Positions 1-64,000 of a stretch of DNA of 64,000 bases are shown piece after piece (position 1 is the first letter of the stretch; each line of letters starts with the position of its first letter). This stretch comes from Candidatus Woesearchaeota archaeon. Lineage in GTDB: Archaea; Nanobdellota; Nanobdellia; Woesearchaeales; ARS49. Under the pieces are notes generated by a model. The model was not told where the DNA came from and did no database searches. It was given only the letters and a program-made list of their open reading frames with translations. The stretch is from the NCBI GenBank assembly GCA_016203225.1, contig JACQNC010000009.1, positions 62,001 to 126,000 on the forward strand, given 5' to 3'. Made by a program: the position numbers and the translations under genes.

Positions 1-920
1 CGCCTGACTCTGTCGAACCACGGATTGCCTTCACGATCTCATTCAGGATGCGATGCGCTTCCTTGAGGTCGGCTCCTGCGAGCTTCATCTCGTCGTTGGC
101 CGCCTGGACATCCTTGTCTTCACCGTTGAAGAGTTCTTTCGAGGATTCCCAGTGCGTCTTTGCGGATGCTAGCTTGACGTCGAATTCCGCCTTCAAGTCA
201 GTGGCGACTGAGACATCGTAGCCCTTCCCTCCGAGGTGCGCGAGGATGCGATCGAGCTTCTCAGCCAGATGCTCCATGCGCTCGACGACGTTGCCGACGC
301 GCTTGTTGACTACATGGCCTGCGCCGCGCTTGAGCACGTGACGCGCGTCTTTCCACGCGTCCTGCAATTCCTTTGCCGCAGCACGCAATTCTTCGCGCGT
401 CGCGGTCTCGGGATCCAATGCTTCGACCGTTGCCTGCGCCTCGGTCATGTTCTCTATTGCGGCATCGATGTCTGCGAGGATCTCATCCTTGTCCTCGACT
501 TCGGATGCCTCGACCTTCTCCTTCAGGCCGTTCAACAGCTCGATGATCTTGTCGACAGATGCCAGGAGGAACTCCTGCTTATCGGCCAACGTCGCGCCGC
601 CGCTGTGCAGCTTGGCGCGTGCCTTCTGGAAGTCGCGCTTCGCTTCGCGGACATCCTTGCGCGCTTCCAACGCGCGCTTCTCTGCCTTGAGCAGCTTCTC
701 ACGCGCTTCCTTCATTCTGTCGCGCGGACCAGACCTATCATCAGTCCCATCAGTCCCGCCTTCAGACGCGGCGTCTACCTCGGTACCTGATTCGATTTCT
801 GTTTCATTTCCTGCATCATCGGAGCCGTCGTCCGAGCCCTCGTCCGCGAACACCGCGGGAATCGCGCTCATGACGAACAACGCCAACACCATCAGGACGC
901 TGAGTTGTTTCCAATCCATT
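1..920 (-). CDS. Secreted coiled-coil/helical protein, partial (3' end beyond window start)
   Basis: Open minus frame from ATG at 918-920 to the window edge: MDWKQLSVLMVLALFVMSAIPAVFADEGSDD..., signal peptide then Lys/Glu/Ala-rich helices; GGAGG upstream of the ATG. Confidence 0.8.
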
Positions 921-943
921 TTTGTGCCTCCAGGGAGCATAAA

Positions 944-1011
944 GGCGGGGGCGAAATCGCCCACCGCGTAGCCCTTGTTTGCGTGTGATGGCTGAGGGGG
1001 ACCTCACCATC
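944..1011 (-). promoter_or_regulatory. Structured 5' leader (two hairpins) of the 1..920 gene
   Basis: GATGG-c-TGAGG/CCTCA-CCATC stem (987-1011) and GCGG-GGGCG/CGCCC-CCGC stem (about 944-967), between a TATA-like CTTATAAAC near 1040 and the ATG at 920. Confidence 0.5.
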
Positions 1012-1212
1012 AGGAACCTCTATGTCGATTGTTGCTTATAAACAAACTTGCAGAATCCTTTCGGCTGAAGCTTTATTCATGCTCCCAATGCTTTAGAGAA
1101 CCTGAAAATTCCTATTTAAAGCAAGAAAGAGCGTTTTGCTCCTCCTTTTGTCACAAAACAAAGGGTTTCCGACGACAGTTATTTATAATACCGAAGCGGG
1201 TTCAAAGCGGGG

Positions 1213-2010
1213 ATGGTCACCAAACATGCACTCGCAGCGTTTCTCGCATTCGTCCTGGCGAGTTCTCTCGTCCTAGGCGCGACGGTACACGGCACCATCT
1301 ACAACCTCGATCTCAACCCGGTAAAGAACGCGCGCGTGGAGATCGACACACAACCGCGCCAGGTCCTGATCGCGCCTGACGGAACATATGAATTCACGGT
1401 CCCGAAAGGGACGTACACTCTCACGGCGCGATTGATCCAGAACAAGACCATCACGGCTATCGCGAGCGAAGAGATGACTGTGCCCTCTGAAGGGACGTTC
1501 GTGCTCGACTTGATCATGTTCCCCGTGTTCGAGGAAGAGGACATACTGAATCTCACCGATGAGATCGATCCTGATGAGGCGCAATTGGCTAACGGCGATC
1601 TGACGCAAACGTACCTGCTTGGCGGAATCGGCATCCTCGTAATCCTGGGGCTAAGCTGGTATCTCTGGCACCGGAAGAAAAAGACGCATCATGCGAAAGC
1701 GACAGGGCCGGAACAAGAGTCAGCAGGAGAGACTCCGATCGAGGAACATCACGCCGAGACGCACCTCGAGGAACCTCACGCGCACGGTCCGAAAGAGAAG
1801 CCGGAGGAACTGCCTCAGACAGAGCGCGATGACGCAAAGACTGTTCTGGACATAATCCGGCAGCTTGGGGGTCGCACGACTCAGAAGGAGATCCGCAAAC
1901 TCACACCCTTGTCCGAGGCCAAGGTCTCACTCATCATCACGGAGCTCGAGCACAAAGGCCAGATCGAGAAGATCAAGAAAGGACGTGGCAACGTCATAGT
2001 TCTGAAATGA
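1213..2010 (+). CDS. Membrane-anchored winged-helix protein (secreted carboxypeptidase-regulatory-like domain + TM + cytoplasmic HTH)
   Basis: Signal peptide, beta domain (VHGTIYNLDLNPVKNARVEIDT), TM (YLLGGIGILVILGLSWYLW), C-terminal wHTH (VLDIIRQLGGRTTQKEIRKLTPLSEAKVSLIITELEHKGQIEKIKKGRGNVIVL); TATA about 28 nt upstream. Confidence 0.85.
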   Translation: MVTKHALAAFLAFVLASSLVLGATVHGTIYNLDLNPVKNARVEIDTQPRQVLIAPDGTYEFTVPKGTYTLTARLIQNKTITAIASEEMTVPSEGTFVLDLIMFPVFEEEDILNLTDEIDPDEAQLANGDLTQTYLLGGIGILVILGLSWYLWHRKKKTHHAKATGPEQESAGETPIEEHHAETHLEEPHAHGPKEKPEELPQTERDDAKTVLDIIRQLGGRTTQKEIRKLTPLSEAKVSLIITELEHKGQIEKIKKGRGNVIVLK

Positions 2011-2660
2011 GCACGACATACCATAGGGGACCTGGAGCGCAAGCGATCGCTCAAGATGCATCGAACGGCATGAAGCCGAGCCTATGCAAACTCATCGTCT
2101 CGCTCTTGGACTGTACCCTTGCGAAATCGATCGCGAGTTATGAAAATACCGAACGGCTGCCGTCAGGGCCGTACGTGCTGCTTCCGAAACACAGCTCCCA
2201 TCTCGACATCCTGCTGGAAGGAGCGATGTTGTACGGGAGCCAAGGCCGGCTAGGACATTACTTGATGAAACCCTCCTTGCCAAGGGCATTCCAATGGCTC
2301 GGAGGCATCTCCGTCTATCGCAGCAAGGATACGAACAGCCGACGCGCTCTGCTCGCGAACAACGAACAAGTGTTTGCCGAGGCGGGCCGGTTGCTTTCGA
2401 ACGGCGAGATCATAGTCATGCATCCTGAGGGCACACGCGTCTCAGGGGGCATGGGAGAGTTGCGCACCGGCGGGATCCGCATGCTAATCGAGATGCAGGA
2501 GACGATCGGGCCGGTCACGTTCGTTCCATTGGGCATAGAATATCGCGCATTGAGAGTCGCATTACGTGTGGGACGGCCGCGGACATACAGCCTGTTCTGG
2601 AACGACGATGCTGAGCGATTGAGGAAAGAGCTTGCTTTCCTGTCAGGGGTCGGATCCTAG
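2007..2660 (+). CDS. 1-acyl-sn-glycerol-3-phosphate acyltransferase-like (PlsC family)
   Basis: KHSSHLD (HX4D) and HPEGTR motifs; ATGA overlap with upstream gene. Confidence 0.85.
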   Translation: MSTTYHRGPGAQAIAQDASNGMKPSLCKLIVSLLDCTLAKSIASYENTERLPSGPYVLLPKHSSHLDILLEGAMLYGSQGRLGHYLMKPSLPRAFQWLGGISVYRSKDTNSRRALLANNEQVFAEAGRLLSNGEIIVMHPEGTRVSGGMGELRTGGIRMLIEMQETIGPVTFVPLGIEYRALRVALRVGRPRTYSLFWNDDAERLRKELAFLSGVGS

Positions 2661-3787
2661 GCTGCGTTCGAGCGTTTACCGATGCCGATCAATCTTAGCA
2701 AGCCCGGACGTTGCACGGCCGGCGGTATCTCGAATTTCTCGGCCTCGACTGAATTGGGGCAGAGCCAATATCCGGGGATCGCTTCGAGTTGGGCGACAGA
2801 ACTGTCCGCTTTGGTCCCCATCACGAAATCCATCAGGGGAAAGACTACGTTGAGGTTCAGGTACATTCCTATGTGGTGCAGGAAGTGATGGTTATCAAGG
2901 TACTTGAACGGCGGCAACCAACGCAGTACGCGCTCGCCGGTGCGCTTCAGCCACGAGAATGGCTTCTGGTACCAACGCAATGAAGCGCGGGATTCCCGCT
3001 CGCGTTGGAGCATCTCGGTCGTGACACTCTCCAGTAGCTCGTGTTCCGTGCCTTCCGCGATGGCGACGAGCGGTTTCCGGCTGGATGCGCGATTGATCGC
3101 GAGCTGTTCTTTGAGCCGCGCCACGACACCGTCGCTGAACGTGTAGTGCTGGTCTTTCGCGTCGATGTTCCGCTCGATGTTCGCTTGGACCTCTGCGCAG
3201 ATGTCGTCGAGCAACGGTTTTGAGAAGCGGAGTTTCTCATCAATCCTGCTGGAGTCGTCTTCGCTCATCAGACGTCGCGGCTGTCCCGGGACGTACGCGG
3301 CGCCGTATTGGATTCTGTCACCTAGCACGCGGTTGATCCCGAGGCGCTGCTTGCCGCTGACGTGCATGACGTGGTGGGCGCTTTCATAGAGTCCATAATA
3401 CAGCGCGGAGCCTGCGAGCGTCCCGAGCACGATCGCCGCATCCACGGGGCCGACACCGGACGTTCCTGCGTACGCTGCGTAGATCCGATCCAAGCCGACG
3501 CCGACCCCGATCGCGATGGCGTGGATCAGCGCGACGTCGTTTTTGGCGAAATGGAGAACGACATGTTCATTGGTCGCGTTCTGGTAATAATTCCATGGCG
3601 CGGCGTATCCTCGATGGTGGATGTCGGTATGGCCGCGTTTCGTGTTGTCGTTGACATAGGGCACGATTTCGCTCTTCTTGGGATGAAGGAGGTAGCGATG
3701 GATGAGCCATTCGACCGGCGAACCGATCGTGAGGCTTACGGCTGCTGCGCCCGTGAATAGCGTGATGAGTTCTGCGAGGTCTGTCAT
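2657..3787 (-). CDS. Fatty acid hydroxylase/sterol desaturase-like membrane di-iron protein
   Basis: Histidine boxes HRYLLH, HTDIHH, ESAHHVMH, DNHHFLHHIG with hydrophobic segments; ATG at 3787. Confidence 0.75.
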   Translation of the reverse strand: MTDLAELITLFTGAAAVSLTIGSPVEWLIHRYLLHPKKSEIVPYVNDNTKRGHTDIHHRGYAAPWNYYQNATNEHVVLHFAKNDVALIHAIAIGVGVGLDRIYAAYAGTSGVGPVDAAIVLGTLAGSALYYGLYESAHHVMHVSGKQRLGINRVLGDRIQYGAAYVPGQPRRLMSEDDSSRIDEKLRFSKPLLDDICAEVQANIERNIDAKDQHYTFSDGVVARLKEQLAINRASSRKPLVAIAEGTEHELLESVTTEMLQRERESRASLRWYQKPFSWLKRTGERVLRWLPPFKYLDNHHFLHHIGMYLNLNVVFPLMDFVMGTKADSSVAQLEAIPGYWLCPNSVEAEKFEIPPAVQRPGLLRLIGIGKRSNAA

Positions 3788-4230
3788 CTTATGAATCGGT
3801 CCAATTCGTGCAGCTTGAACATCTTCTTCTTTCCTGAATCGACATCCTGCGCGCGGATCTGGTTGCCGACGTGCAGGACTTTCCACGAGCCTTCGTCGGT
3901 CTTGATGATGTCGCCGACCTTGAACGGCAATTGCCTGAAAAGCACCGTGACGCGGTATAACAGCTTGCCGCTCATGCGATCCTGCGAATACAATCTCCTG
4001 CTCACCTCGTATTCGCCCGCGAAGCGCAGTTTTAGGCGTTTGCCGAGCGCCTGGAGATAATGTTGGTCAGTGAGATAGAGGTCATAGCCGTTCGTGACGA
4101 GCTTCTCCTTCGCGACCGTGGACTTGTTCTCGCGCTCGATCACATCATAGACCCAATCGTAGACCTCCTGCGAGACGTTGCGCAATTGCAGTATCCCCTC
4201 GAAGTATTCGGGGTGCCTGTCTTTCTTCAT
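3784..4230 (-). CDS. NMD3-like C-terminal region protein (60S export/ribosome biogenesis family)
   Basis: RHPEYFEGILQLRN... and SGKLLYRVTVLFRQLPFKVGDIIKTDEG resemble NMD3 C-terminal half; no zinc ribbons in this ORF. Confidence 0.65.
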   Translation of the reverse strand: MKKDRHPEYFEGILQLRNVSQEVYDWVYDVIERENKSTVAKEKLVTNGYDLYLTDQHYLQALGKRLKLRFAGEYEVSRRLYSQDRMSGKLLYRVTVLFRQLPFKVGDIIKTDEGSWKVLHVGNQIRAQDVDSGKKKMFKLHELDRFIR

Positions 4231-4814
4231 CGCGCGCCGGCCAGCCGGTCCAGGACGTCCTTCAGTTCTGATGTCGTCATCAGCATTATGCGCGGGCGGC
4301 CCCGGCTTGGCCGCGTCAGTTCGTCGATGGCATGCTTGAGATGGACGTGCGTGATGGGCTGGGCCTTGAGGTCGGTTATGAGTTCAAGCAGGTCGCGGCG
4401 CTTGGACTTGGTGTCCTTGAGCAACACGTGGTCGAGTGCCTTGATGAGCTTCTCGCGCAATGACGCATCGTCCTCGGCGCCCGTCGCCCGCGAGATCTCC
4501 CCCGGCAGGTTGGTCGTCGTCCGGGGCGTCTTCTTCGGGTTCTTCAATTCCTTGACGACCTTGATGAACGCCTCTTTCTGGTTGGCGGTGAGGCTGCCGA
4601 ACCTCATGTACTGCGACTTGATGCTCCTCAGAAATTGGGATTGCTGGTAGAACTCGAGCGGGATGTCGAAGAACTTCGCCATCGTCTTGTTCGAGATAGG
4701 GCCTGAGATCTCCGCCAGCTGGCAGCTCGCGCAGATAGGGAACTGCTTCGCAGAGTACATGGGGACCATGTTTTTGCGGCATTTCACGCAACGTTGCTGA
4801 TAACGGACTGGCAT
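4227..4814 (-). CDS. Zinc-ribbon protein of unknown function
   Basis: MPVRYQQRCVKCRKNMVPMYSAKQFPICASCQ: CxxC...CxxC at N-terminus; ATG at 4814, 26 nt from TTTATAAA. Confidence 0.7.
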   Translation of the reverse strand: MPVRYQQRCVKCRKNMVPMYSAKQFPICASCQLAEISGPISNKTMAKFFDIPLEFYQQSQFLRSIKSQYMRFGSLTANQKEAFIKVVKELKNPKKTPRTTTNLPGEISRATGAEDDASLREKLIKALDHVLLKDTKSKRRDLLELITDLKAQPITHVHLKHAIDELTRPSRGRPRIMLMTTSELKDVLDRLAGAR

Positions 4815-4836
4815 AAAGGTGATTTCCCGAAATACA

Positions 4837-4844
4837 TTTATAAA
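4837..4844. promoter_or_regulatory. Palindromic TATA box TTTATAAA shared by divergent genes
   Basis: TTTATAAA centred about 26 nt from the minus ATG (4814) and about 38 nt from the plus ATG (4879). Confidence 0.6.
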
Positions 4845-4878
4845 CCCATCGTGCGGTAATGTGCCTGAGGTGTTGGGT

Positions 4879-5718
4879 ATGGAAAAGACACAAGCTCCGA
4901 AGAAGTCCAAGAAAGGTCTGGTTATCGGCATCATCGTTCTCTTAGTGCTCGCAGGCGCGGGCTACGCGTTCTATGCTGTCACTGGTTCTTCTACAGTGAA
5001 GGCGCAAGTCCACGTCGAATCAGGCAGCGTCTCGGTCAATGGCGCTACTGCCGCAGGCACCGTGAAGCTCTCGGAAGGTGACGTGATCACGACCGGCAGC
5101 GATGGCAAAGCCACTGTCGTACTGTACGAGAGCACGCTGATCAGTCTTGAGCCCGACAGCCAAGTGACGCTTGACGAACTCACGAAGTCGCACCCGAAGG
5201 TGTCTCAGGAAGGCACCACGTGGACCATGTTCACCAAGCTCGCGGGCGCTGAGGCGTTCTCGGCCAAGGCAGGCAGCACAGTCGCTTCGGTGCGCGGCAC
5301 TGTATTCGAGCTTAGCGATGGTTTCATCATGACTGGCGAAGGCACAGTGACGTACAATATGGAGGGTCAGACATTCACCGTCAAGACCGGTCAGGTCGTC
5401 GAGGACGGCGTCGCGCGTGACGCGACACCCGAGGAGCTCGCCAGCATGACCGGCTTCATGAATCGTGCGGTCGGTGAGCTGAAGCACATGCGCCAGCTCG
5501 AGATCGACAAGCATCCCACCACTTACGCGATGGTGAAGTCGATGTACGGCGTCGACGACGCGTTCATCCAGAACAAGCTGGCAGAGGCCGACGCGGGGAT
5601 GTTCAACGTGGACGAGTTCGTGCTCAAGTCGCCGGTCCAGATGGACTCGGTCGATAAGATCGCGGACATCACGAAGACCATCCAGAAGGTCAATGAAGAC
5701 ATCGAAAGCATGCAGTAG
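4879..5718 (+). CDS. FecR-domain-like secreted/membrane-anchored protein
   Basis: N-terminal TM, then VHVESGSVSVNG...LSEGDVITTGSDGKATVVLYESTLISLEPDSQVTL...VASVRGTVFEL, typical of FecR. Confidence 0.85.
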   Translation: MEKTQAPKKSKKGLVIGIIVLLVLAGAGYAFYAVTGSSTVKAQVHVESGSVSVNGATAAGTVKLSEGDVITTGSDGKATVVLYESTLISLEPDSQVTLDELTKSHPKVSQEGTTWTMFTKLAGAEAFSAKAGSTVASVRGTVFELSDGFIMTGEGTVTYNMEGQTFTVKTGQVVEDGVARDATPEELASMTGFMNRAVGELKHMRQLEIDKHPTTYAMVKSMYGVDDAFIQNKLAEADAGMFNVDEFVLKSPVQMDSVDKIADITKTIQKVNEDIESMQ

Positions 5719-7581
5719 ATGGAAAAAGGCACCAAAGCCAGCGTTTTCGCTGGCGTCTTCCTTGTTTTTGCGTTGTTGATCCTCGCGGACGCGTTCGGTC
5801 ACATCCGCGGCGGGCTCTCCGATCGCCTCTATGGCGACCGGGCGCCGCTCGAGGACATCGTGATCGTCAAGATCGATGACGTGAGCATAAACAGGCTCGG
5901 CAGATGGCCCTGGGAGCGCAGCGTCCACGCACGCCTGCTCGAAAAGCTCAAGGATGCGCGGATAGTGGGCGTTGATGTCTCGTTCTTCGAGCCGAGCGCG
6001 AACGACATAGCTTTACGCACCGCCATTGAACGCATGCCGAATCTCGTGCTTGCCGCGGAGGTGCAGGAAGGCGTGCTTTACGCGCCGATCTTTGATGCGG
6101 CGTACGGCTACGTCAATCTCGTGACCGATACCGATGGGATCACGCGCAAGGTCAATCCTCGCCTCAGGGATGGCGTGGCTCCGTTCGCGTTCGAACTGTA
6201 CAAGCGCGGCTGGAACAAGGAAGCGATCCTTCCCGGAACGCAGCTCGCGATCAACTTCGTCAGCCGACCAGGGAGTTTCACCTCCTATCCTGCGCACGAC
6301 GTGCTCGCGAAGAATCTGAGTTTCAAGGACAAGTTCGTCCTGATCGGCGCTACGGCTCCTGATCTGCATGATGAGTACTTCGTCCCGACATCAGAAGGCA
6401 AGGCCATGCCCGGCGTCGAGATCCATGCCAACATCCTGCAGAACTTCATCCTGGATGAGTTTCTGACGCGCCAGGGCAAGACCGGCACGATCCTGCTTGT
6501 CGCACTTGTCGGGCTCTTGGGCATGTTCATCCTGTCTAGGATGCATGTCACGTTCGCCATCCCGACTGCGTTGGGCGCGGTAATATTGTACGGAATGATC
6601 GCGATTTTCGTGTTCAAACAGGCGCGGATCGTCCTTGACCTTTTCTACGCGCCTCTCGCGCTCGCGGTGTTCACCGGCACGGGCGTTGCGCTCAATTACT
6701 GGGAAGAGAAGAGGAGGTCCGCGTACCTCAAGGACGCGTTCGGCAAGTACGTCTCGAAGGAACTCCTGCAGGAATTGCTGACGGCAAAGCAGGAATTGAA
6801 GCTCGGTGGCGTGAAGCGCACCATCACCGTGTTCTTCTCGGACATCAGAGGGTTCACGGGCATCTCGGAATCGTTGTCTCCCGAACAGCTCACTGGCCTG
6901 CTGAATGAATACCTCACCGCGATGACCAGGATCATCCTCGCGCGCAGCGGCACGGTTGACAAGTTCATCGGCGACGCCATCATGGCGTTATGGAACGCTC
7001 CCTTGGAGCAGAGGCAGCACGCGTTGCTCGCATGCAGGGCTGCAGTCGAGCAGGTGAAGGCCTTGCGCGAACTGCAGAAACAGTGGGCCGCGCGGAAACT
7101 TCCGGTCATGACGATCGGGTGCGGCGTGCACACAGGTCCGGCGGTGATCGGCAACATGGGTTCCGAGGAACGGTTCGACTACACCGCGATCGGCGACACG
7201 GTCAACATCGCGTCACGGCTCGAGGGGCTCACGAAGGAGTACGGGACCAAGATAATCATCTCCGAGGACACGTACAAGCATGTCAAGGATGAGTTCGTAT
7301 GCAGGAAACTCGACGCCGTGCGCGTGAAAGGCCGCATGCACCCGATCATAATCTATGAATTGTGCGTCGAGCGCGATGACGATTTCCGTCTCAAGTTCGA
7401 GGCCGGGCTGCAGAAATACTTCGACCGCGATTTCGCTGAAGCAAAGAGAGAGTTCGGTGACGCGTTGAAACACCAGCCCACGAACGACTCGTGCAGGATC
7501 TTCATCGCGCGATCCGAGATGTACCTCAAGTATCCGCCCAGCGATGACTGGGATGGCGCGTTCGTTATGAATACGAAATAG
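5719..7581 (+). CDS. CHASE2-domain class III adenylate/guanylate cyclase
   Basis: N-terminal CHASE2-like domain (IVIVKIDDVSINRLGRWPWERSVHARLLEKL), TMs, catalytic domain FFSDIRGFTGISE...GTVDKFIGDAIMALW...YTAIGDTVNIASRLEG. Confidence 0.92.
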   Translation: MEKGTKASVFAGVFLVFALLILADAFGHIRGGLSDRLYGDRAPLEDIVIVKIDDVSINRLGRWPWERSVHARLLEKLKDARIVGVDVSFFEPSANDIALRTAIERMPNLVLAAEVQEGVLYAPIFDAAYGYVNLVTDTDGITRKVNPRLRDGVAPFAFELYKRGWNKEAILPGTQLAINFVSRPGSFTSYPAHDVLAKNLSFKDKFVLIGATAPDLHDEYFVPTSEGKAMPGVEIHANILQNFILDEFLTRQGKTGTILLVALVGLLGMFILSRMHVTFAIPTALGAVILYGMIAIFVFKQARIVLDLFYAPLALAVFTGTGVALNYWEEKRRSAYLKDAFGKYVSKELLQELLTAKQELKLGGVKRTITVFFSDIRGFTGISESLSPEQLTGLLNEYLTAMTRIILARSGTVDKFIGDAIMALWNAPLEQRQHALLACRAAVEQVKALRELQKQWAARKLPVMTIGCGVHTGPAVIGNMGSEERFDYTAIGDTVNIASRLEGLTKEYGTKIIISEDTYKHVKDEFVCRKLDAVRVKGRMHPIIIYELCVERDDDFRLKFEAGLQKYFDRDFAEAKREFGDALKHQPTNDSCRIFIARSEMYLKYPPSDDWDGAFVMNTK

Positions 7582-7590
7582 ACGTTCTAC

Positions 7591-7707
7591 GTTCCCAAGC
7601 GTGAACTTCCCAGGCAGGTTTGTAGTGGCTTTACTGCAATCGAATCGATTGCGATGAAGCAACGTCAATCGTGACTGGGCGGAAATGCAAGGACTGCAAC
7701 GGAAGTC
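7591..7707 (+). repeat. Copy A of a three-copy intergenic element / candidate ncRNA
   Basis: TCCCAGGCAGGTTTG (7608-7622) and CTGCAACGGA (7694-7703) identical to copy B; internal GCAATCG-AAT-CGATTGC hairpin nested in GCTTTA/TGAAGC. Confidence 0.55.
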
Positions 7708-7754
7708 TGGCGGCAACAGTAAAGCTTTTAAGAGCAGAGAAAGGACAAACAGGC

Positions 7755-8444
7755 ATGAACGGTCAACAGCCATCAACATCGACACAGATATCAACGCAAA
7801 CGCCTGCACGGCCGGTGCAAGCGCAGGTCCAACCGGCACAGCCAGGCAAGCCCGACATCAAGGCCAACTTCTGGCGGTGGCTTTGGTGGTTCATCTGGGA
7901 GGACAACAGCATCTGGAGCTGGATCGTGAACATCATCCTGGCGTTCGTCATAATCAAGTTCATAGTCTATCCTGGGCTAGGACTGTTGCTCGGCACCGGT
8001 TTCCCGATAGTCGCAGTCGTTTCAGGTTCTATGGAGCACGACGGCTCGTTCGACCAATGGTGGACGTCGCAGTGCGGCAGCGCATCGCAATCTGAATTGT
8101 ACGCGGAGTACGGCGTCGACAAGACGGAATTCGGGGCATTCCGGTTCAGGAACGGGTTCAACAAGGGGGATCTGATGATCCTGCGCAGCGCGAAGGAAGT
8201 CGGATTGGGGGATGTCGTCGTCTTCTCCGCTCCTGGTCTGCGTGACCCGATCATCCATCGCGCCGTGGCGATCTCTGATAGCAGCATAACCACCAAGGGC
8301 GACCACAATTGCGTCTCGGCACCGTTCGAGACCAACCTCTCCCAAGAGCGATTGCTAGGCAAGGCCTTGTTCAGGTTGCCATACTTGGGATGGATAAAGA
8401 TCGGGTTCGTTGAATTGGTCAACATCATCGCTGGAAGGAACTGA
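7755..8444 (+). CDS. Signal peptidase I (S26, archaeal/Sec11-like)
   Basis: VVSGSMEH (Ser), DPIIHRAVAI (His), TTKGDHN motif; N-terminal TM. Confidence 0.9.
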   Translation: MNGQQPSTSTQISTQTPARPVQAQVQPAQPGKPDIKANFWRWLWWFIWEDNSIWSWIVNIILAFVIIKFIVYPGLGLLLGTGFPIVAVVSGSMEHDGSFDQWWTSQCGSASQSELYAEYGVDKTEFGAFRFRNGFNKGDLMILRSAKEVGLGDVVVFSAPGLRDPIIHRAVAISDSSITTKGDHNCVSAPFETNLSQERLLGKALFRLPYLGWIKIGFVELVNIIAGRN

Positions 8445-8445
8445 T

Positions 8446-8760
8446 ATGATGTTCTGCCCGAAGTGCGGAAGCATCCTGATGCCGAAGAACATCGGCGGAA
8501 AACGCGTGCTCGGCTGCTCATGCGGGTACAAGGCAGAGGGCGATGTCACGATAAAGGAAGAGGTGAAGCATGTCAAGAAGGAGGTCCACGTGCTGGAGAA
8601 CGAGAACGATCCCACGTTGCCGTTGGCGGACTACGCGTGCAAAAAATGCGGTCATCCGAAATGCTTCTTCTGGGAGCTCCAGACGCGTTCTGCCGACGAG
8701 GCCCCGACGCGGTTCTACAAGTGCGAGAAGTGCAAGCACACCTGGCGCGAGTATAAATGA
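8446..8760 (+). CDS. tfs: Transcription factor S-like (TFIIS/RpoM-type double zinc ribbon)
   Basis: MMFCPKCGS...CGYKAEG and C-terminal CKKCGHPKCFFWELQTRSADEAPTRFYKCEKCKHTWREYK. Confidence 0.9.
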   Translation: MMFCPKCGSILMPKNIGGKRVLGCSCGYKAEGDVTIKEEVKHVKKEVHVLENENDPTLPLADYACKKCGHPKCFFWELQTRSADEAPTRFYKCEKCKHTWREYK

Positions 8761-9005
8761 TGGACTGGTCGGCACATATTCACAACCACCATATCAAAGT
8801 CCGTGCGCGACCTGGCGCCGACGAGACAAAAGTGCTTGGGTGCGATGAAGCACGACATGCGGTGAAGATCTCGGTCGCGGCTCCTGCGCAAGACAACAAA
8901 GCGAACATCTTGCTCCTGAAGTTCTTGAAGAAGCAGCTCGGCAAACAGGTGAGATTGGTCTCCGGCGCCACGTCGCGCGACAAAGTCGTAGAAATCGTTG
9001 AGTAG
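8757..9005 (+). CDS. DUF167/YggU family protein
   Basis: IKVRARPGADETKV...VKISVAAPAQDNKANILLLKFLKKQLGKQVRLVSGATSRDKVVEI. Confidence 0.88.
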   Translation: MMDWSAHIHNHHIKVRARPGADETKVLGCDEARHAVKISVAAPAQDNKANILLLKFLKKQLGKQVRLVSGATSRDKVVEIVE

Positions 9006-9107
9006 CCGAAAGATTTCCGCATTTCTCGTGGTTCTTCCGGCGCGATGCTCTGTTCTTCCGGAAAAATTCCAGCAAGACATATGAATTGCGAAAACGCCAT
9101 TCGTCGC

Positions 9108-9329
9108 ATGTCAAACATCACGTTGATCGTCATCAAAGGAAGGAGAATCCACGTTCTACAAACGCATTGGCGTACCGTGAAGGCGCTCTTGGAACACGGT
9201 TTTGACGGCGTTCTTTGGCAGAAGCACGAGAACCGGACTGAAGACCTCGATGCTGGCTACATCCTCGTCGACCTGAACACAGGCACCGTCGTTAACGAGC
9301 AGAACGCGTTTGCCGCGGAATGTTTTTAA
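9108..9329 (+). CDS. Small hypothetical protein
   Basis: ORF 9045..9329; internal ATG MSNITLIVIKGRRIHVLQTHW... plausible start. Confidence 0.45.
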   Translation: MSNITLIVIKGRRIHVLQTHWRTVKALLEHGFDGVLWQKHENRTEDLDAGYILVDLNTGTVVNEQNAFAAECF

Positions 9330-9352
9330 ACACTCTTTTAGGCAGCCCAAGT

Positions 9353-9745
9353 ATGAGCCTCTTCGACGACCTCCCAGATGACCTTAAGAAGGACGCGCGG
9401 GCGATGCCGATGCCCCCGGAACAGCTGCTCCTGAGCCTCGGATCGTTCGCGGCAGGCGCGTTCCACGGCTTCATCACTGCGCAAGGAAAGGATGTTCCTT
9501 TGGAAGGACGCGCGATGCTTGTCGGCATCCCCTTGACGCTCGAGACTATCGCAGGCGGCTATGGGTTTGGGTTCGGCGGCAGGATCTGCCGCGCAGTGAT
9601 TGAACGGCTACAAAAGGAAGGCCGTCCTATCGGGTACGAGGAAGGGACGTTCATGGGCGCGGGCGCAGCTTACGGCTGCATCTTCGGGACGCTGACACAA
9701 GCCATTGGTTTTGGCGCGGGCTATGTGTGGGGAAAGCTGTTCTAG
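9353..9745 (+). CDS. Small hypothetical membrane protein (Gly-rich hydrophobic segments)
   Basis: MSLFDDLPDDLKKDARAMPMPPEQ...; TATA-like TTTTTAAAC about 27 nt upstream. Confidence 0.65.
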   Translation: MSLFDDLPDDLKKDARAMPMPPEQLLLSLGSFAAGAFHGFITAQGKDVPLEGRAMLVGIPLTLETIAGGYGFGFGGRICRAVIERLQKEGRPIGYEEGTFMGAGAAYGCIFGTLTQAIGFGAGYVWGKLF

Positions 9746-10479
9746 AACCCGTCAAGCGTGCTCTGTTTCTTGTCGAACTCTTCCAGGTATTTCGGCGGCT
9801 TGACCGATTTGAACTCGAAGCCCCAGTCTTCCAGCATCTTCCTCGCGTTCTCGGTGATCTTCGGCGCCGCGAGGATGCCACGGACCTTCGTGATGCCTTT
9901 GCTGACCATCATCTTCTCTACGTATCTGCGCAGTTGCGTCACTGCCGATAGGTCTGCGCAATAGCGTTTGCACTCGACGATCGTCAACGTCCCCTCCTTA
10001 TCGGTCCCGAATACATCGATGAATCCGTACTTGGTCTGTTCCTCGCGCGAGACTGGCTTGAATCCCTCCTCGATCATCTCCGGATTGTCATAGAGCATGT
10101 TGCTCATGTCCTCTTCCGTGCCAGCAACGACTATCGTCTGGCCGTCCTCTAGCTTGTGCGAGTTGTAGAAGTGCACGCGCTCGATCGTGATGTCGAGGAA
10201 TTCCTTCAACGGCAGGTTCTTGCTGCGCAGCAGGAGCTTGCTGCCGTCCATCACCGCCGTGTGACTGGTGTCGGGCTTCATGTAGTTGATAGGCGCGTTG
10301 CCTGTTGGCTGGTGGACGAGGATGGCTTTGTCGCTTTTGATTACGATCACGCGATCGCCGCGGCCGAGATGGCTCTCTGCGCGGCCAGAATACCTTATCG
10401 AACACGTGCACGCCAGCACGATCGTCTCGTTCCGAGTCAGCGCATCGGCCAAAAGCGTCGCATAATCAGACAACTGCAT
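9742..10479 (-). CDS. nucS: Endonuclease NucS (mismatch/ssDNA endonuclease)
   Basis: GRAES..GRGDRVIVIKSDKAILVHQPTGNAPINYMKP; KYGFIDVFGTDKEGTLTIVECKR nuclease core; C-terminal PIP-like KQSTLDGF. Confidence 0.93.
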   Translation of the reverse strand: MQLSDYATLLADALTRNETIVLACTCSIRYSGRAESHLGRGDRVIVIKSDKAILVHQPTGNAPINYMKPDTSHTAVMDGSKLLLRSKNLPLKEFLDITIERVHFYNSHKLEDGQTIVVAGTEEDMSNMLYDNPEMIEEGFKPVSREEQTKYGFIDVFGTDKEGTLTIVECKRYCADLSAVTQLRRYVEKMMVSKGITKVRGILAAPKITENARKMLEDWGFEFKSVKPPKYLEEFDKKQSTLDGF

Positions 10480-10521
10480 GCACGAAGCGCGTCGAAACGG
10501 GTTATATAACGTTTGTTGTGA

Positions 10522-12384
10522 TTGTGCATAATGGAGGATAATAATGCATTTATAGGACGGATGAAGCGGTTCATCTGTTGGGGGAATACTGTGGCATTAG
10601 ACGATCGCATCAAGGGCGCGCTGGCTTCTCAAGAGCTCCGACAGGCATTTTTCCAGGACGGCTGGACCGACTTGAAGCACACGCCTGAGCGTGAGGACCG
10701 CATCCAGCCCGCGAATTATGACCTCGCCATCCAGGACGAATGCTGGCGCGTTCCTAACGGATTCCGTCCTTCGCGCGGCGTATCCGTGCTTGAATCATTG
10801 CGGCGATTGCTCCCCCGCGAAAGGTCCCATCAGAAGATCGATCCATCCGACGGTATTGTTCTCGCTCCGGAATTCTCTTACCTCTTCCCCGCAGAAGGTT
10901 CCTGGAAGGTTCCGCGTAACTTCTTCATCCGAGCAAGCCCTAAGTCGACCGAGGGCAGGATGGGAAACTTCGACCGGTTGCTCGGTGACGGCGTCCCCCG
11001 ATACGATGAAGTGCCTGAGGGATTCCAAGGTAAGCTTTACGTCCTTGTCAAGCCACTGGTGTTCTTCAACAGGGTGTTCCCGGGGTTCTCGTTCAATCAA
11101 CTGCGCGCGTATTGCGGCAGCCAGTGCGTAGTCAGCGACGACGACCTCAGGAAACTCATCAACCAGCTCCAGCTCGTCAAAAGGAACGGGCACGCGATCC
11201 CCGCAAATGAACTCGAATTCGACAACGGGCTGCTTCTCACCGCGGACCTGGAAGGCAGGGAAAGCGACGGGCTTGTCGGATTCCGCTCACGCAGGAACCC
11301 TGAACCAATCGACCGTCGCGTGAAGCGAGCCATCGACTGGGAGCAGTATTTCGAGCCGTTGCTCGCGCCCAAGACAGGAGACGTCCAGCTCAAGCGCGGA
11401 GAGCTACTTCTGACGCAGTCCCGTGAATGGCTCAGCATGACCCCCACCCACGCAGGCGTGATGCCCGACTATCGCACCAACATCATGGAGAACCGTGCGC
11501 ACATCGCAGGGTATTTCGACGCGAACAAGTTCGAGGGCATCGCGACATTGGAGATACCTGTGCTGGACGAGATGGTGCTCCATCATGGCGACCCGTGCTG
11601 CGCGGTACAATATGAGCAGGTGCGCGTTAAGCCGGACAAAGAATATGGAGGCGCCCACATGGACCAGAAATTCGCGCTCTTGCCGAAACCGCTCAAGCTT
11701 CCCAATCCTGCGGAGATCGCGGGCAGGGTCGCCAATGAGAAAGAGCTCATCATGTATGTTGAGCGTGCGAAGCTGTTCGGCAAGGACTATTTCGAGGGAT
11801 TCTCACCGGTCGATGGCGTAGATTTCAGGGCACGCATGCTGGAACATGGTGAATTCGGGAAGCGCGGGAGCGCTGAATCAGGGGTCGGGCTTGAAGCGGA
11901 CAATTCCAAGAAGCAGCCTATCGCATATCTCGTGTTCGTGAACCCTGAAGAAAAACTCGTCTTTGGCTACTGGCGTGCCAGCGAAAAGGAGAAGTATGCC
12001 GAGACGCGTCTGCACGGCAGGTTCAGCATAGGCGTCGGCGGCCATGTGCGTCCAAGCGACAAGCAAGAGGATCCCGCAGATCCGATATTCGCATCGTTGA
12101 TGCGCGAAGTGCACAAAGAAGAGGTGAAGTGCGAAGGTCGGTACGGAGCGCCGAAGCTGATTGGTTATGTCAACGATGACACGTTCAGCCCTGTCGATTC
12201 CGTGCATGTGGGTTTGTTGTACGTGATCGAGACCACGGGCACGGTCGTGCCGAAGGATGAGGAGTTGAGAGAGGGGCGCATGATGCCGTTCTCGAACATC
12301 CACGCGCTCATGAAAGATCCACAGTGCAAGGTCGAATGCTGGACGCAACACGCATTCAAAGAGATCGAGAAGCGGTATTCATGA
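10522..12384 (+). CDS. 2'-deoxycytidine 5'-triphosphate deaminase (PF06559-like) fused to C-terminal Nudix hydrolase domain
   Basis: IQPANYDLAIQDECWRVPNGFRPSRG...PKSTEGRMGNFDRL..GFQGKLYVLVKPLVFFNRVFPGFSFNQLR; C-terminal GGHVRPSDKQEDPADPIFASLMREVHKEEV (Nudix-like). Exact start codon uncertain. Confidence 0.82.
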   Translation: MCIMEDNNAFIGRMKRFICWGNTVALDDRIKGALASQELRQAFFQDGWTDLKHTPEREDRIQPANYDLAIQDECWRVPNGFRPSRGVSVLESLRRLLPRERSHQKIDPSDGIVLAPEFSYLFPAEGSWKVPRNFFIRASPKSTEGRMGNFDRLLGDGVPRYDEVPEGFQGKLYVLVKPLVFFNRVFPGFSFNQLRAYCGSQCVVSDDDLRKLINQLQLVKRNGHAIPANELEFDNGLLLTADLEGRESDGLVGFRSRRNPEPIDRRVKRAIDWEQYFEPLLAPKTGDVQLKRGELLLTQSREWLSMTPTHAGVMPDYRTNIMENRAHIAGYFDANKFEGIATLEIPVLDEMVLHHGDPCCAVQYEQVRVKPDKEYGGAHMDQKFALLPKPLKLPNPAEIAGRVANEKELIMYVERAKLFGKDYFEGFSPVDGVDFRARMLEHGEFGKRGSAESGVGLEADNSKKQPIAYLVFVNPEEKLVFGYWRASEKEKYAETRLHGRFSIGVGGHVRPSDKQEDPADPIFASLMREVHKEEVKCEGRYGAPKLIGYVNDDTFSPVDSVHVGLLYVIETTGTVVPKDEELREGRMMPFSNIHALMKDPQCKVECWTQHAFKEIEKRYS

Positions 12385-13955
12385 GCTTCACACCTCCTCT
12401 CGTTACGCTCGTCGCCAAGTTCGACCAGTCCGCGTTCGACCTATCAGTAGGCGCGGCGCGCACCTGTTATGCGTCTAAAGCGGTCGCTCCGGAGCAGGTA
12501 GCGAAACGTCCTGATCTTGCCGACAAGATCTTCGAAGCCGTGCTCGAGGCAGGCCATCATACCACCATCCAGCACCCGCATTACACGTTCCTGATGCAGG
12601 GCGTGAGCCGGCAGTTCCTATGGTCGTTCCTGCACAGCCACCCATTCTACAATTCAGAACAACAGAGCCAACGCTACGTTGAGATGAAACCGGACCGGCT
12701 CGTCATCCCTCCGCTGGAAGGCAAGTCGCGCACCATCTTCATGGCGATGGCCACAGAGATGATGCAGGCCTACTTCGAGTTGAATGACCTGATGCGCCCG
12801 TTCATCGAAAAGGAATGGTTCAAGCTCTACTCTGGAAGGAAGGCCGACTTCTTGAACAAGAACGAGCGAGGCAAGCGTTGGGACGCCGCGATCCACAAAC
12901 GCACGCTCGAGGCGGCGCGTTATGTGATACCTGTAGCGATGCAGGCCGACCTATACCACACCATCTCCGGGCTCACGCTGATGCGATACTGGCGCATGTG
13001 CGAACAGTTCGATGCACCGGGCGAGACAAAGGATATCGTGGGCCGCATGATAGGGTTGGTCCGCGAGGACGACCCGCGGTACCTCTCGCGTCTCGAAGAC
13101 CCGGTACCTCTCCAGGAGACCCCGGAATACGTGATGTTCACGTCCTTCTTCGGCACCGGGCTCAATCCGTACGCGTCCGAGTTCATAAGGGAGTTCGACG
13201 CGCGGCTGGACGGATTGCAGGCGCTGCTCATCGGGCATGACCCGAACGCGGAGGCCGCGCTCGCGAACGCCGTGCGCGGTATTTTCGGGCTGCCGAAATC
13301 CCGGATGTCAGACGATGACGCCATCGATGTCGTGTTGGATCCGAGAAAGAACTCATATCTAGGCAGCACGCTGAACGTGAACACTCTCTCGAAACTGTCG
13401 CGTGCGCTGCATGTCGTTAATTACACGTTCGAGCACCGGTTGAGCCACACTGCAGACAGTCAAAGCCAAAGGCACCGCATGATCCCGGGCACGCGACCGA
13501 TCCTGCAGGCGCATTTCGACCCGAGCGAGCCGGACTGCATCTGGCCCATCTCATATCGGCAGGTCCCTGAGGCGATGGACAAAGTCACGAAGCTCACGGC
13601 AAAGGTCTGGAAGACCATCGGAGACCTCCTGAGCGAGGGAGTTCCGTGGGACTGCGCACAGTATCTCCTTCCGAACGCGACAGCAGTGCGTTACATAGAA
13701 TCAGGAAACCTCCTGAACTATCACCATAAATGGCACACCAGGTTATGCTATCTCGCGCAGGAGGAGATCTGGCGTCAATGCCTGGAAGAGGTGCGCCAGG
13801 TCTCGGAGGTTCACCCGCGCATCGGCAAGCATATCGGGCCGCCGTGCGCTATGCGCAACGTCGCCGGCATGAAGCCCATCTGTCCAGAGAAGGACCGTTA
13901 CTGCGGCGTTCCGGTGTGGCTCAGGACCCTTGACCAGTACGAGCGCGTCATCTGA
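12381..13955 (+). CDS. thyX: FAD-dependent thymidylate synthase, long tandem-domain ThyX
   Basis: AGHHTTIQHPHYTF..RQFLWSFLHSHPFYNSEQQSQRYVEM and second-half HRLSHTADSQSQRHRMIPGTRPI; ATGA overlap with upstream gene. Confidence 0.9.
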   Translation: MSFTPPLVTLVAKFDQSAFDLSVGAARTCYASKAVAPEQVAKRPDLADKIFEAVLEAGHHTTIQHPHYTFLMQGVSRQFLWSFLHSHPFYNSEQQSQRYVEMKPDRLVIPPLEGKSRTIFMAMATEMMQAYFELNDLMRPFIEKEWFKLYSGRKADFLNKNERGKRWDAAIHKRTLEAARYVIPVAMQADLYHTISGLTLMRYWRMCEQFDAPGETKDIVGRMIGLVREDDPRYLSRLEDPVPLQETPEYVMFTSFFGTGLNPYASEFIREFDARLDGLQALLIGHDPNAEAALANAVRGIFGLPKSRMSDDDAIDVVLDPRKNSYLGSTLNVNTLSKLSRALHVVNYTFEHRLSHTADSQSQRHRMIPGTRPILQAHFDPSEPDCIWPISYRQVPEAMDKVTKLTAKVWKTIGDLLSEGVPWDCAQYLLPNATAVRYIESGNLLNYHHKWHTRLCYLAQEEIWRQCLEEVRQVSEVHPRIGKHIGPPCAMRNVAGMKPICPEKDRYCGVPVWLRTLDQYERVI

Positions 13956-13988
13956 AGTTTTTTATAGCACCGCATCTTTCCGATTTCC

Positions 13989-14567
13989 GTGAAAGGCCTC
14001 TTCATCGTTCTCGAGGGCATAGACGGTTCTGGCAAGGGCACGCAGACGAAGTTGCTCTCGGAGTATCTCAAGAAGAGAGGCAGGAGGGTGCTGCTCACCT
14101 CCGAACCGAGCCATTCGGTAGTGGGCGCTTTCGCGAGAGAGCAGTTGCAGCATCGCAAGATGAGCCAGAAATGGATGCAGTTGCTGTTCGCGGCTGACCG
14201 GCAACATCACGTCGAGAATGATATCCTGCCCGCGTTGAAGGCTGGCAAGACCGTGATTTGCGACCGTTACAGTTTGTCTTCGCTCGCGTACGGCAGCGTA
14301 TCATTACCGCTGTCGTGGCTGAAGAAGCTCAACCACACGTTCCCGCGACCTGACTTGACGATCATCCTGGACGTCCCTGCTGAAGTCGGATTGAAACGTG
14401 TCCGTGGCCAGAGGCGCAGCCTGGAACTGTATGAGCGGAAAAACCTCTTGGCAAAGGTGCGCAGGAACTATCTCGCGCTCGCGAAAGGCGACATAAAGGT
14501 CGTGGACGCCTCAGGATCGAAGAAGGAGACGTTCGCCGCGATCAAAATGATCGTGGACAAACTCTGA
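13989..14567 (+). CDS. tmk: Thymidylate kinase (GTG start)
   Basis: FIVLEGIDGSGKGTQTKLL P-loop, TSEPSHSVVG, CDRYSLSSLAYG. Confidence 0.93.
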   Translation: MKGLFIVLEGIDGSGKGTQTKLLSEYLKKRGRRVLLTSEPSHSVVGAFAREQLQHRKMSQKWMQLLFAADRQHHVENDILPALKAGKTVICDRYSLSSLAYGSVSLPLSWLKKLNHTFPRPDLTIILDVPAEVGLKRVRGQRRSLELYERKNLLAKVRRNYLALAKGDIKVVDASGSKKETFAAIKMIVDKL

Positions 14568-14741
14568 TCATTCTGCTACTGCCGGGACTTCGGGGGTCTT
14601 GACTTCCTCGAACATCGCCAGCGTCTTGTTGCGCTTGATCGTATTGTAACTTATGTTGCTCTTCTTGATCTCCACAACGACACCTCTTTTTCCCGCGCAT
14701 CGGGACGATTCGAAGTAGCGCGCGTCTCTTTTTAAGTTCAT
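14568..14741 (-). CDS. Small basic hypothetical protein (57 aa; start uncertain)
   Basis: MNLKRDARYFESSRCAGKRGVVVEIKKSNISYNTIKRNKTLAMFEEVKTPEVPAVAE; below ORF-track length cut-off; a downstream GTG after SD-like GAGGTG is an alternative start. Confidence 0.5.
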   Translation of the reverse strand: MNLKRDARYFESSRCAGKRGVVVEIKKSNISYNTIKRNKTLAMFEEVKTPEVPAVAE

Positions 14742-14860
14742 GCGAGATACAATTGGTATGTTTCAGGCAACACTTTGTTCCTCATTGCGGAGTTAAGAAC
14801 TGATTTTACGACGGAAACAACTCGATGTCACTGCAAGAAAAGTGTTTCGTGACTTGAAAA

Positions 14861-15358
14861 CTACGCCTTCTTGTCGAACTCCATCAACGTCTGGAATGAT
14901 TGCGACAGCAATTTGCCGTCCTTCGCGTCGATCTTCAGGTTCAGCGTCTTCATGCTCTGGAAGAAGTAAGTGATGTTGTATATTGCCTTCCCTTCGTTGT
15001 TCTGGATGATGAAGAACGTCTTGAGAGGGATCTCGCGCGGGTGCTGCAACACGTGCTGTTCTTTCGCGGTCTTGAGCGCGGATTCGTGGCCTATGACGAC
15101 ATCCTCGGGTTTCAATTCAAGGATCGCGTTATCGGAGCGCAGGATCTCCTGATCCGGGATGATCTCGACGTACTTCGCGGAGACTACGAACGTCGTGATT
15201 GTGTCTTCAGGATTATAGTAGCCGAGCTGCCACGTGTCCTTATTTGCCTCGTCCAGCAGCAGGAATGCGTGCGCGAGGAAACTCTTCGCGTGCTCCTTCC
15301 TCCAAGCGGAATATTCCTTGCTCTGTTCAAGCGTTCGCAGGACGTCTTTTAGCTCCAT
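14861..15358 (-). CDS. Hypothetical protein
   Basis: 165-aa ORF with coding-like composition; fills the gene gap. Confidence 0.7.
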   Translation of the reverse strand: MELKDVLRTLEQSKEYSAWRKEHAKSFLAHAFLLLDEANKDTWQLGYYNPEDTITTFVVSAKYVEIIPDQEILRSDNAILELKPEDVVIGHESALKTAKEQHVLQHPREIPLKTFFIIQNNEGKAIYNITYFFQSMKTLNLKIDAKDGKLLSQSFQTLMEFDKKA

Positions 15359-15393
15359 GTCATGGCCGCATCTGGGAGGGTATAAAAGAATTG

Positions 15394-16725
15394 CTACTTG
15401 AAGACGGTCGTGAACAGCAGCGCTTTCTTCCTCATGCCACGGACTATCCCATGCCAGCGGTGCTGGATACCTCGTGAGGGATGCAGTTCGAACGCATGCC
15501 AGAGCACCTCTGCGAGCGGGTAGTCGTGCTTGACGCGATGTTCCCTGATGCCGACGAGGAACAGGGATGATAGGAGCCGCAGCACGGCGGAGACGGCGAA
15601 CACGAGCGGGATGCCCGTGAGGACAAGCGTCACGTTGTCGGCTATGAACCCTCCCAGGATCGGCGCGATGATCAACGGCACACCCGTGATTATGCTATAT
15701 GTGGCCGTCTGGATGGCACGCTTGGATGGCGTAGTGAGATCGAGGAACACGTTGAATACGGCGACATCATAACCCGCCCACACTATCCCCGAGAGCACTT
15801 GCGCGAACCACAGCAGCCAGAGCGTGTCGCGCGTCACGAACAGGAACGTCAATGGCACGAGTGCTGTGCCTATCACGCTCAACCATAGCACCGGCTTGTC
15901 GCCGAACCTGTCTGAGAGCTTACCGACGTGCCTGAACACGAGTATCTTGGTTATGTTCGTCAACGCTGTCGATAGCGCGAAGATGGTGTATGATAGTCCT
16001 AGGTCGTTCAGGATGTACGCCGTGAAGAACGGGCTGGCGAGCATGAACGCGAAGTTGAACAGGAACGCGAATGTCACGTACCTTTTGAACTCGCCTTCGA
16101 GCTGGAAGAACTCGCGCCAGCCGTGATGATCATGGTCTTGGTACGGAGGCTCCTTGACCTTTAGCGTGCATAGCGTGGTCGCGATGCCGAACCCGATGCC
16201 GACCGCGAACACCGTGAGGAAGCCGGCGAAATCGCCTGGCGCGAACAGGTCGAGATACTGACCTGCGGCGACGAGCGCGATCATTCCTCCGATGTTGATC
16301 AATCGCGTGCGGCGCGCGACGAAATCGCCGCGGATCCTGTTCGGTACCACATCTGCCACGAGCACCGTCCAGGCAGGATCAGACATGTAGTCGAAGAACC
16401 TGGCGAGGAAGAAGAACAGCACCACCCCCAGCAGTGGCGACTGCGCGAATATCGATGGCGCAAAGATGATACCGAGCCAGGAGAGACGCGCGAACGTGCT
16501 CGCGATGGCGTAGATGCGCAATCGCGTGAAGTGCTCCAGGAGTTTCGCTCCGGGGATCTCGGCGAGCATCATAGCCAAGTAAGGCAGGGCGCCGATGATC
16601 CCGATTATCGTGTTGCTGGCGCCCAACGCGAGCGCATATGCCAATAGGTATCCTGCGGTCAGCCCGTCATAGAGCGCCCACCAACCGCCGCTCTGGAGCA
16701 GGTAGCGTTGGTTCCGGTCGGTCAC
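15394..16725 (-). CDS. MFS-family transporter
   Basis: About 12 hydrophobic segments; LSDRFGDKPVLWLSVIG-type loop motif. Confidence 0.87.
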   Translation of the reverse strand: MTDRNQRYLLQSGGWWALYDGLTAGYLLAYALALGASNTIIGIIGALPYLAMMLAEIPGAKLLEHFTRLRIYAIASTFARLSWLGIIFAPSIFAQSPLLGVVLFFFLARFFDYMSDPAWTVLVADVVPNRIRGDFVARRTRLINIGGMIALVAAGQYLDLFAPGDFAGFLTVFAVGIGFGIATTLCTLKVKEPPYQDHDHHGWREFFQLEGEFKRYVTFAFLFNFAFMLASPFFTAYILNDLGLSYTIFALSTALTNITKILVFRHVGKLSDRFGDKPVLWLSVIGTALVPLTFLFVTRDTLWLLWFAQVLSGIVWAGYDVAVFNVFLDLTTPSKRAIQTATYSIITGVPLIIAPILGGFIADNVTLVLTGIPLVFAVSAVLRLLSSLFLVGIREHRVKHDYPLAEVLWHAFELHPSRGIQHRWHGIVRGMRKKALLFTTVFK

Positions 16726-17315
16726 AGGTTGATCACCTTACCGAATGGCCCCGGATTCACCAGTTTGGCCTTGTTCACCGTTCCGGTCTTGCCTGCGGTC
16801 TCGTGGATGTGGCCGCTCAGCGCCAGCACGACGTTCTTGCGTTGCTTGATGAAGTCGGAATAGCTCTTGTTGCCTACGTGGTCGCCCCAGATGTGGTCGA
16901 GCACGGTGCCATATGGTGGTTGGTGCGTGAGCAAGACAACCTTCTTTGCGAGTTTGGCCGCAGGAACCGTCTTTATCCAGCGCGCAAAGTCAGGCTCCGT
17001 GAACGAGAATCCTCCACCACCATGGCCTACGAACAACACGTCACCGAACCGCACGGTTCTTTTGTGGCAGAACGTCCAGCCGTGACGCTTGGCGAGCGCA
17101 GCGACGGTCGATTCCTCTTCATGATTGCCATGTAGCACGAGCTGGCTCTTGTGCAGTTTCGCGAGGCGCTTGCACACATCCTCGATATGTTGTTCGAACA
17201 CTGTGAAATCCCCGAGATTGATCAGCAGGTCAGGATGCTCTTTCTTTATAGTCTGTTCAAGCCGCTTCATCGCGGTGAGATTCGCGTGCAGGTCGCTGAA
17301 TGCGAGAATCTTCAT
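16722..17315 (-). CDS. Calcineurin-like metallophosphoesterase
   Basis: MKILAFSDLHANL, LLINLGDF, LHGNHEEE, LTHQPP, LSGHIHE motifs. Confidence 0.93.
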   Translation of the reverse strand: MKILAFSDLHANLTAMKRLEQTIKKEHPDLLINLGDFTVFEQHIEDVCKRLAKLHKSQLVLHGNHEEESTVAALAKRHGWTFCHKRTVRFGDVLFVGHGGGGFSFTEPDFARWIKTVPAAKLAKKVVLLTHQPPYGTVLDHIWGDHVGNKSYSDFIKQRKNVVLALSGHIHETAGKTGTVNKAKLVNPGPFGKVINL

Positions 17316-17318
17316 GGG

Positions 17319-18650
17319 TCATCCTTGCCGGGGCGTGACGACGCAGCAGTCCTCGATGCAGTTCACCGTGTTCGGGATGCCTGTCTGGGTTGTCAGTCCT
17401 TGGGCATAGGAGACGCACTGCTGCATCCCCTGTGATGTGAACGTGCACGGGATGCCGCTCTCGCACTGGAACGGCTGGCCGCCGGACTCGACCACGCGTT
17501 GGCACGCGCAATCCTGGCAATACTCGTTTATGTTGCATGATGGATTGGCTGGGTCCTCATTGTCGTCACATTCCTCCTGGTCGCCGAAATCGTTCGGATT
17601 GTCGACCTGGCCGTCACCGCAGTACGTTAGCTGCGCAAGCGGGGGGAGTATGCAAGTGCAGTCCGCCTGGCACGGGTCGCCTGAAGGACAGCTGTTCGCA
17701 GGCGTGCCGTATGCGGCGCCTACATCGCACTGTTCGCCGATGTCAAGTTGCGCATTTCCGCACTGCACAGGTGTGCATTGGCAGTTGGGTGTGCAGGGCG
17801 CATTGCCTGGACAGGCGTTGCCTGGCTGGCCTGGCGCGATTCCGGGGTCGCACTGCTCGGCTGCCTCTAGATTGCCGTTTCCGCAGTTCGGGTTAGGCGG
17901 CGGAGGCGAATCTTTCACGTTGACGCACGCATCAGGGCCTTCTGGGTCTGCGCAGAGCCTATAGCCCGCCTTCGTGCAATCTATATCGATATATTCGGCG
18001 GTGTCGCCGACGCAGTAGTATTCACGGATGATCTTGCTCATCTCTTGGGGGATGCCGTACTCGTCGACACAGATGTCGTCGACCGAAGCAGTGTCTGCGC
18101 TTGTGCTCGCGGCGAGCGTCGTCAGGGCGGACGACCCCGTCGGATACGTGACCGTGCCTTTCGTGCCTATGGCGACCCCATAGTCGCTGTCGGTGCATGC
18201 GCCGAGTCCTGTGCCTGAGCAACCAGGAGGCGATTTGGCCTCATATAGTCCGTCGCTCCTGCAGTCGTACGCGACGCAGCAGCCGCTGATGCAACGGTTG
18301 CACGCCGTCGCGGTCGTTCCGGCGCCTCCCGGATAATCGATGCAGCCGCTGGGCTTCACGGCGCACGTGTCCGCGATCCTGGTCCACGTGCTCCAGCCGG
18401 TGGTGCCTACGACCGTGACCAGTCTTGAGGTGGGCACGAGTGTGAAGATGCTTGACGCGAGTGCGGATGAGGATGGCCTGCCTTCCGCCAATGGGCCGCA
18501 TCCCGCGATGAAGCCTTTGCCGCACAGCCAGCTGACGAAACCCGCCTTGTGCGCGAAGCCTGTGATGGTGGGATCTGAGAGCGCGAGCGTGAGAGCTGAC
18601 ACAGAAAAGAGCAATGCCAGGAGTACAATGGGTCCGTCGTGCGGTCTCAT
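17319..18650 (-). CDS. Secreted Cys-rich protein with DUF4215-like repeats
   Basis: Signal peptide; repeats CGNGNLEAAEQCDPG, CGNAQLDIGEQCDVG, CGDGQVDNPNDFGDQEECDDNE. Confidence 0.82.
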   Translation of the reverse strand: MRPHDGPIVLLALLFSVSALTLALSDPTITGFAHKAGFVSWLCGKGFIAGCGPLAEGRPSSSALASSIFTLVPTSRLVTVVGTTGWSTWTRIADTCAVKPSGCIDYPGGAGTTATACNRCISGCCVAYDCRSDGLYEAKSPPGCSGTGLGACTDSDYGVAIGTKGTVTYPTGSSALTTLAASTSADTASVDDICVDEYGIPQEMSKIIREYYCVGDTAEYIDIDCTKAGYRLCADPEGPDACVNVKDSPPPPNPNCGNGNLEAAEQCDPGIAPGQPGNACPGNAPCTPNCQCTPVQCGNAQLDIGEQCDVGAAYGTPANSCPSGDPCQADCTCILPPLAQLTYCGDGQVDNPNDFGDQEECDDNEDPANPSCNINEYCQDCACQRVVESGGQPFQCESGIPCTFTSQGMQQCVSYAQGLTTQTGIPNTVNCIEDCCVVTPRQG

Positions 18651-18787
18651 GCTGCAGCGCGGAGGATGGCGACGACCACTATCAGCAGTATCGCCGCAAG
18701 GACCCAGAGGACGAACAAGGTCTGATGGTCTTGCTTGACGCCCGGATGTTTCGCGTGGCTGCTGGTGCGGATCACCTTCTTTTTCAT
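18647..18787 (-). CDS. Small single-pass membrane protein (46 aa)
   Basis: MKKKVIRTSSHAKHPGVKQDHQTLFVLWVLAAILLIVVVAILRAAA; overlaps next ATG (ATGA); TATA TTTAAAT about 27 nt upstream; below ORF-track length cut-off. Confidence 0.65.
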   Translation of the reverse strand: MKKKVIRTSSHAKHPGVKQDHQTLFVLWVLAAILLIVVVAILRAAA

Positions 18788-18839
18788 ATATTGAATAGAA
18801 TCAGCCGGCTATTTAAAGGTTGCCAAGAGGCACAGAATG

Positions 18840-18950
18840 ACGTTCCCCTGCGGGATGAGCACAAGCAGGTCGGTAGTCGCGTTATTGCGTTCGAATCGAT
18901 CGAGATAAAGCCGCCACAACCCTGCGTGGGAACGGCAAGGCCTGGGCCGG
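18840..18950 (-). repeat. Copy C (diverged) of the three-copy intergenic element
   Basis: Minus-strand TCCCACGCAGGGTTG (18930-18916) matches 13/15 of the A/B core, followed by GGCTTTAT and a GATTCGA-containing segment. Confidence 0.45.
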
Positions 18951-18964
18951 CGGCGAAGTATCCG

Positions 18965-20158
18965 TCACGATCTTATCGCATCATATTCCTGCAGCACCAG
19001 ACGATCTATCTCGTTTAGGTTCCTGACCTGGTACAGGCGTCCGTCGCCGACCCTGACCATGTTCTGCGCGAGGGATGTTCCGTTCTTGTCCAACTGGATG
19101 CCGACGATGCTGAGCGTTATGCCTGCTGCGCGTGCCTGGCCCACGGCCGCGACGGTCTCCTCGCGCGGTTGTTCGCCGACTGTAGGCATAGCATCGGTCA
19201 AGATTATGAGGTGCTTCGTGACCGGTCCTGGCGGGAACAATTCGATGGCTTTCGTGATGAGTGCTGTGAAGTCTGTCTCGCGCGACGCGCGGATGGTTGT
19301 GAGCGTCCGTAACAGCAGTGTGAAGTCATCTGTCGGCGCGATGAAGTCCTTGACATCCGAGCCGAACACGACCAATCCGACCTTGTCCTTCTTGTTGATC
19401 GCCTGGTACGCCAGTGCGATGCCCGCTTTCTTGCATTGCTCTATCTTTGCGCCTTTCATGCTGGCACTGGCGTCGATGCCATAGATAACTGATATGGTGC
19501 CTTTCGCCTGGCGCTCCTGCGTCTTGAGATCGTTGGGAAGGATATCCTTGTGGCCGCGTCGTAGCGCGAGCTTGAGGCTCTTGCGCACGCTGACGTCCTT
19601 GTACCTGTCCCCTTTGTGGAACGATCGTGCTTCGGCGCGTTCGCCGTAGTGGCTGATCCGTTTCGCGGTCTTCTCGCCGAACACGCCTTTTGGAACGAGA
19701 TGGTCGAGCTCCTCGGTGTACAGCACCATGCTCGCGAGGTCTATGCCCTTGCTCGAGATGATGCCGTCCTTCTCTATCAGGTCGGCATCCTTGAGCCGGT
19801 CGATGTTGCGGCGGATGTTACTCAGCAGCTGCTGCCTGAACTCGGGGATCGGCAGGTTCTTCTGGATGTAGTCAGGATTGTAGCCCGAGACCAGTCGAAG
19901 TATGGTGTCGCCGAACAGTTGCCGTGCGAGAGAGTAGTTCTTCACCATCTGCGCGAACAGCATGTCCGGGGTGAAGCTTCCGACGCCGCGGTTGAACGCG
20001 TCCGCGATGAGCTTGCCATCCTCGATGGTCTGCTTGTCGTTGCGCATCACAGAATGCATCAATGCTTCGTCCTTAGAGATGGCGAGCTTGCCCTCGACTT
20101 CATCTATCTCTTCGAGACTGTCGACTTGGGTGGCGACTGAGTCAAAGGCCACCACCAC
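18965..20158 (-). CDS. VWA-domain protein
   Basis: ISVIYGIDASASMKGAKIEQCKKAG (MIDAS DxSxS), LIILTDAMPTVGE. Confidence 0.9.
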   Translation of the reverse strand: MVVAFDSVATQVDSLEEIDEVEGKLAISKDEALMHSVMRNDKQTIEDGKLIADAFNRGVGSFTPDMLFAQMVKNYSLARQLFGDTILRLVSGYNPDYIQKNLPIPEFRQQLLSNIRRNIDRLKDADLIEKDGIISSKGIDLASMVLYTEELDHLVPKGVFGEKTAKRISHYGERAEARSFHKGDRYKDVSVRKSLKLALRRGHKDILPNDLKTQERQAKGTISVIYGIDASASMKGAKIEQCKKAGIALAYQAINKKDKVGLVVFGSDVKDFIAPTDDFTLLLRTLTTIRASRETDFTALITKAIELFPPGPVTKHLIILTDAMPTVGEQPREETVAAVGQARAAGITLSIVGIQLDKNGTSLAQNMVRVGDGRLYQVRNLNEIDRLVLQEYDAIRS

Positions 20159-21173
20159 CGTGCTCCTCGAATTCGGGATGGTCCCGGAGGAATTGCTTGA
20201 ACTGGTCCTTTACGAACTCCTCTGTCGTCTGCAGGTATTTCGCAGAGGGCTTCAGTTCGATGCGGTGGCTGATGACGCTGATCAAAGCGTCGGCCACGTC
20301 CTGCGAAGTCACCGTCTTGCGTTTCGCGAGGAACGCGTTCGCTTGGCCGCGTTCGTAGATGCCTATGCTCGCTCTCACGGATGGCTTCTTCTGCACGTCC
20401 TTGTGCAGTCGCAGCTGCCTGATGAAGAGGAGCGCGGACATCAGCAAAGGCACAGGGAACATGACATCGAGCTTCTTACCTTTCTTGGCCGTGATGGTCT
20501 GTTCTATCATCTCGCTCTCGGGATAGGTCATGTGGATGATGTCGAAACGGTCGAGGAATACATCCGACAACTTCTCGGTCGCCGCGGTCTCCTCAGGGTT
20601 CATCGTGCCGATGAATATGAAGTTGGCCGGCAGGTCTATGGCATAGCTGCCTATGGTGGCCTTGCCCTCCTCCAGAACTTGCAGGAGCGCGTTCTGCAGC
20701 TTCTCTGGAGCGCGGTTCAGCTCGTCGAAGAACAGGATGCCGTTGTTGGCCTTGAACAGCTTGCCTGGCGTGAACGCCTCGATGCTGGACGGGCCGAACT
20801 TGAGCGCCTTGACCGGGTCGATGTCGCCCAAAATATCCTCGGCAGTGAGGTCAGGGCTGCCTTGCACGCGGATGAACCTTTCATCGCCCGTGACCTTTTT
20901 CGTCCGAGGCGGCTTCATGGCGCTCTTGCACTGCGGACACAACGGATGCTTGGGATCGCAGTTGAATTCGCATGAGTTGACTTCGATGTCCGGCAGGAGC
21001 GTCGCGACGTTCTTCGCGAGGGTGGTCTTGCCGATACCAGGCGGCCCCACTATGATGACGTGGCGATCCATCAGGAGCGCGGACTTCAGCTGTTGTTTGG
21101 CGATGTCCTGTCCGAGGATGTCGTTGAATGGATCCTTCTCCCGGAAAAGCCGTGCGAATTCGTGCTGCACCAT
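20142..21173 (-). CDS. MoxR/Mg-chelatase-like AAA+ ATPase with zinc-ribbon-like insertion
   Basis: VGPPGIGKTTLAKNVA Walker A, GILFFDELNRAP Walker B; CEFNCDPKHPLCPQC insertion. Confidence 0.9.
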   Translation of the reverse strand: MVQHEFARLFREKDPFNDILGQDIAKQQLKSALLMDRHVIIVGPPGIGKTTLAKNVATLLPDIEVNSCEFNCDPKHPLCPQCKSAMKPPRTKKVTGDERFIRVQGSPDLTAEDILGDIDPVKALKFGPSSIEAFTPGKLFKANNGILFFDELNRAPEKLQNALLQVLEEGKATIGSYAIDLPANFIFIGTMNPEETAATEKLSDVFLDRFDIIHMTYPESEMIEQTITAKKGKKLDVMFPVPLLMSALLFIRQLRLHKDVQKKPSVRASIGIYERGQANAFLAKRKTVTSQDVADALISVISHRIELKPSAKYLQTTEEFVKDQFKQFLRDHPEFEEHGGGGL

Positions 21174-21232
21174 AAACCAAGAATAAAGCCCTGGATGTTT
21201 TATAAATGTTCGTTGCTATTGTTCAATGACTC

Positions 21233-21739
21233 TTAGAGCTTCAGACGCTCTGTCGCGGTGACGACGGTCGAAATATGCATGACGCTCCCGTTGACTTGTG
21301 TTTGGAACCGCTCCAGCGCTGCGTGGTTCTCAGGATTCAACACGTTCTCTTTCCACAGGGTCATGCGGAGGTCATCGATGAATGCTGTTAGGGCTGCTTT
21401 GAACGCATCGGATTGGCCGCGCAGCCGGGGCGCGACCGGTTCTTCGCTCGCACGTTTGGTTCCGTACTGCAGATGCTCCAATGTCGCAGTCAAGGGTCTC
21501 GCGGTGTCCAACAGCGTTCTGATGCGATCTTGCTTTTCGAGCGAGATCCGCGAAGGCAGTCTCCCTTCAACGAGCACCGAAACGCCTGTGTCGAAGCCAT
21601 GCGAGCTGATGATGGTCGAGATCTTCGCGTCACGCCTCGCGAGCGTCTGGTAGAACGATTCGATACGGACTGGGAGCTCATGGACGAATCTGCGCGCTGG
21701 ATCCACTAGCGCGTGCACACGATAGCCGTGGAGCGTCAT
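21233..21739 (-). CDS. Hypothetical protein
   Basis: 168-aa ORF, ATGA overlap with the following minus gene order. Confidence 0.6.
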   Translation of the reverse strand: MTLHGYRVHALVDPARRFVHELPVRIESFYQTLARRDAKISTIISSHGFDTGVSVLVEGRLPSRISLEKQDRIRTLLDTARPLTATLEHLQYGTKRASEEPVAPRLRGQSDAFKAALTAFIDDLRMTLWKENVLNPENHAALERFQTQVNGSVMHISTVVTATERLKL

Positions 21740-22017
21740 CGTTTGATCGATTTCCTGCCGTGCTTGGCATATGCCTTGATGGCTTCGGCTGCCTTGTGCA
21801 TCTCCTTGTCGAGTTCGTCCGCCAGGAAGGCGCCGATCTTCTTGCCTTCACGCTTCGCTTCCGCAGCGAGCGTTTTGCCAACGATCTTGGCCTCTTCTTT
21901 GTTGAGTCCGTGCGTCTTGGCGACTTGCGCGAATTCCTTTACGGCGGCCTTCACGGCGTCTTTCGCGATGGCCTTGCCGACTCGCGCGAGTTTTTTGGCG
22001 TGTTTATTGATCTTCAT
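21736..22017 (-). CDS. Small Lys/Ala-rich basic protein
   Basis: MKINKHAKKLARVGKAIAKDAVKAAVKEFAQVAKTHGLNKEEAK...; TATA-like GGTATTTAAAAG upstream. Confidence 0.65.
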   Translation of the reverse strand: MKINKHAKKLARVGKAIAKDAVKAAVKEFAQVAKTHGLNKEEAKIVGKTLAAEAKREGKKIGAFLADELDKEMHKAAEAIKAYAKHGRKSIKR

Positions 22018-22101
22018 GGAACACCTCTCTTGCGGATCTCACAGTTGAAAAGGTATTTAAAAGCATTCTGGTGCTTCAGGGCATATATATAGTGCAGGCA
22101 A

Positions 22102-22117
22102 AGGTATTTAAATACCT
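22102..22117. promoter_or_regulatory. 16-bp palindrome AGGTATTTAAATACCT containing the probable topA TATA box
   Basis: Perfect inverted repeat centred about 28 nt upstream of the ATG at 22137. Confidence 0.55.
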
Positions 22118-22136
22118 GGTGGCGACTGGTGGGCAC

Positions 22137-24407
22137 ATGGTAGAACTTATCATCACGGAGAAGCCGAATGCGGCCAAGAAGATCGCCGATGCCTTGGCTG
22201 ATGACAAATCGCACAAGGAAGGCACCGGCGCTCCGTACTACAGGATCACGCACAACGGAAAGGAAATCATAGTCGGATGCGCAGTGGGTCATCTATACGG
22301 TCTTGCCGAGAAGCAGAAGACGAAGGGATTCCAGTATCCGGTGTTCGACATCCAGTGGGTGCCCACTTCGGACGTTTCGCGTGGCGCCGCTTTCTCGAAG
22401 AAGTATCTCGACCAGCTGAAGAAGCTCGCCAAGGATGCCGACTCGTTCACCGTCGCGACAGACTACGACGTCGAAGGCGAAGTCATCGGTCTCAACGTGG
22501 TGAGGTTCGCATGCAAACAGAAGGACGCGCACCGCATGAAATTCAGCACGCTCACCAAGGAAGACCTGGTTGAGGCGTACGCAAAGGCGTCACCTCACCT
22601 CGACTGGGGGCAGGCAGAGGCAGGCGAGACGCGCCACTTCCTCGACTACTACTACGGCATCAATCTCTCGCGCGCTTTGACTAGCGCGATCAAGACGGCC
22701 GGCTTGTTCAAGATCCTCAGCACAGGTCGCGTCCAGGGCCCTGCGTTGAAGATCGTCGTCGACAGGGAGAAGGAGATCCTCGCGTTCAAGCCTGTTCCTT
22801 TCTGGCAGATAGAGTTGGAAGGCGAACACAAGAAGCAGCCGCTTTACGCGCTGCATAAGGAGGAGAAATTCTGGCAGAGCGACAAGGCAGCATCAATCTT
22901 CAAGAAGATCGAGCACGAGAAACAGGCGATCGTAGCTTCGGTGGAGAAGAAGCGGTTCCATCAGCACGCACCCACTCCGTTCGACCTCACGAGCCTGCAG
23001 ACGGAGTCGTACCGGTGCTTCGGCATCTCTCCCCGCATCACGCTCGACATCGCGCAGGACCTGTACACCGCAGGGTTCATCTCGTATCCGCGAACGAGCA
23101 GCCAGCAACTTCCGCCAAGTATCGGCTTCCACAAGATCCTCAAGCAACTGTCGAAGCAGGACAACTACACAGAACTCGCGGGAAGCCTGCTCAAGCGCGC
23201 CTCGCTCGTGCCGCACAACGGCACCAAGACAGACCCCGCGCATCCTGCCATCTATCCGACGGGCGTCGCGCCAAAACGCCTGGACGATCGGCCTGGCAAA
23301 GTCTATGACCTGATCGTGAAGCGGTTCTTCTCCACGTTCGCCGATCCGGCGACGCGCGAGACCGTGACCGCGGAATTGAGCGTGAAGGACGAGCCTTTCA
23401 TCGCGCGTGGGACCACTACCGTCGAGAAGGGCTGGCATGTCTACTATGCTCCGTATGTTCCGTTCGGCGAGGACGAGCTTCCCGATATGGCAACCAAGGA
23501 TGTCGTCGCGATCACAAAGCTCACGCTTTCAGCGAAGGAGACCCAACCTCCGAAGCGCTACACCGAAGCGAGCATAATCAAGGAGCTCGAGAAGCGCAAT
23601 CTCGGAACCAAGGCGACGCGCGCGAACATCGTGGAGACTTTGTACGAGCGCAACTACATCAATGGCAAGGCTCTCGCCGCCACCGAGCTGGGTATGCACA
23701 TCATAGCCGTGCTCGAGAAACACGTTCCTGAGATCGTGGACGAGCAATTGACGCGGCACTTCGAGGAGCAGATGGAGTCCATCCGCGAGCACAAGGTGAA
23801 GGGCGACGCGATCTTGACCGAGGCGCGCGCCATCCTGAACAAGATCCTCGCGGGCTTCAAGTCCAAGGAGAAGGAGGTCGGAGAGGGCCTGAGGCAGACG
23901 TTCCAGGACACGCGCACTTCGTTGACGCGCGTTGGCAAATGTCCGAAATGCGCAGAGGGCCATCTCGTCATCCGCAAGGGCAAGTTCGGCAAATTCATCG
24001 CGTGCGACACGTATCCCGCGTGCCAGACTACGTTCAAGCTGCCCTCGAACGGGCTCGTGGAAGTCACCGACAAGGTATGCGACACGTGCACGTACCCGAC
24101 CGTGTTGATAATCAAGAAGGCCAAGAAACCTCAAGAGGTGTGCATCAACCCCGACTGTCCGAAGAAGGTCGTGGACCTGTCCGGCATCGTCGGGACCGCG
24201 TGTCCGAAGTGCAAGATCGGCAAACTGCTCGTCAGGAAATCGGTCTACGGCCAGTTCATCGCCTGCGACCAGTTCCCGAAGTGCAGATACATCCAGAAGG
24301 CGCAACGCCCCGAGAAACCGGGCGCGCCGAAACCAGAAACGAAGGGCGCAATGCCTGCCGATCAAAAGAACGCAGAACCCAGAAAGCCCGCGAAGAAGCA
24401 GAAGTGA
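22137..24407 (+). CDS. topA: DNA topoisomerase I (type IA) with C-terminal zinc fingers
   Basis: ELIITEKPNAAKKIADAL, SYPRTSSQQLP, several CPKC..GKFGKFIACDTYPAC zinc fingers. Confidence 0.95.
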   Translation: MVELIITEKPNAAKKIADALADDKSHKEGTGAPYYRITHNGKEIIVGCAVGHLYGLAEKQKTKGFQYPVFDIQWVPTSDVSRGAAFSKKYLDQLKKLAKDADSFTVATDYDVEGEVIGLNVVRFACKQKDAHRMKFSTLTKEDLVEAYAKASPHLDWGQAEAGETRHFLDYYYGINLSRALTSAIKTAGLFKILSTGRVQGPALKIVVDREKEILAFKPVPFWQIELEGEHKKQPLYALHKEEKFWQSDKAASIFKKIEHEKQAIVASVEKKRFHQHAPTPFDLTSLQTESYRCFGISPRITLDIAQDLYTAGFISYPRTSSQQLPPSIGFHKILKQLSKQDNYTELAGSLLKRASLVPHNGTKTDPAHPAIYPTGVAPKRLDDRPGKVYDLIVKRFFSTFADPATRETVTAELSVKDEPFIARGTTTVEKGWHVYYAPYVPFGEDELPDMATKDVVAITKLTLSAKETQPPKRYTEASIIKELEKRNLGTKATRANIVETLYERNYINGKALAATELGMHIIAVLEKHVPEIVDEQLTRHFEEQMESIREHKVKGDAILTEARAILNKILAGFKSKEKEVGEGLRQTFQDTRTSLTRVGKCPKCAEGHLVIRKGKFGKFIACDTYPACQTTFKLPSNGLVEVTDKVCDTCTYPTVLIIKKAKKPQEVCINPDCPKKVVDLSGIVGTACPKCKIGKLLVRKSVYGQFIACDQFPKCRYIQKAQRPEKPGAPKPETKGAMPADQKNAEPRKPAKKQK

Positions 24408-24752
24408 TCACGCGTACGGCTTCACGCGCGACTTGAGTTCTTTGAATTCTGGCGCCAATTGGTGCACGATACGATAGAACTCCCTGCGCTCTTGCCTGCC
24501 CGCGCCGAGGAACGCGAGGTAGTCCGCGAGACGGTGCTGGTGTGGATCGATCTGGTTTGAGTTGCGCCCGTTCGCGCGGAGCGTGCTGGCGAGTTGTGTC
24601 TCGAGACGTAGAATGTAGTTGGCCGCCGAGACCGCTCCCAGATCCCATTGGCGATGTATCAAGTCGGCGACCTGCAGTCGCGATAGGCATCTGCTGTGGC
24701 GCAACCGCACTAGCTCACCCTGCGCCCGACACTCTAAATCGTACGCCCCCAT
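24408..24752 (-). CDS. Hypothetical protein
   Basis: 114-aa ORF in otherwise empty gap. Confidence 0.55.
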   Translation of the reverse strand: MGAYDLECRAQGELVRLRHSRCLSRLQVADLIHRQWDLGAVSAANYILRLETQLASTLRANGRNSNQIDPHQHRLADYLAFLGAGRQERREFYRIVHQLAPEFKELKSRVKPYA

Positions 24753-24777
24753 GAAATCAGGCTCAGGGCTGCGCTTT

Positions 24778-25317
24778 TTATCTCTTTCGGAATGCCCTGA
24801 TCGTCAATTCCTTCTCAACGACTTCCTTCTTCTTGAATATCAAGTCGACGTTCGCCTCGCGCGTCTTTGTGCAAGGCTCGACGAGTTTGTGGACTTCGGT
24901 ATCTAGGCCAAGTTGCCGCAACTTCTGTATCGTAAGGATTTGTCGCGGAGAAAGCTGTTCGTGCCCGAGTTTGCACTCGACGAACTTGAACTGCTTAGAA
25001 GCTGGATGGTAGCAGATGTAGTCAGGCATGCCGTGATGGACCGCTGAAAGATACGCGAGGGTCTCCCACGTGGGCGGCCCGAATGCTTCTTTGAGCAGAC
25101 CTTCGAGCAGCATATACCTTTTCTTGACAGACGCGTAAACATCACCAGTGAATGCATGGATGAACCCGCCGCGCCAGACCTTCCAACCTTGCTTCTCCAG
25201 CCTGCGTTTTAGCTGTACCTCTGACAATCCGTGCCGTGATTGGTAGGGATAATTCCGCATCGGCACGTAGACCGTCTTGACAGTGAACCCGAATTCTTCT
25301 ATTTTCGTCTGCCGCAC
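24778..25317 (-). CDS. VRR-NUC-like nuclease
   Basis: HGMPDYICYHPASKQFKFVECKLGHEQLSPRQILTIQKLRQLGLDTEV. Confidence 0.75.
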   Translation of the reverse strand: MRQTKIEEFGFTVKTVYVPMRNYPYQSRHGLSEVQLKRRLEKQGWKVWRGGFIHAFTGDVYASVKKRYMLLEGLLKEAFGPPTWETLAYLSAVHHGMPDYICYHPASKQFKFVECKLGHEQLSPRQILTIQKLRQLGLDTEVHKLVEPCTKTREANVDLIFKKKEVVEKELTIRAFRKR

Positions 25318-25415
25318 AGGCGCAGGCGCGGATGACTGTTAAATATAGGCTGTGCGCGGCATTGTCCAGTGACATGTGCGTAACTTTTATATATCGTCAG
25401 GAAGGGCAGAACCGC

Positions 25416-27107
25416 ATGAGGTTGTTTAGCGCGCTATTCGTCATCGCGTTGCTTCTTGTTCCCGCGGTCTCTGCGAAACAGGGCACGATCAAGCTCCTCG
25501 CTCTGGTGGAGAACGAGGAGAACAGCACGGGCACGCTCGCAGACCTCTCGCTCGAGACCGGTCCGGGGATGGGACGCGTGTTCCTCGACACTTTTCCCCT
25601 GACCAAGATCGCGACGCAGGTCTCATTGCGGTTCGCGCAGCAGGTCGCGTGCTCGGAGCTTGACAAGGATTGTTCAGGGACGGATTTCTTCTTCGCTATC
25701 CGCGCATCCCCGGGCATCGTTGGAGGTCCTTCTGCAGGAGCAGCTGCCGCGGTGCTCGCGGCAGCGATGGTCGACGGCAGGACTCTCGACCCAGGCGTCG
25801 CCATCACGGGCACCATCAACTCAGGCGGTCTAATAGGCCCTGTCGGGGGATTGAAGTACAAGCTCGAGGCTGCCGCAAAGGGAGGTCTAAGGACAGTCCT
25901 TATTCCTTCAGGAACGTCCAATGTGAATGAGGAGAATGTTACAGTAGACCTGATCAAGTTGGGCGAAACGATGAATCTCTCGGTAATCGAGGTGGCAACG
26001 CTCGACCAGGCATTGGTGTACTTCACAGGCAGCGCTATCCATCGCGACGTCCCTGAATTCGTGATAGATCCTGCTTATGCTAGCCGGATGAAGCAGGTAG
26101 CGCAGGACCTCTGTGGCCGCACGCCGACGCTCGGCGGTGATGATGAGGACATCACGAACCTGAGCTATACCGCAGATACGTACTTCGCAGCAGGGGAGTA
26201 CTACGCAGCGGCATCATACTGCTTCCGCGCCAATCTCGCGGCGCGACGTGACGCTCTGCTCGAGGACGAGCCCGGGTTCGATGAGTTCCAGGACCGCATA
26301 GCCTCGACACTTCTAGAAGTCCTGCGCCTGGATGGCGAGACGTCGCGGAGGAACCTTACGACAGTCACTGATCTGCAGACGTTCATGCTGGTGAAGGAGA
26401 GGTTGCAGGAGGCCGCGGAAAGCCTGAACAGGCTTGCGTTGGTCGAGGAGGTCTCTGCGGGCGCGCTTTCCGAGCTCGCCTATGCCGAGGAGCGCGCGTA
26501 CTCCGCGACCACGTGGTCCGGATTTTTCGGCCTGGATGGTGCACATGTCACGATCGATAACGAGACCTTGCAGCGGTCCTGTCTGAGCAAGCTCGGGGAA
26601 GCGGAGGAGCGCTACAACTATGTGCAATCTTTCTTTCCAGGCTCGCTGAAGGACACGCGGAAGAAGCTGGACCGTGCACAGCGGGACGCAAGGAATGGAC
26701 TCTTCGTGACATGCCTGCACCAGGCCGCGCAGTCGAAGGCCGAGGCCGATATCGTGCTCTCAGTGACCGGTGTCGATGAGTCGCGCGTGCAGGACATAAT
26801 CGGAGTGAAGCTTGACGCGACTGCGCGATCGTTGGCCCGTGCGCAGAGCAAGGACATCTTCCCGCTTATCGGGTATTCCTATTACGAGTACGCGAAGGCA
26901 TTGCGCACCGAGGATGAGTATTCCTCGCTGCTGTTCGCCGAGTACGCGAACGAGATGAGCGGCCTAGATATCTATTTCCCGAAGCAGAAGAAGCGGTTCG
27001 CGATTCCCGAGATCCCCGCATCCATCGTCGCGGCTTTCGTCCTGGGGATGCTGCTAGGCGCCGCAATCATCTCCCTGGGCCGCAGAAGGTCCAGCAAGCG
27101 CAGATAA
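25416..27107 (+). CDS. Secreted/membrane-anchored Lon-like S16 serine protease (no ATPase domain)
   Basis: Signal peptide MRLFSALFVIALLLVPAVSA; GGPSAGAAAAVLAAAMVDGRTLDPGVAITGTINSGGLIGPVGGLKYKLEAAAKGG; C-terminal TM then basic tail. Confidence 0.9.
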   Translation: MRLFSALFVIALLLVPAVSAKQGTIKLLALVENEENSTGTLADLSLETGPGMGRVFLDTFPLTKIATQVSLRFAQQVACSELDKDCSGTDFFFAIRASPGIVGGPSAGAAAAVLAAAMVDGRTLDPGVAITGTINSGGLIGPVGGLKYKLEAAAKGGLRTVLIPSGTSNVNEENVTVDLIKLGETMNLSVIEVATLDQALVYFTGSAIHRDVPEFVIDPAYASRMKQVAQDLCGRTPTLGGDDEDITNLSYTADTYFAAGEYYAAASYCFRANLAARRDALLEDEPGFDEFQDRIASTLLEVLRLDGETSRRNLTTVTDLQTFMLVKERLQEAAESLNRLALVEEVSAGALSELAYAEERAYSATTWSGFFGLDGAHVTIDNETLQRSCLSKLGEAEERYNYVQSFFPGSLKDTRKKLDRAQRDARNGLFVTCLHQAAQSKAEADIVLSVTGVDESRVQDIIGVKLDATARSLARAQSKDIFPLIGYSYYEYAKALRTEDEYSSLLFAEYANEMSGLDIYFPKQKKRFAIPEIPASIVAAFVLGMLLGAAIISLGRRRSSKRR

Positions 27108-27128
27108 GCGTTCTCAGGGGGATTCTCT

Positions 27129-27234
27129 CGTCCCTAGCTAAGCGCTCCCAGGCAGGTTTGGGTCGCTTTTGGCGTTGGATTCGATAGCACTAAAGCCACG
27201 TCCATCATGCTTTGGGCTGCAACGGATGCGGGGA
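27129..27234 (+). repeat. Copy B of the three-copy intergenic element / candidate ncRNA
   Basis: TCCCAGGCAGGTTTG (27146-27160), GCTTT/AAAGC stem with GATTCGA loop, CTGCAACGGA (27217-27226). Confidence 0.55.
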
Positions 27235-27289
27235 CGAGCGCGCAGGACGGCCTATGTTTTAGACTGTCGTCAAGAGGCGTTGAAACCCT

Positions 27290-27330
27290 CGCGTACGCCC
27301 TTGCGGACGTACGCGCGGGAAAAAGAGGTG
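27290..27330 (+). other. Strong hairpin followed by GCGCGGGAAAAAGAGGTG block
   Basis: CGCGTACG/CGTACGCG 8-bp stem (27290-27315); 18-mer at 27313-27330 identical to the minus strand of 14681-14698. Confidence 0.5.
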
Positions 27331-27456
27331 ATTGTGTTACTACTCTAAAGGGCGCACCTTATATATAAAGCTTTCGTATCTTGAGCACTTAAAAGTAGTA
27401 TCATTTAGCATGGATTGACGGAAGGGTTTATAAATGGGGTGGCTCAAAGACGAGTC

Positions 27457-27843
27457 ATGGGCAGCGGAGATACGGAAATCATACAGCTCGAGGCAGTAAT
27501 CTATCAAGCGAAGCTCACCGTCGACCGCGAGTCCCGTAAGCCTTCGCTCGAAGTCACGGCGAGCGAGCCGCAATCGCTAAACGACATCACGAACAAGTTC
27601 ATCCGCACTGCTAAGAAGGTGCAGAGAGGCACGTGGTATGCGAGACATCTCGGCACGAACGCGGTCGTTTTCCTGGACGGCCATGGATCATTCCTTATTC
27701 GCCCAAAAGAAGAACCAACTAAAAGCTACGCGATCGATGCGAATGATGCCGATGCCGGACAGTATGATGTTCTCGCCGCGTACCAGACCGAGCTTGAGAC
27801 CGGCATGCAGATCTCGAGGAACTCGCTGCCATACCGAGAGTAG
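27457..27843 (+). CDS. Hypothetical protein
   Basis: MGSGDTEIIQLEAVIYQAKLTVDRESRKPSLEV...; TATA GTTTATAAAT about 26 nt upstream. Confidence 0.7.
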   Translation: MGSGDTEIIQLEAVIYQAKLTVDRESRKPSLEVTASEPQSLNDITNKFIRTAKKVQRGTWYARHLGTNAVVFLDGHGSFLIRPKEEPTKSYAIDANDADAGQYDVLAAYQTELETGMQISRNSLPYRE

Positions 27844-27880
27844 CGCAATTCTTTTATAGTCCGGTCCTGTCGGTGCGTGC

Positions 27881-28792
27881 ATGAAAATCTGGTGGTTGGC
27901 GATCCTGGTCGTTCTTTTGCTGGGCTGTCAAACCGCTCTCGAACGTCCGCAGGAACGACCTCTGGCGCCATCCCAGGAAGCTCCTACACCTGTCGCGCCG
28001 CAACCTCCTGCGATCGGCACGCTTCGGGTCATCTTCGCCGATGTGGGCCAGGGCGGCGCGGTCATCATCCAGACGCCTGATGACAAGACGATAATCTATG
28101 ATTGCGGGCAGTACAAGGACAGAATCTACGATGACCTCCGGGCGTTCGGCGTCGGAGATGTCGATCTGCTCATCGCATCGCACGCTGACGCTGACCACAT
28201 CGGCGCGTGCAAGTACATCCTCCAGGACCACAACGTGACGCGCGTGGTCGACAACAACGAATACAAGGAGACCAACACGTACATCGAATACGAGACGTAT
28301 CGCAGGCAATACGCAAAGGAGTTCTTCCAATTGCTCGGCGATGGCCTGGATCCGGTCTTCCCGTTCATAGAATATCATGTCGCGTACGATGATTGGGGCA
28401 ATTTCTCGAAGGACGCGAACGACAATTCGGTCGTGGTGCGGCTGGTCTGGGGGGATACGAGTTTCCTTCTCACCGGCGACTGCGAGGCCGGATGCGAGAA
28501 GACGCTCACGGACACGACTGACATCGACGCTGACGTATTGGATGCAGGCCACCATGGTAGCAGGGGTTCAAGCACGGACTACGCGCTGAAGGAGATCACG
28601 CCCCGCATCGTGATCATCTCTGCCGGCAAGGACAACAGATACGGCCATCCGCACGAGGAGGCGCTTGACCGCATCCGAGGATACACGGACAACATCCTAC
28701 GCACCGATCAGAAAGGGACGATTGTGGTCGAGACCGACGGCAAGACTCTCAAAGTCACGAATAAGGATGGGCTCATTCTCTGGCAAGAGTGA
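27881..28792 (+). CDS. ComEC/Rec2-type metallo-beta-lactamase-fold lipoprotein
   Basis: Lipobox VLLLGCQ; FADVGQGGAVII, ASHADADHIGA, LLTGDCE, LDAGHHGSRGSS. Confidence 0.9.
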   Translation: MKIWWLAILVVLLLGCQTALERPQERPLAPSQEAPTPVAPQPPAIGTLRVIFADVGQGGAVIIQTPDDKTIIYDCGQYKDRIYDDLRAFGVGDVDLLIASHADADHIGACKYILQDHNVTRVVDNNEYKETNTYIEYETYRRQYAKEFFQLLGDGLDPVFPFIEYHVAYDDWGNFSKDANDNSVVVRLVWGDTSFLLTGDCEAGCEKTLTDTTDIDADVLDAGHHGSRGSSTDYALKEITPRIVIISAGKDNRYGHPHEEALDRIRGYTDNILRTDQKGTIVVETDGKTLKVTNKDGLILWQE

Positions 28793-29240
28793 TCGTTCCT
28801 TTCGGCGCTTTCTTGGCGGCGACATCCTCGAGCATGCGCTTGTCATCCCAAAACATATTCAGTTGACTTATTTCATCGATCGTGAACAGTCCAAGTTCCG
28901 CGCCTTCCCGCTGATGACTGCGCAGTGTCTCAAGATTCCAGGTGAGCGACGCCGTGAATAGGAACAGTTCTCGTGACGGGCCGTCTTCAGGCCGGGGAAT
29001 CGCATAATGACCAAAAAAAGTTGGCTTTAGGTCTATCTGAAGCTCTTCGCGCGCTTCGCGGATCACGGCTTGCTCAGGAGTCTCGCCGGACTCGATCCCA
29101 CCTCCGAAAAAACCCCACATGTTCGGGCGGTAGCGCGGTTTGCTGTCGCGCAGTTGGCAGAGCATCCTACCGCGGTCGTCGATGAGCGTGAAGATTGCGA
29201 CGCGACGGCCGAACTGCATCATTTGCTTGAAGTAACGCAC
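28773..29240 (-). CDS. Nudix hydrolase
   Basis: GGGIESGETPEQAVIREAREELQI Nudix box. Confidence 0.92.
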   Translation of the reverse strand: MRYFKQMMQFGRRVAIFTLIDDRGRMLCQLRDSKPRYRPNMWGFFGGGIESGETPEQAVIREAREELQIDLKPTFFGHYAIPRPEDGPSRELFLFTASLTWNLETLRSHQREGAELGLFTIDEISQLNMFWDDKRMLEDVAAKKAPKGTITLARE

Positions 29241-29443
29241 TCACCCGGTTCGTACGCCACGCCAGCGCAATTGGCATAGCAGTTGTTGCTGTACGTTCTC
29301 CCGTCATCGCCGCACACGGGGTCGTAGAGAGCGATGCAGATGCATCCAGGCGATTGCTGGCCTCCGCCAGCGCCGGTGCCCCCGTCCTTTGGAGCGCAGG
29401 CAGCCAGGAAGAGCAACGCCAATATCGCGGGAAGGAGCCTCAT
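29219..29443 (-). CDS. Kazal-type serine protease inhibitor domain lipoprotein
   Basis: Lipobox LFLAACA; CICIALYDPVCGDDGRTYSNNCYANCAGVAYEPGEC. Confidence 0.88.
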   Translation of the reverse strand: MRLLPAILALLFLAACAPKDGGTGAGGGQQSPGCICIALYDPVCGDDGRTYSNNCYANCAGVAYEPGECVTSSK

Positions 29444-29874
29444 CGTATGAGCTTATGTTTGCGCAGGATGTCCTTGAACTTCTCGTAATCAGGGGTCGCC
29501 TTGAACTCACGCACGGCCTCGCCCGGCATCTGCTTCATCACGCCGAGGCTGATGCGGGCGATCTCCTTGAGGTCGTTGATCGTCTCTTCGTGGCTAGGGG
29601 CCATCTGTGACTGGGCCTCCGACTGCGGCACGTCCTCGGAAGGTTGTTCCTCGCCGAAGAGTTTGTTCATGAATCCTGAGAACCATCCTTTCTTGGACTG
29701 CTCGTACTCGGTCTCGACAGGAGCTTGCATGGGTTCCTCCTTTTTGTAGGGCTGAACAGTGGGATGCAACGCGGGCTGGGCCTGTTTCTTGAACATGCTC
29801 CATCCTTCGCTCTTGCGCCGTTGCGAGATGTACGTATCCATCTCCCTACGCAGCTGCTTCCTACGTTCGTCCAT
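29440..29874 (-). CDS. Hypothetical charged/helical protein
   Basis: 144-aa ORF MDERRKQLRREMDTYISQRRKSEGWSMF...; ATGA overlap with Kazal gene. Confidence 0.65.
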   Translation of the reverse strand: MDERRKQLRREMDTYISQRRKSEGWSMFKKQAQPALHPTVQPYKKEEPMQAPVETEYEQSKKGWFSGFMNKLFGEEQPSEDVPQSEAQSQMAPSHEETINDLKEIARISLGVMKQMPGEAVREFKATPDYEKFKDILRKHKLIR

Positions 29875-29949
29875 AGTACTCCTCCCGAGGGGCGAGTGTT
29901 TTTAAGGATTATGGTGGTCGAAGATAGAGAAAAAGGGCGGCAGGCGCGA

Positions 29950-30177
29950 TCAATCGACTCCTGATTCTATTGCATCACCCATTATCGGGCTGCCGCACAC
30001 CGTGCAGAACATCTGGTCGGCGGTGACTCCCGCGCCGCACTTGTCGCACGTATCCACGACCTCCTGTCCTTCTTCCACGATCTCAGAATATCGCTGTCCT
30101 TGCTGGAGCTGGAAGCCGCACTTGCTGCAGAACTGGTCGTTCGGTCCGGTCATGGCGCCGCATTTGTCGCAAGGCAT
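29950..30177 (-). CDS. Small double zinc-ribbon protein
   Basis: MPCDKCGAMTGPNDQFCSKCGF...CDKCGAGVTADQMFCTVCGSPI; internal start used because the long ORF overlaps the HAD gene. Confidence 0.75.
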   Translation of the reverse strand: MPCDKCGAMTGPNDQFCSKCGFQLQQGQRYSEIVEEGQEVVDTCDKCGAGVTADQMFCTVCGSPIMGDAIESGVD

Positions 30178-30202
30178 TTCCGATTCACTGTGACCGGCGC
30201 AT

Positions 30203-30886
30203 TTAAGCTTTTCCAACAAGCCTGAGGATATCGATCGGCTTATCGATGACGAAATCGGCTCCATGCGTGCGTGGCTTGGGTTTTGCAGGATCCCACCCAT
30301 ACCGTGCCCAGGCCGCCCTGATTCCAAGCTTTTTCGCGCCGATGACATCGCGCTCTGGCCAATCACCGACATGGATGACTTCCACGGGCCTCACATTCAG
30401 CTGGTCCAAAGCTTTCGCGAACGGAAGCGTCGACGGTTTACGTTCGCCGGTGTCGTCGTACGCCACTACTGCGTCGAACATGTCCTGCAAGCCCAATTCA
30501 GTCAGTCTCATCCAGGCCTTCAACCTAGGCGCGTCGGAGACTATCGCCAGTTTCAGCCCGCGTGTCTTCAACTGGTGCAACACGGATGTCATGCCCGGGT
30601 AAGGTCGCAGGAACGCTGTCTGCGCTTTCCGATACGCTACTATTCCCGCCGCGACGATCCGGTCATCGACATGATGGTTCACGTTCTTCAGGAACTCCTG
30701 GAAGATCTGCGGGTGCTCGATCCCCACGCGCCAGTAGACCTTGAACAACCGCAGCGTCGCGACGCGTTTGCTCATCCGCAAGCCTGCATTGATCATGGCC
30801 TCGACAGCGGCTTCGACAGAAGCTCGCTTCATGCGCATGAAATCGACCAGGGTGTTATCGAGATCGAACAGCACTGCTTTGATCAT
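30203..30886 (-). CDS. HAD-superfamily hydrolase
   Basis: MIKAVLFDLDNTLVDFMR, AIVSDAPR, VGDWPERDVIGAKKLGIRAAWARYG. Confidence 0.93.
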   Translation of the reverse strand: MIKAVLFDLDNTLVDFMRMKRASVEAAVEAMINAGLRMSKRVATLRLFKVYWRVGIEHPQIFQEFLKNVNHHVDDRIVAAGIVAYRKAQTAFLRPYPGMTSVLHQLKTRGLKLAIVSDAPRLKAWMRLTELGLQDMFDAVVAYDDTGERKPSTLPFAKALDQLNVRPVEVIHVGDWPERDVIGAKKLGIRAAWARYGWDPAKPKPRTHGADFVIDKPIDILRLVGKA

Positions 30887-30924
30887 ACGGTTCCGTGAAC
30901 AACAAATCTATTTAAACCTGTGCG

Positions 30925-31425
30925 GTGAACGACACCATCATGTGGAAGCGGGTGGCGCGTTGGTTGCTCAAGCGCTCGGGCGTGCAGGAGTTCGACTATC
31001 ACAGTGTCTTCATCGAACGGGAGGTCATCCATAACGTCATCGAGTTCGCGAAGAAGGCCCATCCGAACGAATTCTCGGCATACCTGCAAGGCAACGTCAC
31101 GAACAAGGTGTTGTACATCAAAGGCATCATCTATGAGCACTACTCGGCAACAGAGTCGCAGGCGATCATCAGCGCGGATCTTCCCATATTACACGAGGTC
31201 GTCGGCACGGTGCACAGCCATCCGAGCTTCAACAACCTGCCATCATCCGCAGACAAGCGAGGCCTGTTCACGATGGGGCTCGCCAACTTCATCATCTGCC
31301 AGCCATACACGTTCCACCGCGTGGCCGCGTACAACATCTTGGGAAAGCCTATCGATTTCACGGTGATCGAACGGGTCAAGGCCGACAAAAGCTTAAAAAC
31401 TGAGCCTTCTCAGAAGCCGGCATGA
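30925..31425 (+). CDS. JAB/MPN (JAMM) domain protein
   Basis: Upstream Glu region plus HSHPSFNNLPSSADKR (HxHx(10)D). Confidence 0.82.
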   Translation: MNDTIMWKRVARWLLKRSGVQEFDYHSVFIEREVIHNVIEFAKKAHPNEFSAYLQGNVTNKVLYIKGIIYEHYSATESQAIISADLPILHEVVGTVHSHPSFNNLPSSADKRGLFTMGLANFIICQPYTFHRVAAYNILGKPIDFTVIERVKADKSLKTEPSQKPA

Positions 31426-33143
31426 AAAACCAGGAGGTGGCCGGCATCCTCTATGAGATGGCGGACATCCTCGACATTCTAGGCGTGCAGTGGAAGCCGA
31501 ACGCCTACCGCCGCGCGGCAAGGACCATCGAGACATACAGCGACGCCATCGAGGACATCTACCAAAAAGGGGGCGTTAAGGGCCTGATGGACGTTCCGGG
31601 CGTAGGAGAGAACATCGCGAAGAAGATCGAGGAATATCTTAGGACGGGGAAGATCAAGGAGCTCCAACAGTTGGAGAAGAAAATCCCGAAAGGCGTCGAT
31701 GAGATGATGCACCTGCAGGGCCTCGGCCCAAAGAAGGCATGGCGTCTTTACAAGGAACTGCGGATCAAGAATCTCAATGACCTCAAGAAGGCCATCAAAG
31801 CCCAGAAAGTCAGGAAGCTCGCCGGTTTCGGGGAGAAGTCCGAGAGCGACATCCTCCAGTCTCTCGGCATGCACGAAGTCGGCGAAAAGCGGAAACTGCT
31901 TCTCACCGGTCTCGATGTCGCGCGCGAACTTGAAACGCGCCTCCGCGCTTTGCCTTGGGTCAAGAAAGCAGAGGTCGCGGGCTCAGTCAGACGCAGGAAA
32001 GAGACGATCGCCGATATCGACATCCTCGTCATCAGCAAAGAAGCGGATAAAGTCATGAAGTATTTCACCAGCATGGCCGATGTCAGACGGATCCTCGCGA
32101 AAGGGGAGACGAAGTCCGCGGTAGTCCTCACGAACGGGCTTCAGGCGGACGTGCGCGTCCTCGATGACAAGAGCTTCGGCGCGGCGATGCAGTACTTCAC
32201 GGGCAGCAAGGACCACAACGTGAAGCTCCGTGGCATAGCGATCAAGAAAGGTTTCAAGCTCAGCGAATACGGGCTGTTCAAGCGGAAGGGCGAAGCGTAC
32301 GTCGCGGGGCGCACCGAGGAGGACGTTTACAGGAAGCTTGGATTGCCTTACATCGAGCCCGAGCTTAGAGAGAACACTGGCGAGATCGAGGCCGCGATGA
32401 AGCGCAAACTCCCTGCGCTCATCGGATATGATGACATCCGCGGCGACTGCCACACGCACACGACGTGGAGCGACGGCGCGAACACGACCGAGGAGATGGT
32501 GCAGGCAGCCATCAAACGTGGCTATGAATACATCGCGATAACGGACCATAGCAAGAGCACGATCATCGCTAACGGCCTCGATGATAAGCGTCTCCTGAAG
32601 CACCTGGATGAGATCGAAAGGCTACAGCGCAGATACCGCGATATCACCATCCTGAAGGGCAGCGAATGCGATATCCTCAAGAGCGGCGAGCTCGATTATC
32701 GGCCCGAGATTCTCAAGAAGTTGGATGTCGTAGTCGCGTCGGTGCATGCGAGTTTCAAGATGGGCAAGGAGGATATGACCAAGCGCTACCTGAAGGCGAT
32801 CACGTCAGGTCATGTTACCGCGATCGGCCACCCGACCGCGCGTTTGATCAACACCCGTCCCGGATTCGAGTTTGACTTGGAGAAGGTCGCGCAAGCATGC
32901 AAGGACGCGGGCGTCGCGTTCGAGATAAACGGCAATCCGAGCCGGCTGGATTTGCGGGACAGCCACATCAAGGCCGCGAACGAATTAGGCGCGTCGTTCC
33001 TCATCAACACCGACAGCCACTCGGAGAATCATCTTCGATTCATTGAATTGGGTGTCGCGCAGGCGCGTCGTGGCTGGGTGTCAGCACGCAGCGTTCTAAA
33101 CTCCCAGTCCGCCTCTCGATTTCTGAAATCTCTTCGGCGCTGA
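31422..33143 (+). CDS. polX: Family X DNA polymerase with C-terminal PHP domain
   Basis: HhH ([16 protein letters not shown]), [21 protein letters not shown] motifs [27 protein letters not shown]. Confidence 0.95.
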
Positions 33144-33381
33144 GTTCGCGGAACGTGTTGTGCAGGATCTTATCACGCATTCCGCTGATGATTGTGATGT
33201 CCTTACGGTTTACGTTGACGTCGAAGCTAGGCGTCGCGAGAAGAGCTGCGTGGGGAAGCGTCGCCATGAGTTGTCCGAGAGAATACAGTCCGGCGACTCC
33301 CCACGTGCTTGAGCCATAGCTCGCGACGAACCCTCCATTATCGCCCGCGCGGATTGATACGTACTGGACGTCAACTTGCAT
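33040..33381 (-). CDS. Hypothetical protein overlapping the polX 3' end
   Basis: 113-aa ORF MQVDVQYVSIRAGDNGGFVASYGSSTWGVAGLYSLGQ...; fills the gap 33143-33381; 104-nt convergent overlap. Confidence 0.5.
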   Translation of the reverse strand: MQVDVQYVSIRAGDNGGFVASYGSSTWGVAGLYSLGQLMATLPHAALLATPSFDVNVNRKDITIISGMRDKILHNTFRELSAEEISEIERRTGSLERCVLTPSHDAPARHPIQ

Positions 33382-33423
33382 AGCCGAGGGGGTGCGCTCT
33401 GGGTTTAAAAACGTCGCGACACA

Positions 33424-34002
33424 TCAGAACTCCTCTCGTGCGAACGCACCGAACAGGACCAGTTCGACGACCGTCTTCCCCAGGACGTCCTTGTGCGTGA
33501 ACTGCGTCTTGAGCTCCGCCTTCGGGAAGCGCTTGCGGAACATATCGACAAGGAGAGCTTTGTCGTCGGCAGACACTGTGCTCATGACATGCACCAATCC
33601 GAACCGCGCGATGTCGGGATTGACGTCGCTGAGGTTCGCCTGCAGGACCTCCTTCGTCTTCGTCCCGTCGAGCGTGCAGTAGTTCTCTTTCTTGAACGTG
33701 TCGACGACGCGTGTGTTGTCCAGGCAGATCTTGCGGTACAGCGTCCCTTGCTCCGCCCGCGAGGCTTGCCTGATGAACTCCATCGCCTGTGGCGTGGAAC
33801 GCAATTCCTCCGAGAACATCCAGCCCTGACCCCAATCGGCGTCGATCTGTATCTGGTCGTCCTGCCGTGCTGAGAGCGCGTCGATTATCCTGCGCACCTC
33901 GCGGAGCGTCGAGGAGGAATCAGTGGCGTTGATGTCGAGTGAGACTCCGGGCACGTTGATACGCGCGCGGATCCTGCCTCTCGTCACCAGCACTTTTTTC
34001 AC
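33424..34002 (-). CDS. Hypothetical protein (GTG start)
   Basis: VKKVLVTRGRIRARINVPGVSLDINATDSSSTLREVRRIIDAL...; TATA-like ATTTAAAG upstream. Confidence 0.65.
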   Translation of the reverse strand: MKKVLVTRGRIRARINVPGVSLDINATDSSSTLREVRRIIDALSARQDDQIQIDADWGQGWMFSEELRSTPQAMEFIRQASRAEQGTLYRKICLDNTRVVDTFKKENYCTLDGTKTKEVLQANLSDVNPDIARFGLVHVMSTVSADDKALLVDMFRKRFPKAELKTQFTHKDVLGKTVVELVLFGAFAREEF

Positions 34003-34092
34003 GCTGATAAATCTATTGTATGTCTCTTTAAATAATTTTAGGTTGTGGAATCCATAGCAACTTTTATAAGAACTGAAACAAACTCTACTCGC

Positions 34093-34362
34093 ATGCCGTT
34101 CAAAGATGATATAAAGAGAAAGGTGCCGCTCCGTTACCAGAACACGCCGGAGTTCACGACGTTCCTCGCGATAGTCGCCAAGAGGAATTTCGCGAACAGC
34201 CGTGCGTTGAGGATGTTCCTCGACATCGAGATGGCGACATGTCAGGCATGGCTGAACGCGAACAAGAACACGTCGTCCGGCAACCGCCAACGCTCGAGAT
34301 GCGCGAAACATCTCGCGTTCTTCAGGACAGTCAAGGAGAAACTCCTACCCTATTTGGTATGA
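34093..34362 (+). CDS. Small hypothetical protein
   Basis: MPFKDDIKRKVPLRYQNTPEFTTFLAIVAKRNF...; overlaps next start. Confidence 0.6.
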   Translation: MPFKDDIKRKVPLRYQNTPEFTTFLAIVAKRNFANSRALRMFLDIEMATCQAWLNANKNTSSGNRQRSRCAKHLAFFRTVKEKLLPYLV

Positions 34363-34685
34363 AGCATCCTTTGGAAGGGGCGATCCTCTGTCGCTCCGGT
34401 TGGAGCAAGTTCCGCGGCTTGATGCTATCGCGCAGGCGCACGCTCGTGTTCGCGTTTGATCGGGACGAGCACGTTCCGTTGCACATGCTGTTCGTCTTCT
34501 TCCCGATAGATGTGCTTTATCTAGATGGGGAGAAGAGGGTCGTTGAGGTCAAGAGGAATTTCCGACCGTTCACTTTCTACTCGCCTAAGAACAAAGCAAG
34601 ATATGTCGTCGAGATCCCGGAACGGACCGACATCAAGGTGGGCGACAGTATTTCATGGGGACGCAGGGATTTGAACCCCGATTAA
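34359..34685 (+). CDS. DUF192 family protein
   Basis: CRSGWSKFRGLMLSRR...LHMLFVFFPIDVLYLDGEKRVVEVKRNFRPFTFYSPKNKARYVVEIPE; stop lies inside the antisense tRNA. Confidence 0.82.
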   Translation: MKHPLEGAILCRSGWSKFRGLMLSRRRTLVFAFDRDEHVPLHMLFVFFPIDVLYLDGEKRVVEVKRNFRPFTFYSPKNKARYVVEIPERTDIKVGDSISWGRRDLNPD

Positions 34686-34729
34686 CCGCTCTGGAGGCGG
34701 CCGTCCTAGCCAGGTTGGACGACGTCCCC
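34656..34729 (-). tRNA. trnW: tRNA-Trp (anticodon CCA), intronless, CCA end not encoded
   Basis: Acceptor GGGGACG/CGTCCCC, D stem GTCC/GGAC, anticodon arm GCCGC-CTCCAGA-GCGGT, T arm CGGGG-TTCAAAT-CCCTG, discriminator A. Confidence 0.93.
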
Positions 34730-34773
34730 TCAAGTAAAGAAATCCGGTTGGGGCTTATTTAAAGCTTGCGCGA

Positions 34774-35160
34774 TTACTTCTTCTTGAATCCCAATGCGCA
34801 TGCATTGATGCAGAATCGTTTGCCCGTCGCGGTCGGTCCGTCGTCGAAGACGTGCCCGAGGTGGCCGCCGCATTGCGCACAGATGGCTTCGACGCGCTTC
34901 ATCCCATAGGAAGTGTCATCTTTGAGCTTGACCGCGCCAGGTAGGGCTTTGTCGAAACTCGGCCAGCCCGTGCCTGATTCGAACTTGGCATCTGAAGGGA
35001 ACAGGTCTGCGCCGCAGCCGGAACATTGATACGTCCCCTTTTCCTTGTTGTAGAGCAGCTTGCCCGTGAACGCCGGCTCGGTGCCTTTCTCGCGCAGCAC
35101 GCGGTATTGCTCAGGGGTCAGTTTCTTCTTCCACTCGTCTTCGGATTTAGGCATCTTCAT
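34774..35160 (-). CDS. msrB: Peptide-methionine (R)-S-oxide reductase
   Basis: YQCSGCGADLFPSDAKFESGTGWPSFDKA, CAQCGGHLGHVFDDGP, KRFCINACAL. Confidence 0.95.
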   Translation of the reverse strand: MKMPKSEDEWKKKLTPEQYRVLREKGTEPAFTGKLLYNKEKGTYQCSGCGADLFPSDAKFESGTGWPSFDKALPGAVKLKDDTSYGMKRVEAICAQCGGHLGHVFDDGPTATGKRFCINACALGFKKK

Positions 35161-35162
35161 GC

Positions 35163-35894
35163 CTAGGTAGAAGCTGTAGCCCTATTTATTCCTTGCGAGA
35201 AATCGCTTGCGAGCGTTCTAAGCGGACGCAGATCCTTGACGCGCTCGTAAAGCGTGCGTCCCTGCTCGTCTTGATAGAGGTGGATCGCGCCCGCTATGGC
35301 GACAGTCGTTCCGCGAATCTTGTCACGCACGGTGCGTTCCATGAGCCTGTCGCGCTCACCTACAATTGTCGGCGCATGCGCATCGAGAAGCGCGACCCGC
35401 GCCTTGCTCCGTTTGCTCGCGTATTCGCGCGCAAAATCAATATAGCCTCGATCAACGGTTCGTTGGAATTCGGCTTCAGACGCGAAGAACTCGGGACGGA
35501 GCACAGCAGCAAGAGCGCGCGGAGGGACATCGATTATGCGCTGGCGCTCGAAGGCGATAGTTTGCTCAGCCAGGGCGCGCGGATTCGGGCTTTTCTCGAG
35601 ATGGTATGCGGAGACGCGATTCCGCTCGGCATAGGCGAATGCCACCCGCGGCTCGACAGCCTGCCGGTAACCGAATGTCCTGAATATCCCGGGAATCTCC
35701 CTCTTCGCATATCCCTTCCTGAGTAGCCGGCCCGTGAATTCTCTGAGAAGTGCGCGTCTTTTCCGTGCCTGGATCGCGATACGTTTTGCGTCCCCTTCGA
35801 CAAGGATCACATCAGGTTTCAGCGCATCAAGCGCAGTCTCAAGCCGCTGTTCTAGTTTCAAGTCGTTGTGCTGTGTCCCGATGAGGTATAACAT
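35163..35894 (-). CDS. TraB/GumN-like family protein
   Basis: MLYLIGTQHNDLKLEQRLETALDALKPDVILVEGD...AIAGAIHLY. Confidence 0.7.
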   Translation of the reverse strand: MLYLIGTQHNDLKLEQRLETALDALKPDVILVEGDAKRIAIQARKRRALLREFTGRLLRKGYAKREIPGIFRTFGYRQAVEPRVAFAYAERNRVSAYHLEKSPNPRALAEQTIAFERQRIIDVPPRALAAVLRPEFFASEAEFQRTVDRGYIDFAREYASKRSKARVALLDAHAPTIVGERDRLMERTVRDKIRGTTVAIAGAIHLYQDEQGRTLYERVKDLRPLRTLASDFSQGINRATAST

Positions 35895-35970
35895 CCTAAA
35901 TCACCATCATTTTCACTACTTTCAGGTAAATACATTAGTATTTAAAGCTATCGCTTCCCACCGACGAGCT

Positions 35971-37104
35971 ATGGGCAAAATCCATGTCTGGGAAGCCGTC
36001 GCGACGCTCACGGGCACGATAATCGGCGCTGGTGTCCTCGGCATCCCGTACGTGATGGCACAGGCCGGCTTCTTGACGGGGATCCTGGTCCTCGCGCTAT
36101 TGGGGGGCGTCATCCTCACCGTCAACCTGTGCGTCGGCGAGATCACATTACGGACCAAGGAAAAGCACCAGCTCACAGGATACGTCGCGACCTATCTCGG
36201 TCCCGGCGGGCGTTGGACTATGACTGTCGCGATGGTGGTCGCGAATTACGGCGCTTTGATGGCGTATCTTATCGCCGAAGGGAGCTCATTGGCAGCGCTG
36301 TTCGGCGGCGATCCCTGGTTGTGGAGCGCAGGGTTCTTCATCGTGGGCAGCCTTATCATCTATCGCGGTCTCGTTGCTGTGGGTGTGTCGGAGCTTGTCC
36401 TGAGCACCGCTAAGTTCACCGCATTCTTTACTGTTGTTCTGCTCGCGTTGTTCTCGAACGTCTTCACCGCCGAACATCTGGCAGGCTTCGACATCACCAA
36501 GCTATTCGTTCCATATGGTGTGATGCTGTTCGCGTTCCTTGGCGCGATAGCCATACCTGAGATGCGTCAGGAGCTTTCGAAGCACCCGCGTGACCTGAAG
36601 AAATCGATCATCCTCGGAAGCGTCATCCCGTTGCTTGTCTACGCGGTTTTCGGTTTGGCTATAGTAGGCGTCACCGGCCTCGGCACGACAGAGATCGCGA
36701 ACGTCGGAATAGGACGCGCGCTTGGTTTGCCGGCGTTGATCGCGGCGAACCTGTTCGCGATCCTGAGCATGGCGACGGCGTTCATCGCAATCGCGCTCGG
36801 CCTCAAGCAGATGTACGAGTTAGACTATCATTTCAGGCCGATCTTCGCGTTCGGCGCGACGATGCTTCTTCCGCCGCTCCTGATCCTGGCGGGCATCCAC
36901 TCATTCATCATGATCCTCGGGGTGTCAGGCGCGGTCGCGGGTGGCTTGGAAGGGATCCTCTTGGTGATGACCTATTGGAAAGCGAGGACGCGAGGCAACC
37001 GGATGCCCGAATACAAGCTGCGATTGCCGGTTCCTGCGTTGGTCCTGCTGATCGCTGTTTTCGCGCTGGGCGCGGTCCTGACCATGAGAGGACTTCTAGT
37101 ATAA
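35971..37104 (+). CDS. Aromatic amino acid/APC-type transporter
   Basis: VATLTGTIIGAGVLGIPYVMAQAGFLTG and about 11 hydrophobic segments; start coordinate from ORF frame. Confidence 0.88.
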   Translation: MGKIHVWEAVATLTGTIIGAGVLGIPYVMAQAGFLTGILVLALLGGVILTVNLCVGEITLRTKEKHQLTGYVATYLGPGGRWTMTVAMVVANYGALMAYLIAEGSSLAALFGGDPWLWSAGFFIVGSLIIYRGLVAVGVSELVLSTAKFTAFFTVVLLALFSNVFTAEHLAGFDITKLFVPYGVMLFAFLGAIAIPEMRQELSKHPRDLKKSIILGSVIPLLVYAVFGLAIVGVTGLGTTEIANVGIGRALGLPALIAANLFAILSMATAFIAIALGLKQMYELDYHFRPIFAFGATMLLPPLLILAGIHSFIMILGVSGAVAGGLEGILLVMTYWKARTRGNRMPEYKLRLPVPALVLLIAVFALGAVLTMRGLLV

Positions 37105-37692
37105 CGGCTCGTTCCCTGGCTGGATGAAAGGCTCGCACAATGAGAACTGGTATGCTCGTGTCGAAGGCGTCACGGTGCCTTTCGGCGTGATTCGTCTTCC
37201 GACACTGATTTGCAGCAGTCCTATCGCGGATTGGAGTTCTACTGCATTGATGGGCAGGCCTGTGCCGGCGACATCCTGATCTTCAGTGGGAATGACCGTG
37301 AATCCGTTCTTGGCGAGCGCTTCCTGCGCGGTGATCACATACTGACGGCAGTAATCAGGCTTGTCATGAGGATGAGAGCCACAGAACGCGAACGAATGCC
37401 ATATCTTAACCGGAAGAGTTTTGCGCACGAACACGCCTAGCTCGACGGCGACGTTGCCGATCGAGGTTCTGTCGGAATAGAGGCCTCGTGTTAGGCACAG
37501 CAATCCCCCTATATGCTCCCGCGGAGCGTAGAATGCTATGCCGAACGGGACCTCTTCCGCCCGGAATGTCACAAGACTGCCTCCGAACGTGTAGGTGTTG
37601 TCAGGCACGTCGAAGAATCCCTGGTGTTTGCTCTCGAGGTATGCGCCGGAGAACACTTCTGCTGAGACCAAGCGGTCGTCGAGCATGGTCAT
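37096..37692 (-). CDS. Hypothetical protein (weak CheD-like resemblance)
   Basis: MTMLDDRLVSAEVFSGAYLESKHQGFF...; ATGA overlap with upstream 869-aa ORF. Confidence 0.65.
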   Translation of the reverse strand: MTMLDDRLVSAEVFSGAYLESKHQGFFDVPDNTYTFGGSLVTFRAEEVPFGIAFYAPREHIGGLLCLTRGLYSDRTSIGNVAVELGVFVRKTLPVKIWHSFAFCGSHPHDKPDYCRQYVITAQEALAKNGFTVIPTEDQDVAGTGLPINAVELQSAIGLLQISVGRRITPKGTVTPSTRAYQFSLCEPFIQPGNEPLY

Positions 37693-40256
37693 CCCTTGAT
37701 GAACTTCTTGCGGTGCTCGAGAACTGCGATTATCACTATGAGCAGAACGATTCCGCCAACGATATATATGCTGTAGAGCCGCAACGCAGTGAGCACGTTT
37801 GTCCAGAATGTCGGCTCGGGAACGTCGCGCACGAACAACGCGACTGCGTTCGAGCTGACCTTTCCGCCTTTGCCGTCGTTGGCGGTGAACGTGATTGTGG
37901 CATCGCCATGCCAATCCTTCTTCGGGGCCAACGTCGCCATATTTCCGGAGATCGTGACGATGATGTTATCGATTGGCGTATACGTGTACGTGAGTTTATC
38001 GCCATCAGGGTCGGTGAAGTGCTGCGCGAGATCTATCGTCAGGCGCGTGTCCTCGTCCCATGCTTGCGGCGGGATCCCCGTTGTCGTGGGCGCGACGCCT
38101 ACGACTTCTGTCCCTTGTGTGCCTGCATAGTTGAAGTACCATACGCCAGCGAGGATCGCTAGGATGACGACGACGCCGAGCATCACGTACCACCAGCCTG
38201 GCGCCATCCCATCGAGCGTCTGTTCTTCCTTGCGGCTCTTGCCCACGATCGCGAACGGCTCGAATCCGACGCATTGGGCGCTGTAGTAGACCCATTTGTC
38301 GTCGGAGCGGACTTTCTCGGTGCCGATGCCCTTCCAGCCGTCTTCTGTGGCGCGCATCAGTTTGACCGCGCCTTCCGAGATATCGCGATGCTCGAGCCAG
38401 CGCCTGCTCACGCGGAACATGAAACGCTGTTTCTCGACCCGGTCTTCAGCCAGACCTTCGGGCATGATGGTGATGTACTGGTACACATGGCCTTCAGGAG
38501 CGACGAATGACGGGTTCTTGCGTGAACCTATGACCGTAACTGTTGCATTGGGCACGAGTTCCTTGACGCGCAGCCAGAGCTGGCCAATCCCTTGACGCCA
38601 GCCCGTCTCGAGCTGGTTCTCGCGACGCGGCTTCAGTGCGATCCAGGTCTGCGTTGCCTTCTTGCGGCCTGCGAACATGGCATGTATCACTAACAGGATC
38701 ATCGTTACCGCCAGGACGATCGCGCCAAAGATGGCGTAGGCCAGGTTCGCAAGAAGATATGTTCTGAATCCGTAAGCGAGCACTCCTGCGACGAGCACTA
38801 GGATGACGAGCAGCACCCACCACCGACTCTTGGTCTGTTTGACAACGGCGTCGCCTTGTAGCTTCTCGCGCGCGATCAGGACATTGCTGGCCTTGAGCTC
38901 TGCTTGTGCTTCCTTGGCCGCAAGCGCGCGCTCTTTCGCGATACGCGCATCGATCTTTGCTTGCTCTTTCTCTTTTCGGATGGCTTCGCGCTCGGCTTCT
39001 TTGGTCTTGCGCGCCTCTTCCTTTTCTTTTTCCTTCGCGAGCCGCTCTTTCTCGGCTAGCTTGGCTTTTTCTGCATTTTCTGCCTGTTTTTGCGCGGCGA
39101 CTTCGCTCGCGATGCGGGCTTTCTCGGCCTGGGACGCCTGGTATTCTGGCGTCTGCGTGTACGCGATCCAGCGCTTGAACGCGACGATCGCGATTATGAT
39201 GAGGATCAGCGCGACGATTACGATGAGTGCGACAAGCCAGAGATGGGTCTCGATCCAAGTGGGATTCTTGAGGTTCAAAACGAAGTCCGACGCATATTCG
39301 ATGCTTTGGACCGTCGCGGTGAGCGTCAACGGATACTTCTGTTGGCCTGTCTCGGCGCTCGGAGCGCTCGTGAAAGTGAGCGTCGCTTCTGTTTCAGGCG
39401 CGAGTGTGACGCTCTTCGGTGAAACTGACACGAAGTCTGCTCCTGAGACTTCGATCGCGTATGTCGCTTTGGTCGTGCCGGTGTTCGTGATCGTCGCGTT
39501 GAACGTGTTCGTATCGGTGTTCAGGCGCAGATCGTTGATCGTGATTTCGGGGATGAATGTGTTCTCGACCGGCAGCGTCAACTCGAGCTCGGCGGTCTGC
39601 TCGGTGCTCGAAGCGAAGCCTTTCACCGTGAATGCCTTCTCGCCGGACCAACTGCAGTCCTCGGGCTTCAGAGTAAGCTGGACCGTCTTGTTCTCGCCCT
39701 TGCCGAGTACGACGTTGTCTTGGGAGAAGCTGGCGATGCCAGCGACGTTCTTGCTTACGGTGAGATCATATTCCTCGGGGAATGCGCCGGTATTCAAGAC
39801 GGTGACAGGATAAGTTGCGGTGCCGCAAGGCCTGATTGGCTTGATCGCGACGCTTTGGAGTTCTACGTTCATAGGAACGTCTACGCGCACATCTTGGTCA
39901 ACAGTGATGGTCGTGCCGAGTACTGTCGAGAACACCGTGGTGAGCCCGTATGTGCCCGTCTCTGTGTCTTGAGGGACGTCCAAGTGGATTAGAACTATCT
40001 TGGTCTGGCCTGGTTCGAGCGTGAAGCTCAATGGGCCCATTCTGGCCCAGGAGGCCGCTTCGGAAGCGACTACCGAAACTGTGTAGCCCGAGGCGACGCT
40101 GCCTGTGTTAGTGATCTTGAAATGGCTGTCTGCGGGCGTGCCCTGGTAGGTCTGCAGTACTGGCTCAGAGGAGATTGCGAAGTCTTCGACGAACTGGGAA
40201 GAGGCGAAGGATGCGAACAGGATAACGAACAGTGCGAGCAATCCTGTGGACTTCAT
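37689..40256 (-). CDS. Large envelope protein: NEW3/CARDB-like domains, TM, Lys/Glu/Ala coiled coil, TM pair, PGF-pre-PGF-like domain, TM, cadherin-like domain, TM
   Basis: Signal peptide MKSTGLLALFVILFASFASS; KEKEKEEARKTKEAEREAIRKEKEQAKID coil; GHVYQYITIMPEG...WVYYSAQCVGFEPFAIVGKS; HFTDPDGDKLTYTYTPID. Confidence 0.8.
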   Translation of the reverse strand: MKSTGLLALFVILFASFASSQFVEDFAISSEPVLQTYQGTPADSHFKITNTGSVASGYTVSVVASEAASWARMGPLSFTLEPGQTKIVLIHLDVPQDTETGTYGLTTVFSTVLGTTITVDQDVRVDVPMNVELQSVAIKPIRPCGTATYPVTVLNTGAFPEEYDLTVSKNVAGIASFSQDNVVLGKGENKTVQLTLKPEDCSWSGEKAFTVKGFASSTEQTAELELTLPVENTFIPEITINDLRLNTDTNTFNATITNTGTTKATYAIEVSGADFVSVSPKSVTLAPETEATLTFTSAPSAETGQQKYPLTLTATVQSIEYASDFVLNLKNPTWIETHLWLVALIVIVALILIIIAIVAFKRWIAYTQTPEYQASQAEKARIASEVAAQKQAENAEKAKLAEKERLAKEKEKEEARKTKEAEREAIRKEKEQAKIDARIAKERALAAKEAQAELKASNVLIAREKLQGDAVVKQTKSRWWVLLVILVLVAGVLAYGFRTYLLANLAYAIFGAIVLAVTMILLVIHAMFAGRKKATQTWIALKPRRENQLETGWRQGIGQLWLRVKELVPNATVTVIGSRKNPSFVAPEGHVYQYITIMPEGLAEDRVEKQRFMFRVSRRWLEHRDISEGAVKLMRATEDGWKGIGTEKVRSDDKWVYYSAQCVGFEPFAIVGKSRKEEQTLDGMAPGWWYVMLGVVVILAILAGVWYFNYAGTQGTEVVGVAPTTTGIPPQAWDEDTRLTIDLAQHFTDPDGDKLTYTYTPIDNIIVTISGNMATLAPKKDWHGDATITFTANDGKGGKVSSNAVALFVRDVPEPTFWTNVLTALRLYSIYIVGGIVLLIVIIAVLEHRKKFIKG

Positions 40257-40311
40257 ACCAACCCCCCGTTGTTTGATGGATGAAAAAAGGAAAAACAAAA
40301 ACCCAAACGAC

Positions 40312-41559
40312 TCAGTAGTACGTCTGGGGTTCGGTCGAATCTTCGTCGCCCTTCATGCGGTTGTACGCGAAGAGGACGATGAGGATTACGATCACTGCGA
40401 CGACCGCGATGCCCAAGGTCTTGGCCAACATCGTCCAGATGCTGGTCTTGGCCTTGGTCACGTTGGCCGTTAGCGCGAGCTGCTCGACCTGGCTTTCAGG
40501 CGTGCTGATCGTTGCCGTGAAGACGTGGCTGCCTTCCGCGGCGTCGGCGTTGACGCCGATGCTGAGGTAGAACTGCTTGGTCTCGCCGGACTTCACGATC
40601 TGCGTGCTGGTCGGGCTGATCTTGACTTCTGCCCAGTCGCTGGCTCCTGCGACCGTGACCGTGTAGGCCTTGTCGGTCTTGCCGGAGTTCGTGACTGCGA
40701 CAGGGAAGATGACGCTCTCGCCCTGCATGACGTTCTCGAGCGTGCTTCCGACCGTGATGGTCGTGGCAGGCTTCTGGCCGTCTTGGTAGGCTTCGTCGGC
40801 GTCGACGTGCACGACGACCGTCTGGGTGATCTCGTCGCGGCCGTCGTTGTATTCGACGGTGACGAGCATCTCGTAGTCGCCTGCTTTGGTGTCGACTGGG
40901 ACGCGCATGTACAGCTCTTCGCTGTCCTTGCGGTCCTCGTTGTCGAGTTCATCGATTATGTCCGTGGCGCTCAAGCCGAGCGCGGCCATCTCGATGTGGA
41001 CCTTGACGTCCTGTTCGTCCTTGTCGCCGTAGTTGCGGACTCGGACGGTCGTGAGGAGCGCAGAGCCGGCCGTGACGCTGTTCTCAGGGTAGAGGATGAC
41101 GTCTTGGATGGCCACGCTGTGGCGCTTCTCGTCGATCTTGAGGTTGTAGTTTTGGAAGATCTCCTGGCCGTTGCGGTCGGCGAACATGATGCGCAGCTTG
41201 TAGCTGTCCTCATCGACGTCCGCAGGCAGGCTGAGGGAGAAGGTCTTGGTGTAGGTGGTGTTGGCCTCGATGCTGAACGGCCCGACGCGGTCGGCGATAG
41301 GTTCGTCGTCCGCGTGCTCATAGCCCACGATCTCGGCGTAGCCCATGACATTGTCCGCTTCTGCGGCAGCGTCGAAGGTCACCTTGACCTTGAAGGACTG
41401 GTCGCGCTCTATGCTGAGCTTGTTTACCGCGTCCTGTTGGAGCTCTGTTCCGTCGACCTCGACTTCACTGATGCTCATCGGCAGCGCGAAAACGCTGCCA
41501 GCCAGCGCGATCGTGCACAGCACGAACGCCAGCAAACCGATCCATTGCTTCGTTGCCAT
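40312..41559 (-). CDS. Secreted beta-rich envelope protein, C-terminal TM
   Basis: Signal peptide; CARDB/NEW3-like repeats; C-terminal TM LGIAVVAVIVILIVLFAYNRMKG. Confidence 0.8.
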   Translation of the reverse strand: MATKQWIGLLAFVLCTIALAGSVFALPMSISEVEVDGTELQQDAVNKLSIERDQSFKVKVTFDAAAEADNVMGYAEIVGYEHADDEPIADRVGPFSIEANTTYTKTFSLSLPADVDEDSYKLRIMFADRNGQEIFQNYNLKIDEKRHSVAIQDVILYPENSVTAGSALLTTVRVRNYGDKDEQDVKVHIEMAALGLSATDIIDELDNEDRKDSEELYMRVPVDTKAGDYEMLVTVEYNDGRDEITQTVVVHVDADEAYQDGQKPATTITVGSTLENVMQGESVIFPVAVTNSGKTDKAYTVTVAGASDWAEVKISPTSTQIVKSGETKQFYLSIGVNADAAEGSHVFTATISTPESQVEQLALTANVTKAKTSIWTMLAKTLGIAVVAVIVILIVLFAYNRMKGDEDSTEPQTYY

Positions 41560-41685
41560 AGTCTCTGTCTTCCCCCAGTGGGTTTGTTCTTGTAGTGTTA
41601 TATAAAGTTTGTCTCAAACCCCTCTTCTGGAGTAGAGACAATCTGTTGTTACTAGTAAGTAATAATTACTAGTATATAAAGCTTT

Positions 41686-43443
41686 CTACCCCTCAACGAC
41701 CAGGTCGCGATACACGACCCGTTGCGTCTCGTCGCTGTGCAGCGTGATGCGCACAGGGTAGATTCCCGGCTCGATGCCGCCGTCCAGCGGCAGCCAGATC
41801 GTCTCGGTGTGCTCGTCGCCCTTGTCCAGGTCGACCGAAGCGCTCGCTCGGATGCCCAGGTCCTGGATGACGACACTTGCCTTGACACGCAGGTCTTGGT
41901 TGCCATCGTTGCTGAAGGTGATGTGCACGGGGACATCGCTGCCCGGAGCTTGGAAGTCCTCGATCCGGATGCTGCTGACACCGATGCCGAACTCCTCCTT
42001 CTTCTCAGGGGTCGTGCCTGCGCTCGGAGCCGGGATCGGGACATCCTCGCCGTCGCCCGGCGTCAAGGCCAGGAATATTACCTGGTCGACATCGGTGACG
42101 GTCGTGCTGCCTGATATCGTCAGGTAGTTAGGGTGCGTGATCACGTAACCATACGTGTCAGGCGCGAGGTCCGTGAAGGTCGCGATGCCGTTGGCGTCCG
42201 TGGCAATGTACTGGCCGTCCATGTTGATCACTGCGCCTTGCACTTTTGCGCCCGTGATGGCGTCAGAGAGCTGGAACATGACCTGGAACGTGTCCGGGTT
42301 GCGCGCGAACAACTGCAGGGTCGCGCTCTCGACCGGGTTGCTCAATCCGTTGCACAACGGGCTTGCGCCGCTGCCAGACACCGTTACGGTGTACATGCCA
42401 GCCGCCGAAGGCGTGAACGTGAACGAGTAGTCCTCGGGATCGTAGTTGTTCGCGTTCGCGTCAAGCACGCCGCTGTCCTGGAAGGAGATGCCTGCAGGAC
42501 CGTTCACGATGGCGTCGTAATCAGTGGGGATCGGGCTCAAATCATAGCCCGGATCGCCGTACGGGACGTCGTTGGCGTGGTTCGTTATCTTGTTGAAGTA
42601 GACGGTCACATCTTCGCCGATGACCGGCTGTTCCGGCAAGGCGTAGAGTCCGTTGATTATGGTGTAGCACTCGTTCTGCGGCAGGCTGTCCGCGACGGTG
42701 AAGCTCTTCTCGCTCTGACCCGGCACGCTGCCTGCGCACTGGTCGTCCACGACGACCGTCGTGATGACCGCGCGGAACTGGCCTTCCATGCCCGGGATCC
42801 AGGTGAAGCTGACCGCTTGGTAGTCGCCCGCGAACACGTTGAATTCCTGCGTCTCGGTGTAGACGAGGCTGTCTGCGCTGTTATAGATGCGCAGCGTGAC
42901 CTCGATCTCGGCGCTGTAGTATTCTTCGATGAACTGGGGCGGGATGTACTCGAGCTGGTTGTCAGTGAGGCTGAATGCACTCAACATAGTGGCATCGAGA
43001 CCGGTCTCCATGTTGATGACGATCGGCACGTTCGGGTACGCCGTGTTCGTGACCGTGAACTCGTCGATGACCGCGCGGCAGTCGTTGAGCTTGTAGAAGT
43101 TCAGGCCGTAGTCCTGGTAGTATGCGGCGCTGTCGCCGTAGCTGTGCCAGGTCGCGATGGCTTCCAATGGCACATAACCCGGGCTCACATAATAGACCGC
43201 GTAGCCGTAGTCGGTCGCGAGACTGTCCGGGAACCGGATAGTGATCTCGCCATCAGTGGTGCTATCTCCATCGAGCAGTTCGCCGCTGAACGGTCCGACT
43301 TCAGAGCCGTCGCTGTTCAGGATATCGTACGCGGCGATCTCGACGTTCTGCGCGTTGAATTGGTACGTGACGTCCACGTATGCGCTGACGCTCGTGCTGA
43401 GCAGCAATGCCATCAACAGTCCGATAATGTTGAGCTTCTTCAT
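41686..43443 (-). CDS. Secreted multidomain beta-rich envelope protein
   Basis: Signal peptide MKKLNIIGLLMALLLSTSVSA; carboxypeptidase-regulatory-like segment ITGAKVQGAVINMDGQYIATDANGIATFTDLAPDTYGYVI; C-terminal CARDB-like. Confidence 0.8.
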   Translation of the reverse strand: MKKLNIIGLLMALLLSTSVSAYVDVTYQFNAQNVEIAAYDILNSDGSEVGPFSGELLDGDSTTDGEITIRFPDSLATDYGYAVYYVSPGYVPLEAIATWHSYGDSAAYYQDYGLNFYKLNDCRAVIDEFTVTNTAYPNVPIVINMETGLDATMLSAFSLTDNQLEYIPPQFIEEYYSAEIEVTLRIYNSADSLVYTETQEFNVFAGDYQAVSFTWIPGMEGQFRAVITTVVVDDQCAGSVPGQSEKSFTVADSLPQNECYTIINGLYALPEQPVIGEDVTVYFNKITNHANDVPYGDPGYDLSPIPTDYDAIVNGPAGISFQDSGVLDANANNYDPEDYSFTFTPSAAGMYTVTVSGSGASPLCNGLSNPVESATLQLFARNPDTFQVMFQLSDAITGAKVQGAVINMDGQYIATDANGIATFTDLAPDTYGYVITHPNYLTISGSTTVTDVDQVIFLALTPGDGEDVPIPAPSAGTTPEKKEEFGIGVSSIRIEDFQAPGSDVPVHITFSNDGNQDLRVKASVVIQDLGIRASASVDLDKGDEHTETIWLPLDGGIEPGIYPVRITLHSDETQRVVYRDLVVEG

Positions 43444-43452
43444 TGTTTCACC

Positions 43453-44892
43453 TTACTTGATGCCGCCGGTCGTTGTCTGACCGGGGGCAGGAGTTGTACT
43501 GGTTCCGCCGCCGTTGCTGTGGCCATTGCCGCCGCTCTTGACCATAGCTGCGATCGCGGCCGCTTCGGCCAATGTGATGATCAATGCCAGCAGAGCGCGG
43601 CCGGTCGGGTTTTCGTCGCCCGCCAACCAAGACAGGTTCGTCGCGCCGAAGTAGGCCTGCAAGCTCTTGTCGAGCACTTGCGTGAGGTCGCCATCGGGGC
43701 TGTTCGGCGTGAACAGGTACGGCCAGTCGTTGACCATGCTGTGGATCATCGTCACGCCCGGCAGGAACCGGACGATGTAGTTGAGGACATCCATGGTGCT
43801 ATCGACAGGGGTCATGGACGCGTCGCACATGCGGCCATCCACGACGTACACGAGACCTTGGTGGTCGTTCGTGCTGGTCGTTCCAGGGACGTAGAGTTGC
43901 TTGAAAGCGGCGTTGACGACCGGGTCGCGGTTGTCCTGGAAGATGTCGTCCAGGAAGTTGCAGTCGCGGTCCTTGAAGTGCTTGTCGGCCTTCGCGCCCA
44001 TCGTGTTGAGCAATTCCTGGAGCACGGTCTCCTTGCCGTCATGCGTGACCTTGCGTTCGAGCACGCGCTTGCCCAAGTCGGTGAACTTGTTGTAGCCGCG
44101 CGCGAGCTGCAATCCGTCCTGCAACGCGATGTTCCTGCGTGCAGCGTCGCCCCAACCGCCCTCTGTGATGAGTAGGCTGTGGCCTGCGAGGTTGTACGCC
44201 TGCAATTCCGCGGCGTTCTGGTCGAAGGTTGATACCACCATCTTTGCCGATGCGGTCAATGCTTCGTTTTCCGTCTTGAAGCTGCCGTCGCGGACCTGCG
44301 TGAGTAGCGCTTGGTAGTGCGGCAACGTCGAGAGCTGGCTCTCGAACTTGACGCGTGCGTCGTGGAGCTTCGCCAGTCGATCGCGCTGCTCGTCGGAGAG
44401 CGCGGCGACGAATTCCTTGACGAACTTCGTCTTAGCTTCGTCGTTCATGCTGAGCGCCTTGACGACGTCATCGCGGGCGCCGTAGAGCGAGCTCGCGACT
44501 TGGTGGAACATGAGGGAATAGCCTTGGAGCATGTCTGCGACGTTGTCGTTCATGCTCTGTATCGTAACAAGACCGCCCGCGAGGTCGGCACCTTTGGGGC
44601 CGAGTTGGGCTACGTGAGACGGCCACGGCACGTTCATGCGTGCGGGCGCCGGCTTGGTCGTGAATGCCGTGACGCTCTTCTTGACAAGGCTTTCTATGCT
44701 GTCGCCGTTGAGACTGGCTTTTACGAGGTTCTGGTAGGCAGGGACTTCGCTCGGATCGAGCGCGCGGAACGCCGCGCGGCATCCGCCTAGCAGGGCTGCT
44801 CCGAATCCGTAGAGGCCGACACGCAGCGCGTCACGTCGGGTCATGCCTTGGGAATCTTCGTTTCCATCATTGGGCTTGTAATCGTTTGTCAT
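43453..44892 (-). CDS. Predicted Tat-exported lipoprotein, alpha-helical
   Basis: MTRRDALRVGLYGFGAALLGGCRA: twin-arginine motif plus lipobox-like GGC; helical body; Ser/Gly-rich C-terminus. Confidence 0.75.
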   Translation of the reverse strand: MTNDYKPNDGNEDSQGMTRRDALRVGLYGFGAALLGGCRAAFRALDPSEVPAYQNLVKASLNGDSIESLVKKSVTAFTTKPAPARMNVPWPSHVAQLGPKGADLAGGLVTIQSMNDNVADMLQGYSLMFHQVASSLYGARDDVVKALSMNDEAKTKFVKEFVAALSDEQRDRLAKLHDARVKFESQLSTLPHYQALLTQVRDGSFKTENEALTASAKMVVSTFDQNAAELQAYNLAGHSLLITEGGWGDAARRNIALQDGLQLARGYNKFTDLGKRVLERKVTHDGKETVLQELLNTMGAKADKHFKDRDCNFLDDIFQDNRDPVVNAAFKQLYVPGTTSTNDHQGLVYVVDGRMCDASMTPVDSTMDVLNYIVRFLPGVTMIHSMVNDWPYLFTPNSPDGDLTQVLDKSLQAYFGATNLSWLAGDENPTGRALLALIITLAEAAAIAAMVKSGGNGHSNGGGTSTTPAPGQTTTGGIK

Positions 44893-44895
44893 TTT

Positions 44896-46677
44896 CTATT
44901 CCTCCAGTTTAGGAATTTGTTCGATCAGGCGTGCGAGTGCCAGTTGGCGGATCGCCTTGCGCTGTTCCTCGGTGAGTTTGTCGCGTTGCGTCATGGCCAA
45001 GAGTTCGCTCTCGAGCTTGCGGAATTCGATCTCGAACGCGACCGGGTCGACGCCTTTCTTCGTCTCGCCGACCGTGTCGTCCAGGACGTCGTAGCTTGCC
45101 TGCGCTACGTTCGGGAGCGCAGCTTCTGCGGCGTTGAATTTCGCGTCGTCGAAACTCTTGCCGTTCCAGCCGAGCCGGGCAGCGAGAGATTTGTAGGATT
45201 CGTCCGTCTGCGTGAGCTTGCTGAACTTCTCGCGCGCGGGCGCGTACTTGCCGGCGAACACGCTGTTCAGGACCTGGTCTTCGAGGCTGCCCTCATCTAC
45301 AGGGATGACGGCTCCTGCGTCAGGTTTGTGAATAGGTTTGGCTTTCTTGTCGCAGCCGTCCTTCGTCATGACATATATGCCGAGCGCAGCGGCTGCAATT
45401 AGGCCGATTCCTGCGACCATTTTGCCGCAACCAGCCTCGGAGAACCAACTGTGAGGCATCGAAGGATGTTGGGAACCTTGGTGCTGTGTCTGTGCCACAC
45501 CAGTCGAAGGCTCGACGGGGGTTCCAGGAGAAGCCGGAGCGGAATGCACGGGTTCAGCAGGTGCGTCTTTGGATTCGACCGCAGGAGTTCCAGCACCTCC
45601 TGTTTCCTGCGCAGGGGCTCCCGTGCTCAAATCGATCGGGTCACTGTCCGTTGCCGCGGTTTGAGGCATCTTAGGAGCTTCAGTCTTGGGCGTAACGTCG
45701 AGATACAGTGCGTATGCTTTCATCTCGTCGTCTGTGAGTGTGATGCCCGCGATGTTCGCGAGACCGCTGATCTTCGCGGCGGCGAAGTCGCGCGCGACGA
45801 CCGCGTCTGCTTTGTAGAAGTCCCTCATCTCAGGACTGTCGAGTAATGGCAGGACTACCTTTTCGTAGAATGGACCCTTGCGTTGCGCAGGATCCTCGTG
45901 GAATCCGGGCGCGCCCGGTTGTCCGAGAGCTTCTGCGGCTGTCGCGAGGGATTGTTCGAGTGGCTCAAGCTTTGCGCGGTATGTTACGAGCGCGTCTTTG
46001 GAATCTTCAGGTAAGATGGCATTTAAGATGTCATCGACCTGCGTCGTGGTGTTCTCGGATCCAACACGCTGCTCTAGACCTTGAGCTGCTTGTGCGACCA
46101 CTTCAGGGACCGTGACCGGTTCAGGATGAGTTATCACGCGGGCTGCGGAGATGTACGGGATGAGGTTGGTCTCGCTCTCGCCTGTTACGAATGCTTTTGC
46201 CGCCTGATAGAATGTCTGGCAGGCGGGCTGCGTGTGTGCGGGGTCCGCTTTGAGGACGCTTTTGTACTCCGGACTCTGCGCGAACTTGTCCATGAATAGC
46301 TTTTTGAGCTCTTCCTTGGCGGCTTGCGGAGCGGCGTCTGCCAGCTCGCGGATCTTCTGTAGCTCTGCGAAGTTGGTTTCACCGAATGCGCGTGCGAGTG
46401 TCGCGTCGATGCCTTCGACCATTGCATGCTCTCGGGCCTTGTCGCACTCATTTCCTTTGATGGTCATGAACGTGCTCTTGGCTAGGTTTTCGCCGAGCTT
46501 GGTGAGCATAGTTTGGTAGAATGGGCTGCGTTCGAATTCTCCGAAGATCGTCTCGAGCTGCAGTTCCATCTGCGCGCGCGGCATGCCGTAGAGGCCTTTC
46601 ACACGAGGAGCATAGGTATGATTGAATTCTGCATGGAGTGATTTGATACTGGGTTCCTGTTTCTGCGGGTCTGTCAT
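44896..46677 (-). CDS. Large helical single-pass membrane protein
   Basis: MTDPQKQEPSIKSLHAEFNHTYAPRVKGL...; TM GKMVAGIGLIAAAALGIYVM; TATA CTTTATATAG near 46786. Confidence 0.75.
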   Translation of the reverse strand: MTDPQKQEPSIKSLHAEFNHTYAPRVKGLYGMPRAQMELQLETIFGEFERSPFYQTMLTKLGENLAKSTFMTIKGNECDKAREHAMVEGIDATLARAFGETNFAELQKIRELADAAPQAAKEELKKLFMDKFAQSPEYKSVLKADPAHTQPACQTFYQAAKAFVTGESETNLIPYISAARVITHPEPVTVPEVVAQAAQGLEQRVGSENTTTQVDDILNAILPEDSKDALVTYRAKLEPLEQSLATAAEALGQPGAPGFHEDPAQRKGPFYEKVVLPLLDSPEMRDFYKADAVVARDFAAAKISGLANIAGITLTDDEMKAYALYLDVTPKTEAPKMPQTAATDSDPIDLSTGAPAQETGGAGTPAVESKDAPAEPVHSAPASPGTPVEPSTGVAQTQHQGSQHPSMPHSWFSEAGCGKMVAGIGLIAAAALGIYVMTKDGCDKKAKPIHKPDAGAVIPVDEGSLEDQVLNSVFAGKYAPAREKFSKLTQTDESYKSLAARLGWNGKSFDDAKFNAAEAALPNVAQASYDVLDDTVGETKKGVDPVAFEIEFRKLESELLAMTQRDKLTEEQRKAIRQLALARLIEQIPKLEE

Positions 46678-47012
46678 GCGGGTTGCTCCGTGTTTTTGCT
46701 TATGATCCAACGAGTCATTCGACTCGCCCAACCCCCTTTTCATCAGAAAGCACTGATTAGTATCAGGAGTGCGGATACCCCTATATAAAGCTTTCCTTTT
46801 TGTTGCTATCAAACAGTAGCAAAAATGTCAAGTTCGTCACCGGGTTGGCACAGGCACCCAACGCTCGTTGCAAGACAGTCTCGTCAGACAACATTCCTTC
46901 ACCCGCCGATGCTCCACCTCAGTTGCTCCCAAGCACGATGGTCGTCCGTTCGTAGCATACGTTTATGTGAAATCCACAGCCTATTTATACGGGCTACAGA
47001 CGGGACAGGACC

Positions 47013-48131
47013 ATGCGGATTTCAATTATCGGCGCGGGTCCGGCAGGTAGCTATGCTGCTTCCTTGCTCGCGAAGCAGGGCCACGAGGTCCACGTCTTCG
47101 AGGACCACGATGAGATCGGCGTTCCTGTACAATGCACCGGCATCGTCACGGGCGCGTTGTGGGACTTGATCCCGAAAGAGCCGTCGATAATCCGCACGGA
47201 ATTGACGAGCGTCAAGGTGCACGGCCCGTCGCAGCACGCGGAAGTCAGACTGCACGAGTACGTCCTCGACCGCGCCGGGCTCGACAAACACATCGCGAAA
47301 CTGGCGAGGCAGGCCGGCGCGAAATTCCATCTTGGCCACAGATTTATCGGATTCGGAAAAAATACTGTCAAGGTCCGCCACAACGGCAAGGAGCGCGAAT
47401 TCCCGACGGACATCACTATCGGCGCCGATGGCCCTAACAGCGAGGTCGCGAAAGCCGCGGGCATCTGGGCACAGAGGCAGGTTTGGGGCGGCGTTCAGGC
47501 CACCATCAGAGGTGACTACGATCCGCACAGGTTCGAGGTGTTCTTCAACAGGGATTTCGACCGGTTCTTCGCGTGGGTCGTGCCCGAGAGCGCGACGATC
47601 GCTCGCATCGGAATCGCGTCCCAGAAGAAAGCCCGGGAGATGTTCGAGCGCATCACGCAGCGCTATCCGGGCAAGTTCGTCGGCTGGCAGTCCGGTCCTA
47701 TTCCTATCTATGAGAAGCGCATCCCGGTTCAGAACAAGGAACGGACCGTATTCCTTGTGGGTGACGCGGCAGGCTTGGTGAAAGCGACGACCGGCGGCGG
47801 AATCATAACGGGGATGGTGTCAAGCAGGATCCTCGCGGACTGCATCGTAAAGAAGAAGGACTACGCGAAAGCGCTCAAGCCCCTGCGCAAGGACCTCGCG
47901 CTGCACCGGCTCATCCGGCGCATGCTCAACACGTTCACCGACCGCGACTACGATCGCATGATCCGTTGCCTCGCTAATCCGCGCCTGCAGGCAGTATTAT
48001 ACAATCATCACCGCGACTTCCCGAGCAAGTTCCTCCTGAAGGCGATTCTCGTCGAGCCGCGCCTGCTCATCTTCGGGCAAAACTTTATAAAGCAACTGCG
48101 GCTGCCGGCCGATGGGGTCTCCTATGCCTGA
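47013..48131 (+). CDS. Geranylgeranyl reductase family flavoprotein
   Basis: ISIIGAGPAGSYAASLLAKQGHEVHVFE, PVQCTGIV, VFLVGDAAGLVKATTGGGI. Confidence 0.93.
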   Translation: MRISIIGAGPAGSYAASLLAKQGHEVHVFEDHDEIGVPVQCTGIVTGALWDLIPKEPSIIRTELTSVKVHGPSQHAEVRLHEYVLDRAGLDKHIAKLARQAGAKFHLGHRFIGFGKNTVKVRHNGKEREFPTDITIGADGPNSEVAKAAGIWAQRQVWGGVQATIRGDYDPHRFEVFFNRDFDRFFAWVVPESATIARIGIASQKKAREMFERITQRYPGKFVGWQSGPIPIYEKRIPVQNKERTVFLVGDAAGLVKATTGGGIITGMVSSRILADCIVKKKDYAKALKPLRKDLALHRLIRRMLNTFTDRDYDRMIRCLANPRLQAVLYNHHRDFPSKFLLKAILVEPRLLIFGQNFIKQLRLPADGVSYA

Positions 48132-51100
48132 TGATGACATCTCTTTCGATCTTCTGAAGTTCTTCAAGCGTTCGAAGAAAGAGACCGTCGAACAGCTCAA
48201 ACAGGACGACAAGCAGGTCCACCAGGAGATTAAACAAGAGCAACAGAAAGTCGCCGAGCTCAAGAAAGAGGATGTCAAGGTCGAACGAGATATCAAGGCG
48301 GAGCAGGCGAAACCTGAGGGGTCGCTAGACCTCACAAAGACCTTCGGCACGGTCAAGAGGCTTTTCACTCCGCAATCAGGCGGCGAATCCGGGATCGATC
48401 TGAAGTCTGTCGGAGCTTTCCTCTGGAAGTATCGCGTCGTCTGGCTCGTGCTCATCCCGCTCGTCCTGAGTTTCATGATCCGCGTTCAGTCATCTACCAT
48501 CCCGATCGCAGATGACTACGGCCGTGACAACGTGTTCCGCTTCATCCGAGAGGACCTCCAGCGCGCGTACGATGTCCAGTACCCGAATCTTCCGCAACAG
48601 AACAAGGAGCGTCTCGTGAACGAGGAGTTCCAGAAGGCGATACAGCAACCGACCTACACCATCAAGACAGGCGATCTGCGCGGCCAGAGTTTCGGCATCG
48701 CGCAGCAGGTCCAGCAGGCCTCTGACCAGTTCCGTTCTTTTTTCCAGTACGAAGCGAATGGCGCGAGTTATATGTACATGCCGGACATCGATCCGTACAC
48801 GTATCTAAGATACGCGCGCAACTATCTGGAGAAAGGTGACGTGGCGGACGAACGCAGGGATGGCTTCGCGGTTGACAATCATATGGTCGCTCCCTTGGGA
48901 AACAACATAGACCGCTCAATCCACCCGTACGTGCTAGCATGGATCTACAAGATAATGAGCGTCTTCAACGGCAAGATCACGCTTATGCAGGCGGCTAGCT
49001 ACTTTCCATTGATCCTGATCGCGTTGAGCGTCATCCCTGTGTTCTTCGTGGCGCGGAGGTTCGGCGGCGACACCGCCGCGTTCTTCGCGGCGTTGGTGTT
49101 CGCGGTCAACGGCACGCTGCTCGCGCGCACGAACTGGGGACATGCGGACACTGATGCGTACAATATCTTCTTCCCGCTCACCATCACCTGGTTCTATCTG
49201 GAGTCCCTCTTCGCGAAACGGGCTTGGTTGAAGGGCGTTCTGCTCTTCATCGCGGGCCTCGCGACCGGCCTGTTCGCATACGCGTGGGTAGGCTGGTGGT
49301 ACATCTTCGATTTCCTGTTGGCGTCATCTCTCGGTTATCTCGCATTCCTGATCGTGGCGCATCGCGCAGAGATAAAGCACGGATTCTCAGCATTCGTGCG
49401 CAAGCGCGAATTCATCGATCCTGCACTCGTGCTTGTCGGGTTCATCGCGGCGAGCGCCATCTTCGTGTCCTTGTTCGCCAGTTTCAGCACATTCATGAAC
49501 GCGCCTTTCGAGCCTATCGGTTTCGCGAGCATCAAGGATGCCGCGAAGGTCACGCTGTTCCCAAACGTGCTCACGACAGTCGCAGAGCTGAATTCAGCCT
49601 CGCTCGGCCAGGCGGTGCAGCAGATGGGTGTCGCGTTCGGCAAGCTTCCCTTCTTCCTCATCGCAGTCATAGGGCTCATTTTGCTCGTGCTGCCACGCGA
49701 GCGCACGTTGCGCGACCTCTGGCTGTTCCTGGCCGGGCTCGCGTGGTATATCATACTCCTGGGCCAGATAGACAGGTTCAGGCCGTTGATGATGCTCATA
49801 CTGTTCGCGATCCCTGTCTTCGCACTCATCGCCCGCGAGGCTTTGCGCAGGGGCCATTCGCAGGACATCAAGCTCGCGCTCTTCCTGACCATATGGTTCC
49901 TCGCGACGCTCTACTCCTCCACCAAAGGCATCCGGTTCGTCATGCTGCTGGTGCCCGCGTTCAGCATCGCGTTCGGCACGGGAATCGGCCGCTTGAGCCA
50001 GACGCTCTCGTCCTGGGCAGGCCGCGTGATAAACGTGAGTCCGCGCATCATCGCGGGCGTGGTGATCGCGGTCTTCGCGCTGCTGCTCTTCACGCCTGTG
50101 CAGAACGCGTTCGCGGCCGCGCGGCAGGATCTTCCGATCGTGAACGACGGATGGTACAACACGCTCACGGCCATAAAGGACGCGAGCCAGCCCACAGCGA
50201 TCATCACGAGTTGGTGGGACTTCGGCCATCACTTCAAGTATTTCTCGGACCGTCGCGTGACGTTCGACGGCGCATCGCAGAACAAGCCTATGGCGCACTG
50301 GGTCGGCAAGATCCTCCTCACGGACGATGAGGAGCTCGCTATCGGGCTCCTGCGCATGCTCGACTGCGGTTCATCCACGGCGTTCGACGCGCTCGATGCT
50401 GACGTGCAGGACGCGAGCGTCACCGCCGGTTATGTCTATGACACGGTCAAACTCGATGCCGTTGGCGCGCGGAGATATCTCGAGGAGCGCAACATCAGCG
50501 AGGCCACTGTCGACAGTTACCTGAAGCTCACGCATTGCGAACCTCCTGAGGCGTTCTTCATCGCTTCCGGTGACATGATCGGCAAGAGCGGCGTCTGGGG
50601 CCATTTCGGCAGCTGGGATTTCAACCGCGCAGACATCTGGGTGTTCGCTAGGAACATGCCGCGCGACGAGGGTATCGCTTTCATCTTAGAGAACAACAAT
50701 GTTTCGCGCGAGGAAGCGGCGCGTTTGTACGACGAGGTCACGTCGATAACGGATGAAGGTGAGGGGAATGCGTGGATTGCGCCCTGGCCTAGCTACAACG
50801 GCGACCTGTTCGGTTGTTCACGCAAGGAGAACGTTCTCGAATGCGCGAACGGCATAACGGTCGATCTCAATACTATGGATGCTACGATGAACTTCAACGG
50901 CGGGAGAACGAATCCGAAAGTCTTCGTCTATGCGACAGAGGAGGGTTACGCGAAGAAGGACTACGAGAGCAGCGCACCGTTCGGGCTGACGCTCGTGCCG
51001 GTCGACGGCGGTTTTTCTGTCCTGCTTGCGAATGAGGCGCAGAGCGCGAGTCTGTTCACCAAGATGTACTGGTTCCGCGGGCATGGCCTCTCATATCTCA

Positions 51101-51261
51101 AGCCGTTCACTGTCCAGCGTGACGCGAGCGGCCAGCTCATCTACACCTATCGGGTGGATTGGTCAGGGAATGAGACTATCATCAATCAGGACATGATCCC
51201 GAAGCTCGTGCCTGTCGAAATCTCCCTGAACGAAACCATTCCTGCTAACGAGACAGCATGA
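48112..51261 (+). CDS. aglB: Archaeal oligosaccharyltransferase AglB/STT3
   Basis: About 12 TMs, WGHADTDAYN, TSWWDFGHHFKYFSDRRVTFDGASQ (WWDxG). Confidence 0.93.
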   Translation: MGSPMPDDDISFDLLKFFKRSKKETVEQLKQDDKQVHQEIKQEQQKVAELKKEDVKVERDIKAEQAKPEGSLDLTKTFGTVKRLFTPQSGGESGIDLKSVGAFLWKYRVVWLVLIPLVLSFMIRVQSSTIPIADDYGRDNVFRFIREDLQRAYDVQYPNLPQQNKERLVNEEFQKAIQQPTYTIKTGDLRGQSFGIAQQVQQASDQFRSFFQYEANGASYMYMPDIDPYTYLRYARNYLEKGDVADERRDGFAVDNHMVAPLGNNIDRSIHPYVLAWIYKIMSVFNGKITLMQAASYFPLILIALSVIPVFFVARRFGGDTAAFFAALVFAVNGTLLARTNWGHADTDAYNIFFPLTITWFYLESLFAKRAWLKGVLLFIAGLATGLFAYAWVGWWYIFDFLLASSLGYLAFLIVAHRAEIKHGFSAFVRKREFIDPALVLVGFIAASAIFVSLFASFSTFMNAPFEPIGFASIKDAAKVTLFPNVLTTVAELNSASLGQAVQQMGVAFGKLPFFLIAVIGLILLVLPRERTLRDLWLFLAGLAWYIILLGQIDRFRPLMMLILFAIPVFALIAREALRRGHSQDIKLALFLTIWFLATLYSSTKGIRFVMLLVPAFSIAFGTGIGRLSQTLSSWAGRVINVSPRIIAGVVIAVFALLLFTPVQNAFAAARQDLPIVNDGWYNTLTAIKDASQPTAIITSWWDFGHHFKYFSDRRVTFDGASQNKPMAHWVGKILLTDDEELAIGLLRMLDCGSSTAFDALDADVQDASVTAGYVYDTVKLDAVGARRYLEERNISEATVDSYLKLTHCEPPEAFFIASGDMIGKSGVWGHFGSWDFNRADIWVFARNMPRDEGIAFILENNNVSREEAARLYDEVTSITDEGEGNAWIAPWPSYNGDLFGCSRKENVLECANGITVDLNTMDATMNFNGGRTNPKVFVYATEEGYAKKDYESSAPFGLTLVPVDGGFSVLLANEAQSASLFTKMYWFRGHGLSYLKPFTVQRDASGQLIYTYRVDWSGNETIINQDMIPKLVPVEISLNETIPANETA

Positions 51262-52187
51262 AGCCTGAACTCTCAATCATCATCCCGGCACGCAATGAGG
51301 AACAGAACGTCCCTTTGCTCTACACTGAAATAACTGAAGTCCTATCCGCGGCGAAACGCTCCTACGAGATCATATACATCGATGACGGGAGCACCGACAA
51401 GACGTTCGCGCAGATCAAGCAACTCTGCACGAAGGATAAGCGCGTGCGGGCCATCCGTTTCGCGAAGAACTTCAAGAAATCCGCTGCATACATGGCGGGT
51501 TTCGCTGCCGCACAGGGTTCCGTGATCATCACTATGGATGCGGACCTCCAGGACGATCCTGCGGAGATCCCGCGATTCCTCGAAGCTCTCAATGACTCGG
51601 ATCTGGTGATGGGGTGGAAGCATCCGCGGCTCGATCCTTGGTGGAAGACGATCCCGTCGAAGGTATTCAACCTGCTCAATCGGTGCTTGTTCAGACTCAG
51701 GCTGCACGACTACGATTGCGGGTTCAAGGCGATGCGCGCGCCTGCCGCTAAGGAGCTTAATCTTTATGGTGATCTATACAGGTACCTTCCAATCCTGGTC
51801 TCGCGGCTCGGCTATCGCGTGTCAGAGATCCCTGTCAAGCATCACCCTCGGAAGTTCGGGAGGAGCAAGTACGGGTTCAAGCGCATCTTCACCGGCGCGT
51901 TCGATCTCATAACGGTCAAGTTCCTAAGCGATTTCACCCAGCGCCCATTGCACCTGTTCGGAGGGACGGGTCTTGTCGCGCTAGGGCTCGGATTCCTGGC
52001 TGAGTTGTACGTGCTTTACTTCAGGCTCGTCGAAGGTGAGCTTTTCGTCGCCCATCTGCCGATGCTTCTGCTCGGCATCCTCCTGCTTGTTCTCGGGGTG
52101 CAGCTCTTCAGTCTCGGTCTGCTCGGCGAGCTCGTGAGCGCATCGCGGAACGTTCAGCGATACAGGATCGCCGAGACGCTCAACTGA
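51258..52187 (+). CDS. GT2 glycosyltransferase, two C-terminal TMs (dolichyl/undecaprenyl-phosphate type)
   Basis: LSIIIPARNEEQNVPLL, IYIDDGSTDKT, MDADLQDDPAEIP. Confidence 0.92.
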   Translation: MKPELSIIIPARNEEQNVPLLYTEITEVLSAAKRSYEIIYIDDGSTDKTFAQIKQLCTKDKRVRAIRFAKNFKKSAAYMAGFAAAQGSVIITMDADLQDDPAEIPRFLEALNDSDLVMGWKHPRLDPWWKTIPSKVFNLLNRCLFRLRLHDYDCGFKAMRAPAAKELNLYGDLYRYLPILVSRLGYRVSEIPVKHHPRKFGRSKYGFKRIFTGAFDLITVKFLSDFTQRPLHLFGGTGLVALGLGFLAELYVLYFRLVEGELFVAHLPMLLLGILLLVLGVQLFSLGLLGELVSASRNVQRYRIAETLN

Positions 52188-52188
52188 C

Positions 52189-53523
52189 ATGGATCTCAAG
52201 ACAGCGATCACCACGCGGCGTAGCGTACGCCGATTCAAGGACAAACCGGTCTCGATGGATCTTATCCGCAAACTGGTCGAGTCTGCCACCTACGCGCCCA
52301 CTAACTGCAACCAACAACTGTGGAAGTTCGTCGCGGTCACGGATCCTGGCCTGAAGGAACGGCTGGTGAAGGAAGCGTTCTCCTCGACTATAGTGCGCCG
52401 GGCGCCAGTCGTCCTCGTCGCGTGTTACGATGGTTGGAGCTACAAGGAAGCCATCCAAGGCGCGAGCTTCGCTGCCCAGAACCTGCTTCTCGAAGCCACC
52501 GCTCTCGGCCTCGGCGTGCTCTCCATGAACTCGTTCGGCAACGAGGAAGTGATCAAGCGCATGCTCGACATCCCTGACGGTTACGTGATCAACTGTTTCA
52601 TCCTGGTGGGTTATCCGGATGAGGTCTACAAGACGACGCCTGTCGTGTCGCGCAGGCCGGTCGATGAGGTCCTTTCGATCAACAAGTTCGGAATGCGGCA
52701 CGCCACGCACCGCTCTTACGATTCCCGCAGATGGACCGTCCCTGATCTGGTAGATTTCCAGAGATATTACTGCCGTAAGACTTTCCTGGGCAAGCGCATG
52801 GACGTGATGGATGATCTCGAACGCGAGCTAGTCAAGCGAGTTCTCCAGGATCTGCAAGGTAAGGCAGTACTCGACCTGTTTTCCTATGACGGAGCATATC
52901 TCGATCTGTTCCCTAAGGCTGAGCTCACGAGCGTCAATCTTGATCCCGAGACGGAGCGTTATGTGGCTGCGGCTGCCAAGGATGCGAGCATCAAAGGCAT
53001 CGAGTTCGAGCAGTATGATGGGATTGCGGGTTCGTATGATGCTGCGACGATGATGCTCAAGGCAGAACGCCTGCCGCCAGAGTTGCGCAAGGGGAGTTTC
53101 AGTCTCGCGCACGAACACCTGAAACAAGGCGGAACGTTCGTGATCGTCTCGCGCGTGCCGAACCTGTTCTTCACGCTGTTCTATCGGCTTATCATCGGCA
53201 TGTTCGGCGACGACGTGCGACGCACGGGCATCTACGCATTCTGGGGCCCGTACAGACCTGTGCGCGCAGCCATGCTGCGCCGCGAGCTGCGGAGCGCGGG
53301 CTTCATCATCCAGTCATCGCGTAAGCACTTCATCATCCCCGCATTCTTCAACCAGGCCCTGCAGATGTTCATCCAGTTCAGGAAGTCAGGCGGCAGCAGT
53401 TACCTGCATCGCGACAAGCACGTGAACATCCTTACGCGCATCCTTGAGGGCATTATCGGGCTCCAAGGCTTGCGCGCGCTGCCTTTCGGCTCGGTCGTGG
53501 TGTTGCGCGCGAGGAAGCCGTGA
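52189..53523 (+). CDS. Nitroreductase-like domain fused to SAM-dependent methyltransferase-like domain
   Basis: N-term ITTRRSVRRFKDKPVSMDLIRKLVESATYAPTNCNQQLWKFVAV; C-term VLDLFSYDGAYLDLFPKAELTSVNLDPETERYVAAA. Confidence 0.82.
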   Translation: MDLKTAITTRRSVRRFKDKPVSMDLIRKLVESATYAPTNCNQQLWKFVAVTDPGLKERLVKEAFSSTIVRRAPVVLVACYDGWSYKEAIQGASFAAQNLLLEATALGLGVLSMNSFGNEEVIKRMLDIPDGYVINCFILVGYPDEVYKTTPVVSRRPVDEVLSINKFGMRHATHRSYDSRRWTVPDLVDFQRYYCRKTFLGKRMDVMDDLERELVKRVLQDLQGKAVLDLFSYDGAYLDLFPKAELTSVNLDPETERYVAAAAKDASIKGIEFEQYDGIAGSYDAATMMLKAERLPPELRKGSFSLAHEHLKQGGTFVIVSRVPNLFFTLFYRLIIGMFGDDVRRTGIYAFWGPYRPVRAAMLRRELRSAGFIIQSSRKHFIIPAFFNQALQMFIQFRKSGGSSYLHRDKHVNILTRILEGIIGLQGLRALPFGSVVVLRARKP

Positions 53524-55136
53524 AGCATCAGGACATCCTCGCGGACTGCGTGATCAGCCAAGCGCCGCGTTTGCTGACCTCGCTCGATAGGAACATCACA
53601 TCCAATACCTATGGCTGCTTCGACAGGACTTACTGGCAGTACAAGACGGTGGACTTCCCTGGCGCTCGGTCGCAGGAAGCCGCGCTCACACTCGCGTTGC
53701 TATACACGTCGAAGACGAAGCCGAATCCATATCACGGGAACGAGCTCGTCAAAGAATGGATCCGCGCCGCGCTCGAATTCTGGTGCGCGATCCAGGAACG
53801 CGGCACGTTCAACGAGTGGTATCCGCACGAGCGCAGTTTCGTCGCTACGGCATTCACGACCTACGCCATTTCCGAGACGCTCCTGGTGCTGCCTGAACTG
53901 AGGACGCCGCGTCTGCTAGCGTGCCTCAAGGCATCTGGTGACTGGCTGCTACGTCACGACGAACGCCGCGTGTTCAATCAGGAATCCGGCTGCGTGGCTG
54001 CATTGTACAACCTGTTCCTGCTAACAGACGATACCCGTTACCGTCAGGGTGCAGAACGCAAGGTTGGATTCATCGTCGGACACCAGAACGAGGAAGGTTG
54101 GTGGTACGAGTACGAAGGTCCTGATATCGGTTATCTCTCGCTCATGATCGATTATCTCTCTAAGTATTACAAGAAATCAGGGGATGTCCGTGTCCGTGAT
54201 GCGCTGAAGCGCGCGATACGGTTCATCTCGTTCTTCGTGCATCCTGATGGCACCGCTGGAGGCGAGTATGCGAGCAGGAACACGGAATATCTCATCCCCG
54301 GGGGGTTCTTCCGCATGGCTCGGGAGTCGGAGGACGCGGCGGCTATCGCCCGAAGCATCACAGAGAACATCGCGAAAGGTCAAGGCATCTTTCCTGCTAC
54401 GCTCGATGACCGGTATCTTACCTATATCTCATACAACTGGCTCCAAGCCGCGCTCGAGCCCGCACCATCCGCTGCAGGCAGGTTGCCCTGCAACATCGGT
54501 GAGGTGAGTGCTGAATTTCCTGCAGCGGGCATCGCGGTGCGCGGCACACCCGCATTCTATCTCATCGCCAATGGGAAGAAGGGCGGTGCATTCATGCTGT
54601 TCTCTAAGAAGGCCAAGCTCAAGATGGTAGAGACGGGGATCGTTCTTCTCACAAGAAACGGTCCCTATTCAAATGGACGGATTTCCGCAGGGAATGCGCT
54701 TAGCATCGAAGGTGATACTGTCAGGGTAGATGCGAAGTTCTTCAGAGTTACGAGCCATCGCATGGATTCCAGGAAACTCCTCGCGATCAGGGCATTCCAG
54801 AACACGCTCGGCAGGAGCGAGACGCTCGCGCGACTGGTCAAATCGAAGCTCCGCGACATGCTCATCTCGAAGCGCACGGAAGGGGTTGGACAGTTGAAGC
54901 GCGAGATCACTATAGGCGACAGCGTGCGCATCGTGGATACGGTCACGCTCGTTCCGGGCACCTCTGAAGTAGTTCTCAACAGTAAGTTCGCTGAGCTATA
55001 CGTGCCGAGCTCGCAGTATTTCCAGACGCCAGAATTGCAGAACGAGCGCATCCGTATCCCGGTGACCGGCAAGGATATCACGATCGTTCGTTCGATAGGC
55101 TCAGACGGCCGCGTCACGGTCACTGATAATCGATGA
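53520..55136 (+). CDS. Predicted alpha/alpha-toroid protein (heparinase/lyase- or C5-epimerase-like), unassigned
   Basis: Helical repeat pattern (TYGCFDRTYWQYKTVDFPGARSQEAALTLALLY...NEEGWWYEYEGPDIGYLSLMIDYLSKYY) plus beta-rich C-terminus. Confidence 0.6.
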   Translation: MKHQDILADCVISQAPRLLTSLDRNITSNTYGCFDRTYWQYKTVDFPGARSQEAALTLALLYTSKTKPNPYHGNELVKEWIRAALEFWCAIQERGTFNEWYPHERSFVATAFTTYAISETLLVLPELRTPRLLACLKASGDWLLRHDERRVFNQESGCVAALYNLFLLTDDTRYRQGAERKVGFIVGHQNEEGWWYEYEGPDIGYLSLMIDYLSKYYKKSGDVRVRDALKRAIRFISFFVHPDGTAGGEYASRNTEYLIPGGFFRMARESEDAAAIARSITENIAKGQGIFPATLDDRYLTYISYNWLQAALEPAPSAAGRLPCNIGEVSAEFPAAGIAVRGTPAFYLIANGKKGGAFMLFSKKAKLKMVETGIVLLTRNGPYSNGRISAGNALSIEGDTVRVDAKFFRVTSHRMDSRKLLAIRAFQNTLGRSETLARLVKSKLRDMLISKRTEGVGQLKREITIGDSVRIVDTVTLVPGTSEVVLNSKFAELYVPSSQYFQTPELQNERIRIPVTGKDITIVRSIGSDGRVTVTDNR

Positions 55137-56778
55137 TGGCCAGTTGCACGGTTCCGCCGGTGAGTTCGTAGTTCGCGGCGCGTTGCGTGCCTTGAAGTGA
55201 CTGCAGACTTGCTTCGGTGAAGTTACCGCCTTTCTCGAGCAGCAGGTATATTGGCGTGGCTGGTTCGTTGCCGCGCGGCAGCATGGCCAACTGGGCAGGA
55301 CGATAATTCATCTGCAGATAGGTCCAGAGCTCCTGGTTCTGCACGGCGCTCGCGAGCCCCCATTGGTAGAGCAGTATCCAACGCGCGCCGTCATTCTCAA
55401 GCGTCTGGAGTTCCGCGACAGTGCCCGGATAACCTCTACCTTTCCTGTCTGCGGCCCAGTGAAGACCATAGCTCTGGTGGCCCGAGTGCAGTATGCGGTC
55501 GTCAGGCCCAGCATGCGTGCGTATGTATTCGCCAGCTTGGTCAAGACCGTAGAATTGTGTGTCGAATTGCCTGTTGGCCGCGATTCGTATCGGCGCCCAG
55601 AGCAACGCGATGACCGCTATGAGCGCGAAGTATCTGACGATCGGGATGCGCGTGAGTCCCGCGAGCGTGTCTCCGATGAGCAGTGCAAGGAACGTGATGC
55701 CTAACACCGCAAGCGGTACGAGCGGGTACTGATGGTAGCTGTGGCCGCTGAGCTTGTAACCCATTATGAATATCCAGCCGAGGCTGGTGAGCGCGAACGC
55801 CGCGATGAAACGCGCGCTGAACTGCTTGCGGAGCAACAGCACTGCCAGCGCGATCCCGATGACCGCGAGCCAGAATCCGAGCCAGGTGTAGTTATCCGCG
55901 ATGTAGCTGCGCATCGCCAGCCAGAATCCTGGATCAGAGAAGACCGCCGACTTGACTGTCTCACCGGTCAACGCCTCCTTGAGCCCGTAGCTGCCAGTAA
56001 CTGCGACAGCAGTGTACCCTATCCAGAGGGGGATCGTGATCGGGATCAATGCTGCGATGAGCCAAAGTTTCAGGTGGGCGCGCCACTCCTTGAGCCTGCG
56101 GAACGGGAACGTCAGAAGCACGGGGCCGGCGATGATGATGAATGTGTACTTCTGTAGCACTGCGAGGGTGATTAACAACGATGAAAGGATGAGATCGCGA
56201 TCAGGACGTCCGTCGCGCCAGCGGAGATAGAAATATCCCGCGAGGATCATGAAGAACAGTCCTGGGGCGTCGAGCTGGAAGTTCCTGCCGAAGAAGATCG
56301 TCAACGGCATCAACGCGAGGACCGCCGCGGCCAATAATGCTGCATCCTCTCTCTTGAATAGTTGCTTTGCGAAGAAGTACATCGCGATTATGCCCGCCAG
56401 AGAGAACAGCACGACTATCCCTCGCGCGATCGCGAGGCTTTCTCCGAAGATCCTGAACGCGAACGCGGTGATTATCTGCAGCATGGGGAACGTGTCCGGA
56501 TGTGCACCTGTTGGATCCGGCCCGAGAGGATAGTCTGTCGCGGGCACGAAGAATCCATGCTGGAAAAACCCTTCGCGCGCGAACTGGCGCGCCTCGGTGA
56601 GGTAATGGGTCTCTTTCCAGTTGTGGTAGCCGATTACGGGGTAATCTAGATGGTATGCGCGCAGCGACCATGCCGCAGTCAGGATGATCGCGAGAATGAC
56701 CCAAGGCAGGATGCGTTTCAGCTGGGTCGCGGATGGGAGTGAGAGTTCCTGTTTGGTTTCGGACGCTGGAGAGTCCAT
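55120..56778 (-). CDS. GT39/ArnT-like polytopic glycosyltransferase
   Basis: Polytopic; YHNWKETHYLTEARQFAREGFF, FFGRNFQLDAPGLFFMI. Confidence 0.78.
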   Translation of the reverse strand: MDSPASETKQELSLPSATQLKRILPWVILAIILTAAWSLRAYHLDYPVIGYHNWKETHYLTEARQFAREGFFQHGFFVPATDYPLGPDPTGAHPDTFPMLQIITAFAFRIFGESLAIARGIVVLFSLAGIIAMYFFAKQLFKREDAALLAAAVLALMPLTIFFGRNFQLDAPGLFFMILAGYFYLRWRDGRPDRDLILSSLLITLAVLQKYTFIIIAGPVLLTFPFRRLKEWRAHLKLWLIAALIPITIPLWIGYTAVAVTGSYGLKEALTGETVKSAVFSDPGFWLAMRSYIADNYTWLGFWLAVIGIALAVLLLRKQFSARFIAAFALTSLGWIFIMGYKLSGHSYHQYPLVPLAVLGITFLALLIGDTLAGLTRIPIVRYFALIAVIALLWAPIRIAANRQFDTQFYGLDQAGEYIRTHAGPDDRILHSGHQSYGLHWAADRKGRGYPGTVAELQTLENDGARWILLYQWGLASAVQNQELWTYLQMNYRPAQLAMLPRGNEPATPIYLLLEKGGNFTEASLQSLQGTQRAANYELTGGTVQLAIIDYQ

Positions 56779-56856
56779 GCGCCTCTGCGCTCCAGAAGGG
56801 TATTTAATGATTATGGCGACACAACGTATTTAAATAGCGACTGCGGACTGTCTGCC

Positions 56857-57069
56857 ATGCAGGTTGTGAAAGACCAATTACGGAAGCATCGTCAATTCGT
56901 GAAGTATGCGGTCGTTGGCGTGATAGTCTCCATCCTGAATATCGTCGCGCTCTGGTTGCTCATCGATTGGCTCCACATACCCACTCTGATCGCGTCCACC
57001 GGCGTAGTGGTCGCGCTTTTCATCCTCAAGTTCTGGATGTATCGCGTGACAGGATTCACGCAGGCTTGA
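56857..57069 (+). CDS. Short GtrA-like membrane protein (about two TMs)
   Basis: RQFVKYAVVGVIVSILNIVALWLLIDWL...LFILKFWMYRVTGF. Confidence 0.7.
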   Translation: MQVVKDQLRKHRQFVKYAVVGVIVSILNIVALWLLIDWLHIPTLIASTGVVVALFILKFWMYRVTGFTQA

Positions 57070-57111
57070 CCGTCCATAACCTTTTTATACGCTCGCGGGC
57101 GAAAACGGGTC

Positions 57112-57792
57112 ATGCCGAAGATTTTTGTTGTCATCGCTGCCTACAATGAGGAGCACGCTATCGGTAATGTCGTGAAGGGGTTACGCAAGGCAGGCTATCA
57201 CGACATCGTCGTCGTGGACGACGGCAGCGATGACCGCACATCAGAGGTCGCGACCGATGCCGGCGCGAAGGTGGTCCGGCACGTTCTCAACCGCGGCCAG
57301 GGCGCGGCGCTCCAGACCGGGATGGATTATGCGTTGCGCAACGGCGCGGACTTCATAGTGCATTTCGATGCTGACGGGCAGCATCGCGTCGAGGACCTTT
57401 CTGCGATGCTCGCGCCCGTGCTCTCGGGCGCGGCCGACGTCACGCTCGGTTCAAGGTTCATCGCGAAAGGCTCTAACGTGCCGGGCATGCGCGCGTTCTG
57501 GCTCAGAAGGGGTGCCTTGCTCTTCCGCATCCTTTACGGAATCAGGCTTACTGATTCACACAATGGTTTCCGCGTCTTTTCGAGACGCGCCGCCGAGACG
57601 ATCAGGATCACGGCTGACCGCATGGAGCACGCGAGCGAGATCGTCGACCAGATAGCGAAGCATCGGTTGCGGTACCGCGAGATCCCTGTCGTGATCAGGT
57701 ACACCGAGTATTCGAAAGCGCACAGCAGCCAGGGTCCTTTGCCTGCTTTGCGCATATTCCTGAGGACCGTCGCGCACAAGCTCTTGAGGTGA
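57112..57792 (+). CDS. GT2 glycosyltransferase
   Basis: KIFVVIAAYNEEHAIGNVVKGL, IVVVDDGSDDRT, FDADGQHRVEDL. Confidence 0.93.
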   Translation: MPKIFVVIAAYNEEHAIGNVVKGLRKAGYHDIVVVDDGSDDRTSEVATDAGAKVVRHVLNRGQGAALQTGMDYALRNGADFIVHFDADGQHRVEDLSAMLAPVLSGAADVTLGSRFIAKGSNVPGMRAFWLRRGALLFRILYGIRLTDSHNGFRVFSRRAAETIRITADRMEHASEIVDQIAKHRLRYREIPVVIRYTEYSKAHSSQGPLPALRIFLRTVAHKLLR

Positions 57793-57793
57793 A

Positions 57794-58150
57794 ATGATGA
57801 CCCCATCCGCATTGCAACTCTTCGCCACGGCGTTCGCGCTCTTCGCGCTGAGCCGCGTCTTCCTCCGGCTTAAAGAGCACCAGCTGATGATCCGCGAGGC
57901 CATGTTCTGGGGGATCATCTGGATAGGCATGATCACGATTGTTTGGGTCCCGGCCACCGCGAACCTGATCTCGCTGACGCTCGGCATCGGGACAAGTAAG
58001 CCGATCGATACCATCATTTACATAGGGATGGTCCTGTTGTTCTATCTCGTCTATCGCATGCATGCGAAGCATGAGAAGCTCCAGCACGAGTTCACGCGGC
58101 TGGTACGGCTCGTGAGCATCAAGGAATCCGAGCGGGCGAAGCGCCGATGA
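57794..58150 (+). CDS. DUF2304-like small membrane protein
   Basis: Three TMs; FALSRVFLRLKEHQLMIREAMFWGIIW...; position next to GT2. Confidence 0.7.
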   Translation: MMTPSALQLFATAFALFALSRVFLRLKEHQLMIREAMFWGIIWIGMITIVWVPATANLISLTLGIGTSKPIDTIIYIGMVLLFYLVYRMHAKHEKLQHEFTRLVRLVSIKESERAKRR

Positions 58151-59295
58151 ATGTCCTGGTATTCAGCGAGTATTTCCCTTCACACAACCAGGGTATCACC
58201 GGCGGTGTCGAGTCGCGCGCGTTCCATCTGCTCCGCGAGACTGCCAAAAAACATCACGTGACCGTCATCTGCTCGTATCAAGACAGACAGCCACGCATCG
58301 ATCGCGTCGATGGCGTCACCGTTCTGCGTGTCGGCCCGAAAAGTCCTTACGCGAACACGGGCAACATCCTGCGCAGACTCGGGTATGTCTCGGCGGCATT
58401 TGCTACCGGCGTTTTGCTTCCTAAGATCGATGTCGTTGAGGGCTGGACCTATCTCAACTATCCGCTCGCATGGCTGGTCGGCCGCATCAAGGGGAAACCT
58501 GTTGTTCAAACTTATCACGAGAGTTGGACGTTCACGGAATGGTTGCGCAAGGGCTGGATCACCGGAATGTTCGGCTGGCTCTGGGCGCGGTTCAGCCTGG
58601 CAGCGCTTCCCGCGACGCGCTACATCGCGGTGAGCAACGCCACGAAGGAACGTTTGGTTGAGCAGGGTATCCGTTCGCGGAAGATCGATGTTGTGTATAA
58701 CGGAGTGGATGCAACAACGTTCCGCTCGATCAAAGTCAGACCTTTACGTCAGCCGAGCGTCAGCACGACAGCGCGCTTGATCAAGACAAAACGTGTCGAC
58801 GTCCTTATCAAGGCCATCGCACTGTTGAAGAAAGAGTATCCTGACATCATTTTGACTATCAATGGAGAGGGCGAGGAGGAGCCGCGCTTGCGACAGCTTG
58901 TTGCGCAGCTGAGGCTCGAGCGCAACGTCGTGTTCAAGGGTCGCATCGGCAGGTTCGAGGACGTGCTTAGGTTGCGCAAGCGCCACCAGGTGTTCTGCCT
59001 GCCGTCGGAAGTGGAAGGTTTCGGCATGGTTGTGGTCGAGGCCATGGCGCTCGGCGTCCCTGTCGTGTGCACGGACATCCCTGTTCTGCGCGAGGTCGCA
59101 GGCAAGAGCGCGTCGCTCTTCAAGCCCGGCGATGCCGACGATCTCGCTGAGAAGCTCGGGGCGCTCCTCGCTGATGCGCGATTGCGGCAGAGGAAGTCCA
59201 AGGAAGCGTTCAGGCATGCGCAGTCGTTTGATTGGAAGAAAATCGCTTTGCGTGCCGATGCTGTCTACCGTTCTGTCTCTTCGGCGAAGAAGTAA
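58147..59295 (+). CDS. GT4-family glycosyltransferase
   Basis: FSEYFPSHNQGITGGVESRAFHLLRE; CLPSEVEGFGMVVVEAMALGVPVVCTDIP. Confidence 0.94.
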   Translation: MNVLVFSEYFPSHNQGITGGVESRAFHLLRETAKKHHVTVICSYQDRQPRIDRVDGVTVLRVGPKSPYANTGNILRRLGYVSAAFATGVLLPKIDVVEGWTYLNYPLAWLVGRIKGKPVVQTYHESWTFTEWLRKGWITGMFGWLWARFSLAALPATRYIAVSNATKERLVEQGIRSRKIDVVYNGVDATTFRSIKVRPLRQPSVSTTARLIKTKRVDVLIKAIALLKKEYPDIILTINGEGEEEPRLRQLVAQLRLERNVVFKGRIGRFEDVLRLRKRHQVFCLPSEVEGFGMVVVEAMALGVPVVCTDIPVLREVAGKSASLFKPGDADDLAEKLGALLADARLRQRKSKEAFRHAQSFDWKKIALRADAVYRSVSSAKK

Positions 59296-59621
59296 TGTTT
59301 TCTCCAGTATAGGATTCCTGCGAGGGTCACGAACGCGGGCACAGCTAGGAATGTGACCTTGTTGAGCGGAATCCTGAATGCGACATCCAGTACTACATAG
59401 ATGAATCCTGATGCGAAGCCTGCGAGGTTCGCGAGCAGGAAGGTCTGGAAGAATCGCTGGCCGAGAGGATAAGTCCACGCAAGGCCAGGGAGGATGACGA
59501 GCGCAAGATACCAGAACGCTGCCGCCAGTATTGCAAAAGTATCCTTGAATGCGAATGCTAGCGCGATGAGCAGCGCGAAGCTGCAGATGGTGCTGAATCC
59601 GAATCGATGGAGGTTTTTCAT
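59265..59621 (-). CDS. Small membrane protein
   Basis: MKNLHRFGFSTICSFALLIALAFAFKD..., four hydrophobic segments; ATGA overlap with the 613-aa ORF. Confidence 0.7.
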   Translation of the reverse strand: MKNLHRFGFSTICSFALLIALAFAFKDTFAILAAAFWYLALVILPGLAWTYPLGQRFFQTFLLANLAGFASGFIYVVLDVAFRIPLNKVTFLAVPAFVTLAGILYWRKHYFFAEETER

Positions 59622-61219
59622 TGGCGTCGTAGGATGAATATGCTCCCTTGCTGGTAGACTGCGCGATAGCTTTGGTTGAGCAGTCGTTGCGCGATGACGG
59701 CGTTGAATTGTGCGATGCCTTCGTTGAGGTTCTCGAAATAGACGTAGTCGAAGTCGTTGATGTCTACCTTCGATGGCCCTTCTGGATACGTGCTGAAGCT
59801 GAACAGTCCCGTGCGCTGGATGTGTGCATCGCGAAGTGTCGCGGCGTTCCATTCGACGGTCCAGAACTGGTCGAGCGTCTGGTTGATCGCGTAGAGCTGG
59901 GCTTTGCGCGCGAGTTCCTGGATGTCGACCTGTGCAGTGATGCGCTTGGTCATGGTGGGGTTCGCTTGGCTTGTGCCTTCGAGCATGAACAGCGTCGAGT
60001 TCATTGCGGTGTTGCTCTGTAGCCACAGGTATGAGTTCCAGCGTTCGAGCGGTAGATGTTCGCCAGACAATTGCGCGGGGAGCTCTCGGTACTGGACGTA
60101 GCCAGTGATGAGCGCGAGCACGCCGACAATGAACACTGCGATCCATCTCAGAACGTCGTGCAGTCTGAACATGCTCAGGAGAGCGACAATCGCGAACGCG
60201 GCGGCTGGCAGGATTATGTACGGGAAGAGCGCGCGCAAACGCAATAGGTAGTAAGGATCCTTGAGCACGAACGGAGTAACATACGAGATGAATAACATGG
60301 CGGCTATTCCGATAATCCACGGAAGGTTCTTTTTCCAGCGCGGCAACATGAGACAGAAACCGAATATTCCAAAGAATAGGACATACCACGGGAAGAAAGT
60401 GGGTTCGGGGAGCACAAGCCCTCCTGAATAGCCAGTGCCGAAGGCACTCTCCTGCGTAGTGTACCAGCCGGGCGCGAGGTTGCTGCTGCGGCCTCCCCAG
60501 ACCCAGATCCAGTGCGGCAACAGGACCGTGAACGCGATGGCGGATATCGAGATGAGCGCGAGAATATTCTTGATTCTTTCTGGATTTTTCCAGGCTTTCC
60601 AGGCGAGCGCGAGCCAGAGCGGGAAGACCGCGATGAGGTCCTGCGGGTGGACGAGCATGATGATGGTGATTGCGCAGTTCGCTATCCAGAGCTGCCAGCG
60701 CTGCTTGTCCTGCCAGTACGCGACCGCCATCCAGACGAATCCTATGACTGCCATGAATGAGACGACCTGTATCCAGAGCCCGATGTAGATGCCATACAGC
60801 CACGCGAATGGTCGCAACGGAAGGACGAGCGCGAAAGCCGCGAGCAACGCGACCTGATGATTGAACACGCGTTGCACGAGGAAGAACGCCATGCCGACGC
60901 CGAGCGCTGCGAAGAGGCCGACGATGAAATAAACGGTAGTCCAGGATGGCAGGCCGCTCCAGGACGAGAGCGCCGCTGCCTGCATGTAGAGCAGGGGTGG
61001 CTGGACGTTCGGGACGTTCGTTCTTCCAAACCCGACCCATGCGGGATAATAGAGCCACTGATTTGTATCTAGGATGTTCTCTGTAGCCGCAGTGTGGTAG
61101 AACGGGTCGGCCGCTTTGATGTTGCCAGGATGCGTTAATGGCAACCCGTCGAGATTGAGATAGAAGAATGCTGCAAGGACGACGAGCGCGAGCGCGATGT
61201 GCTCGGGACGGAGTTTCAT
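59618..61219 (-). CDS. Polytopic membrane protein (GT-C glycosyltransferase-like)
   Basis: MKLRPEHIALALVVLAAFFYLNLDGLPLTHPGNIKAADPFYHTAATENIL...; many TMs. Confidence 0.72.
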   Translation of the reverse strand: MKLRPEHIALALVVLAAFFYLNLDGLPLTHPGNIKAADPFYHTAATENILDTNQWLYYPAWVGFGRTNVPNVQPPLLYMQAAALSSWSGLPSWTTVYFIVGLFAALGVGMAFFLVQRVFNHQVALLAAFALVLPLRPFAWLYGIYIGLWIQVVSFMAVIGFVWMAVAYWQDKQRWQLWIANCAITIIMLVHPQDLIAVFPLWLALAWKAWKNPERIKNILALISISAIAFTVLLPHWIWVWGGRSSNLAPGWYTTQESAFGTGYSGGLVLPEPTFFPWYVLFFGIFGFCLMLPRWKKNLPWIIGIAAMLFISYVTPFVLKDPYYLLRLRALFPYIILPAAAFAIVALLSMFRLHDVLRWIAVFIVGVLALITGYVQYRELPAQLSGEHLPLERWNSYLWLQSNTAMNSTLFMLEGTSQANPTMTKRITAQVDIQELARKAQLYAINQTLDQFWTVEWNAATLRDAHIQRTGLFSFSTYPEGPSKVDINDFDYVYFENLNEGIAQFNAVIAQRLLNQSYRAVYQQGSIFILRRQ

Positions 61220-61923
61220 GCGTACTTCCCTGCCCACGAGTTCAAGCGGATCTTGATTACTTGACCTAGCATCCTGAATGGGTCTCTCCAGCGAACTTTT
61301 GATCCTGCCACATTGGTCCACGTCACGGGGAGCTCCTTGACCCGCAATCCGTTCTTGCGCGCCAGGAACAGGAGTTCTACATCGAACGCGAATCCATCCA
61401 GGCGTTGCAAAGTAAACAGCGTTTTCGCGGCCTTTTCCGTGAAAAGCTTGAATCCGCACTGGGTATCGATGAAAGGTATCCAGAGGATCGCGCGGACTGA
61501 AAAAGAGAATAGCCTGCCGAGCACGCGACGAGGCAACGACTGCGGCACGGCGAGCACGGCTTCGGGAATCTCGCGTGACGCGATCACGATATCTGCCTGT
61601 TTCGCGGCTTCGATGAAGCGGGGCAATTCCTCAATCGGAGTCGAGAGGTCCGCGTCGGAGAACAACCGTAACGCGCCGCTCGCGGCGAGCATGCCTTTTC
61701 TGACTGCTGCGCCTTTGCCTTTATTCGGCAGTTGGCGCACCAGTTTGACCTCAGGAAATGCATTCACGATTTCTGCGGTCTTGTCTTTGCTTCCATCGTC
61801 AACGACGATTATTTCCGACGTCCATGTTTGTTCCTTGAGGAAGGTTCGGACGTGCTGTAGCGTCGCCCCGATACGAACTTCCTCGTTATACGCTGGAATC
61901 ACAATGGAGATATCGCAACCCAT
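61216..61923 (-). CDS. GT2 glycosyltransferase (dolichyl-phosphate glucose/mannose synthase-like)
   Basis: CDISIVIPAYNEEVRIGATLQHV, IVVDDGSKDKT, FSDADLSTPIEELPRFI, DTQCGFKLFTEKAA. Confidence 0.92.
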   Translation of the reverse strand: MGCDISIVIPAYNEEVRIGATLQHVRTFLKEQTWTSEIIVVDDGSKDKTAEIVNAFPEVKLVRQLPNKGKGAAVRKGMLAASGALRLFSDADLSTPIEELPRFIEAAKQADIVIASREIPEAVLAVPQSLPRRVLGRLFSFSVRAILWIPFIDTQCGFKLFTEKAAKTLFTLQRLDGFAFDVELLFLARKNGLRVKELPVTWTNVAGSKVRWRDPFRMLGQVIKIRLNSWAGKYA

Positions 61924-62009
61924 CAGGCAAACAAGCTCGTGGAATGGTATAAAAACATTATGCCAGTCACGCACCAGATTTATAAGGCACCCGCATCCTC
62001 CGAAAAGAT

Positions 62010-62675
62010 ATGCGAACCGAGCATTTGGTCATGCCTGAGGATCACATGGAAGAGCTCTATTCCTCGCGCAACGTGTTGGTCCGTTTCGTGCATCAAAAAA
62101 GGCTAAAGGCGCTCGCGCGGCGCATCCCGCTGCGTGGTGCTACGATCCTCGACGCAGGCTGCGGCGAAGGACAACTTATCGAATGCATGCACCGCAGGGC
62201 GCCCGAAAACAGTTATCACGGCAGCGACATCACCGCGGTTGCGCTGGAAAAAGCGCGCAAACGCTGCACGTATGCCAAGTTCCACCGGATGGATCTGGCT
62301 GCGATGAAGTTCCCCGATGCTACGTTCGATGTAATCGTTTGTACAGAGGTCATCGAACACATCTATGAATACCGGAGCGTCTTAAATGAGTTCATCCGTC
62401 TGCTCAAACCTAACGGCATCTTGCTTCTCACGTTCCCGAACGAGCCGCTCTGGACCCTTGCCAGGTTCCTGCTTGGAAGACGACCGATCAAGGTCCCCGA
62501 TCACGTCAACTCGTTCACGCCACGACGCATGCGCAGAGAGGTTCCTCTTAGATCTTCCTTCTTTGTGGGACTGCCGCTACGCCTACCATTTTTCATGTCG
62601 CTCAATGCTATGATGGAGTTCAGGAAGAGAAGCGTACCTGCACCGCAACAATCACGAACTTCTGGACATCCCTGA
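62010..62675 (+). CDS. Class I SAM-dependent methyltransferase
   Basis: ATILDAGCGEGQLIECM, FDVIVCTEVIEHIYEYRSVLNEFIRLLKPNGILLLTFPN. Confidence 0.87.
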   Translation: MRTEHLVMPEDHMEELYSSRNVLVRFVHQKRLKALARRIPLRGATILDAGCGEGQLIECMHRRAPENSYHGSDITAVALEKARKRCTYAKFHRMDLAAMKFPDATFDVIVCTEVIEHIYEYRSVLNEFIRLLKPNGILLLTFPNEPLWTLARFLLGRRPIKVPDHVNSFTPRRMRREVPLRSSFFVGLPLRLPFFMSLNAMMEFRKRSVPAPQQSRTSGHP

Positions 62676-62742
62676 AGCTTGCTCTCGCTTCGTCCGTGTT
62701 CGGCGAACGGGCATCAGCGGGCTCTCCGAGGGATGAACACGG

Positions 62743-62773
62743 CGCACTGCATAAATTTATAAATGATGCACTG
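62743..62773 (+). promoter_or_regulatory. TATA-rich promoter flanked by GCACTGC direct repeats
   Basis: GCACTGC-ATAAATTTATAAATGAT-GCACTGC upstream of the 62836 gene. Confidence 0.45.
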
Positions 62774-62835
62774 CGAAGTTGACAAATCACGCCGCGATAT
62801 TGGGGTGAACGCGACGTGCTAGTAGAGGCTCGTGT

Positions 62836-63555
62836 ATGCACGCTAAACCATGTATCGATATCGTGATTCCCGTATTCAACAATAGCGATGTCCTCGAATG
62901 GAGCATCATGAAGCAGGTCGAGTTCTATCGCAAACATTTGCAAGGCTATGGTTGGCGCATTATCATCGCGGACAATGCGTCACGCGACCGCACACCCGAT
63001 ATTGGCAAGTCGCTAGCTGCGCGGTATCCGGAAGTCACGTACTCGTTTATCCAGACGCAAGGTAGAGGCATCGCGCTTCGTACGGCTTGGTCAAAGAGCT
63101 CTGCAGATTACGTCAGCTACATGGACGTTGACCTTGCGACAGACCTCGAAGCCGTCCCTAAGCTACTCGGGCACCTAGATGGGGGCGCGGATGTGGCTGT
63201 CGGATCGAAATACATAGCTGGTGCGGTGCACAAACGCCGCTTGAACCGCTACATTCTCTCGCGAGGTTACAATTGGTTGACGTCTTTCCTGCTCAAGACT
63301 AAGTTCACAGATGCACAGTGCGGGTTCAAATCGCTCACAAAGAAGGCGGCAGACAGAATCTTGCCTCTGATCAAGGATGATTTCTGGTTTTTCGACACAG
63401 AGCTTCTTTATTTTGCTGAAAAGCTGGGCATGCACACCACCGAGGTGCCGGTGCAGTGGGAAGAAGGCAGGAAGAGCGGCGTGAAGCTGTTCAAGACCAC
63501 GTCCTCGTTCCTCAAGAATCTCTTGGAACTGCGGAAACGCCCCATTCTACGGTGA
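62836..63555 (+). CDS. GT2 glycosyltransferase
   Basis: CIDIVIPVFNNSDVLEWSI, IIADNASRDRTPDI, YMDVDLATDLEAVPKLL, DAQCGFKSLTKKAADRIL. Confidence 0.92.
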   Translation: MHAKPCIDIVIPVFNNSDVLEWSIMKQVEFYRKHLQGYGWRIIIADNASRDRTPDIGKSLAARYPEVTYSFIQTQGRGIALRTAWSKSSADYVSYMDVDLATDLEAVPKLLGHLDGGADVAVGSKYIAGAVHKRRLNRYILSRGYNWLTSFLLKTKFTDAQCGFKSLTKKAADRILPLIKDDFWFFDTELLYFAEKLGMHTTEVPVQWEEGRKSGVKLFKTTSSFLKNLLELRKRPILR

Positions 63556-64000
63556 TGCTCATGGAATCCACACAACTCACGCAATTCGGAGGGAAGCGCG
63601 TGCTGATCACCGGCGGTCTCGGCATGATCGGAAGCTCGATCGCGCAGGCGCTCGTTCCCGCGGGGGCGGATGTCATCCTTGTCGACGCGTTTCTCGAGAA
63701 GTATGGCGCGAACCGCGCCAACCTCGAGGGAATCGCTGACAAACCGAATTGCCGGGTTAACGTGGCGGACATCCGCGATGCTGCGGCGATGGCGGAGCTT
63801 GTTAAAGGCCAGGATTACATCTTCAATCTCGCAGGTCAGGTGGATCATAATTCAAGTCTAGACGATCCTCTTCTTGATTTGGACATCAATTACCGTGCGC
63901 ATGTCACCCTACTCGAAGCTTGTCTGAGGAACAACCGGGACGTCAAGATATTCCATGCGGGGAGCCGGCTTCAATATGGGAAAGTCCATTACAACCCTGT
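63555..64000 (+). CDS. NAD-dependent epimerase/dehydratase (extended SDR), partial at window end
   Basis: GGKRVLITGGLGMIGSSIAQALVPAGADVILVDAF, YIFNLAGQVDHNSSLDDPLLDLDINYRAHVTLLEAC. Confidence 0.92.
   Translation, partial: MLMESTQLTQFGGKRVLITGGLGMIGSSIAQALVPAGADVILVDAFLEKYGANRANLEGIADKPNCRVNVADIRDAAAMAELVKGQDYIFNLAGQVDHNSSLDDPLLDLDINYRAHVTLLEACLRNNRDVKIFHAGSRLQYGKVHYNP

Follow-up and report, generated by a model that had tools for sequence, protein, structure and literature searches.

A FecR-like protein and a CHASE2 class III cyclase form a recurrent, putative signalling pair in DPANN archaea

The 64,000-nucleotide stretch of archaeal DNA analysed here (hereafter the window) encodes a FecR-domain protein and, directly after it, a CHASE2–class III cyclase (Table 1). 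We consider it probable that the FecR and CHASE2 domains of the two proteins face the outside of the cell and control a class IIIb adenylyl cyclase that works as a dimer, and that the two genes are a unit that came once from bacteria and was later exchanged. What was observed is that the domains and all active-site residues are present, that the pairing is universal, that the two genes share a phylogenetic history and that they lie in an archaeal genome; to these observations we add a predicted topology, a predicted contact between FecR and CHASE2, and a predicted product. The pair belongs to a recurrent, catalytically complete class III family of DPANN archaea, always accompanied by a predicted extracellular FecR partner and apparently exchanged together with it. 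With this family, envelope-to-cytoplasm signalling becomes testable in presumed archaeal episymbionts and, at the same time, a missing receptor comes to light. The domain content itself, in which a FecR protein partners a class IIIb cyclase that has a CHASE2 domain, is already known; as far as the papers found in the open literature go, what is new is that the unit recurs in DPANN archaea, with its two genes paired and moving jointly.

Table 1. Features of the FecR–cyclase locus, in positions of the window
Feature	Position	Strand	Basis
FecR-domain membrane-anchored protein, 279 aa, putative extracytoplasmic sensor partner	4879..5718	+	PF04773; model match to FecR-type anti-sigma regulators
N-terminal TM helix of FecR protein, residues 11-34	4909..4980	+	AlphaFold helix, hydrophobic stretch; low pLDDT there
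FecR beta domain, residues 42-181	5002..5421	+	all-beta, pLDDT mostly ~90; Foldseek to 4m0h E 1.3e-6
C-terminal helical domain of FecR protein, residues 184-279	5428..5715	+	AlphaFold helices
TAG/ATG junction, no spacer, same frame	5716..5721	+	sequence; stop 5716-5718, start 5719
CHASE2–class III (IIIb) nucleotidyl cyclase, 620 aa	5719..7581	+	PF05226 + PF00211; nearest solved 3r5g, 1wc1, 2w01
CHASE2 extracytoplasmic sensor domain, residues 18-266	5770..6516	+	Pfam span; AlphaFold model
Three TM helices into transducer helix, residues 254-341	6478..6741	+	AlphaFold helices 254-274, 277-302, 310-341
Catalytic domain, residues 367-544 (D375, K415, D419, T489, N496, R500)	6817..7350	+	Pfam; residue conservation
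C-terminal helical tail, residues 554-604, just before conserved DWDG motif	7378..7530	+	model; alignment

The first protein of the pair matches the Pfam FecR profile (PF04773) with an E value of 1.1e-7 and 32.6 bits against a cut-off of 24. Its AlphaFold model (pLDDT 84.3, pTM 0.79) starts with a single helix, which is followed by an all-beta domain and then by a helical C-terminal part that is kept in most archaeal relatives. By Foldseek, the model matches the PDB entries 4m0h and 4m0n as well as PupR (6ovk). The modelled beta domain matches the putative anti-sigma factor BDI_1681 and the PupR domain for cell-surface signalling, which bears out the FecR assignment by fold, and a profile score above the cut-off together with a FecR-type beta fold places the protein among the FecR-domain proteins. 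It resembles the FecR/PupR anti-sigma regulators (6ovk, 4m0h) in having a single TM helix and a predicted outer beta domain of the FecR fold. Unlike them, it has no anti-sigma domain of the FecR/PupR type, with about ten residues preceding the helix and no anti-sigma Pfam family among its matches, and its paired output is a cyclase.

In the second protein, the CHASE2 (PF05226) and Guanylate_cyc (PF00211) profiles were found with E values of 8e-47 and 4e-25, respectively. The AlphaFold model (mean pLDDT 84.5; pTM 0.54, a value at which the relative placement of the domains is unreliable) runs from one TM helix through CHASE2 to three long hydrophobic TM helices, the last of which extends toward a CyaC-like catalytic domain, followed by a helical tail. 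This order, with CHASE2 between the first TM helix and three further ones and an output domain behind them, is that of a CHASE2 receptor. The nearest solved relatives in the fold search belong to class IIIb, namely CyaB of P. aeruginosa (3r5g), CyaC (1wc1) and Cya2 (2w01), which have the same catalytic domain at 38-40% identity (40% for CyaB and 38-39% for CyaC) and sensor parts unlike those of the window cyclase. The adenine-pocket Lys is as in CyaB, whereas Cya2, deposited as a guanylyl cyclase, has a Glu at this position.

The initial annotation considered the catalytic set complete, and all catalytic residues are indeed present and invariant among the archaeal rows of our alignment: the metal-binding D375 and D419 and the adenine-pocket K415 in 32 of 32, and the adenine-pocket T489 and the transition-state residues N496 and R500 in all of the 31 rows that reach these positions. 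One small correction concerns the Asp of the IGD motif, which the annotation counted in the active site. In class IIIb enzymes of the CyaC type, the second residue that specifies adenine is the Thr of FDYTAIGD, here T489, and not this Asp. Such a K/T pair is the ATP-specific pocket of the class IIIb adenylyl cyclase family, and the product of the window cyclase would be cAMP, made from ATP. The six catalytic positions are also retained in nearly all bacterial relatives. Half of the archaeal cyclases, all of them with cyclase domains, carry YIGD in place of FIGD.

As first annotated, the stop codon of the FecR gene and the ATG of the cyclase gene directly adjoin (CAG TAG ATG; 5718/5719), and from this junction the two genes are likely to be translationally coupled. 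Neighbouring genes were searched with a FecR profile built from archaeal proteins, and with Pfam. A FecR-like gene was found directly upstream of the cyclase in all 31 members of the archaeal clade, at 29 loci by the FecR profile and also in G135 and G015 (Pfam match C37:2416-2679). The gap between the two genes ranges from -29 to +32 nt at these 29 loci, and the Pfam FecR profile picks up 17 of the 18 archaeal FecR proteins that were aligned. The other neighbours change and are not conserved beyond close kin; the downstream gene (7671-8444) and one upstream gene are common to the window and a genome of the same genus (G004) only. In the phylum sample, 40 genomes are FecR-positive and include 24 of the 26 CHASE2 genomes; the FecR genes of the 16 genomes without a CHASE2 match count against reading FecR and CHASE2 as a unit. 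Pairs with the same gene order and domains, and with FecR confirmed by Pfam, also occur in Patescibacteria (CPR; for example, L209, L211 and L216), in clades that are separate from the archaeal one in the tree. At L126 and L149 (in G006 and G005) and L129 (in G011), two FecR genes stand in tandem before the cyclase, and in G006 the FecR protein nearest the cyclase has a lipoprotein-like start (LLLLMLVACAP).

We propose that both genes form one envelope-to-cytoplasm signalling unit. The FecR protein would be anchored by its single N-terminal helix, with the beta domain and the helical C-terminus outside, beside the CHASE2 domain of the cyclase; this membrane topology of the two proteins is a predicted one, and so is the physical contact between FecR and CHASE2. 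A change outside the cell, for which candidates are a ligand at the surface, stress on the envelope and contact with a host cell, would alter the FecR–CHASE2 state. This could be relayed through the three TM helices and then the transducer helix (KYVS), and would set how actively the class IIIb catalytic domains, as a dimer, convert ATP into cAMP. Following a single entry from bacteria into DPANN archaea, the unit would have been swapped between DPANN families as a two-gene cassette.

Two bacterial systems offer partial precedents. The CyaD1, CyaD2 and CyaK proteins of Sinorhizobium meliloti likewise combine a membrane CHASE2 domain with a class III cyclase and make cAMP on an external protein signal, which arrives via the outer-membrane protein NsrA; their cAMP is read by the CRP-family regulator Clr (PMC13001267), a counterpart of which was not found in the window's genome, and FecR is unmentioned in that paper. 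In the BiofilmReg operon of Burkholderia, an extracytoplasmic FecR-domain protein is likewise encoded directly before a CHASE2 receptor, but the output there is a histidine kinase with a response regulator rather than a cyclase, and the FecR protein has a LysM domain for peptidoglycan (PMC5192318) that is absent from the window's FecR protein.

Of the cAMP signalling module that the initial annotation proposed, the synthesis end is plausible. At the receiving end, the suggested search for CRP and other cNMP-binding proteins matched none in the window's genome (96.5% complete), neither with PF00027 nor with A3, a profile made from the family's own small cNMP-binding proteins, so that this genome, as judged from profile searches in draft genomes, either lacks the downstream half of a cAMP pathway or has one that goes unrecognised. 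PF00027 was matched in nine of the 371 phylum genomes, and a cNMP-binding domain was not detected in 24 of the 26 phylum-sample genomes that have CHASE2, the window's included. Across genomes that are related and therefore not independent, the association of cNMP-binding proteins was not significant with CHASE2 (p 0.13) and weak with any class III cyclase (p 0.012). The window's genome also encodes five calcineurin-like phosphoesterases, a family too general for a substrate to be assigned.

A conventional receptor is nevertheless likely in some genomes, because four relatives in the family that have the pair (G010, G017, G020 and G021) encode a stand-alone cNMP-binding protein, about 160 aa long, whose phosphate-binding cassette (FGEL..RSA) is intact, and because a cNMP-binding gene (L218:2641-3002; PF00027, E 2e-21) directly follows the CHASE2 cyclase in a Patescibacterium (G412). 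The latter neighbourhood is also direct support for a cyclic-nucleotide product. In the lineage of the window, the receptor either has diverged beyond recognition, or is of a new kind, or is absent as the signal acts elsewhere. As a tentative generalization, which we hold to be possible but on balance doubtful, this class of DPANN archaea may have a cAMP receptor outside the known cNMP-binding families or use cAMP as a signal toward the host, with the pair serving as an exchangeable sensor cassette. That the product of the cyclase acts outside the cell, or on the host cell of a presumed episymbiont, instead of on an internal receptor seems to us improbable. The 24 CHASE2 genomes with no detectable cNMP-binding domain would fit such an action, as would the host control through cAMP that has been proposed for a nanohaloarchaeon (PMC10266531), but no exporter or host has been identified, the four relatives just described have both the cyclase and the small protein with its intact cassette, and an unrecognised internal receptor accounts for the absence equally well. 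In a further genome (G018, 76% complete), with no CHASE2 detected, a small cNMP-binding gene (L263) contains one TAA within the match, which may be the gene's own stop or a sign of decay.

The distribution of the domains was traced with Pfam profile searches. Archaeal class III cyclases have been described as very few, and of the archaeal 'class IV' candidates the majority are apparently not cyclases (PMC8646023). The same rarity was assumed in the initial annotation, but does not apply to this phylum, in which the PF00211 cyclase domain was found in 68 of 371 genomes (63 above the curated cut-off). Nor is the pair an oddity of one genome, as it might at first have been taken to be, since CHASE2 is present in 15 of the 26 genomes of the window's family and in 26 of the 371 of the phylum, with one copy per genome in the archaeal searches. 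CHASE2 was absent from the four other archaea among the control genomes, which lie outside the phylum, and in the open-access papers found it is mentioned in archaea only with histidine kinases, in ammonia oxidisers (PMC11442133). Genomes of another family (f9) commonly have class III cyclases as stand-alone ORFs, about 210-250 aa long (for example, G069:C1:52777-53945, G082, G063, G110 and G123), with two in tandem in G069.

An unrooted cyclase tree that also included 20 bacteria from many phyla and 23 Patescibacteria places the archaeal cyclases together on one side of a branch, with a support of 98/99 (98/95 without the extra Patescibacteria). The module is of bacterial type, as initially suggested, with the archaeal proteins as one clade beside copies from many bacterial phyla. 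One old entry of the family from bacteria into DPANN archaea would be the simplest reading, because many bacterial phyla carry the family and the archaeal copies were found confined to this phylum; the direction rests on this taxonomic breadth, the trees being unrooted. The cross-domain transfer that the initial annotation inferred is therefore favoured as an ancient move and disfavoured as a recent one into this lineage. An exception is the CHASE2 cyclase of G169 (L148), which falls outside the archaeal clade, among bacterial sequences; it has a Ser instead of an Asp at position 493 and is either a separate acquisition or from a misbinned contig. Two other placements were discarded. A Clostridium sequence within the archaeal group, seen in a tree with five bacterial outgroups, was taken as a long-branch effect and was gone with wider sampling, and Parcubacteria and 'bacterium FK3.bin42' lost their sister-group position as a possible donor after denser sampling of Patescibacteria, so that no donor is claimed.

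Within the phylum, the history of the pair departs from that of its hosts. RpoB unites the window's family (f1) with a support of 99/98, whereas both the cyclase (log-likelihood loss 404, p-AU 2e-45) and FecR (loss 124, p-AU 3e-80) reject it as one clade. The same displaced groups appear in both trees, one made up of the window, G004, G011 and G187, the last from another family, and the other of G009, G010, G017, G020, G021 and, from another family, G291. With RpoB held constant, the distances of FecR and of the cyclase remain correlated (partial r 0.54, a value that none of 5000 permutations reached). Because the two genes both reject the family, show the same displaced groups and co-vary after the RpoB correction, the simplest account would be that DPANN families have passed the two genes between them as a unit.

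Vertical inheritance within the family since its ancestor, with no later transfer, is in our view unlikely. The presence of CHASE2 in 15 of the 26 family genomes agrees with it, and so do the same-genus genome G004, whose copy is the closest and is followed by the same gene, and a weak vertical signal in the distances of the cyclase and RpoB (r 0.33), but it is opposed by the splitting of the RpoB-supported family in both trees and by the grouping of the window's copy with G187, of another family of the class, at 100/100. Broad vertical presence, which the initial annotation had set against a transfer, was thus found only in part: the presence is broad (15/26 and 26/371), and the inheritance is not simply vertical, the unit having apparently moved between DPANN families. 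An unlikely alternative to transfer is ancient duplication with differential loss (hidden paralogy), against which it speaks that only one CHASE2 copy was found in each genome. A recent transfer from bacteria into this particular lineage is very improbable; the archaeal clade does adjoin bacterial copies, and bacteria of many phyla have CHASE2 cyclases, some with FecR, but the closest relatives of the window cyclase are archaeal (60% and about 54% identity, against about 38% or less for full-length bacterial proteins) and the codon usage is native.

The genome that carries the pair is that of a DPANN archaeon of the Woesearchaeota type (1,000,058 bases in 15 contigs, 96.5% complete). Contamination, raised initially as a caveat, is excluded and the pair is genuinely archaeal, because its flanks are archaeal (an NMD3-family protein, TFS of the TFS/TFIIS type, NucS and STT3), both genes are typical of the window in GC (0.58), third-position GC (0.77-0.79) and codon usage, and the pair recurs in relatives, two of which have it, in the same cyclase clade, on contigs of 737 kb and 568 kb. 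A bacterial contig misbinned with the archaeal genome, for which the bacterial occurrence of CHASE2 cyclases elsewhere and the 15-contig assembly might speak, has a negligible probability in the face of these observations and of CHASE2 in 15 of the 26 family genomes.

Other genes of the window also deserve mention. On the minus strand (3784-4230 and 4227-4934), a 235-aa ORF with CxxC motifs is directly followed by another ORF that encodes the C-terminal part of NMD3 (PF04981 positions 142-241), which indicates a split or frameshifted NMD3 gene. Also on the minus strand (2657-3886), a 409-aa protein without a Pfam match has His-rich repeats (HHRG, HHVMH and HHFLHH), motifs that recall membrane fatty-acid hydroxylases. 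On the plus strand (10522-14567), a dCTP deaminase-type protein, ThyX and thymidylate kinase are encoded consecutively, as a dTMP supply cluster; ThyX is matched in two stretches, and the dCTP deaminase-type protein has the N- and C-terminal DCD domains plus some 240 more residues, Nudix-like by eye.
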